Origin: a virus
Strand: one strand, 5' to 3'
IMG/VR virus record: IMGVR_UViG_3300027791_001639
Span: 1 to 31,565 of that record
DNA length: 31,565 nucleotides
Below are positions 1 to 31,565 of the stretch, in pieces (the first letter of the stretch is position 1; the number at the start of each line of letters is the position of its first letter). Under the pieces are notes generated by a model that did not search any database, was not told the origin of the DNA, and saw only the letters and a program-made list of their open reading frames with translations. The position numbers and the translations under genes were made by a program.

Positions 1-2
1 CA

Positions 3-365
3 AGTTCAGATCATCACATGGCACATATCATAACAGGTGACGGCAACACACTAAGCCACTTGCAATATGCAGATAAGAAAAAACAAGGCTTCATTGAAAT
101 AACAGGCGATGACAATACAGTTACACTTGAACAAAGAAATAGTTCAAATCACTTTGCAGACATTAATGTAACAGGAGATGATCATACAGTAACTGGTGTA
201 CAACGTGGCGGCGCCTATGCACATAACTTCTCTGTTGATCTAACTAACTCTGGTGGTGCATACAATTTGTCAACTACACAAAACTCAAACACAGCACAAA
301 CTTATAGTCTAACTGGCAGTTGTGTCACAGTAGGCGGATGTGCAGTTAGTGTTGTTCAATACTAA
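3..365 (+). CDS. curlin-like repeat protein, 5' end outside window
   Basis: This is a beta-strand-rich repeat protein without cysteines until its last residues. Units of about 22 residues recur with the core ITGDGNTLSHLQ, ITGDDNTVTLEQ and VTGDDHTVTGVQ, a GD-x-N-T-V-T-x-x-Q pattern resembling curlin or beta-solenoid repeats. The last unit is degenerate and carries two cysteines (SCVTVGGC). The frame is open to the left edge with no stop before the ATG at 18, so the gene probably begins upstream and this is its C-terminal part. It ends 12 nt before the CHASE2 cyclase. A surface, adhesin or fibre role is inferred from the repeats only. Confidence 0.6.
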   Translation, partial: SSDHHMAHIITGDGNTLSHLQYADKKKQGFIEITGDDNTVTLEQRNSSNHFADINVTGDDHTVTGVQRGGAYAHNFSVDLTNSGGAYNLSTTQNSNTAQTYSLTGSCVTVGGCAVSVVQY

Positions 366-366
366 C

Positions 367-373
367 ATAAATA
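367..373 (+). promoter_or_regulatory. T4-late-type promoter box (ATAAATA) for the cyclase gene
   Basis: ATAAATA lies in the 12-nt gap between the curlin-like gene and the cyclase gene. With T4 late spacing, the transcript would start at about 378-379, on the ATG itself. The string TAAATACAGTATG recurs at 9864-9876 and, on the minus strand, at 23763-23775. There is no Shine-Dalgarno sequence. Confidence 0.6.
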
Positions 374-377
374 CAGT

Positions 378-2429
378 ATGACGAAGTATATCACACATTG
401 GGCCGTGGTTTTTATTACGGCTTTTATCATGATAGGTTTACACTACGGTGATGGTTCCCTGGTGCAAACAGCTCGCCTTAAGCAATTCGACTTACTTCAG
501 CAAACTGATAAGGCAACATTATCCCAAGATGTTGGCATCGTAACCATTGACGAAGCCGCCATTGAAAAGTACGGTCAGTGGCCTTGGAAGCGTGATATAA
601 TTGCAGATATAATCTGGAAACTTCGCGAAGCAGGTGCTGGTATCATCGTAATCCCTGTTATCATGTCAGAAACAGATAGATTAGGTGGTGATATTGAATT
701 AGCCAAAGCACTTGCGGGTAACGGTGTTGTAATAGCACAAGTAGGAAGTACCCAAGCCAATCGTAATGCGGTCCCAAGAGGCATTGCGAAAATTGGCGAG
801 CCTGTGCCATATATGTTTGAATGGCCAGGTATGTTAGGACCAATCCAATTGCTAGGAGATAATGCCGACGGTGTGGGCGTGTTGAACACGAATCCAGAAA
901 TCGACGGTGTAGTAAGACGAGTACCTCTCCTGATGCGTGTCGGCGAAGATACGTATCCCGCTTTAGCAATTGAAGTTATTCGTGTTGCAACAGGAAACCC
1001 TAGTTACCAAGTTAAGGAAGCTGGCGGTGGAATTGAAGCAGTACGAGTTCCTGGTTACCCAATTATAAAAACAGATCCTAATGCACAGATATGGTTACGT
1101 TGGAATAAAGAATTCGAAACTATTAGTGCGGCTTCAGATGATTATAGATTATTTGAAGGTAAGACTGTTATTATAGGAGTAACCGCAGAAGGCATAGGTG
1201 GTTTAATCGCTAGTCCGACTGGACCACAACACAACTATATACCAGCCGCAGTAACACTTCAAACTGTGATAGATGGCGATCAAATCGAGCGTCCCTATTG
1301 GGCATTCTTAGCAGAGCTTATCACAACCGGACTACTAGGCATAGCTTTAGTGTGCGTTGGAAGGTTTGCCCCTTACTGGTTAGCTGGAGGATTATTAGTT
1401 GTGTTTGTGGGAGGACTCACTTATGGCGTACACTATGCATGGGTAAACTATTTGTACTTGTTAGATGGTACAATGCCTATGGTAACAATATTTGTAGTAG
1501 GCTTACATGCAATTTTTAATAGATTTGTAAGTGAGTATACACAGAAACAAGCAATTAAGAAACAGTTTGGGGGCTATGCTAGTCCTACTGTAGTTAAACT
1601 GTTACAAGAGAATCCAGCACTTATCAAAGACGGTCAGAAGAAAGAAGTCTCAATTGTATTCTCAGACTTGCGTGGCTTTACTCCTTTGGGCGAAAGCTTC
1701 GGTGATGACGTTAAAGGATTGACTAAGATTATGAATGGGTATATGGACAGCATTACGCAACCTGTACTCGACAGTGACGGAATGATTATTAAATACATTG
1801 GGGACGCAAGTATGCACATACACAATGCACCCATAGACGATGTAAATCACGCTAAGACAGCAGTACAGTGCGGCTTAGACATGCTTAAAGCAGTGGAGAA
1901 GTTCAATGACGAAGTTATTAAACCAGAAGGAAGACCACCAGTTGGAATGGGGGCAGGAATCAATACCGGCCTTGGCTATATTGGAGAAATGGGTAGCACC
2001 GCAAGACATTCGTACGATGTACTCGGGGACGCCGTTAGTACAGCCGCAAGAATTGAAAGCAAGTGTAAAGAATACGGTTGCGTCCTCTTAGTAGGAGGAG
2101 CTACAGTTGAACAATGTAAAGATGACTTTATGTTCCTTAAAGTAGACGACTTAGCTGTTAAAGGTAAAACAGTTGGTGTTGCTATATACACAGTATTAGA
2201 TGATGTTAAGAAGCATTACGAAGCAAGCAAACGCAGACACGATGGAATGCATACACTATATCAGCAACAGAAGTTTAGTGAAGCAATTAAAGAGTGCGAT
2301 AAGTTAAAGCCGCAGTTTGAAGGCAAACTAGAAGGCTATTACGACATGTGGATTGAACGCTGTGAGTATATGCTAACACAAGACTTGCCTAAGGATTGGA
2401 ATGGCGTGTTTATTGCGACTTCGAAGTAG
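378..2429 (+). CDS. CHASE2-domain class III nucleotidyl (adenylate) cyclase
   Basis: This 683-aa membrane signalling protein should turn ATP into cAMP in response to an extracytoplasmic signal. Residues 7-24 form a membrane segment, about 30-300 a CHASE2 sensor (GQWPWKRD and the VFxGxxA-type strand VIIGVTAEG), about 308-380 three membrane segments, 420-605 the class III catalytic domain, and the rest a helical tail. Metal-binding Asp430 (FSDLRGFT) and Asp476 (IGD), adenine-selecting Lys473 and Asp547, and Arg558 are present. The transition-state Asn of the usual VNxAAR motif is Ser554 (VSTAAR). The start codon abuts a late promoter box, suggesting leaderless translation. The 3' end overlaps the convergent gene by 20 nt. 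A phage-borne CHASE2 cyclase is unusual; activity with Ser554 is uncertain. Confidence 0.88.
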   Translation: MTKYITHWAVVFITAFIMIGLHYGDGSLVQTARLKQFDLLQQTDKATLSQDVGIVTIDEAAIEKYGQWPWKRDIIADIIWKLREAGAGIIVIPVIMSETDRLGGDIELAKALAGNGVVIAQVGSTQANRNAVPRGIAKIGEPVPYMFEWPGMLGPIQLLGDNADGVGVLNTNPEIDGVVRRVPLLMRVGEDTYPALAIEVIRVATGNPSYQVKEAGGGIEAVRVPGYPIIKTDPNAQIWLRWNKEFETISAASDDYRLFEGKTVIIGVTAEGIGGLIASPTGPQHNYIPAAVTLQTVIDGDQIERPYWAFLAELITTGLLGIALVCVGRFAPYWLAGGLLVVFVGGLTYGVHYAWVNYLYLLDGTMPMVTIFVVGLHAIFNRFVSEYTQKQAIKKQFGGYASPTVVKLLQENPALIKDGQKKEVSIVFSDLRGFTPLGESFGDDVKGLTKIMNGYMDSITQPVLDSDGMIIKYIGDASMHIHNAPIDDVNHAKTAVQCGLDMLKAVEKFNDEVIKPEGRPPVGMGAGINTGLGYIGEMGSTARHSYDVLGDAVSTAARIESKCKEYGCVLLVGGATVEQCKDDFMFLKVDDLAVKGKTVGVAIYTVLDDVKKHYEASKRRHDGMHTLYQQQKFSEAIKECDKLKPQFEGKLEGYYDMWIERCEYMLTQDLPKDWNGVFIATSK

Positions 2430-2586
2430 CTTTAGCTTTTAGGTATTCTTCAATCTTATCACACACATTTTCATGATCATACATAGCTTCAGCGGTATAC
2501 TGTTTACCGCAAGCTAGACATTCGTATATATCATCTGCTTTGATTATACGTGCTTCGCCAGCAGGCTGAAAACTATCCGTGTTCAT
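2410..2586 (-). CDS. small C2HC zinc-finger-like protein
   Basis: This 58-aa protein has the motif IYECLACGKQYTAEAMYDHENVC, i.e. C-x2-C-x10-H-x4-C spacing typical of a single zinc site. It is a clear paralogue of the 53-aa protein at 12435-12596: both read IYECLAC-K-YT-EAMY-HE-VC-KI--YL. The ATG at 2586 was chosen because the conserved part begins just after it and because the upstream part of the frame (from a GTG at 2694) overlaps a far more protein-like cysteine-rich frame. It is the last gene of a minus-strand operon and overlaps the end of the cyclase gene. Function unknown; nucleic-acid or protein binding is plausible. Confidence 0.75.
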   Translation of the reverse strand: MNTDSFQPAGEARIIKADDIYECLACGKQYTAEAMYDHENVCDKIEEYLKAKATSKSQ

Positions 2587-2722
2587 ACCTTGAAGCTGAC
2601 TTTGGAACATCTCTACAGTCTTTGCAGTTGCATTTAAAACAGACGTCATTTGCACACTCTTCGCAGTCTTCGTCTCTATGGCACTTATGTCCACATGTAC
2701 TACATTGGCTGTCGTCGATCAA
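2573..2722 (-). CDS. cysteine-rich 49-residue mini-protein (candidate)
   Basis: This frame holds nine cysteines in 49 residues (CSTCGHKC, CEEC, CFKCNCKDC) plus two histidines among charged residues, the signature of a metal-binding mini-protein. It has no ATG. The best start is a TTG at 2722 that overlaps the TGA of the upstream gene (TTGA), suggesting coupled translation. It overlaps the next gene's start by 14 nt, as is usual for packed phage operons. The cysteine content would be hard to get by chance and the alternative frame is low-complexity. Start and expression are uncertain. Confidence 0.55.
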   Translation of the reverse strand: MIDDSQCSTCGHKCHRDEDCEECANDVCFKCNCKDCRDVPKSASRYEHG

Positions 2723-3048
2723 TCTTTTTTACCCGTACTATTAAAAGGGTTGTTAGTTGTGTCTGAATACTTTGCAACTATATCTTCTAGTTCAGCTCTA
2801 CGTGCTTTATCTAATTTAGCTTCGTTTTCTAATACCATGCTTAACTTTGTGTTTAAGCGAATGATATCATTGTCTAACATGCGTACACGATCAACTAGTT
2901 TAATTAGTGTACCCATAGTAGCACCTATAACAGGATCAATAGTTTCAGTTACCCACTTCCATATAAAGTATATAAAATACCCCATACCTAATGCGGCAAC
3001 TACTGGAAATCCTAGGTCTTTAATTGTGTTAGTTAAGTCTGCTTCCAT
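2719..3048 (-). CDS. small membrane protein with coiled coil (paralogue of 3269-3547)
   Basis: This 109-aa protein has a short N-terminal amphipathic stretch, one membrane segment around residues 13-33 (FPVVAALGMGYFIYFIWKW), then a charged helical region about 45-90 that should form a coiled coil. The KDLGFP...ALG.G.F block and the following D-N-x-I/L-x-K pattern match the 92-aa protein encoded 220 nt upstream, so the two are tandem paralogues. One membrane helix plus coiled coil fits holin-like (BhlA/UviB-type) or small virion-associated membrane proteins, but no lysis role can be shown. It starts 4 nt after the 67-aa gene. Confidence 0.75.
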   Translation of the reverse strand: MEADLTNTIKDLGFPVVAALGMGYFIYFIWKWVTETIDPVIGATMGTLIKLVDRVRMLDNDIIRLNTKLSMVLENEAKLDKARRAELEDIVAKYSDTTNNPFNSTGKKD

Positions 3049-3051
3049 ATA

Positions 3052-3255
3052 CTAAGCTAGTTCCTCTTTCTTTGATCCGTGTTTAATTACCATTTCTGAT
3101 AGTTCATCTGACTTAACTAGCCAACCATCTTCATTAACAATAAACACATCGCCGGGCTTATATAATCCTGCGTCCATTACTTCAGTTGGAGTGTCACCTT
3201 CGACTTTAAAGCCTTTACCTGGTAAGCTATTAATTGTATAATCTACCCACATCAT
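3052..3255 (-). CDS. 67-aa hypothetical soluble protein
   Basis: The start at 3255 (MMWVDYTI...) was chosen because AGGAGA lies 7 nt upstream, right after the stop of the preceding gene. The protein is predicted soluble, with a compact beta-rich pattern (GKGFKVEGDTPTEVMDAGLYKPGDVFIV) that resembles a small SH3-like or ribosomal-type barrel, then a Lys/Glu-rich tail. It sits between two paralogous membrane proteins in the same operon. No family is recognised. Confidence 0.7.
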   Translation of the reverse strand: MMWVDYTINSLPGKGFKVEGDTPTEVMDAGLYKPGDVFIVNEDGWLVKSDELSEMVIKHGSKKEELA

Positions 3256-3268
3256 TTTAGTCTCTCCT

Positions 3269-3547
3269 TTAATCGCGTCTTGCATCGTCCTTGCCTTCGT
3301 TAGCGGCAATTCTGTCTACGTTTGGTTTAATATGTAGTGCGTGGCTCATTAATGCATCAATCTTAACTAAGTCGTTGTTCATAGTTTGAACACGATTGTC
3401 AAGAGATCCAATAATATTTTTGAGTGTAGTTACTGAATCAGTAACTCCAGCTAGTATAAATTTTAGTGTTAGGAAAACAAAGGCCCCTGCACCCAGTGCT
3501 CCGGCTATTGGAAACCCCAAATCTTTTGCTAATGTTAAAAAATCCAT
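3269..3547 (-). CDS. small membrane protein with coiled coil, first gene of minus operon
   Basis: This 92-aa protein begins MDFLTLAKDLGFP, has a membrane segment at about 13-34 (IAGALGAGAFVFLTLKFILAG) and then a helical region with heptad-like hydrophobics (LKNIIGSLDNRVQTMNNDLVKIDALM). It is paralogous to the 109-aa protein at 2719-3048. A CTAAATA late-type box on the minus strand lies about 40 nt upstream. Its position as leader of a late operon and its architecture suggest a holin-like or virion-envelope role, as inference only. Confidence 0.75.
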   Translation of the reverse strand: MDFLTLAKDLGFPIAGALGAGAFVFLTLKFILAGVTDSVTTLKNIIGSLDNRVQTMNNDLVKIDALMSHALHIKPNVDRIAANEGKDDARRD

Positions 3548-3584
3548 ATTTACTTTGCCCTCTATACTTCGTTGACCCTACTAT

Positions 3585-3591
3585 TATTTAG
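3585..3591 (-). promoter_or_regulatory. late-type promoter box (CTAAATA), minus strand
   Basis: Reading the minus strand, GCTAAATAATAG lies upstream of the 92-aa membrane protein gene. It matches the core of the T4 late box except for the first bases and is back to back with the plus-strand box at 3622-3629. Confidence 0.4.
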
Positions 3592-3621
3592 CCGGTTTAG
3601 TAGTGCAACAAACACACATTT

Positions 3622-3629
3622 TATAAATA
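3622..3629 (+). promoter_or_regulatory. T4-late promoter box TATAAATA for peroxiredoxin
   Basis: This is an exact copy of the T4 late consensus TATAAATA. With T4 spacing (last A at -6), transcription would begin at about 3635, the first base of a 7-bp inverted repeat. The gene start with its Shine-Dalgarno sequence follows at 3672. Confidence 0.65.
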
Positions 3630-3634
3630 TTTGT

Positions 3635-3651
3635 ATAGTATATCATACTAT
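3635..3651 (+). promoter_or_regulatory. inverted repeat at predicted 5' end of peroxiredoxin mRNA
   Basis: ATAGTAT / ATC / ATACTAT is a perfect 7-bp inverted repeat with a 3-nt loop. It begins at the transcription start predicted from the late box and ends 6 nt before the AGGAG sequence. It could be a 5'-terminal stabilising hairpin or an operator. Confidence 0.5.
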
Positions 3652-3671
3652 TAACTCAGGAGATAATTAAT

Positions 3672-4211
3672 ATGATTGAAGGTTTTAGATTACCTAAAGT
3701 GACATTTAAAACAAGAATCCGTGACGAAGAAGAAGTCAACGGTGACAATCCATATCGTTGGCAGGACACTACTACCGACGATTACTTTAAAGGTAAACGT
3801 GTAGTATTGTTTAGCTTGCCAGGTGCGTTTACGCCTACTTGCAGTGAATATCAGCTACCGGGCTTTGAAGAAAACTACGATAAAATTCGTAATTTTGATA
3901 TTGACGAAGTATACTGTATGAGCGTTAATGATGCATTTGTAATGAATGCCTGGTCAAAGTCTATGGATATTCAAAACGTAAAATGCATTCCAGATGGAAG
4001 CGGTAACATGACCCGTTTCTTAGGCATGCTTATTGGTAAGAACCATTTAGGATTTGGTCTACGTAGCTGGCGCTTTATGTGTGTTATTAATGACGGCGTA
4101 GTAGAGCAGTGGTGGCAAGAGCCAGGTATTAACAATGACGGGTTAGATGAAGATCCGTATGAGCAGTCAACACCGTTGAATTGTATCGAGTACCTAAAAG
4201 GCAATATATAA
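3672..4211 (+). CDS. peroxiredoxin (Prx5-like)
   Basis: This 179-aa thiol peroxidase should reduce peroxides. The peroxidatic cysteine is Cys57 in PGAFTPTCS, followed by the family's SVNDAFVMNAW motif at about 84-94 and a conserved C-terminal region. The spacing fits the Prx5 (AhpC/TSA, redoxin) group, although an N-terminal insert (residues about 15-40, RDEEEVNGDNPYRWQD) makes it longer than the usual core of about 160. There is a good Shine-Dalgarno (CAGGAG) before ATG 3672. It is driven by a late promoter, so it probably acts late, perhaps protecting redox-sensitive steps alongside the Fe-S genes. The downstream genes follow within 25 nt. Confidence 0.93.
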   Translation: MIEGFRLPKVTFKTRIRDEEEVNGDNPYRWQDTTTDDYFKGKRVVLFSLPGAFTPTCSEYQLPGFEENYDKIRNFDIDEVYCMSVNDAFVMNAWSKSMDIQNVKCIPDGSGNMTRFLGMLIGKNHLGFGLRSWRFMCVINDGVVEQWWQEPGINNDGLDEDPYEQSTPLNCIEYLKGNI

Positions 4212-4232
4212 TGAGCAGACAACGGTGTGACG

Positions 4233-4406
4233 ATGATTAAAAGTATATGGAAATATTGGTGCAAGGCTATGGGTAGTAGTGCATACAATGACAATAAGAA
4301 AGATGACCATATACATTTGATTATTAGAACGCCGTGGTTTGTATTACATATAGTGACTTGTCTAATGATAATCGCAGGTAATGGCAGAGTGCTAGGATGG
4401 TGGTAA
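4233..4406 (+). CDS. 57-aa small membrane protein
   Basis: The protein begins MIKSIWKYWCKAMGSSAYND, has a hydrophilic loop, then a C-terminal membrane segment (WFVLHIVTCLMIIAGNGRVLGWW, about 35-57) rich in tryptophan. The WKYW-x-KAxG start and the IIRT-W-V-H--TC-MII pattern are those of small membrane proteins I associate with T4-like marine phages. No function is known. The spacing to both neighbours is short (21 and 6 nt), consistent with one transcript. Confidence 0.65.
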   Translation: MIKSIWKYWCKAMGSSAYNDNKKDDHIHLIIRTPWFVLHIVTCLMIIAGNGRVLGWW

Positions 4407-4412
4407 AAACTT

Positions 4413-4598
4413 ATGACTGACGAACAACACAAACAAGCATACCGATTGTTTTGGTTAACAAAAGGACACTTTAACACAACTGAAGAAACTATTCTTGCAT
4501 CAGCAAAAGGATACTTTAATAGACTTTGGACTAATAATGAAAGAGCTGTTTATGCCGAAGAAGGCTTTGAAGAAGCATACGAGAATCGACATAATTGA
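4413..4598 (+). CDS. 61-aa acidic hypothetical protein
   Basis: This short, mostly helical acidic protein (EEGFEEAYENRHN at its end) starts at ATG 4413, 6 nt after the preceding gene. Its TGA overlaps the next ATG (TGATG). The pattern LTKGHFNTTEETILASAKGYFNRLW suggests two helices. No family is recognised. Confidence 0.6.
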   Translation: MTDEQHKQAYRLFWLTKGHFNTTEETILASAKGYFNRLWTNNERAVYAEEGFEEAYENRHN

Positions 4599-4888
4599 TG
4601 AGATTTTTTCTAACTCAATGTGAATACAAATGGTCACATGCACACAAGAGAATGGAAACCTTATGGGTGCGTCGAGAGTTAGGAGATGAACTTTCAAAGT
4701 ACATTGTAAAACAAGGCTATAAGTTAGTATTAATAAGATCAAAATCACAATCGTTACCTGAGGATTTATATTGTAGATGTGACATCTATGTTGATATTCC
4801 AAATAACAAAGAATCAACATTGTTTGCACTTAAATATAGTAAAGCACTACCATTAAAAAGAGGAAAGTATGATAACGAATATTGGTAA
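4598..4888 (+). CDS. 96-aa hypothetical protein
   Basis: The start at 4598 was chosen because the ATG overlaps the upstream stop (TGATG). The protein is basic and mixed alpha/beta, with an N-terminal MRFFLTQCEYKW stretch and a YCRCDIYVDIP motif near residue 60. Its end overlaps the GNAT-like gene by 20 nt. No function can be assigned. Confidence 0.6.
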   Translation: MRFFLTQCEYKWSHAHKRMETLWVRRELGDELSKYIVKQGYKLVLIRSKSQSLPEDLYCRCDIYVDIPNNKESTLFALKYSKALPLKRGKYDNEYW

Positions 4889-5342
4889 AGAAGTAGTAGA
4901 AAGTATTATAAAGGACGATCCTGTTAGACCGCATTTGACAACCGATTTTAGAACTAGTTCTAATAGAGAAGTCTATGCACTATACGAAGACAAGTATGCA
5001 GAACAGCATTTTCCCTCTGATGATATCAAAGCAATTATATGTGTAGCATACACAAATGAAGTTCCTAAAAATGAATACGAACTTGAGCTGTTTAGTCAGG
5101 CCGCATGCCAAGACGGTCAACAAGGACATATTGCAGTATTTTATACCGTTTGGAGCTACGCAAAGGGAGCAGGCCGACAAGTAGTATTTGATGTTGCAAA
5201 ACACCTTGTTGAAAGTGAAAGAGCTAAAAAATTCGTAACTTTAAGCCCATTAACTACAATGGCAGAACGTTTTCACTTACGAAACGGCGCCGAACTAATT
5301 TCAAAACACGATTCTTGTCAGAATTTTGAGTATACTTTATAA
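4869..5342 (+). CDS. GNAT-like acetyltransferase fold protein
   Basis: This 157-aa protein has the layout of an N-acetyltransferase: an N-terminal half with a central strand (IKAIICVAYTNEVP), then a strand and acetyl-CoA-binding-type loop (IAVFYTVWSYAKGAGRQVVFDVAKHL, about 88-113), and the C-terminal strand-helix pattern MAERFHLRNGAELISK. The GAGR turn corresponds to the Q/RxxGxG/A loop but is degenerate, so substrate and even activity are uncertain. The start overlaps the preceding gene by 20 nt. It ends just before a sigma70-type promoter. Confidence 0.55.
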   Translation: MITNIGKEVVESIIKDDPVRPHLTTDFRTSSNREVYALYEDKYAEQHFPSDDIKAIICVAYTNEVPKNEYELELFSQAACQDGQQGHIAVFYTVWSYAKGAGRQVVFDVAKHLVESERAKKFVTLSPLTTMAERFHLRNGAELISKHDSCQNFEYTL

Positions 5343-5351
5343 CCAAAACAC

Positions 5352-5380
5352 TTGACTAATCGTACAAAATTGTGTATAAT
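5352..5380 (+). promoter_or_regulatory. sigma70-type promoter for the SprT-like gene
   Basis: TTGACT (5352-5357), 17-nt spacer, TATAAT (5375-5380). The predicted start at about 5387 leaves a leader of about 18 nt with an AGGAG at 5395-5399. Confidence 0.8.
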
Positions 5381-5404
5381 TGTATGTATTAGTTAGGAGT
5401 GATT

Positions 5405-5839
5405 ATGTTTTTAGAAGTTATCGGCGGTTCAAAATCTCAAAAGAAACATACCCAAGGCATGGTTGAATTCTGTGCTAATAAACTAATGCCACGTTTATAT
5501 AATTTGGATATTACTGTCCGTTTGTGTAAGCCTAAAGGTGCATTAGGTTATTGTTTAGAATTAGAAGATAAAAGAACCTTTGAATTAGAAATTGATCAAA
5601 CACAACCGTTACGTCAGTTACTTGAAACTGTAGCACACGAAATGGTACATGTTAAACAATATGCAAGACGTGAGTTGCACCCAAGCAAAGAGGCTTGGTT
5701 AGGCAAAACTGTTAATCCTAAAAAAGTAAGTTATTGGGATTTGCCCTGGGAAATTGAAGCACATGGGCGAGAAGTAGGGTTATTTGTAAGGTATTGTGAG
5801 GAAAATAAGTTAGGAAAGTATAAATGGACAAATCTGTAA
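5405..5839 (+). CDS. SprT-like zinc metallopeptidase
   Basis: This 144-aa protein carries the zinc protease motif HEMVH (residues 78-82 in ETVAHEMVHVKQYARRE) and a downstream WEIEAHGRE block (115-123) whose glutamate should be the third zinc ligand. This matches the SprT-like/SPRTN catalytic core, which cleaves DNA-bound proteins in cells; no DNA-binding extension is present, so the phage substrate is unknown. ATG 5405 is preferred over an in-frame GTG at 5399 because AGGAG lies 5 nt before it. It is transcribed from a perfect sigma70-type promoter, hence probably early. Confidence 0.8.
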   Translation: MFLEVIGGSKSQKKHTQGMVEFCANKLMPRLYNLDITVRLCKPKGALGYCLELEDKRTFELEIDQTQPLRQLLETVAHEMVHVKQYARRELHPSKEAWLGKTVNPKKVSYWDLPWEIEAHGREVGLFVRYCEENKLGKYKWTNL

Positions 5840-5845
5840 TAAATA
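5839..5845 (+). promoter_or_regulatory. late-type promoter box (ATAAATA) for the first ClpP
   Basis: AATAAATA overlaps the stop of the SprT-like gene. The predicted start at about 5851 leaves a leader of about 10 nt without a Shine-Dalgarno. A second box-like ATAAATT lies at 5854-5860, directly against the ATG. Confidence 0.5.
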
Positions 5846-5860
5846 GGTATATAATAAATT

Positions 5861-6424
5861 ATGCCTAAATACGATAGTTGGAACAGCTCAGATGCAGTAG
5901 ATAGATCGTTACTTGATAACGACATACACTATCTAAGCGGAGAGATTACTAACGAAAATATAGGTGAAGCCATTAAATGGATTATTAGTGCTAACCTAAT
6001 AAAAAAACCTAAACGAACACTTGAACTTTATGTTAATACTACAGGCGGGGATCTATACGAGATGTTTGCCCTTATTGATGTTATGAAGAATAGTTACCAC
6101 AACATAAGCACAGTAGGTATTGGTGCTGTTATGAGTGCAGGGTTTATGATCTTTGCAAGTGGCACAAAAGGATATCGTTGGATTGGTAAGAACGCCGGCA
6201 TCATGAATCATCAACACAGTGATAACATGGACGCTAAGATGCATGATATGAAAGCACAGATGAAAGAAAACAAAAACTGTGAAATGAGATGTATGCAAAT
6301 ACTACGTGAAGCAACAGGTATGACTGTACCAGAAGTTAATACTAAATTTATTAAGAACCCTTCCGATCAATACTACACAGCCAAACAATTGGTTGATTTA
6401 GGTATAGCAGACGACATTTTATAG
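5861..6424 (+). CDS. divergent ClpP-type serine peptidase
   Basis: This 187-aa protein has the ClpP/crotonase fold with an intact triad: Ser92 (AVMSAGF), His117 (IMNHQH) and Asp169 (PSDQYYTA). The oxyanion turn is NTTGGD rather than the canonical NSPGG, and the handle helix is lysine- and methionine-rich. It is clearly different from the canonical ClpP encoded 1.2 kb downstream. It could form its own barrel, a mixed barrel with the second subunit, or a prohead-type protease. The start is ATG 5861 with almost no leader. Confidence 0.85.
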   Translation: MPKYDSWNSSDAVDRSLLDNDIHYLSGEITNENIGEAIKWIISANLIKKPKRTLELYVNTTGGDLYEMFALIDVMKNSYHNISTVGIGAVMSAGFMIFASGTKGYRWIGKNAGIMNHQHSDNMDAKMHDMKAQMKENKNCEMRCMQILREATGMTVPEVNTKFIKNPSDQYYTAKQLVDLGIADDIL

Positions 6425-6425
6425 G

Positions 6426-6454
6426 TTGACAACTCAAACTTAAGGTGCTATAAT
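6426..6454 (+). promoter_or_regulatory. sigma70-type promoter for the 243-aa gene
   Basis: TTGACA (6426-6431), 17-nt spacer, TATAAT (6449-6454), starting right after the first ClpP gene. It is followed by a leader of about 25 nt ending AGGCACACACAATG, with only a weak ribosome-binding site. Confidence 0.85.
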
Positions 6455-6485
6455 ACTTGTAACAATTAAATAATAGGCACACACA

Positions 6486-7217
6486 ATGATTAGCGATGTT
6501 AAAATTAAAAACGGATATCTAAGTAAGGATTCACTTGCATTGAAAACAGTTCCTACACAAGAAGCACTTGCTATGGCCGTTGCGGCACAACGTATTAACG
6601 GTGCTTATATAAAAGACACTAGACGCTTTTCGGAACCTGATAACAAAACACAGTTTAGCAACAAAGAAATTGTAAAGTTTGCTTTTGAACAACGTCCAGG
6701 TATGCTACCTATGGACTTTATACGCCCTACTCCAACAGCAGACGACTATGCTGAAGTAGCAGAAATACATAAGTGGATGAAGCGTTACGTATTACTTGGA
6801 CTAGGTGAACTTGATGATTTTAAAAAAGACATGATCCAATCTGTATCACAAGACACTGTGATAAAAAACAACTTAGGTCGTGTCGCTTTTATTCCAGAAT
6901 TTGTAAAACGTGATCAACATGAGAGCGGACTTAAAAAAGAAATTCGTATAGAGTATAGAAACTCACAATACTTAGGTAAAGAAAAAGATGTAGTTGAAGG
7001 TGTTGTTAAGATCCTTGACAAGCGTTTCAGTACACAATGGGATAGCTATAACTACACAGCAGTTATGGACGGTGACTTAGTAAGTTTTATGAACAAGTTT
7101 GAATACAACGTAGGCGACATGAAACGTATTAAAGCAAAGGTAAAGATACAAACACAAAATAAATTGTTTAGTGCAAACGAAACTAGACTTAACTACGTTA
7201 AACTTTATAAGGTATAA
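6486..7217 (+). CDS. 243-aa hypothetical protein, early transcription unit
   Basis: This soluble mixed alpha/beta protein has no hydrophobic segments. The N-terminal third is Lys/Arg-rich with helices (ALAMAVAAQRINGAYIKDTRRFSE). The C-terminal end (VGDMKRIKAKVKIQTQNKLFSANETRLNYVKLYKV) looks like strands of an OB-type or similar barrel, as seen at the end of some phage DNA-metabolism proteins. That makes a nucleic-acid role possible but not shown. It leads an operon with two small genes and the canonical clpP. Confidence 0.7.
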   Translation: MISDVKIKNGYLSKDSLALKTVPTQEALAMAVAAQRINGAYIKDTRRFSEPDNKTQFSNKEIVKFAFEQRPGMLPMDFIRPTPTADDYAEVAEIHKWMKRYVLLGLGELDDFKKDMIQSVSQDTVIKNNLGRVAFIPEFVKRDQHESGLKKEIRIEYRNSQYLGKEKDVVEGVVKILDKRFSTQWDSYNYTAVMDGDLVSFMNKFEYNVGDMKRIKAKVKIQTQNKLFSANETRLNYVKLYKV

Positions 7218-7219
7218 AC

Positions 7220-7441
7220 ATGGAAGTATTTGACGACAAGTGTACAATAACATGTACAAACAATGATAAAGTTGCAGAAGCAGAAATTGATAACTTTAGA
7301 GAAAAAGAGTCAATGAATGTGTTTATGGCAACTAACAAAATACATATGAAATATAATGGAAGGGTCTACGTAGGTAATGCATTTGGTTTTGAATTTACTA
7401 CGCCAGGACCTAGATCATATAAAGTAAAGGAAGGAAGATAA
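7220..7441 (+). CDS. 73-aa conserved small phage protein
   Basis: This small beta-rich protein contains FREKESMNVFMATNKIHMKYNGRVYVGNAFGFEFTTPGP. I recognise the pattern MDVFVATTKIHxxYNGRVYVGNAxGxEFT from small uncharacterised proteins of T4-like marine phages. It starts 2 nt after the preceding stop and its own stop shares a base with the next ATG. Function unknown. Confidence 0.7.
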   Translation: MEVFDDKCTITCTNNDKVAEAEIDNFREKESMNVFMATNKIHMKYNGRVYVGNAFGFEFTTPGPRSYKVKEGR

Positions 7442-7644
7442 TGAGCAAGCAACCAGATGGACCATTTGTAAGTGCGTTTGAAAACGATACCACAGGTGTA
7501 GTGAAACAAGAACTTATTACATATCGTGTTAAAGATGGTATGTTACGTAAGGAAGTAACAACAAGACAATTTTCATCAGGCGGTGACTACCATGATAGTC
7601 AAAGTATTTCTCCGCTAGTAAGACAGGAGAAAATGGATGCCTAA
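7441..7644 (+). CDS. 67-aa hypothetical protein
   Basis: This polar protein ([23 protein letters not shown] at the start, [14 protein letters not shown] near the end) begins with an ATG that shares a base with the preceding TAA. It overlaps the clpP start by 8 nt, so translation is probably coupled. Function unknown. Confidence 0.65.
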
Positions 7645-8227
7645 TCTAGTACCAGTAGTTATTGAAAAGGAATCAAGAGGCGAACGTAGTTACGACATTT
7701 ATAGTAGACTACTAAAGGATAGAATTATTATGCTTGATACTGATGTTAATTCAGTTTCATGTAGTTTAGTTGTATCACAGTTATTATTCTTAGAATCACA
7801 ATCACCAGGTAAGCCTATTAGTTTTTATATTAATAGCCCGGGTGGTGTTATTAGTGACGGACTAAGTGTTTATGATACAATGCAATTTATTAAGTCACCT
7901 GTACATACTATTGTAATGGGACAAGCATGTTCAATGGGTTCGTTCTTAGCACAAGCAGGCGAAGCAGGACATCGAATGATGTTGCCACATGCAAGACACA
8001 TGATACATCAGCCAAGTGGCGGTGCTCGTGGTATGGCAAGTGATATTGAAATTTCGTACAACGAAATTATGCATTATAAAAAAATGTTAACTGAACTTTA
8101 TGTTAAGCATAACAGTAAAGGTAAAACGTTTGATGACTTTACTAAAGACATGGATAGAGATACTTTTATGTCTGCACAAGAAGCTCTTGATTATGGGCTA
8201 ATTGATAAAATTGTAGAAAAAGTATAA
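7637..8227 (+). CDS. clpP: ATP-dependent Clp protease proteolytic subunit
   Basis: This 196-aa protein is a canonical ClpP, the chambered serine protease that degrades unfolded substrates fed by a Clp ATPase. It has YINSPGG (65-70), nucleophile Ser99 (QACSMGSF), His124 (MIHQPSGG) and Asp175 ([18 protein letters not shown]). No ClpA/X ATPase or lon is encoded in the window, so it would have to pair with a host unfoldase. The start ATG 7637 follows AGGAG. It is the second ClpP-type gene within 2.4 kb; the first is much more diverged. Confidence 0.95.
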
Positions 8228-8313
8228 TGTTAGGACTATTTTTTATAGGTATTCCATTTACTATTTTAGTAATGTATATTTTAATTAAAGTTAGGGAGCA
8301 TGATAATGGCTGA
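8227..8313 (+). CDS. 28-residue membrane peptide (candidate)
   Basis: The ATG shares its A with the clpP stop (TAATG). The peptide begins [20 protein letters not shown] and ends in charged residues, a single membrane helix with the positive end inside. Its stop lies 8 nt inside the next gene. The tight coupling and clean membrane profile support it, but it is very short. Confidence 0.5.
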   Translation: MLGLFFIGIPFTILVMYILIKVREHDNG

Positions 8314-8470
8314 ACCATTAGACGTTTCAAAGAAACATTTTTATATTAGTCTTGTTAAAAGTGCAACACGTATTGCAGGATGTATAGTTGCTCTAGCTAC
8401 AGGTAGTTGGGAGTGGTTAGCCGTAGGCTTACTTGTTGCTGAAATATTAGGTATAGCAGAGGAGTTGTAA
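8306..8470 (+). CDS. 54-aa small membrane protein
   Basis: After a polar start (MAEPLDVSKKHFYISLVKSATRIAG) there are two short hydrophobic segments (CIVALATG and WLAVGLLVAEILGI) and the end is EEL. The ISL-KS--RI and AE-LGI-EEL pattern fits small conserved membrane proteins of marine T4-like phages. A GGGAG sequence lies 8 nt before the ATG. Function unknown. Confidence 0.65.
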   Translation: MAEPLDVSKKHFYISLVKSATRIAGCIVALATGSWEWLAVGLLVAEILGIAEEL

Positions 8471-8584
8471 ATGAAACTAAGTGAATTTAGAAAAAGGTTT
8501 GGCGAAGGAACCGATTTTGATTTAGACTATGGTAAATTAGTTATCATAGCATTATGTCTTTATATTGCGGTGCAAGTATCATGA
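8471..8584 (+). CDS. 37-residue membrane-anchored mini-protein (candidate)
   Basis: It begins immediately after the preceding TAA (TAAATG) and its TGA overlaps the ATG of the methyltransferase (ATGA). The first 22 residues are charged (MKLSEFRKRFGEGTDFDLDY) and the last 15 are hydrophobic (LVIIALCLYIAVQV). The exact packing on both sides argues for a real gene. Confidence 0.55.
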   Translation: MKLSEFRKRFGEGTDFDLDYGKLVIIALCLYIAVQVS

Positions 8585-9117
8585 AAAATGGACTACCCAA
8601 AGAACAGTGGTTGGTCAATTTTTTAAATAAACACGATCTTACACGTGGAGCCGAACTAGGTGTACAAAAAGGTTATAACTTTAAGTATCTAGTTGAGAAC
8701 AAACCTAACCTTGTATTACATGGTGTAGATATTTGGTCTGAAAAACATGTAAGATGGGATGAAACACCAAGTGAAGACCTACAGTTTCAACCTGACAGTG
8801 TAAACAGTGAGTTTTTAAATGACTTGCAAGAGTGGGCTAAAGACTACAAAGGTCGAGCGTTCTTTCATAGACACTTTACAACGTATGCACACAGATTTTT
8901 TAATGAAGGCGAACTTGATTTTATTTTTATTGATGCCGGACACGAATACCAAGATGTAAAAGCAGACATTCAATGTTGGTATCCTAAAATTAAAAAAGGC
9001 GGATATATGCTTGGGCATGATATTAATCAAGTACAAGTACGTAAAGCTGTTAGAGAACAATTTGCCGACACATGGAAACAAGCAAAGGAGCAGAAGATAT
9101 GGTGGAAACAACTGTAA
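8581..9117 (+). CDS. class I SAM-dependent methyltransferase (Methyltransf_24-like)
   Basis: This 178-aa Rossmann protein has motif I GAELGVQKG (23-31), an acidic residue after the next strand (HGVDIW, Asp50), and the motif FIFIDAGHEYQDVKADI typical of the Methyltransf_24 group. That group includes cephalosporin hydroxylase-like and sugar or small-molecule methyltransferases. The start at 8581 uses the ATG overlapping the upstream TGA; an earlier in-frame ATG at 8554 lies inside the upstream gene. The substrate cannot be read from the sequence. Confidence 0.8.
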   Translation: MKNGLPKEQWLVNFLNKHDLTRGAELGVQKGYNFKYLVENKPNLVLHGVDIWSEKHVRWDETPSEDLQFQPDSVNSEFLNDLQEWAKDYKGRAFFHRHFTTYAHRFFNEGELDFIFIDAGHEYQDVKADIQCWYPKIKKGGYMLGHDINQVQVRKAVREQFADTWKQAKEQKIWWKQL

Positions 9118-9392
9118 CAAAAACAGTAGCAGAATTAAAAGGTATTCCTACTCAAGAAATATTATTAGAGCAACTTCGAAAAGAAACATTAGTAGTTACT
9201 TTTAATAAACTTGATGGTGACGAACGTATTATGACTTGTACAAAGTCGTTTGATGTAATACCAGAAGAACATAAACCTAAAACAGATAAAGCACCTAAAG
9301 AAGGTAATGTAACTGTTTGGGATATAAATGCAAAAGGTTGGAGAAGTTTTAAATATGACAGAATTACTAAAGTCGAAGACGTTCAAGTATGA
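9099..9392 (+). CDS. 97-aa conserved phage protein (DUF2693-like)
   Basis: The start ATG 9099 has AAGGAG 8 nt upstream, inside the methyltransferase gene. The core VVTFNKLDGDERIMTCTKSFDVIPEE...VTVWDINAKGWRSFKYDRI is the small beta-barrel pattern of DUF2693-like proteins common in T4-like phages. Function unknown. It overlaps the AbrB-like gene by 38 nt. Confidence 0.7.
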   Translation: MVETTVTKTVAELKGIPTQEILLEQLRKETLVVTFNKLDGDERIMTCTKSFDVIPEEHKPKTDKAPKEGNVTVWDINAKGWRSFKYDRITKVEDVQV

Positions 9393-9690
9393 AGACGTAT
9401 TTGAAGACATTCCAGGTGACCCTGATAACGTTAATGTAAACTTTCCTCCTGATGTATTAGAACAAGCAGGATGGAGTGTTGGTGACACTATTGAAGTTAC
9501 AGCAAGTAATGGCATTCTTAACTTTAAGAAATCAGGAACTCAAAAAGATTTCTCAGGAAATCTTGTTCGAATAAATATCTTGCAATCGGAAATTGAATAT
9601 GCAAAGAGTCAACTGCAAGAACATGACACTGGACATATTCATACTGCAATTAGTTGGTTAGAACACAGAATAGAAGAGTTAAACAAATAG
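9355..9690 (+). CDS. AbrB/MazE-like DNA-binding domain protein
   Basis: This 111-aa protein has an N-terminal swapped-hairpin AbrB/SpoVT pattern (VNFPPDVLEQAGWSVGDTIEVTASNGILNFKK, about 28-60) and a C-terminal helical region (about 70-111) likely to dimerise. Such proteins bind DNA as transition-state regulators or antitoxins; no toxin gene is adjacent. ATG 9355 was chosen as the first start with a continuous conserved region; an upstream in-frame ATG at 9328 gives a longer form. The stop overlaps the first base of the tRNA-Ser gene. Confidence 0.7.
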   Translation: MTELLKSKTFKYEDVFEDIPGDPDNVNVNFPPDVLEQAGWSVGDTIEVTASNGILNFKKSGTQKDFSGNLVRINILQSEIEYAKSQLQEHDTGHIHTAISWLEHRIEELNK

Positions 9691-9779
9691 GAAGATTGCC
9701 TGAGTGGTTTAAAGGAGCGGTTTACTAAACCGTCGTAGGGGTAACTCTACCGTGGGTTCGAATCCTACATCTTCCGCCA
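9690..9779 (+). tRNA. tRNA-Ser with anticodon ACT
   Basis: This type II tRNA has a GGAAGAT/ATCTTCC acceptor stem, long variable arm (CGTAGGGGTAACTCTACC region), T arm and encoded GCCA end. The anticodon stem GCGGT/ACCGT leaves the 7-nt loop TTACTAA, so the anticodon is ACT. Serine tRNAs for AGY codons normally carry GCT, as in the second copy at 12347-12434. A at position 34 is highly unusual here. Confidence 0.85.
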
Positions 9780-9782
9780 TAC

Positions 9783-9858
9783 GCCGGCATAGCTCAGTTG
9801 GTAGAGCAATGGTTTTGTAAACCATAGGTCCCGAGTTCGAATCTTGGTGCCGGCACCA
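9783..9858 (+). tRNA. tRNA-Thr (TGT)
   Basis: Acceptor stem GCCGGCA/TGCCGGC, D arm AGCTCAGTTGGTAGAGC, anticodon stem ATGGT/ACCAT with loop TTTGTAA (anticodon TGT), T arm CCGAGTTCGAATCTTGG, discriminator A and encoded CCA. It lies 3 nt after tRNA-Ser. Confidence 0.95.
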
Positions 9859-9862
9859 ATTA

Positions 9863-9869
9863 ATAAATA
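9863..9869 (+). promoter_or_regulatory. late-type promoter box (ATAAATA) for nfu
   Basis: ATAAATA sits between tRNA-Thr and the nfu-like gene. Predicted transcription start at 9874-9875 coincides with the ATG. It is identical through ATAAATACAGTATG to the box before the cyclase gene at 367-380. Confidence 0.6.
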
Positions 9870-9873
9870 CAGT

Positions 9874-10155
9874 ATGGAAGATCGTACAAAAGAAGAAATA
9901 GTAAAAAACATAGATCATGTTATAAATCAATATGTACAGCCAGCAGTTGAACAACACGGTGGCTATATCAAACTAGAAGATTTTGACATGGAGTCAGGTA
10001 GAGTTTCAGTTTTACTCCAAGGTAGTTGTAGTGGTTGTGCTAGTAGTAGTATAACACTAAAACTAGGTGTAGAAAATATGCTTAAACACTATGTACCCGA
10101 AGTAAATTCCGTTGAAGGTATGGATGATCCAAATTTTAATAACCCCTACTACTAA
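9874..10155 (+). CDS. NifU C-terminal domain (Nfu) Fe-S carrier
   Basis: This 93-aa protein is a stand-alone Nfu domain, which holds and delivers [4Fe-4S] clusters. It shows the helix VQPAVEQHGGYIKLEDF, the cluster-binding CSGC (Cys52, Cys55 in QGSCSGCASSSITLK) and the family's VPEV--VEGM ending. The ATG at 9874 directly follows a late promoter box, so it is probably translated from a leaderless message. It is the first of three Fe-S assembly genes within 2 kb (with iscU and iscA). Confidence 0.92.
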   Translation: MEDRTKEEIVKNIDHVINQYVQPAVEQHGGYIKLEDFDMESGRVSVLLQGSCSGCASSSITLKLGVENMLKHYVPEVNSVEGMDDPNFNNPYY

Positions 10156-10180
10156 CTAATATCTTAGAAAGGTAATATGA

Positions 10181-10420
10181 ATGGGAAGAATCTTCATTGA
10201 AGAAGCAATGGATGCTACTGGCATCAATAGAACTAACTTAGTTGGAGTATGTACTCATCTAATTAGATCAAAGCAAGCAAGCAGTCAAGCAGATGCATTA
10301 AGAAGGCTCGAAGCAGGCGAGTTTAATAAAGAAGATTTAGAAGAAGAGATGATTACTTATTATCAAGTTGAGAAACCTAAGTCAGTTATCGTTGAAGAAG
10401 ATGACGGGTATCACGACTAA
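10181..10420 (+). CDS. 79-aa hypothetical protein
   Basis: This acidic helical protein opens with MGRIFIEEAMDATGINRTNLVGVCTHLIRSK, a pattern reminiscent of a small helix-turn-helix, and ends in a Glu/Asp-rich tail. AAAGG lies upstream of the ATG at 10181. It may be co-transcribed with nfu. No family is recognised. Confidence 0.6.
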   Translation: MGRIFIEEAMDATGINRTNLVGVCTHLIRSKQASSQADALRRLEAGEFNKEDLEEEMITYYQVEKPKSVIVEEDDGYHD

Positions 10421-10435
10421 TACCTAACAATATGG

Positions 10436-10464
10436 TTGACAAGTGAGAAGTTTTGTAGTATAAT
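10436..10464 (+). promoter_or_regulatory. sigma70-type promoter for the 117-aa gene
   Basis: TTGACA (10436-10441), 17-nt spacer, TATAAT (10459-10464), a perfect consensus. The leader ends AAGGCACATACTATG, similar to the one before the 243-aa gene (AGGCACACACAATG). Confidence 0.88.
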
Positions 10465-10495
10465 AGTTACTCACTACATAACTAAGGCACATACT

Positions 10496-10849
10496 ATGAA
10501 TATTTTACATAACTTTTTAATTCCAGAAGCAGAGCATCGTAATAAGTTTTGGGCAAAGCAACCTATAGACGATCCGCAAACTATAAACGGATTTAATGGT
10601 ACATTTGCATTTAGCGAACACAGTCGAATTCCACAAGGGATTGTAGAGTTCTTGTTAGAACACTTTCATAAGAAATGTTTTAAGACTGCAAACAGTTGGA
10701 AGAAAGATCATATCGAAGCAGTCGAACTAGATGAAATAAACGAACTGATGAACGAGATATGGGACGGACCAGGTAGCATGACTAAACTAGCACACCTAAC
10801 AAACGAGATGCGTATCGCACGTTTATGGGACAATGATGACGAAGAATAA
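10496..10849 (+). CDS. 117-aa hypothetical protein
   Basis: ATG 10496 was chosen because the promoter's predicted start (about 10471) lies inside any longer version of the frame. The protein is acidic at its C terminus (LWDNDDEE) and mainly helical, with aromatic residues near the start (MNILHNFLIPEAEHRNKFW). No family is recognised. The following gene starts 25 nt later. Confidence 0.65.
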   Translation: MNILHNFLIPEAEHRNKFWAKQPIDDPQTINGFNGTFAFSEHSRIPQGIVEFLLEHFHKKCFKTANSWKKDHIEAVELDEINELMNEIWDGPGSMTKLAHLTNEMRIARLWDNDDEE

Positions 10850-10874
10850 TCCAAAAACTATTTTAGGAGTTATT

Positions 10875-11075
10875 ATGCAATACCTTAAAGAAGTAACATC
10901 TTGGGACACTCCTGTTCAAAATCATACATATATTGTTGACGATAACAACTGGTGTGTAGGTTATATTAAGAACGGTACTACTGAAGAAATAATCTTTTCA
11001 AGGCCTATGAAGCAATGGTCTAAAAGCTATCGCAAGTTTGAAAAGGTGGTCATACATGATGACCAGAGAAGTTAG
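10875..11075 (+). CDS. 66-aa conserved small phage protein
   Basis: The start ATG 10875 has TAGGAG 7 nt upstream. The sequence MQYLKEVTSWDTPVQNHTYIVDDN and the block GYIKNGTTEEIIFSRPMKQWSKSYRKF match a small uncharacterised protein family I associate with T4-like marine phages (W-TPxxNHTY, GYIKEGT-E-I-FSKP). It is beta-rich and basic at the end. Function unknown. Confidence 0.7.
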   Translation: MQYLKEVTSWDTPVQNHTYIVDDNNWCVGYIKNGTTEEIIFSRPMKQWSKSYRKFEKVVIHDDQRS

Positions 11076-11080
11076 TACGA

Positions 11081-11087
11081 ATAAATA
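11081..11087 (+). promoter_or_regulatory. late-type promoter box (ATAAATA) for iscU
   Basis: AATAAATA with a predicted transcription start at about 11093, leaving a 22-nt leader before the iscU ATG at 11115. Confidence 0.55.
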
Positions 11088-11114
11088 AGTGTAATATAAC
11101 TCGAGACTACAATC

Positions 11115-11486
11115 ATGGCATATTCAGATAAGGTGATGGACCATTACGAAAATCCTCGTAATGTTGGCAAGTGGGATTCTGGTGAAGAAGGCATTGGAAC
11201 AGGGATGGTAGGAGCACCAGCATGTGGCGATGTTATGCGATTACAAATTAAAGTAAAAGATAACATAATTACTGATGCTAAGTTTAAAACATACGGATGT
11301 GGTAGTGCTATTGCAAGCAGTAGCCTACTTACTGAATGGGTTAAAGGAATGACATTAGAAGGCGCAGGCGAAATAAAGAACACAGACCTTGCAACCGAAC
11401 TTGCTCTACCTCCTGTGAAGATACACTGTTCAGTACTAGCAGAAGATGCTATCAAAGCCGCTATTGCAGATTATAAATCTAGGTGA
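11115..11486 (+). CDS. iscU: Fe-S cluster assembly scaffold IscU
   Basis: This 123-aa protein is a full-length IscU, the scaffold on which [2Fe-2S] clusters are built. All cluster ligands are visible: Cys37 (GAPACGDV), Asp39, Cys62 ([12 protein letters not shown]), His104 and Cys105 ([11 protein letters not shown]). The LPPVK motif (98-102) recognised by the HscA chaperone is intact, implying that it can use the host chaperone system. No cysteine desulfurase is present in the window, so sulfur must come from the host. It overlaps the iscA start by 4 nt (GTGA), indicating coupled production of scaffold and carrier. Confidence 0.95.
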
Positions 11487-11809
11487 TAACAATTACTGAG
11501 GTTGGTGCAAAACGTGTAACTGGCTTTTTAGAAAATCGAGGTAAAGGTCTAGGACTTAGAGTTAAGATAAGAACTACTGGGTGCTCGGGATATGCGTATG
11601 TGTTAGAGTTTGTTGACGATGTTAATGACGATGACACTGTGTTTAATTCTAATGGTATAAAGATTATCGTTGATAACAAGTCGCTAGTAATGATAGATGG
11701 GACTCATCTAGATTATGTCAAAGAAGGACTTAACGAAGGGTTTCAGTTTAAAAATCCTTGGGAAGACGCAACTTGCGGCTGTGGCGAATCTTTTACTCTT
11801 AAGAAGTAA
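11483..11809 (+). CDS. iscA: A-type Fe-S carrier IscA/HesB
   Basis: This 108-aa protein has the three conserved cysteines of A-type carriers: Cys34 (TTGCSGYAY), Cys98 and Cys100 (ATCGCGESF). It accepts clusters from IscU and passes them to targets. The start is a GTG overlapping the iscU TGA; no better start exists. A second, diverged A-type carrier is encoded at 23119-23481. Confidence 0.95.
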
Positions 11810-11816
11810 ATATTGA

Positions 11817-11823
11817 CTAAATA
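11817..11823 (+). promoter_or_regulatory. late-type promoter box (CTAAATA) for the riboswitch transcript
   Basis: CTAAATATT lies just after iscA. T4 spacing predicts a start at about 11829, the base before the riboswitch's CGTTCA. A nearby TTGACT has no matching -10. Confidence 0.45.
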
Positions 11824-11828
11824 TTATT

Positions 11829-11875
11829 ACGTTCAGGCATACAGCCCGGGAGTAGCATAAGCGAAGGAACGCCCT
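11829..11875 (+). ncRNA. glutamine riboswitch (glnA / Downstream-peptide RNA class)
   Basis: The sequence has the class's conserved parts in order: CGTTCA (11830-11835), a small internal stem GGC/GCC, GGGAGTAGC (11848-11856) and GCGAAGGAACGC (11861-11872). CGTTC pairs with GAACG to close the element. This is the pattern of the glutamine-binding glnA and Downstream-peptide RNAs known from cyanobacteria and marine phage and metagenomic sequences. As in the Downstream-peptide class, a short ORF follows, starting 28 nt after the element with a strong GAGGAG. Ligand identity is from family knowledge. Confidence 0.82.
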
Positions 11876-11899
11876 TAACCCTTTAACGAGGAGAGTGTA

Positions 11900-12016
11900 A
11901 TGGATAATTATACGCTTTGGTGCTTTCTACGAATCATTAAACAGCGCCACATAAAAAAGATTAACTTTTTATTAAATAAAAGGTTGACATCGATAAATAA
12001 ATGTAGTATAGTATAA
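11900..12016 (+). CDS. 38-residue peptide controlled by the glutamine riboswitch
   Basis: GAGGAG lies 6 nt before the ATG. The peptide is strongly basic and aromatic: MDNYTLWCFLRIIKQRHIKK at its start, then a Lys/Asn-rich tail. Its last codons run through the next promoter (11984-12012), so the C-terminal part may be less constrained. A weak AAAAAG/CTTTTT hairpin at 11954-11970 could end some transcripts inside the gene. No homologue is recognised. By analogy with riboswitch-controlled inhibitors of glutamine synthetase in cyanobacteria, a role in host nitrogen control is possible but unproven. Confidence 0.65.
   Translation: MDNYTLWCFLRIIKQRHIKKINFLLNKRLTSINKCSIV
11984..12012 (+). promoter_or_regulatory. 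sigma70-type promoter for the 19-codon mini-gene
   Basis: TTGACA (11984-11989), 17-nt spacer, TATAGT (12007-12012). The transcript would run from about 12019 to the terminator at 12138-12176, about 155 nt. Confidence 0.8.
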
Positions 12017-12049
12017 ACATACTAAAAAGTAATACAAGGAATTTAAAAC

Positions 12050-12109
12050 ATGTTCAAGTCTAACACAACAAATATTAATCGTTGGCCACCAACTGGGGGT
12101 ATGTCTTGA
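12050..12109 (+). CDS. 19-residue ORF in a self-contained mini-transcript (candidate)
   Basis: AAGGA lies 9 nt before the ATG. The peptide ends RWPPTGGMS, with a Pro-Pro pair and Gly-Gly close to the stop. The RNA around it contains a GTTGG/CCAAC hairpin in the ORF and the perfect palindrome ACTTTTTAAAAAGT at 12114-12127. It could be a tiny protein, a stalling peptide, or a small RNA in which the ORF is incidental. Confidence 0.4.
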   Translation: MFKSNTTNINRWPPTGGMS

Positions 12110-12137
12110 CGTGACTTTTTAAAAAGTTATTTTAGAT

Positions 12138-12176
12138 AAGCCCCTAGCAGTTAATTCAGTTAGGGGCTTTTTTTTT
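12138..12176 (+). terminator. intrinsic terminator
   Basis: A 9-bp stem AAGCCCCTA/TAGGGGCTT (12138-12146 with 12161-12169) is followed by a run of nine T. It closes the mini-transcript and insulates the downstream tRNA genes. It is the only strong intrinsic terminator I found in the window. Confidence 0.9.
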
Positions 12177-12185
12177 GAAGTTTAT

Positions 12186-12260
12186 AGGGGTGTAGTGTTA
12201 ATGGTAGCACGTGGGATTCCAAATCCTAAAGTTGCGGTTCGAATCCGTACACCCTTGCCA
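12186..12260 (+). tRNA. tRNA-Trp (CCA)
   Basis: Acceptor AGGGGTG pairs with CACCCTT, D arm GTG...CAC, anticodon stem TGGGA/TCCTA with loop TTCCAAA (anticodon CCA), T arm TGCGGTTCGAATCCGTA, discriminator G and encoded CCA, as in bacterial tRNA-Trp. Confidence 0.93.
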
Positions 12261-12264
12261 ATTA

Positions 12265-12341
12265 CGGAGTATAGGCTAGTCTGGTAAGTCGCTTGCTTTG
12301 GGAGCAAGAAATCCGAGGTTCAAATCCTCGTACTCCGACCA
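12265..12341 (+). tRNA. tRNA-Pro (TGG)
   Basis: Acceptor CGGAGTA/TACTCCG, anticodon stem CTTGC/GCAAG with loop TTTGGGA (anticodon TGG), T arm CGAGGTTCAAATCCTCG, discriminator A and encoded CCA. The C1 start is typical of bacterial tRNA-Pro. Confidence 0.95.
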
Positions 12342-12346
12342 ATTAC

Positions 12347-12434
12347 GGAAGATTGCCAGAGTGGTCGATCGGAACTCCCTGCTAAGGAGTTGAACCGCAA
12401 GGTTCCGTGGGTTCGAATCCCACATCTTCCTCCA
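12347..12434 (+). tRNA. tRNA-Ser (GCT)
   Basis: Type II tRNA with acceptor GGAAGAT/ATCTTCC, anticodon stem ACTCC/GGAGT, loop CTGCTAA (anticodon GCT), long variable arm, T arm GTGGGTTCGAATCCCAC and encoded TCCA. The discriminator is T rather than the usual G. It is closely related to the ACT tRNA at 9690-9779, suggesting duplication. Confidence 0.93.
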
Positions 12435-12596
12435 CTATTCTGTTTCTTGTGTTTTAAGCCACTCGAGATAAGCTGGTATCTTAGGGCATACACCTTCGTG
12501 TACATACATAGCTTCTTCAGTATACATTTTGTTGCAAGCTAAACATTCATAAATTTCATCTTCATGAATAATGCTTTGCTTGCCAGCTTGTTCCAT
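12435..12596 (-). CDS. small C2HC zinc-finger-like protein (paralogue)
   Basis: This 53-aa protein contains IYECLACNKMYTEEAMYVHEGVC, the same C-x2-C-x10-H-x4-C pattern as the protein at 2410-2586, with about half its residues identical. The start was set at 12596, where the ATG overlaps the TAA of the upstream gene (TAATG). It is again the last gene of a minus-strand late operon after a membrane protein. Its stop lies directly against the CCA end of tRNA-Ser. Function unknown. Confidence 0.8.
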   Translation of the reverse strand: MEQAGKQSIIHEDEIYECLACNKMYTEEAMYVHEGVCPKIPAYLEWLKTQETE

Positions 12597-13042
12597 TATA
12601 TCAAACCTTTGGCTTTCGCAACCCAAAAGAATCCACCCGAGAGTGCTATTAGTAAAACAATACCAACACTCAATGCAATAGTCATTGTAGACTGGTTAGC
12701 TTTAGATTGTCTAGCGTTAGCGTTCTTTCGTTTGGTAGCTTGTAATTTTATGCCCTTGTTGTATTGCTCTCTAAATTTACAGAAGTCTATGTAGCCATGT
12801 AGTCTCTGCTTGTTGAGCATGAACTTTAATGATTCTTCATTTTTCCTTAGTTGTTCCTGAGCTTGAAATGCTTCCATGACATTTCCAGTGCCAGCTTTAA
12901 CTTGTTTGTTAATTGCTTTTTCAGCACCGAAGTACTTTGATATTGCCGCTCCAGCATCAGCAATCTCTTTACCGTTGTTTATAGTCGCCTTGATTACCTT
13001 AAAGGCGGCATTGGCTACTGCGAGTTCTGCTAACATATCCAT
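12596..13042 (-). CDS. 148-aa protein with C-terminal membrane anchor
   Basis: The N-terminal part (MDMLAELAVANAAFKVIKATINNGKEIADAG) is helical and hydrophobic, residues 40-118 are charged and helical, and a membrane segment lies at about 120-142 (MTIALSVGIVLLIALSGGFFWVA). The AELA-ANAAF-VIK-xI-NG-EI start is one I associate with T4-like marine phage proteins of unknown function. AAGGAG precedes the ATG, inside the upstream gene. A virion or lysis role is possible. Confidence 0.75.
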   Translation of the reverse strand: MDMLAELAVANAAFKVIKATINNGKEIADAGAAISKYFGAEKAINKQVKAGTGNVMEAFQAQEQLRKNEESLKFMLNKQRLHGYIDFCKFREQYNKGIKLQATKRKNANARQSKANQSTMTIALSVGIVLLIALSGGFFWVAKAKGLI

Positions 13043-13212
13043 AATCTCCTTGCATAGTTTTGGTGTAGCTCGTACGGTTTTCCAGATGGTTGTACTATCA
13101 AATAGTCTTGCTCTTGGTATTCTACTTGAGGTTCAATTACGTAGCCTTGACCATGCGGTGCTTGAGTCGATGCTATATGAATTGGGTAAAGTTCTGCTGG
13201 ACTGGACCACAC
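13030..13212 (-). CDS. about 60-aa hypothetical protein, uncertain start
   Basis: The readable part (WSSPAELYPIHIASTQAPHG, then EPQVEYQEQDYLIVQPSGKPYEL) is Pro/Gln/Tyr-rich and protein-like. The only start in frame is a GTG at 13212, yet the frame stays open and protein-like further upstream (GGQLGTYTL) to a stop at 13246-13248. An ATG at 13241 in another frame ends in a TAG overlapping this GTG (TAGTG), so either a 9- to 14-codon leader is coupled to the GTG or a one-base frame change has split the N terminus. It overlaps the next gene by 13 nt. Confidence 0.6.
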   Translation of the reverse strand: MWSSPAELYPIHIASTQAPHGQGYVIEPQVEYQEQDYLIVQPSGKPYELHQNYARRLWIC

Positions 13213-13261
13213 TAGAGTGTATGTTCCAAGTTGCCCTCCATCGTACTAATGTACATGATAT

Positions 13262-13269
13262 TATTTATA
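13262..13269 (-). promoter_or_regulatory. T4-late promoter box TATAAATA, minus strand
   Basis: On the minus strand this is an exact TATAAATA, about 50 nt before the 60-aa gene. It is back to back with the sigma70-type promoter for DNA ligase. Confidence 0.6.
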
Positions 13270-13287
13270 ATAATTAGCACTAAAAGG

Positions 13288-13316
13288 TTGACAATACTAT
13301 ATAATAGTGCTATTAT
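13288..13316 (+). promoter_or_regulatory. sigma70-type promoter for DNA ligase
   Basis: TTGACA (13288-13293), 17-nt spacer, TATTAT (13311-13316). The leader of about 24 nt contains GAGAGG before the ATG. Confidence 0.8.
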
Positions 13317-13346
13317 ATAAACATAATTAAATAAAGAGAGGCGCTC

Positions 13347-14654
13347 ATGAGAACACAACCACAAGATATTATCGCAAAGTTAGAAGCAGACAATAGTAAG
13401 CTCGCTAAACAAGCAATCCTAAAAGAAGCAGTTGACGAAGGTGTTCCAGAGTTCTTTGAAGGCATTACAATGGCACTTGATCCGCTTGTAACATTTGGTG
13501 TTAAGAAAGTTCCAGAAGTAGACAGTGAATGGGACGGACAAGGACTAGATTGGAGTAACTTTAAGGTACTGGCTAATCAACTTATCAACCGTGAGCTTAC
13601 AGGCCATGCGGCACGTGATGCTATTGCACTTGCAATGAGTGTTGCTACTGCCGAACAGTGGAACGGCTTTTACAGACGCATTTTAATCAAAGACTTACGA
13701 TGCGGCATGAGCGAAAAGACTGTCAACAAAGTAGCACCTGGCACAGTGCCTGTGTTTACTTGTAGTCTTGCACACGACTCAGCTAACCACGAAAAGAAGA
13801 TGATAGGCAAAAAGCAAATTGAAGTTAAACTAGATGGTGTACGTGTACTAGCTGTATGTCGATCAGGCAAGGTAGAACTGTTTAGTCGTAACGGTAGACA
13901 ATTTCATAACTTTCCACACATTGTTGCAGAGATTGAATCAGTACTAGAACGTAAGCCTAGCCCATATGATTGTGTACTAGATGGCGAAGTAATGAGTAAA
14001 GACTTTCAAGATCTTATGAAGCAAGTACATAGAAAAGACGGCAAAGCTGCAACTGATAGTGTACTACACTTGTTTGACTTTATCCCACTAGCAGACTTCC
14101 TTAAAGGTAGTTGGGATAAGAAGCAGACGGACCGTAGTAACTATGTTAAGTACTGGGTACTAGAGAACGAAGACCTCTTAGAGCACGTTACAGCGTGTGA
14201 ATGGGAAGATGTTGACCTTAGTACTACAGAAGGCAATAAACGCTTTGTAGAGCTTAATAAGACGGCTGTAGACGGTGGTTATGAAGGTGTAATGATTAAA
14301 GACGTAGATGCACCATACGAATGCAAGCGTACACACGCCTGGTTAAAGGCAAAACCATTTATTGAAGTAACCTTGGAGGTTGTAGATGTTGAAGAAGGAA
14401 CAGGAAGAAATGAAGGACGACTCGGCGCTATTGTATGCGAGGGAGTTGACGATGGAAGAGCGGTCAAAGTTAACGTTGGTAGTGGTTTTAGTGATAGCAA
14501 CCGCGATAACTTTTGGACTCTTCGTAGCGATGTTATTGGGCAACTAGTAGAAGTACGTGCTGATGCTGTTACACAGAATCAAGACGGAACTTATAGTTTG
14601 CGTTTTCCACGCTTTAAAACATTCCGAGGCTTTGAAGCCGGCGAAAAAATTTAA
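13347..14654 (+). CDS. ATP-dependent DNA ligase (T4 gp30-like)
   Basis: This 435-aa enzyme seals nicks in DNA during phage replication and repair. The adenylated lysine is Lys161 in motif I (EVKLDGVR). The motif III glutamate is in CVLDGEVM, motif IV is GYEGVMIKD and motif V WLKAKPF, followed by an OB-fold domain ending RFPRFKTFRGFE. The helical N-terminal domain (1-140) resembles T4 ligase (487 aa), though the protein is a little shorter. It is expressed from an early-type promoter and followed by hemE after 14 nt. Confidence 0.95.
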   Translation: MRTQPQDIIAKLEADNSKLAKQAILKEAVDEGVPEFFEGITMALDPLVTFGVKKVPEVDSEWDGQGLDWSNFKVLANQLINRELTGHAARDAIALAMSVATAEQWNGFYRRILIKDLRCGMSEKTVNKVAPGTVPVFTCSLAHDSANHEKKMIGKKQIEVKLDGVRVLAVCRSGKVELFSRNGRQFHNFPHIVAEIESVLERKPSPYDCVLDGEVMSKDFQDLMKQVHRKDGKAATDSVLHLFDFIPLADFLKGSWDKKQTDRSNYVKYWVLENEDLLEHVTACEWEDVDLSTTEGNKRFVELNKTAVDGGYEGVMIKDVDAPYECKRTHAWLKAKPFIEVTLEVVDVEEGTGRNEGRLGAIVCEGVDDGRAVKVNVGSGFSDSNRDNFWTLRSDVIGQLVEVRADAVTQNQDGTYSLRFPRFKTFRGFEAGEKI

Positions 14655-14660
14655 TAAATA
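14654..14660 (+). promoter_or_regulatory. late-type promoter box (ATAAATA) for hemE
   Basis: AATAAATA overlaps the ligase stop. Predicted start is at about 14666 and the ATG is at 14669, so the leader would be about 3 nt, without a Shine-Dalgarno. Confidence 0.55.
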
Positions 14661-14668
14661 ATCTTAAT

Positions 14669-15649
14669 ATGAATGAACTTTTTAGAAACGCCCTCGAACG
14701 GGCAGAACAATCTTGTCCTCCGATTTGGATGATGAGACAAGCCGGCAGATATCAACCATCGTACATGGAAATGAAAGAACAGTTCACGTTTGAACAGATG
14801 TGTAAACTTCCGCAAGTCGCGGCAAAGGTTGCAATGCTACCAATTGATGAATTTGACTTTGATGTTGCTATTTTGTTTAGTGATATACTATACCACATAG
14901 AAGGATTAGGATTACCGTTAAAGTTTGACCCTGGTCCTAAGTTTGAATGGCATCTTACAGAAGAAAATTATAAAGATCACAGTGACATTGGTAAAGCGAT
15001 GAAACATCTTAGCTTTCAGCAATCAGCAATAAAAGCAACTAGAGAAGCATTGTCACCTAAGAAAAGTTTAGTAGGGTTTGTTGGCGGGCCTTGGACATTG
15101 CTAAACTACGCACTGGGTGAGAACAAAAATAAAGTTAGTGATGACTTTAAGTTTAAGTATCTTAAAGATGTAATTATACCATTGCTACAATCTAGTATAA
15201 GAAAACAAAAAGAAGCTGGCGCTGATGCTGTAATGGTATTTGATAGTGGACTTGCTAATATACACAAAAAATTCTTTGATGAAAAATATATACCTATGCT
15301 AAAATTAATAGCTGATATTGGAAACACCGCCTATTATGCTCGAACACTTCCTTACAACAGTTTGAATAAAGTTATTGACATTGGATTTGCAGGTGTTGGT
15401 ATTGACAGTACTGTTGATCTTAACAAAACTCTTAAAAAAGTAGAACACGGATTTGTACAAGGTAACTTTGATGAAACGTTATTACTACAAACTTCAGAAA
15501 CAATTTTGAAATACGAAATACAAAAATGGCTAGACACTATTGATGACCCACGAGGGTGGGTCTGTGGATTAGGTCATGGTATTATAAAAGAAACCCCCAC
15601 AAGAAATGTTAAACTGTTTGTTGATATGGTTCGCAAACATTTTTCTTGA
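14669..15649 (+). CDS. hemE: uroporphyrinogen decarboxylase
   Basis: This 326-aa enzyme should convert uroporphyrinogen III to coproporphyrinogen III, the committed step toward heme. Active-site features are intact: Arg23 and Arg27 (PIWMMRQAGRYQPSY), Asp72 (LFSDIL), the GFVGGPWTL loop, Tyr147 (LLNYALG), VFDSGLANI, and His303 near the C terminus (GLGHGI). The protein is about 25 residues shorter than the E. coli enzyme, mostly at the N terminus and loops. It lies between phage genes and no other heme gene is in the window, so it would reinforce a host pathway. The near-leaderless start follows a late box. A phage hemE is rarely, if ever, described. Confidence 0.93.
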   Translation: MNELFRNALERAEQSCPPIWMMRQAGRYQPSYMEMKEQFTFEQMCKLPQVAAKVAMLPIDEFDFDVAILFSDILYHIEGLGLPLKFDPGPKFEWHLTEENYKDHSDIGKAMKHLSFQQSAIKATREALSPKKSLVGFVGGPWTLLNYALGENKNKVSDDFKFKYLKDVIIPLLQSSIRKQKEAGADAVMVFDSGLANIHKKFFDEKYIPMLKLIADIGNTAYYARTLPYNSLNKVIDIGFAGVGIDSTVDLNKTLKKVEHGFVQGNFDETLLLQTSETILKYEIQKWLDTIDDPRGWVCGLGHGIIKETPTRNVKLFVDMVRKHFS

Positions 15650-15674
15650 CATTATACAACTTAGACTATATACT
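15646..15674 (+). promoter_or_regulatory. sigma70-type promoter for the 434-aa gene
   Basis: TTGACA (15646-15651) overlaps the hemE stop; a 17-nt spacer precedes TATACT (15669-15674). An AGGAG lies before ATG 15704. Confidence 0.78.
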
Positions 15675-15703
15675 ACAAATATAACAGTTAGGAGATTTAT
15701 GAT

Positions 15704-17008
15704 ATGGCAACTGCAAAATCAATCGCAAAGAAGCCCAAGAAGAAAGTTGTACGAGGAGCGCCACGTATTAAGCGTGGTAATAAACTTACTGAACCTAGTT
15801 GGGAAGGTTGGGAAGAATGGACTGGTGAAGAATACCATAGAGCCAATCAAAATGCCCGTGCATGGTATTATGAAAATTATAAACCAGCAGATTTATATCC
15901 AGCTGTAGAGGCTTGGATGACACAGAATGGTTATACTAAAGAACAAGTACAGCAAGTAAAAGCCGCACCAACACATGCACTAAGCATTACAGGTGGAATT
16001 ACTGCTAAACTACTAATGAACGGCATGCCTGATTACAATGAAAAGCATGACGAGTTTTGGCAGAGCCTAGCAGGCACAATGGGTACAATGGCTCCTGCAA
16101 CAAATTTTCTTAAAAAGCGTGTTAATGAAGCAATAGACCAGGGTGCTTCTATAGTTACGCAGAAGAAACAAGAAGAAGTAGAAAAGGCTAATGTATATAC
16201 TCCTACTATACAAGAGCGAATTAGAGATCAAGCATACGAGCAATCAGGAGATATAGACGAATGGTTGGAAGGCTGGATAACAGACCCAAAGTCATTTGAC
16301 CCTAAAGGGTTTAACTTTAAGACACACTTTCAAAAGACAGGTGTATCACAAGCACATGCACGTAAATTAAAAACTTTTTATGTAGATGCCCTTACTGACT
16401 TCGACGATTTAGAACGTTACCCTACAGCAGGGCAACTCAACAAAATGAGTGAACGTGATGCAGATATGTGGGTACAACTTAAAGAAGGCTATACACATAT
16501 TAAAAAAGCTGATATAAAAAACTATAGAATTGCTATCAATGAGTTACTTACAGCAATAGACTTTGTTATTGAAAGTGCAAAAGCAACACGTAAGCCACGT
16601 AAAGCTAAAGTTTACAGTGCAGATAAAATAGTAGCAAAGTTGAAATATTTAAAAGTAGATGACAAATATAAACTTGCAAGTGTTAGTCCTACTGATGTTG
16701 TAGGAGCCAGCGAGCTTTGGGTGTTTAATACTAAGACACGTAAACTAGGCAAGTATGTTGCAAAGAACATTGATCCAAAAGGTATGGGTAGAGAAGGTAG
16801 CGGACTTAGTGTAAAAGGCACTACTATCATAGGATTTGATGAAAAACTAAGTATACAGAAAACACTACGTAAGCCAGATGAACAGTTAAAAGAATTTAAA
16901 TCAGCAGGTAAAGTAAAATTACGTACATTACTTGAGGACATAAAAACAACTGACACAAAACTTAATGGTAGATCTAACTTGGAAACAGTATTACTCAAGG
17001 TTATTTGA
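15704..17008 (+). CDS. 434-aa basic conserved phage protein
   Basis: The protein starts with a strongly basic tail (KKPKKKVVRGAPRIKRG), followed by a Trp-rich segment (WEGWEEWTGEEYHRANQNARAWYY). A middle helical region has many Lys/Arg/Glu, and the C-terminal third is probably beta-rich. No enzyme motif is visible. The basic, nucleoid-protein-like N terminus suggests DNA binding or DNA packaging in the virion, but this is inference. AGGAG precedes the ATG; an out-of-frame ATG at 15699 is ignored. Confidence 0.7.
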   Translation: MATAKSIAKKPKKKVVRGAPRIKRGNKLTEPSWEGWEEWTGEEYHRANQNARAWYYENYKPADLYPAVEAWMTQNGYTKEQVQQVKAAPTHALSITGGITAKLLMNGMPDYNEKHDEFWQSLAGTMGTMAPATNFLKKRVNEAIDQGASIVTQKKQEEVEKANVYTPTIQERIRDQAYEQSGDIDEWLEGWITDPKSFDPKGFNFKTHFQKTGVSQAHARKLKTFYVDALTDFDDLERYPTAGQLNKMSERDADMWVQLKEGYTHIKKADIKNYRIAINELLTAIDFVIESAKATRKPRKAKVYSADKIVAKLKYLKVDDKYKLASVSPTDVVGASELWVFNTKTRKLGKYVAKNIDPKGMGREGSGLSVKGTTIIGFDEKLSIQKTLRKPDEQLKEFKSAGKVKLRTLLEDIKTTDTKLNGRSNLETVLLKVI

Positions 17009-17014
17009 TAAATA
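17008..17014 (+). promoter_or_regulatory. late-type promoter box (ATAAATA) for the fibre gene
   Basis: GATAAATA overlaps the preceding stop codon. The predicted transcription start is 17020, exactly the A of the ATG, so the message should be leaderless. Confidence 0.58.
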
Positions 17015-17019
17015 ATTGT

Positions 17020-17862
17020 ATGAGCAATATGAACCTAAAATTAGAACAAATGCGTGATGGTCTAAGTGCTGTGTCTACAGCAATACAAGCCATTGCTGAT
17101 GAAAATCCTAAAATCTCTGGCAATATTGAGATGAAAGCCGTAAGTGGTAGCGTAAGCAACACTGGAATGATATGGACCGGCGAAGGCAACACACGGCAAT
17201 TAACACAACAACAAGATAGATTATACAGTAGTAATAGTATAGACATTTCTGTAGATAATAACTACAGAATAAACAATCGAAGTGTGTTAACTAGCACAAC
17301 ATTAGGCTCAGATGTAAGACAAAGTTCTTTAACTACTGTAGGTATATTACAAAACGTATCAACAGAAGGCAGTATTAATATAGATAACTTTGTATTCTAT
17401 GACGAAGTTAACAATAGATTAGGTGTTGGGATAGAAGCTCCTAATGGTGCATTTAGTGTTGGTTCAATTGAACACGAATTTGTAGTAGATAATGACGAAG
17501 TAGGTAAATTCAAATTAGGTTCATGGACCACAAGTGAATTAACTATTATCACTGACGATACAGCTAGAATACACATAAGCGAAACTGGACGTATTACATT
17601 ACATGATAAAGTAGGTGTAAGCGGCAAGTTAGGCATAAACGTAAAAAATGTAAGTTCAGATGTAGATCTTGACATAGCAGGACCAATGCGTTTTAATGGT
17701 AAGAAGATGGAAAATGGTATAGAAGCACCACTTGACGGTTCTTACAAACTAGGTGATATTGTTTGGAATACTGTGCCACGTCCTACAGGATATATAGGCT
17801 GGGTATGTGTACGTGAAGGTACTCCTGGCGAATGGTCACCGTTCGGCCTAATACAGGCATAA
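17020..17862 (+). CDS. tail-fibre-like structural protein
   Basis: This 280-aa protein has a short helical start (MSNMNLKLEQMRDGLSAVSTAIQ), then long beta-rich stretches with N/D/G/S/T turns. LGVGIEAPNGAFSVGS and KLGINVKNVSSDVDLDIAGPMRFNGKKM are typical of phage fibre shafts. The end GDIVWNTVPRPTGYIGWVCVREGTPGEWSPFG is a tip motif common in marine myovirus structural proteins. It likely forms a trimeric fibre or adhesin. ATG 17020 was preferred to a TTG at 17005 because the late box lies between them. Confidence 0.78.
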   Translation: MSNMNLKLEQMRDGLSAVSTAIQAIADENPKISGNIEMKAVSGSVSNTGMIWTGEGNTRQLTQQQDRLYSSNSIDISVDNNYRINNRSVLTSTTLGSDVRQSSLTTVGILQNVSTEGSINIDNFVFYDEVNNRLGVGIEAPNGAFSVGSIEHEFVVDNDEVGKFKLGSWTTSELTIITDDTARIHISETGRITLHDKVGVSGKLGINVKNVSSDVDLDIAGPMRFNGKKMENGIEAPLDGSYKLGDIVWNTVPRPTGYIGWVCVREGTPGEWSPFGLIQA

Positions 17863-17893
17863 TAGCCACACTTAATAAATTTCCAAAACGGAT

Positions 17894-17899
17894 TAAATA
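17894..17899 (+). promoter_or_regulatory. late-type promoter box (TTAAATA)
   Basis: GATTAAATACTTTC precedes the 111-aa membrane protein gene. The predicted start of about 17905 gives a 33-nt leader that contains GAGGGAG. A second AATAAATT lies at 17872-17879. Confidence 0.4.
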
Positions 17900-17937
17900 C
17901 TTTCGCATCGGTATAGATGATGAGGGAGAAAACACGA

Positions 17938-18273
17938 ATGAACGAAACAAATAATAAGGCAAATGTAGACAAAATAGAGGCTCAGGTTGAACGCTGGGAT
18001 ACGTTCGCACGATTGGTGCCAACAGTATTTCTAGTAATCAATATAATTCTAACAGTAACAGGCATAATAGATTTTGAACAAGCATTTTGGGCAGGACTAG
18101 CACTTTTTGCTGTAACAGCAGTAACGTGGTGGTTCTGGACTATATACACTATAAAACACTTAATTAAAACACTTAATAGAGCATCTAAAAACTTAGCCGA
18201 GGTACGTCGAGAGTTTAGAGACGTATCGAAGGATCTGGCGGATCTAAGGGAAAATAATAATGATGAAACATAA
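17938..18273 (+). CDS. 111-aa membrane protein with two helices and coiled coil
   Basis: After a short polar start there are two membrane segments at about 27-45 (LVPTVFLVINIILTVTGII) and 50-72 (AFWAGLALFAVTAVTWWFWTIYTI), then a charged coiled coil to the end (RASKNLAEVRREFRDVSKDLADLREN). ATG 17938 follows GAGGGAG; a tandem ATG at 17917 gives a longer form. I associate this layout with conserved T4-like marine phage membrane proteins. Its end overlaps the next gene by 14 nt. Confidence 0.7.
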   Translation: MNETNNKANVDKIEAQVERWDTFARLVPTVFLVINIILTVTGIIDFEQAFWAGLALFAVTAVTWWFWTIYTIKHLIKTLNRASKNLAEVRREFRDVSKDLADLRENNNDET

Positions 18274-18739
18274 AAAATACATAATAATAAAAGCAGCCAC
18301 TAATATTATTAGCGGGTTAAGTATGGTTACACTTATTGTACTAGGTATAACATATTTAGGATTTACTAATGCATTTGTATTTAACAATGCAGGTATTGCA
18401 GTAACAAACAATCCAGTAAGTGGTGGGCAGATTAACTTTATTCTAGAGGGCAGTCGACGTCACGAATGTACACTATCAGGAGTATACTCAAATGCATATG
18501 ATAACGCTACTGGTGAAAAATTTGAATTAGACTTTGCTAGAAAAATATATATAAGATCAAATGATTATCTTGGCTCAGACACAGGAGCAGTTGATCATCA
18601 ATGGGCAATGCCTGTACCAGATAACATGCCACCGGGTGTATATGAAGTAAAGCTATACAGTGAGTTTGATTGCGTATACTTACTTTTCAAACAACACAAA
18701 AGCCAAATGTTTGATAACATCTCACTCATCATAGAGTAA
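18260..18739 (+). CDS. 159-aa membrane-anchored exported protein
   Basis: One N-terminal membrane segment (about 9-38, ending TYLGFTNAFVF) is followed by an extracytoplasmic beta-rich domain of about 115 residues with two cysteines (HECTLSG and EFDCVYL) that could form a disulfide. The segment is long enough to serve as an uncleaved signal anchor. The start overlaps the coiled-coil membrane gene, so the two may act together in the envelope. Function unknown. Confidence 0.7.
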   Translation: MMKHKKYIIIKAATNIISGLSMVTLIVLGITYLGFTNAFVFNNAGIAVTNNPVSGGQINFILEGSRRHECTLSGVYSNAYDNATGEKFELDFARKIYIRSNDYLGSDTGAVDHQWAMPVPDNMPPGVYEVKLYSEFDCVYLLFKQHKSQMFDNISLIIE

Positions 18740-18742
18740 ATA
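18737..18742 (+). promoter_or_regulatory. late-type promoter box (TAAATA) for the DUF115-like gene
   Basis: GTAAATACTTACATG: the box overlaps the stop of the preceding gene and the predicted transcription start is 18748, the A of the ATG. No Shine-Dalgarno is present. Confidence 0.5.
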
Positions 18743-18747
18743 CTTAC

Positions 18748-19326
18748 ATGCTAGTTATAGGTAATGGTGAAAGCCGAAAAGGCGTTGACCTTAATACATA
18801 TTATGGTAAAAAAATAGGGTGTAATGCAATACATCGAGACTATCAAGTTGACCATCTAATATGCGTTGATCGCCGTATGGTAGAGGAAGCAGTCAATTCA
18901 GATGTAAATGAAACAGCAATAGTCTATACTAGACATGACTGGATTGATACTTACAAGAAAACTCAAAAAGTTAGAACAGTTCCTTCATTACCCTACAAAG
19001 GCACAGAAAGATGGGACGAACCCTTTCAATGGGGGAGCGGTCCGTATGCTGTACTATTAGGTGCAACACTTTCTACAGAAGTTAAAATGATAGGGTTTGA
19101 CTTATTCAGCGAAACTACTTCTGTAAATAACATATATAAAGATACTAATGGTTATAACGAAAGTACAAAGAACGCTGTTGATCCTAGATATTGGATACAC
19201 CAAATAGGAATGGTATTTGAGTGTTTTCCTAAAACACAATTTAAAATACTAAACAAACATAAATGGTCGTTACCAAAACGTTGGAATTTTGATAATGTTT
19301 CACTTGACACACTAAATATTTTATAG
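18748..19326 (+). CDS. DUF115/GT42-like Rossmann protein
   Basis: This 192-aa protein opens with the nucleotide-binding-type loop LVIGNGESR. It then shows IGCNAIHRDYQVDHLICVDRRM and, around 95-120, WGSGPYAVLLGATLSTEVKMIGFDLF. This layout matches DUF115 (MptE-like) and the related GT42 sialyltransferase folds, in which an S-G-x-x-A helix precedes the G-x-D-L strand. A glycan-transfer or sugar-nucleotide role is possible. A glycosyltransferase gene lies 550 nt downstream. The 3' end carries the -35 of the next promoter. Confidence 0.6.
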   Translation: MLVIGNGESRKGVDLNTYYGKKIGCNAIHRDYQVDHLICVDRRMVEEAVNSDVNETAIVYTRHDWIDTYKKTQKVRTVPSLPYKGTERWDEPFQWGSGPYAVLLGATLSTEVKMIGFDLFSETTSVNNIYKDTNGYNESTKNAVDPRYWIHQIGMVFECFPKTQFKILNKHKWSLPKRWNFDNVSLDTLNIL

Positions 19327-19332
19327 TATAAT
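19304..19332 (+). promoter_or_regulatory. sigma70-type promoter for the QueD/PTPS-like operon
   Basis: TTGACA (19304-19309), 17-nt spacer, TATAAT (19327-19332). The predicted start at about 19339 gives a 64-nt leader, the longest in the window for this promoter class. Confidence 0.83.
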
Positions 19333-19343
19333 AAGTACAACAC

Positions 19344-19386
19344 AGAGGACTTCCGCGTCGACCCTCTTTAAATACTCCGCCGTTTA
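19344..19386 (+). promoter_or_regulatory. structured leader, possible preQ1-I-like riboswitch
   Basis: AGAGG (19344-19348) pairs with CCTCT (19363-19367) around a 14-nt loop. The loop contains TTC and ends in GAC before the CCTCT, and the tail TTAAATACTCCGCC could pair its CGC with GCG in the loop. This resembles the H-type pseudoknot of preQ1-I riboswitches (GAGG-TTC...ACCCTCT, A-rich tail). The loop is 2 nt longer and the tail less A-rich than usual, so this is tentative. Its position before a queuosine-pathway-like gene is what makes it interesting. Confidence 0.28.
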
Positions 19387-19402
19387 ATATAGGAGAATAC
19401 AC

Positions 19403-19882
19403 ATGGCTTATTTTAGCACTAAAACATACGGACACAACATCGGACTATCAGCGGTGTTCCGTCAACCTAATGCAGATCATTCACACTGTCATCTGCTACA
19501 TGGTTATAGTTTACAATTTAAATTTACATTTGGTTGTACAGACTTAGACAACAAGAACTGGGCAGTAGACTTTGGCGGACTAAAGCCTTTGAAGGCTTGG
19601 TTAGAAGATCACTTTGATCACAAACTTTGTATTGACAAAGATGATCCTATGAAAGATGATTTGTTGTTGCTTGAATCAAAAGGACTTGCAGAGATAAGAC
19701 AGTTCGATGGTGTTGGTGCAGAGAAGTTTGCAGAACATGCATGGCGCTTTGCAGATAAACTTGTGCGTGAAGCAACTGATAATCGTTGCTGGTGCGAATC
19801 GGCAGAATGTGCAGAGCATGGATCAAATAGTGCAATCTATACACCATTCACAGTGCAGAGAATGTCGCACATAGATGGCTAA
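19403..19882 (+). CDS. 6-pyruvoyltetrahydropterin synthase / QueD-like protein
   Basis: This 159-aa protein belongs to the PTPS/QueD family, which acts on dihydroneopterin triphosphate on the way to 7-deazaguanines (queuosine) or pterins. It shows HCHLLHGYSLQFKFTF (28-43) with Cys29 in the catalytic position, then VDFGGLKPLKAWLEDHFDHKL. The usual zinc-binding HGH is HGY here (Tyr35), and the first ligand, His in the AAHR block, appears as Val18 (SAVFR). The insert RCWCESAECAEH near the C terminus adds cysteines. Reaction and metal binding are therefore uncertain. AGGAG precedes the ATG; the gene overlaps the next by 8 nt. Confidence 0.8.
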   Translation: MAYFSTKTYGHNIGLSAVFRQPNADHSHCHLLHGYSLQFKFTFGCTDLDNKNWAVDFGGLKPLKAWLEDHFDHKLCIDKDDPMKDDLLLLESKGLAEIRQFDGVGAEKFAEHAWRFADKLVREATDNRCWCESAECAEHGSNSAIYTPFTVQRMSHIDG

Positions 19883-20693
19883 AATTGATAAGGAAATTTA
19901 TACTAAAGCTGAATGGCATCGTATCCGCGAGAAGCGTAGGCGTGAGAAAGAATCCAAGCAACTTTATATTCCTGAACAATCTGGAGAATATTTTGTATTA
20001 TGTTTAAAGCATGGTAAAAAGTATTCTTCGGAATATGTTAACCGTTTGAGTAGAATGGTAAAGAGACATACGACAGTAGATTATAAGTTTGCATGCATGA
20101 CCGATGATCCAACTGGATTAGATAAAGATATAATAGTTATACCAACACCTAGTGGATTGCCAGGATGGTGGAATAAGCCTTATATGTACAACAGAGACTT
20201 GCCTATTAAGGGAACCATACTTTATATGGATCTTGATGTTGTTATTGCAAATAACATAGATAGGCTATTTCAGTTTCAACCCGGATATTGGATTACAATT
20301 AGAGACTTTACTAGATGTATGCGTCCAGGATGGCAACAATATAATAGTAGTGTTGTTAGATTTGAAACTGGACAACTTGGACATCTATGGGATAGATTTA
20401 TTGAAAATCCGCAAGCGATACAAAAACAATATTTTGGAGACCAAGATTACTTATACCACGAGTCTGTCAAACAAGGTAAACAAGCAAGACTGTTTCCAGA
20501 TGAATGGATTATGAGTTGGAAGTGGGAAATAAGAAAGAACAGGCAGTTTGCAACTGGCGGAACAAAAGGCAATAGAAAACTTGCTGAGATTGAGAATGTT
20601 GTTCCTAGACCTGAAACTTGTATTGCTGTGTTCCACGGTGATCCTAATCCTGCAAACTGTGACGATCCTTGGGTAGTAGAGAACTGGGTATGA
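19875..20693 (+). CDS. GT-A-fold glycosyltransferase
   Basis: This 272-aa protein starts with a basic helical extension (KAEWHRIREKRRREKES) and continues with a GT-A core. The metal-binding DxD is DLD (119-121 in ILYMDLDVVIANNIDRLF) and the end has the conserved IAVFHGDPNP, which resembles GT8-like enzymes using nucleotide sugars. The acceptor is unknown; phage DNA, a virion protein or a host surface glycan are all possible. It overlaps the QueD-like gene upstream and the fpr gene downstream (ATGA), so it is part of one operon. Confidence 0.8.
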   Translation: MAKIDKEIYTKAEWHRIREKRRREKESKQLYIPEQSGEYFVLCLKHGKKYSSEYVNRLSRMVKRHTTVDYKFACMTDDPTGLDKDIIVIPTPSGLPGWWNKPYMYNRDLPIKGTILYMDLDVVIANNIDRLFQFQPGYWITIRDFTRCMRPGWQQYNSSVVRFETGQLGHLWDRFIENPQAIQKQYFGDQDYLYHESVKQGKQARLFPDEWIMSWKWEIRKNRQFATGGTKGNRKLAEIENVVPRPETCIAVFHGDPNPANCDDPWVVENWV

Positions 20694-21421
20694 ATTTAAA
20701 AGTAATTGAAGTAGAACACTATACAGAAACTTTGTTCCGTATACGTACAGAACGTCCTCGTACATTTAGATTTACAGCAGGTGAGTTTGTAATGATTGGG
20801 CTTGACAACTGGTCTGAAAAACTACAAAAGAACAAACCTATAATGAGAGCGTATAGTTTAACTAGTGGACCATACGACGAGTATTTAGAATTTTACAGTA
20901 TCAAAGTACAAGACGGCCCGCTTACAAGTAAACTACAGCACATTAAAGTAGGTGATGATATAATAGTAGGTGAAAAGCCTACAGGTACTCTTACACTTAA
21001 TAATTTAGCACTAGGCGGTAACTTATGGCTGTTAGCTACAGGCACTGGCATAGCACCGTTTATATCGCTTCTAAGAGACCCTACAACGTATGATCACTTT
21101 GATCAGATACATGTGTATTGGAGTGTACGAAAAGCTGAAGATTTAAAAGCATTTGACAGCTTCTTGCAAGAACAAGATATTAAGTACACAGCAATAGTTA
21201 CACAAGATCCAGAGTGGACAGGACATAATAAACGTATAACAACATTTATTGGAGCAGGACAAATTATACCTAATTTAGAACCTAAAGAACATAAGATTAT
21301 GATTTGTGGCAGTTTAGACTTTAACAAAGAAGTAGCTACAATGTTTGATGGTTGGGGATTTAAAGAAGGAACTAACAAAGAAGCAGGAACCTTTGTACAA
21401 GAGAAGGCATTTGTAGGTTGA
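20690..21421 (+). CDS. fpr: ferredoxin-NADP+ reductase
   Basis: This 243-aa flavoenzyme transfers electrons between NADPH and ferredoxin or flavodoxin. FAD-binding RAYSLTSGP (53-61) and GPLTSKLQ (76-83), nucleotide-binding ATGTGIAPF (116-124) and MICGSLDF are present, and the length matches bacterial Fpr (about 248). The C terminus is KAFVG rather than the EKYW type. ATG 20690 overlaps the glycosyltransferase stop. With the Fe-S genes it could keep ferredoxin-dependent reactions running during infection; no ferredoxin gene is in the window. Confidence 0.92.
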   Translation: MNLKVIEVEHYTETLFRIRTERPRTFRFTAGEFVMIGLDNWSEKLQKNKPIMRAYSLTSGPYDEYLEFYSIKVQDGPLTSKLQHIKVGDDIIVGEKPTGTLTLNNLALGGNLWLLATGTGIAPFISLLRDPTTYDHFDQIHVYWSVRKAEDLKAFDSFLQEQDIKYTAIVTQDPEWTGHNKRITTFIGAGQIIPNLEPKEHKIMICGSLDFNKEVATMFDGWGFKEGTNKEAGTFVQEKAFVG

Positions 21422-21446
21422 CATTAATTATAAAAGAGACTATAAT
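21418..21446 (+). promoter_or_regulatory. sigma70-type promoter abutting the uvsE start codon
   Basis: TTGACA (21418-21423), 17-nt spacer, TATAAT (21441-21446). Transcription should start around 21452-21453, on the ATG at 21452, so the uvsE message is predicted to be leaderless. Confidence 0.83.
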
Positions 21447-21451
21447 AAGTT

Positions 21452-22552
21452 ATGAATAATATAAAACGTATAGGCTTTGCATGTAAATACATGCACCCAG
21501 ATCAAACACAGAAGAAGAAAGTGCTTGAAGAAATACAACGCCCACTAAATACTCGTAGTACAACAGTACAATGGCTTAACCGTCAGACTACTGAAGTTGC
21601 TGAGCAACGTTTGTGGGAACTAATGGAACATAACATTCAGTCATACTACAATTTGATTGAATACGTAGGAGGACTACCTAATGAACTTAGAATGGTACGA
21701 CTTGGTAGCGATTGTCTTCCTGTCTATACCCAGCGTGACTGGTCTTACTTTTGGCAGTTACCTGATGTACGTAATTACTGCGCAACGCACTTTGCAAGGG
21801 TCGGTACACTTGCTCGTTCCTTGGATGTTCGGCTTAGTATGCATCCTGGTCAGTTTACTGTGCTTGCGAGTGATAATCCAGATATTGTAGATAGGAGCGT
21901 AGAAGAATTTGAATATCACACCGATGTCATACGCTGGATGGGATACGGGCGTACCTTCCAAGACTTTAAGTGCAACGTCCATATATCAGGCAGGCAAGGT
22001 CCAGCCGGTATCAAACACGCAGTCAACAACAGACTTTCTCCGGAGGCGAGAAACGTTATTACGATCGAGAACGACGAAAACAAGTGGGGCATCCAAGACA
22101 GCCTCGAACTTGTCGACACCTGTGCTCTCGTACTTGACGTACACCATCACTGGTGCCGCGAAGGTGAATATATACTTCCCACCGACGATAGATATAAACG
22201 CATAGTAGATAGTTGGCGAGGTGTACGTCCTGCAATGCATTACAGCTACAGCAGAACAGAACACTTGCCTGAAGGCTTTGCACACGACACTATGCTACAC
22301 TTTCCAGACTTGCTAGAAGCAGGACATAAAAAAGGCAAACTACGAGCGCACAGTGACTACTATCCTAATCAGCTTGTGAATGACTGGGCACTAAGTTTTT
22401 TACCTTACACAGATATTATGTGTGAGAGCAAATGCAAGAACTTAGCTAGTATCGCTCTATATAAATACAATACGGAGAAGAAGAATGAGTTATCTAAACA
22501 AAATGTACGGACGCAAACAACCAAACGACCAACCTTCGCCTACTGCGAATAA
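21452..22552 (+). CDS. uvsE: UV damage endonuclease UvsE/UvdE
   Basis: This 366-aa TIM-barrel nuclease nicks DNA 5' to UV photoproducts. Recognisable metal-site and family motifs are IGFACKYMH at the start, LSMHPGQF, IENDENKWG, LDVHHHWCREGEY, AMHYSYSR and AHSDYYPNQ. The first 12 residues are needed for the barrel's first strand, so the ATG at 21452 is the likely start even though it has no room for a ribosome-binding site. The stretch 21961-22140 has about 50% GC by my count, above its surroundings. The last 68 nt overlap the next gene. Confidence 0.93.
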   Translation: MNNIKRIGFACKYMHPDQTQKKKVLEEIQRPLNTRSTTVQWLNRQTTEVAEQRLWELMEHNIQSYYNLIEYVGGLPNELRMVRLGSDCLPVYTQRDWSYFWQLPDVRNYCATHFARVGTLARSLDVRLSMHPGQFTVLASDNPDIVDRSVEEFEYHTDVIRWMGYGRTFQDFKCNVHISGRQGPAGIKHAVNNRLSPEARNVITIENDENKWGIQDSLELVDTCALVLDVHHHWCREGEYILPTDDRYKRIVDSWRGVRPAMHYSYSRTEHLPEGFAHDTMLHFPDLLEAGHKKGKLRAHSDYYPNQLVNDWALSFLPYTDIMCESKCKNLASIALYKYNTEKKNELSKQNVRTQTTKRPTFAYCE

Positions 22553-22775
22553 AAATCCAAATAGAGTATCAGGCGGACTTAAAGGTCAAGGTGTTGACCA
22601 TATTGTAATGGTAAGCGAAGACGGTGCAGAAAACCAAATTCCTACACAGCGATATGTGCAAAGTTTAGAAGATCAAATCCGTAAGCAAAGATCTGCTATT
22701 ACAGTTTTAGAACGTAAACTAGCAAGACAAACAAAAACATTAGAGAGTTTAGACACTTTCGTAAGGAGTAGATAA
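22485..22775 (+). CDS. 96-aa coiled-coil hypothetical protein
   Basis: The N-terminal half is polar and Asn/Pro/Gln-rich (NKMYGRKQPNDQPSP), followed by VDHIVMVSEDGAENQIPTQRYV. The C-terminal 45 residues form a coiled coil (LEDQIRKQRSAITVLERKL). GGAGAAG precedes the ATG, inside the 3' end of uvsE. Its stop shares a base with the next ATG. No family is recognised. Confidence 0.65.
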   Translation: MSYLNKMYGRKQPNDQPSPTANKNPNRVSGGLKGQGVDHIVMVSEDGAENQIPTQRYVQSLEDQIRKQRSAITVLERKLARQTKTLESLDTFVRSR

Positions 22776-22960
22776 TGTATATAGATAGTGGTAAAGACTT
22801 ATCAATTGATAAAATTGTAAGCCCACGTCCTGATAAAAGTGGGCCCGGGGCAAACATGAGAACACAAGTTCCAGTAAAACAATCGACAAAATTAAAAGCA
22901 TCAAAGGTAGCAATGAAAACAACAGGTGCTGTTACAGCTAAAGGAGAGAAGTATGCTTAA
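22775..22960 (+). CDS. 61-aa basic hypothetical protein
   Basis: This Lys/Pro-rich, probably disordered protein (SPRPDKSGPGANMRTQVPVK) starts at an ATG sharing its A with the preceding TAA (TAATG). It overlaps the following membrane protein gene by 8 nt. No function can be assigned. Confidence 0.55.
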   Translation: MYIDSGKDLSIDKIVSPRPDKSGPGANMRTQVPVKQSTKLKASKVAMKTTGAVTAKGEKYA

Positions 22961-23117
22961 ATCATGGATTAATTCAAGACTTAAAGAGCGTACATCTTGG
23001 GATGGCGCAGCATTAGTTGCACTAGGAATTATGGTATTATTTTTAGCGCCTCTAGCTAAAATAGCTGCTGGCCTTGCTATTGTATACGGCGCCTGGACCA
23101 TTTGGAAAAAGGACTAA
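22953..23117 (+). CDS. 54-aa small membrane protein
   Basis: A basic start (MLKSWINSRLKERTSWDG) leads into two hydrophobic segments (AALVALGIMVLFLAPLAKI and AAGLAIVYGAWTIW) and ends KKD. GGAGA precedes the ATG at 22953. The pattern R-x-KERTS-DG and GAWT-x-KK fits small membrane proteins of T4-like marine phages. It ends 1 nt before the second A-type carrier. Confidence 0.65.
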   Translation: MLKSWINSRLKERTSWDGAALVALGIMVLFLAPLAKIAAGLAIVYGAWTIWKKD

Positions 23118-23118
23118 A

Positions 23119-23481
23119 ATGAATATTTGTACACTAACAGATACAGCAAAAGCACAAATTGATAGCATATGTCAAGAAAATAACAGTTATGCGGTTAGCC
23201 TTAACTTAAAGGGCGGAGGCTGTGCAGGCTTTGAATACGATTGGGAAACTGTAGCAACAGAGGCTGATGTAGTAGAAGGCGATGTAGTTATTGATTCTAA
23301 CACAGGTAAATTTGTAGTTGGTGCAACAGCAGTGATGTTCATGATAGGAACTGAAATAGATTATGTTAAAAATATAATGGGTGCAACTTTTGAAGTTAAT
23401 AACCCTAATGCACAATCAGCATGCGGCTGCGGAGTTAGTGTAAACTTTGATGTAGACAAACTATCAATGCCAGCAATTTAA
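23119..23481 (+). CDS. second A-type Fe-S carrier (HesB/ErpA-like)
   Basis: This 120-aa protein is a second A-type carrier with Cys35 (GGGCAGFEY), Cys102 and Cys104 (SACGCGVSV). It differs considerably from the IscA at 11483-11809 and resembles the HesB-like proteins reported in marine phages. The start ATG 23119 follows the preceding stop directly. Two carriers plus IscU and Nfu form a broad Fe-S delivery set. It overlaps the convergent zinc-ribbon gene by 4 nt. Confidence 0.9.
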   Translation: MNICTLTDTAKAQIDSICQENNSYAVSLNLKGGGCAGFEYDWETVATEADVVEGDVVIDSNTGKFVVGATAVMFMIGTEIDYVKNIMGATFEVNNPNAQSACGCGVSVNFDVDKLSMPAI

Positions 23482-23765
23482 AGTTTACTTATAGGTATAT
23501 TACTACTAGCAGGCAAATCCCACATTTGTTTCTTTTCTACACCCTTTTTTTGAGCAAAAACCTTACTATCGCAATTCTTGCATACGTGAAAGTAATTATT
23601 ACTTAGACGTTTAGGATCCATACTCCCTCTAAGCCGATTAAACTCCGCATCACAGCTATCACACTTAAATACAGCAACAGTTTGACTTCGTTTATATGTA
23701 TGTTCTGCGCCTAGTTTGCTCTTGCGTACATGTGTAGTCTTTTTTGTGTATTCTTTTATGAACAT
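23478..23765 (-). CDS. 95-aa zinc-ribbon protein
   Basis: Two CxxC knuckles, CDSC (residues about 35-38) and CKNC (about 62-65), define a zinc ribbon in a basic protein with the flanking block RGSMDPKRLSNNYFHVC and the end WDLPASSNIPISKL. The N terminus is basic (MFIKEYTKKTTHVRKSK). Such ribbons occur in nucleic-acid-binding and HNH-associated proteins, but no nuclease residues are obvious. The start codon abuts a TAAATA box, so it is predicted to be leaderless. It is the only minus-strand gene in this part. Confidence 0.75.
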   Translation of the reverse strand: MFIKEYTKKTTHVRKSKLGAEHTYKRSQTVAVFKCDSCDAEFNRLRGSMDPKRLSNNYFHVCKNCDSKVFAQKKGVEKKQMWDLPASSNIPISKL

Positions 23766-23769
23766 ACTG

Positions 23770-23775
23770 TATTTA
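23770..23775 (-). promoter_or_regulatory. late-type promoter box (TAAATA), minus strand
   Basis: Minus-strand TAAATACAGTATG, identical to the boxes before the cyclase and nfu genes. The predicted transcription start falls on the ATG at 23765. Confidence 0.55.
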
Positions 23776-23798
23776 CATTAAGATTATAAAAGTAAACG

Positions 23799-23805
23799 AT
23801 AAATA
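23799..23805 (+). promoter_or_regulatory. late-type promoter box (ATAAATA) for the giant virion protein
   Basis: GATAAATA precedes a leader of about 35 nt containing TTGGAG at 23833-23838, before ATG 23846. Confidence 0.55.
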
Positions 23806-23845
23806 TGTTATAGCAATGGTAATTTACCAACTTTGGAGCAATTAA

Positions 23846-26800
23846 ATGGCAAAACAAGATGTAAACATTGGTGTTGAAGGTAATGACGGCACCGGCGATA
23901 GTATTAGAGAATCCTTTCGTAAAGTAAACGAAAACTTCCAGGAACTTTATGCAGTATTTGGGCAAGGTGGACAGATTGGATTTACAACCCTAGGAGATAC
24001 TCCAAATACATTAGAGGGTAGTAAAATAATTACTACAAACTCTACAGGTACAGCAGTTATTTACAGTACTATTGGAAGTGATACAGACCTAGGATCTGCA
24101 ACCGATAGTGTTACTGTTGACACAACAAGTGTACCGGGTAAGATTATATTATCAACTGCATTCAGTGCGATAGTTGATGATAAAGTTAAACCAACCTTTG
24201 GCGCACACGTTGACGCAGCTGGAAATGCACTAGCAGGTGTTGCTGTAACTGAAAGTGCAGCAACCAGTTTAAATAACCAACCAGGCAGAACAACTACTTA
24301 TACTATTGATGATCTTGTTATTACAAGAGGCTATGCTGATAGAAGATATATTACCAGTGGGCTACCAATAAGAATTGCGGCAGAGCCAGCTGCAAGAACA
24401 CAATATGTTAAAACAATTAGTTCATATGTAACCGGAAACCTGTTTATTACCGGTCATGGGTATGACAGTGGGGCAAACGGAACAGGATTTATATTCCAAG
24501 CAGAAGACACTGATCCAACAGGCTTAGTAAGTGGTACAACATATTATATTAGATATGCAACTGATGACCAATTAAGTGTGTTTGCAAATAAAGAAGAGGC
24601 TGTAACCGAAGATGCAGATGCAGCAGCAGCAAACAAAATTTCAGTGTCAGGCACAATTGCCGTATCAGATACACACACTATTACTGATGCAGGTTTTGAC
24701 AGCACACTTGAAGGTAATTTCCTTAAAGACGTAGGTATGCCACGCGAAAGTATTGTTAGACGACAGGGCGATACAATGGCCGGTGATCTTTTTCTAAATG
24801 ATCATCCTGGAGACTTAAAAGGTCAAGGCGCTCCTAATGGACCAGAAGATTTACAGGCAGCAACAAAATTTTATGTTGATAATACAGCATACAGTTCACC
24901 AGAAGTTTTAAGTGTTAGTACAATCGGTGATGACACAATGCAGGGAGTTCCGTCTGGTAAAGAAGGAACTTCAGACATCTACGCATTTAGAACAATTAAT
25001 GCAGCCGCCCGAAGAGCAGAAGAATTAATTAAAACAGCGCCAGAAGAGCCAGGGCCGTATTTTCAAACACTAGCACATACAACAGGTGGTGCTACTACTG
25101 ATTGTGTTGTTAATACACAAGGCGTAGAAAACGGTGTTGCACCAATTACAAATGCAACTTTAAAATTAAACAAAGATTTTTTAATAGCAGAAACATCAGC
25201 ATACTTAAAATTTACATATCCTAATTTTGTATATAATGTAGATACATGTAAAAGAGATTTAGGATTAATAATTGACAGTTTAAGAATTGATGCTAATAGA
25301 GGTAATAACGCAAACAGTTTAACAAGAACAGCAGCTGAAAGATATTACTCAAGCGTAAGTGGTAGGATTGCAATTACAACTCAATTAAAGCAAACCAAAG
25401 ACGGTTTTAGATTTTTAGGCGAAATTATAAATGATGCTGTATTACAAAATGTGAAATTAAATACAAAGCCGTTGTTGTCAACTAATGCTGGCCTAACAGC
25501 ATACGATGGAACAAACCCAGCACAAGCACAAACTCAAAGTGATCACGGATTAAAAGACGGAAACATAATTGAATTCTTTGACGTTAGTGGTGGACAGGCA
25601 ACTATTAACGGACAGTTTATATACGTTAAAGTTATTAATACATCTACCATAGAACTATTTACAGACGTTGCATTAACTATACCTTTCGATAACCAAGCAT
25701 ATGGTAGCTACGGCGGCGTTGGTAGTTTTGGATTAAGATATCAAACTAAGTTCCGACAAGACGCAACCGGTACACAAGTTAGTGATGGTAGTGGCGGCGG
25801 TGCAGAACCAAACACAGCTGCAGGTATTGCAAACAATGTTGTATTATTAAACAACATTATTGAAAACGGAATTGACGTAGGTGCAGATATTGTTTTTGGT
25901 AGTAGATATTTCTTAACTGTTGATAATAACACAAGCGGATTTATAGATCAAACTAACCCTGATAACGTTGATGCACTACCAGGTAAAGTTATTAAAGGTA
26001 AGCGTTCAGGTGCTGTTGGTAGAATTATTCAGTTTGCACAAACTACAAATGAAACTACCTTCTTCATGCAGCTGTTAGAGCCAAAGGAATTTGATGCAAC
26101 ACAAGATAACGCAACACAGGCTCCGGGCGAAGAACTTGAAATGGGTAACTTTGTAAAAGCTAAACAAGTTACAATTAGAATTGAGTCAGGCATCTACGAA
26201 GAAGATTATCCAATTAGACTTCCTAACAACGTATCACTTAAAGGTGATGAATTTAGACGAGTAATTATACGTCCTAAGAAACGTGTATCACAAAGTAAAT
26301 GGGCACAGACATACTTTTATAGAGATAAAGAATTTGACGGTAATACTCTACTTACAACAGGTACTCCTTTTACTAACCAGTCTGGAGAAGTAACAGGATT
26401 CTTTGGTTTTAACTATCTTACAACTAACACAAGAGCTATTAATGTAGGATCAAATGTAACTAACTTAGGAAAATATAATAAATCCGCAAGTATTGTAAAG
26501 TCAAACAAAGAATTTGTTATTGATGAAGTTATTGCATTTATTAATCGTACATACGTTAATTCTAGTGTCCACACATATGTCGGTGGTACTGTATCAAATG
26601 CAATTACTATAACAGCAGGAAGTGTTCAAAGAGACGTTACAAATGCAACATATAATCCTGATACAGGTGTTATGGAAATTACAATAGGTTCACATAGCTT
26701 TACAGCTAGTGATACTGTTACAATAGCTACAAATTCATTAACATTTACTTGTAGTGCAGATGGAAACGCAACTAATCATACATATCCAAGAGTAGGAGAC

Positions 26801-29800
26801 CCTGCTGATAATACAGCTATAGCAATATCAGCAGTAACTGGTACTACTATTACTGTAAACGTAGGTGTTCAAGGTACTTTCACTTATAACGAAGCAAAAT
26901 GTCGTAGAGATACAGGTTACGTTATTAATGGATTAATTAAAGATTTACAAAGAGGCGGCAGAGAATTTGCACTAGAAAATCAAGGCGAATATTTTGCAGG
27001 ATTTGTAGGTGGCGGATTTGCCGGACAAGAAACAGAAACAGCAGCTGCAATAGGATATATTAGTACACTGATTGCACAATTACTTGCAGGGACAGCACCA
27101 ACAAAAAGTGCAGGTACACAATTTGATCCAGATATTTCGCAAGGTGCGTCAACAACAACTTGGGCATCGGGTGTTAGCTATACACAAGGCGACTTCGTTG
27201 TAAGAAGTCCTGGTAGCGGACCAAGATATTACAGAGCAACTACAACACACACTTCTGTAGCAGGCGATGAAGTAATTGAAATAGGAACTGGTAATACTAT
27301 ACTTACTGAGGACAAATGGCTTGAAGTTACTAATGACATATCACTAGTTGGACAGTTAATTGATATTGTACAATATCCGTTAGAAAACCCAAGTTTATTT
27401 AATCCACCAAAACGCAACGATGAAATGGATGTGTTCTTAATGGACGATGCGACTATTGTTCGTAACGTAACAGTACAAGGACATGGCGGATTTATGTGTG
27501 TGCTTGATCCAGATGGACAGGTATTAACTAAATCACCATATATCCAAACAGCATCAAGTTTCTCTTTAAGTGCAAACAAGAAAGCATTTAGAGGTGGTAT
27601 GTATGTTGATGCCTACACTGGTAACATACCAATGCGTATTATTGGCAACAGTGGAAACTCAACAGACGTTAGTATTAGTGGCGGTAATGTAACATTAAGT
27701 GCATTTGCTATTGGTGTAGAAAGTTTAGATGTTGGCGGCGAACCTCAAGGACTAAAACTAAGAATTCCACAATTACCTGCGCCATTCTACTTTGAAGGAA
27801 TACGTTATCAGATTAATGCTATTTCAAACTATGATAGCGGAACTGGTAGAGCAATTCTTTATCTAGATCCAAACAGTAATGGTGGAACTGGTTATACTAA
27901 ATCAGACACAGACTTACCAGGTGCGGCTGGTCACAATGCACAAGACACTGTACAAGACATATTCTTACAAACAGCTGGTAATAGAAGTATACTAGGAAAT
28001 GACTTTACACAAATTAACGATTTAGGTTACGGACTTGTAACTAACAACGGTGCATTTTCTGAAATGGTTAGTATGTTTACATACTACACACACGTGGCAT
28101 ACTATGCAGCTAACGGTTCTGAAATTAGATCACTAAACGGTTCTAATGGTTATGGTAACTTTGGTTTAGTTGCTGAAGGTGCTGATCCAAACGAAATTCC
28201 GGATCAGGTAACAACACTACGCGATACTAACCAATCCATAAAAGCATTTACATATGCAACAGGTGGGTTTACTAATGCAATAACAGATACAAGTTTCACA
28301 GCATATGACTTTAGAGAAAGACCATTAAAAAATAGTTTTGTTTTTATTGATCATGCAACAGCAGGACCACTTAACTACAAAATTACAAACGTAGCAAATT
28401 TATCTACACCAAATAATGATGGCGATTCAGGAGCAGATGGTTCTCCGGTTGTAACAGGTATTAATGCACTTGATGCAACAATCGGTGGAGGAAATGGCTT
28501 CACAGGAACACCTCCAAGTGGAAGCGGAATATTTTCAAATATTGTTCAGAAGTCAGCTTCTGGAACTGGTACAGGTGCAAAGTTTAATGTAACTATGGTA
28601 TCAGGAACACCTACAATTACACTAGCAAATAGCGGTTCAGCGTTTTCTATAAATGACGATGTTGTAATTGGCGGTGCTAATATAGGCGGAGTCGACGGAA
28701 CAAACGACCTTACTGTTAAAGTTTCATTAGTATACGAAACAACTACAGGAACATTTAGTAATGACGTTTACCGACTTACTATCCAAGAAGCAGCTAGTAA
28801 CAATGACTTCTTTGGTTCTTTACAAGAAGCAATTGCACATGATAGTATTATTGAATACAGACACGGTGAAACTTTATTGTTTGACGGTGTTAACAGCCAA
28901 AACATTACAGAACGTCCTAGTACAGCAATAAACTTTGACGAAAGTGATTTACAAACTTATCGTAGTACAGGATTCACTACAAAAGACGATCAAAACTTAG
29001 ATCTAACTGGTACTCAAATTAAAGCTGTTTTTGATACTGACTTTAAGTATGTGCCAATAACATTAGATCCTTTAACAAACGCTACAAACGCTTCGTTAGT
29101 AGGTGGTACTGGTACGATGGGTGCAGCAACAACAGATACGTATTTGACTGTTAGTGGACTATCAACTGTTAACGCAGCTAGAATTGTTCAAGATTCTACA
29201 GATGCTTCAGGACAAACAATTTTAAATCCAGGTGATGGTGGTTATGGCGGCGGTATGATATTTACATACGGTTCAAGAACACTACAGGTTATTGAATATG
29301 GTGCTGTTTATAGCGGATCAGTAACAACATTAACTGTAGACGGCGGCACAAACGAAGTAACTATTAACACTACGGCTGCACACAATCTAGTTAACGGCAA
29401 CAAAATAATATTTACAGGGTTGCAAGGAACAACACAGTTAAATGGTGTAGAAAAATGGATTGGTGATGTAACTTCAAATGAATTTGTTTTATATGATGAT
29501 GCAGGACAAACAACAGCAACAAATGGCAGTACGTTTACAGCACATGTTGGTGGCTCAGGCACCTGGACTAAACTCGATAGTCCATACTATATTAAAACAC
29601 AAGCTATAGGTGCAAGTGATGTTACTGGAGTTACAACTAATAATATTGGAACTATTTCTACAGTAAGAAATGTTTATGCAGGTATACAAGGCGGAACAAC
29701 AGCTGAAATTACTATTGCTATTTCGTTACTACGTGCAACAGGGCATGACTTTACTGAGATCGGTACAGGCGGATTTAATACAAGTAACTATCCTAACGTT

Positions 29801-31552
29801 CTACTAGGTGATCCAATTGGTGGCGCAACAGCAAAAGCAGGTTACTATACTGATGCAGATAATGCAACAAGTTCGCAGGTATGGGAAAGAAGAAAAGGTA
29901 GAGTATTCTTTATTACATCAGACAACGACGGCTTCTTTAGAGTTGGTAAGTATTTTGTTGTAGACCAATCAACAGGTTCAATTACTTTTGCAGGTGAAGT
30001 TGGTATTTCAAGAGCAGCTTCATTAGGATTTAAAGAAGGTGTTACAATTGATGAGTTTTCAAATGATGAATTATTTACAGACTTGTCAGACACAGCAGTA
30101 CCTACAGAAAAAGCAGTTGCTAACTATGTAAGCAGACGTTTAGGACATAATGGCTCTGCACAACTTACAGGCTCTAATAGAATTGCTCCAGGCTTTATGG
30201 CATTAAATGGTTCAACAGCAATGGAATCTAATCTAGATATGGGAAGTAGAAAAATTGCTAACCTATTAGATCCTACAGATGCAAACGATGCTACTACAAA
30301 AGACTTTGTAGATCAAGCTGTATCAGCTTATGATGAACTTACTGACTTGCGTAACTTTACTAATCACAGTGTTACAGCTGGTAATACATTTAAACAACTT
30401 ATAGCACCATCAGGTGTTAGAAAAATTGTTGTAGCACCTGAAAGTAGCACACTATATGATCCAGCTAGTGCAAACAAAGCTATTACAGGCTCAGGGGGTG
30501 CAACTGGAACATTAATTGCAAGAGAAGCACGTTTTGACAGAGTAAGAAATGCAAACGTTGTTATACTTACATATACTCCGGGGGCAACAGACTTTACATT
30601 GTCAGGATCAGTACAACAAACTAGTCCAAGTGTATCAAGTGCAATACTTGAAGCACCTATTGACGAAGTTGTTAATGCTGTTGAAAGCACAGCAAGTGAT
30701 ATTAACTTAACTGTAACTAGAGGTGTAACAAATACAGAATTTGATCTGCAAATTGAAGCACAAGCAATTATAAATGCAGATGTTAACAATGCGGCGGCAA
30801 TTGCACAAAGCAAGCTGAACATGAATGCAGCAGGTACTAGAGCAAACGCTACAGGTATTACACAAGCCGACTTAGGACTTGCAAGTTTCGATGATGATGA
30901 CTTTACTGTAACAAACGGTTGGGTAACTATAAAAGCAAATGAAATTGATTTAGCAGACTTACCAGTCTTAACACAATATCAAATGTTTGGCAGAACTACA
31001 AATAGTAGTGGTAGCCCACAAATTGATACATATGCAAATGTCGTTGACAAAGGGTTAGGTCTTGCAGACGGAGACTTTGGTACAGCACTAGCATACGGTA
31101 ATCCAGTTAACGATCCAGGACAAGCATTAATTAAAACAGGAGCAGGAGCATATAGTGTAAGTGAAATTGCTTACAACAACGAAGCAACATCAATTGCTAA
31201 ACGCAGGAGTGATGGTAGTTTACAAGCAACATCATTTATTGTAGGTGGCGCAGCAACTAATGTTGTATTATCTGAAAGTGCAAACACACTAACATTTAGC
31301 ACTCCAGAAGGCGGAACAATACTAACATCAATTGGATCGACTAAACCTCCAATTAATACAGGTGGCGCTATAAATGTTGGAGACATGCCAAGTATAGTTG
31401 AAAGTCAATTCCATAAAGATTCAGCATACGGTACAGTTGGTGGAGCAGGTGGATCAACAACTGAAACATCGAGTATTGCTGCACGTTGGATGTACACATC
31501 ATTCATTGAAGCACCTAACGAGATAGATAGTACTGGAACAGGTATTGGTTAG
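23846..31552 (+). CDS. giant virion structural protein (fibre/baseplate type)
   Basis: This 2568-aa protein is rich in Thr, Gly, Asn, Ser and Val with regular beta patterns, typical of fibre and baseplate appendage proteins of T4-like marine phages. It opens with MAKQDVNIGVEGNDGTGDSI and RESFRKVNENFQELYAVFG, a short helix then a beta shaft. Two related modules with Y-N-x4-C-x-RD-x-G and a following R-G-N/G motif lie near residues 461-490 and 1013-1045. Fibre-like segments with LND/GDLKGQGAPN...ATKFYVDN (about 310-350) and NLLDPTDANDATTKDFVDQ (about 2140) recur. The frame is unbroken and ends 13 nt before the window edge. It probably contacts the host or decorates the baseplate. Confidence 0.85.
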   Translation: MAKQDVNIGVEGNDGTGDSIRESFRKVNENFQELYAVFGQGGQIGFTTLGDTPNTLEGSKIITTNSTGTAVIYSTIGSDTDLGSATDSVTVDTTSVPGKIILSTAFSAIVDDKVKPTFGAHVDAAGNALAGVAVTESAATSLNNQPGRTTTYTIDDLVITRGYADRRYITSGLPIRIAAEPAARTQYVKTISSYVTGNLFITGHGYDSGANGTGFIFQAEDTDPTGLVSGTTYYIRYATDDQLSVFANKEEAVTEDADAAAANKISVSGTIAVSDTHTITDAGFDSTLEGNFLKDVGMPRESIVRRQGDTMAGDLFLNDHPGDLKGQGAPNGPEDLQAATKFYVDNTAYSSPEVLSVSTIGDDTMQGVPSGKEGTSDIYAFRTINAAARRAEELIKTAPEEPGPYFQTLAHTTGGATTDCVVNTQGVENGVAPITNATLKLNKDFLIAETSAYLKFTYPNFVYNVDTCKRDLGLIIDSLRIDANRGNNANSLTRTAAERYYSSVSGRIAITTQLKQTKDGFRFLGEIINDAVLQNVKLNTKPLLSTNAGLTAYDGTNPAQAQTQSDHGLKDGNIIEFFDVSGGQATINGQFIYVKVINTSTIELFTDVALTIPFDNQAYGSYGGVGSFGLRYQTKFRQDATGTQVSDGSGGGAEPNTAAGIANNVVLLNNIIENGIDVGADIVFGSRYFLTVDNNTSGFIDQTNPDNVDALPGKVIKGKRSGAVGRIIQFAQTTNETTFFMQLLEPKEFDATQDNATQAPGEELEMGNFVKAKQVTIRIESGIYEEDYPIRLPNNVSLKGDEFRRVIIRPKKRVSQSKWAQTYFYRDKEFDGNTLLTTGTPFTNQSGEVTGFFGFNYLTTNTRAINVGSNVTNLGKYNKSASIVKSNKEFVIDEVIAFINRTYVNSSVHTYVGGTVSNAITITAGSVQRDVTNATYNPDTGVMEITIGSHSFTASDTVTIATNSLTFTCSADGNATNHTYPRVGDPADNTAIAISAVTGTTITVNVGVQGTFTYNEAKCRRDTGYVINGLIKDLQRGGREFALENQGEYFAGFVGGGFAGQETETAAAIGYISTLIAQLLAGTAPTKSAGTQFDPDISQGASTTTWASGVSYTQGDFVVRSPGSGPRYYRATTTHTSVAGDEVIEIGTGNTILTEDKWLEVTNDISLVGQLIDIVQYPLENPSLFNPPKRNDEMDVFLMDDATIVRNVTVQGHGGFMCVLDPDGQVLTKSPYIQTASSFSLSANKKAFRGGMYVDAYTGNIPMRIIGNSGNSTDVSISGGNVTLSAFAIGVESLDVGGEPQGLKLRIPQLPAPFYFEGIRYQINAISNYDSGTGRAILYLDPNSNGGTGYTKSDTDLPGAAGHNAQDTVQDIFLQTAGNRSILGNDFTQINDLGYGLVTNNGAFSEMVSMFTYYTHVAYYAANGSEIRSLNGSNGYGNFGLVAEGADPNEIPDQVTTLRDTNQSIKAFTYATGGFTNAITDTSFTAYDFRERPLKNSFVFIDHATAGPLNYKITNVANLSTPNNDGDSGADGSPVVTGINALDATIGGGNGFTGTPPSGSGIFSNIVQKSASGTGTGAKFNVTMVSGTPTITLANSGSAFSINDDVVIGGANIGGVDGTNDLTVKVSLVYETTTGTFSNDVYRLTIQEAASNNDFFGSLQEAIAHDSIIEYRHGETLLFDGVNSQNITERPSTAINFDESDLQTYRSTGFTTKDDQNLDLTGTQIKAVFDTDFKYVPITLDPLTNATNASLVGGTGTMGAATTDTYLTVSGLSTVNAARIVQDSTDASGQTILNPGDGGYGGGMIFTYGSRTLQVIEYGAVYSGSVTTLTVDGGTNEVTINTTAAHNLVNGNKIIFTGLQGTTQLNGVEKWIGDVTSNEFVLYDDAGQTTATNGSTFTAHVGGSGTWTKLDSPYYIKTQAIGASDVTGVTTNNIGTISTVRNVYAGIQGGTTAEITIAISLLRATGHDFTEIGTGGFNTSNYPNVLLGDPIGGATAKAGYYTDADNATSSQVWERRKGRVFFITSDNDGFFRVGKYFVVDQSTGSITFAGEVGISRAASLGFKEGVTIDEFSNDELFTDLSDTAVPTEKAVANYVSRRLGHNGSAQLTGSNRIAPGFMALNGSTAMESNLDMGSRKIANLLDPTDANDATTKDFVDQAVSAYDELTDLRNFTNHSVTAGNTFKQLIAPSGVRKIVVAPESSTLYDPASANKAITGSGGATGTLIAREARFDRVRNANVVILTYTPGATDFTLSGSVQQTSPSVSSAILEAPIDEVVNAVESTASDINLTVTRGVTNTEFDLQIEAQAIINADVNNAAAIAQSKLNMNAAGTRANATGITQADLGLASFDDDDFTVTNGWVTIKANEIDLADLPVLTQYQMFGRTTNSSGSPQIDTYANVVDKGLGLADGDFGTALAYGNPVNDPGQALIKTGAGAYSVSEIAYNNEATSIAKRRSDGSLQATSFIVGGAATNVVLSESANTLTFSTPEGGTILTSIGSTKPPINTGGAINVGDMPSIVESQFHKDSAYGTVGGAGGSTTETSSIAARWMYTSFIEAPNEIDSTGTGIG

Positions 31553-31565
31553 GTACTAACACAGG

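What the first reader, a model, noticed from the sequence alone, without database searches (positions are those of the whole stretch)
14669..15649. Catalytically intact uroporphyrinogen decarboxylase (HemE) inside a phage gene array
Known phage tetrapyrrole genes act late (heme oxygenase, bilin reductases). HemE acts upstream, at the step that commits uroporphyrinogen to heme. All active-site motifs remain (RQAGR, FSDIL, Tyr147, GLGHGI), and it has a late box overlapping the ligase stop. It may raise heme supply for respiration late in infection or divert uroporphyrinogen from the siroheme/B12 branch.
Basis: partly seen in the sequence, partly recalled or inferred. Interest (0 to 1): 0.82.

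Follow-up and report, generated by a model that had tools for sequence, protein, structure and literature searches.

The report
Phage-borne heme-pathway enzyme (HemE)
A marine virus of bacteria carries an intact copy of a central heme-making enzyme (uroporphyrinogen decarboxylase); it belongs to a single virus-specific family spread over at least 58 virus contigs, most of which pair it with one or two further heme-pathway genes, so it probably keeps heme production running in infected cells, in line with a few earlier reports.

Summary
Window 14669-15649(+) encodes a full-length 326-aa uroporphyrinogen decarboxylase with every catalytic residue and a confident URO-D fold, in a phage gene array. 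It is not a chimera: 58 IMG/VR contigs encode relatives (44-86% identity), catalytic residues are invariant, dN/dS is 0.05-0.16, and several close relatives repeat the order DNA ligase > hemE > unknown gene. Viral HemE forms one clade beside SAR11 HemE, so it was probably acquired once, long ago, from that lineage or a near relative. Viral hemC has a different ancestry, so the module looks assembled by selection. Best reading: an auxiliary metabolic gene sustaining flux towards protoporphyrin and heme. Siroheme/B12 diversion is unlikely. The claim that known phage tetrapyrrole genes act only late is wrong: phage 5-aminolevulinate synthase (2024) and a SAR11 myophage with porphobilinogen deaminase and coproporphyrinogen oxidase (2020) are published. 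New here: hemE itself (no report found in the literature searched), its breadth, and the mixed-ancestry module. Activity and host are unproven.

The parts
14669..15649 (+). hemE: uroporphyrinogen decarboxylase, 326 aa
   Evidence: PF01208 1e-66; TIGR01464 212 bits; model closest to solved UROD; 58 viral relatives
14735..14749 (+). RQAGR, residues 23-27 (Arg23 and Arg27 align with human Arg37 and Arg41)
   Evidence: invariant in 59 of 59 viral copies; aligned with human UROD; human numbering from general knowledge
14876..14890 (+). FSDIL, residues 70-74; Asp72 = essential Asp86 of human UROD
   Evidence: invariant; aligned
15107..15109 (+). Tyr147 (human Tyr164)
   Evidence: invariant; aligned
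15245..15247 (+). Ser193 (human Ser219)
   Evidence: invariant; aligned
15566..15583 (+). GLGHGI, residues 300-305; His303 = human His339
   Evidence: invariant in all 57 copies that cover it
14653..14660 (+). T4-type late box AATAAATA overlapping the ligase stop; 8 nt from the start codon, no Shine-Dalgarno sequence seen
   Evidence: sequence; class enriched upstream of genes; similar boxes before hemE in most close relatives; promoter activity inferred
13347..14654 (+). ATP-dependent DNA ligase, upstream neighbour
   Evidence: PHROG 114 7.9e-96; ligase > hemE order in several related contigs
15704..17008 (+). 434-aa protein of unknown function, downstream neighbour
   Evidence: PHROG 11903 1.4e-45; homologues in Sinorhizobium phages phiM12/phiN3 and in PA5oct-like phages

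Best explanation
This is a phage-borne auxiliary metabolic gene encoding a working uroporphyrinogen decarboxylase. Expressed late from the box at 14653-14660 (inferred), HemE would remove the carboxyl groups of the four acetate side chains of uroporphyrinogen III to give coproporphyrinogen III, and so hold up flux into protoporphyrin and heme when host enzymes decline (inferred from the established reaction of the family). Relatives add HemC and/or HemF, the enzymes two steps before and one step after, so the phage group as a whole strengthens the porphobilinogen-to-protoporphyrinogen stretch and leaves ring closure (HemD), HemB and ferrochelatase (HemH) to the host. The likely benefit is continued cytochrome and respiratory function, alongside iron-sulphur assembly genes in the same window. 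Shown: identity, intact active site, purifying selection, one viral clade beside SAR11, co-location with hemC/hemF in relatives. Inferred: activity, timing, benefit, host.
For: Identity and fold. Catalytic residues invariant. Close pairs show dN/dS 0.05-0.16. One viral clade (97/94), sister to SAR11 HemE (union 100/99). Among 398 Pseudomonadota genomes the SAR11 genome scores 347 bits and the next 196. hemC on 28 of 43 contigs, hemF on 16 (15 above cut-off), mostly next to hemE in varying orders. Viral HemC keeps the SxKD, SPRR, RGNI..R and cofactor-Cys positions. The SAR11 locus itself reads hemC-hemE-hemH-hemF. Iron-sulphur genes in the window.
Against: No activity, expression or metabolite data. 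The window lineage has hemE without hemC or hemF on the pieces available (31.5 kb here, 83.7 kb in G013), all fragments. TIGR01464 scores 212 bits, under the 303 cut-off, although SAR11, SAR86 and OCS116 chromosomal HemE also fail it (220-237 bits). Host unknown. Why HemD, HemB and HemH are absent is not explained.
Confidence: 0.68

Rival explanations
1. HemE pulls uroporphyrinogen III away from siroheme/B12 synthesis, starving the host of those cofactors.
For: HemE acts at the branch point by established biochemistry.
Against: Relatives pair hemE with hemF, which only serves the heme branch. No SUMT/CysG above cut-off in 27 SAR11 genomes (0 of 27; best 24 bits against 185); those genomes may be incomplete and the host is not proven to be SAR11.
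Confidence: 0.06
2. The enzyme makes coproporphyrinogen or coproporphyrin as an end product (metal binding, signalling or light-driven damage), not heme. Viral HemC without HemD would favour isomer I.
For: No hemH, hemB or hemD on any of the 43 viral contigs searched; many contigs have only hemC and hemE, without hemF.
Against: hemF on 16 contigs points onward to protoporphyrinogen; the host can supply HemD and HemH; no export gene was seen. The HEM4 profile also missed HemD in SAR11 genomes, so its absence in viruses is weak evidence.
Confidence: 0.1
3. A URO-D-family protein with another activity, such as a cobamide-dependent methyltransferase of the MtaA/CmuA type.
For: Below the TIGR01464 cut-off; weak MtbA/MtaA matches.
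Against: hemE profile 212 bits against 31 or less for methyltransferases; model closest to UROD, methyltransferases far behind (E 4e-14 against 8e-23); all UROD catalytic residues kept; sits beside hemC/hemF in relatives.
Confidence: 0.03
4. Passenger gene: recently picked up, not selected.
For: The position of the hem genes varies between lineages.
Against: One deep clade over all contigs examined, dN/dS 0.05-0.16, invariant active site, repeated co-location with genes of the same pathway.
Confidence: 0.03
5. Assembly chimera or bacterial contamination.
For: None found; INPHARED holds no true phage match.
Against: Ligase-hemE-c10 order repeated in several independent contigs; gp23 and hemE on one contig; viral HemE clade separate from cellular ones.
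Confidence: 0.01

Closest known systems
Bacterial HemE / URO-D family (PF01208, TIGR01464); nearest: SAR11 (Pelagibacterales) chromosomal HemE
   Same: Fold, catalytic residues, full length; 48-49% identical to SAR11 HemE; shares SAR11-like motifs such as RQAGRY[QH] and GFVGGPWTL
   Different: Slightly shorter than SAR11 HemE (326 against 330 aa); separate viral clade; encoded by a phage
Pelagimyophage PMP-MAVG-4 heme genes (PMC7029224)
   Same: Marine T4-like phage with porphobilinogen deaminase and coproporphyrinogen oxidase, probably the same module
   Different: That paper's text names no HemE and reports one genome; here HemE is shown across 58 contigs
Phage 5-aminolevulinate synthase vAlaS and hemO/pcyA cassettes (PMC11480375)
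   Same: Phage-encoded tetrapyrrole enzymes from aquatic metagenomes
   Different: First step of the pathway or heme breakdown; activity shown there; different genes
SAR11 chromosomal hemC-hemE-hemH-hemF locus
   Same: hemE and hemF of the same kind lie together
   Different: Phages lack hemH; viral HemC is not of SAR11 type (SAR11 HemC 1e-21, among the weakest matches, against up to 6e-55 in other genomes)

Membership tests
Uroporphyrinogen decarboxylase (HemE) | Full-length URO-D domain above Pfam cut-off | tested here: met
   225.8 bits against 23.9, profile 3-346 of 346
Uroporphyrinogen decarboxylase (HemE) | Catalytic residues Arg37, Arg41, Asp86, Tyr164, Ser219, His339 (human numbering) | tested here: met
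   R23, R27, D72, Y147, S193, H303; invariant in viral copies, aligned with solved enzymes
Uroporphyrinogen decarboxylase (HemE) | UROD barrel fold | tested here: met
   pLDDT 91; TM 0.84-0.89 to 24 UROD chains ranked ahead of all other proteins
Uroporphyrinogen decarboxylase (HemE) | NCBIfam TIGR01464 equivalog cut-off (302.95 bits), an annotation threshold | tested here: inconclusive
   212.3 bits, below; but chromosomal HemE of SAR11, SAR86 and OCS116 also score only 220-237, so the cut-off leaves out this branch rather than the function
Uroporphyrinogen decarboxylase (HemE) | Decarboxylation of uroporphyrinogen III | not testable with these tools
   needs an enzyme assay
MtaA/CmuA methyltransferases | Scores above the family cut-offs | tested here: not met
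   at most 31 bits against cut-offs of 235-600
Phage auxiliary metabolic gene for heme | Encoded in a viral genome, confirmed by synteny in independent contigs | tested here: met
Phage auxiliary metabolic gene for heme | Maintained by purifying selection | tested here: met
   dN/dS 0.05-0.16
Phage auxiliary metabolic gene for heme | Expressed and raising heme in infected cells | not testable with these tools
   no transcripts or metabolite data
hemC/hemE/hemF phage module | hemC or hemF on the same contig | tested here: not met
   neither in the window (G000: 0 matches); met in most other branches; the window is a fragment, so absence from the genome is not shown

The most novel reading that the evidence does not exclude
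A large group of marine T4-superfamily phages, perhaps including jumbo phages, carries a movable hemC/hemE/hemF module put together from different bacterial donors (hemE and probably hemF from a SAR11 relative, hemC from elsewhere), kept since an ancient acquisition to control the middle of the host's tetrapyrrole pathway.
Probability: 0.5. Interest if true: 0.62.

Novelty: new member of a known kind. Interest (0 to 1): 0.5.

Why it matters
It shows that phages reach into the middle of heme synthesis, not only its first step or heme breakdown, and that they do so widely. If the enzymes are active, infection could change heme and iron use in marine bacteria, and the hemC/hemE/hemF set gives a testable case of a pathway segment assembled from several donors by selection in viruses.

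Tried and rejected
Chimera or contamination: rejected by repeated synteny. A cultured phage with hemE: none; the INPHARED matches are 24-33% identical and in records that look bacterial, such as Salmonella assemblies; the same holds for hemF and hemC. Gp23 on the other contigs: only one of 42 has it. Ferrochelatase, HemB and HemD on viral contigs: none; the HemD test is weak because the profile also finds nothing in the SAR11 genomes included. The ~500-aa SAR11 HemC looks like a HemCD fusion, but Pfam does not confirm a HemD half, so this is not claimed. The genome scan for cellular relatives used motif patterns that favour SAR11-like sequences; checked by an even sample of 398 genomes. Literature search for phage hemE by name: none found, but the symbol hemE cannot be told from 'heme', and most subscription papers are not held.

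Full report
What is there. Window 14669-15649(+) is one open reading frame of 326 aa. It matches Pfam URO-D over the full profile at 1e-66 and no PHROG family. NCBIfam hemE scores 212 bits, under the curated 303, but chromosomal HemE of SAR11, SAR86 and OCS116 score 220-237 and fail too. The AlphaFold model (mean pLDDT 91.4) is closest to solved uroporphyrinogen decarboxylases, with human UROD bound to coproporphyrinogen-III on top. R23, R27, D72, Y147, S193 and H303 align with the catalytic residues and do not vary among viral copies.

It is not an artefact. A scan of IMG/VR returned 58 loci with 44-86% identity, and a looser one confirmed 123 matching stretches. Several close relatives from other samples repeat the order DNA ligase > hemE > 430-aa protein > tail-fibre-like gene. 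One 19.9-kb contig carries hemE and a T4-type gp23 major capsid gene. That capsid protein is about 74% identical to those of Sinorhizobium phage Phosso (469 kb) and Vibrio phage 2.275.O (349 kb) and 68% to PA5oct (287 kb), so at least part of this group is related to jumbo T4-superfamily phages. The host is not known.

Origin. In a maximum-likelihood tree of 79 sequences all viral HemE form one group (97/94) beside SAR11 HemE; the union has 100/99 support. The scan behind the cellular set was motif-biased, so 398 Pseudomonadota genomes were sampled: the SAR11 genome scored 347 bits, the next 196, the rest 148 or less. A single ancient acquisition from SAR11 or a near relative is the simplest reading. 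Pairwise dN/dS of 0.05-0.16 shows purifying selection.

The wider module. Outside the window lineage, hemE usually sits next to hemC (porphobilinogen deaminase) and/or hemF (coproporphyrinogen III oxidase), in the orders hemC-hemE, hemE-hemC, hemE-hemF-hemC or hemF-hemC-hemE. Profile searches of 43 contigs found hemC on 28 and hemF on 16, one of them a weak fragment, and no hemB, hemH or hemD. In contig G006, a member of the window's HemE clade, hemC lies close to the DNA ligase and hemE some 33 kb away, so the genes move within these genomes. SAR11 chromosomes have hemC-hemE-hemH-hemF in a row (hemH read from its sequence, not profiled). Viral HemF groups beside SAR11 HemF, though long branches limit this. 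Viral HemC does not: its best cellular matches lie in other Pseudomonadota (up to 6e-55) and SAR11 is among the weakest (1e-21). Functionally linked genes of different ancestry lying side by side argue for selection on the pathway.

How it probably works. HemE converts uroporphyrinogen III to coproporphyrinogen III (established for the family). Late expression is suggested by the box AATAAATA at 14653-14660. ATAAATA lies within 45 nt upstream of 96 of 807 genes in twelve contigs of the group, against 22 on average in shuffles, with a sharp peak at 12 nt from the start codon, which suggests very short leaders. The window also holds IscU, IscA/SufA-type and NfuA-type iron-sulphur genes and a ferredoxin-NADP reductase-like gene, so support of iron cofactors in general is plausible. 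Raising heme supply for respiration is the best reading; it is not shown. Diversion from siroheme/B12 is unlikely, since hemF accompanies hemE in relatives and 27 SAR11 genomes show no uroporphyrinogen methyltransferase above cut-off, with the caution that the genomes may be incomplete and SAR11 is the donor lineage, not the proven host.

What is known. Phage 5-aminolevulinate synthase with heme oxygenase and bilin reductase genes is published (PMC11480375), as is a SAR11 myophage with coproporphyrinogen oxidase and porphobilinogen deaminase (PMC7029224). I found no report of phage HemE in the library searched, which lacks most subscription journals. No cultured phage in INPHARED has a true relative. 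I file it as a new member of a known kind: a phage heme auxiliary gene.

Noticed in passing
window 9844-10155, 11115-11486, 11483-11809, 23074-23481: Four iron-sulphur assembly genes (NfuA C-terminal type, IscU, IscA type, SufA/ErpA type) in 31.5 kb, plus a ferredoxin-NADP reductase-like gene at 20669-21421.
   Followed up: partly
window 378-2429: CHASE2 sensor plus adenylate/guanylate cyclase domain in a phage; a PHROG of unknown function matches over its full length.
   Followed up: no
window 5861-6424 and 7637-8227: Two ClpP-type proteases; the second scores above the ClpP subfamily cut-off PRK00277.
   Followed up: no
window 2410-2694(-) and 12435-12626(-): Two related small proteins with a CxxC-type motif on the minus strand, similar to each other and to nothing else in the set; only weak zinc-finger-like matches.
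   Followed up: no
L004 4550-6193: 547-aa protein with a TonB-dependent receptor plug domain a few genes upstream of ligase-hemE, also in G001.
   Followed up: no
L157 16858-18006; L035 9184-10008; L019 1852-2913: Fatty acid desaturase beside hemE, DAHP synthase beside hemE, and a ring-hydroxylating oxygenase alpha subunit near hemE in relatives.
   Followed up: no
twelve contigs of the group, window included: ATAAATA boxes peak exactly 12 nt before start codons (16 of 96), hinting at very short leaders on late transcripts.
   Followed up: partly
window 9690-9779: Predicted tRNA-Ser with anticodon ACT, unusual for bacteria and their viruses; five tRNA genes in all.
   Followed up: no
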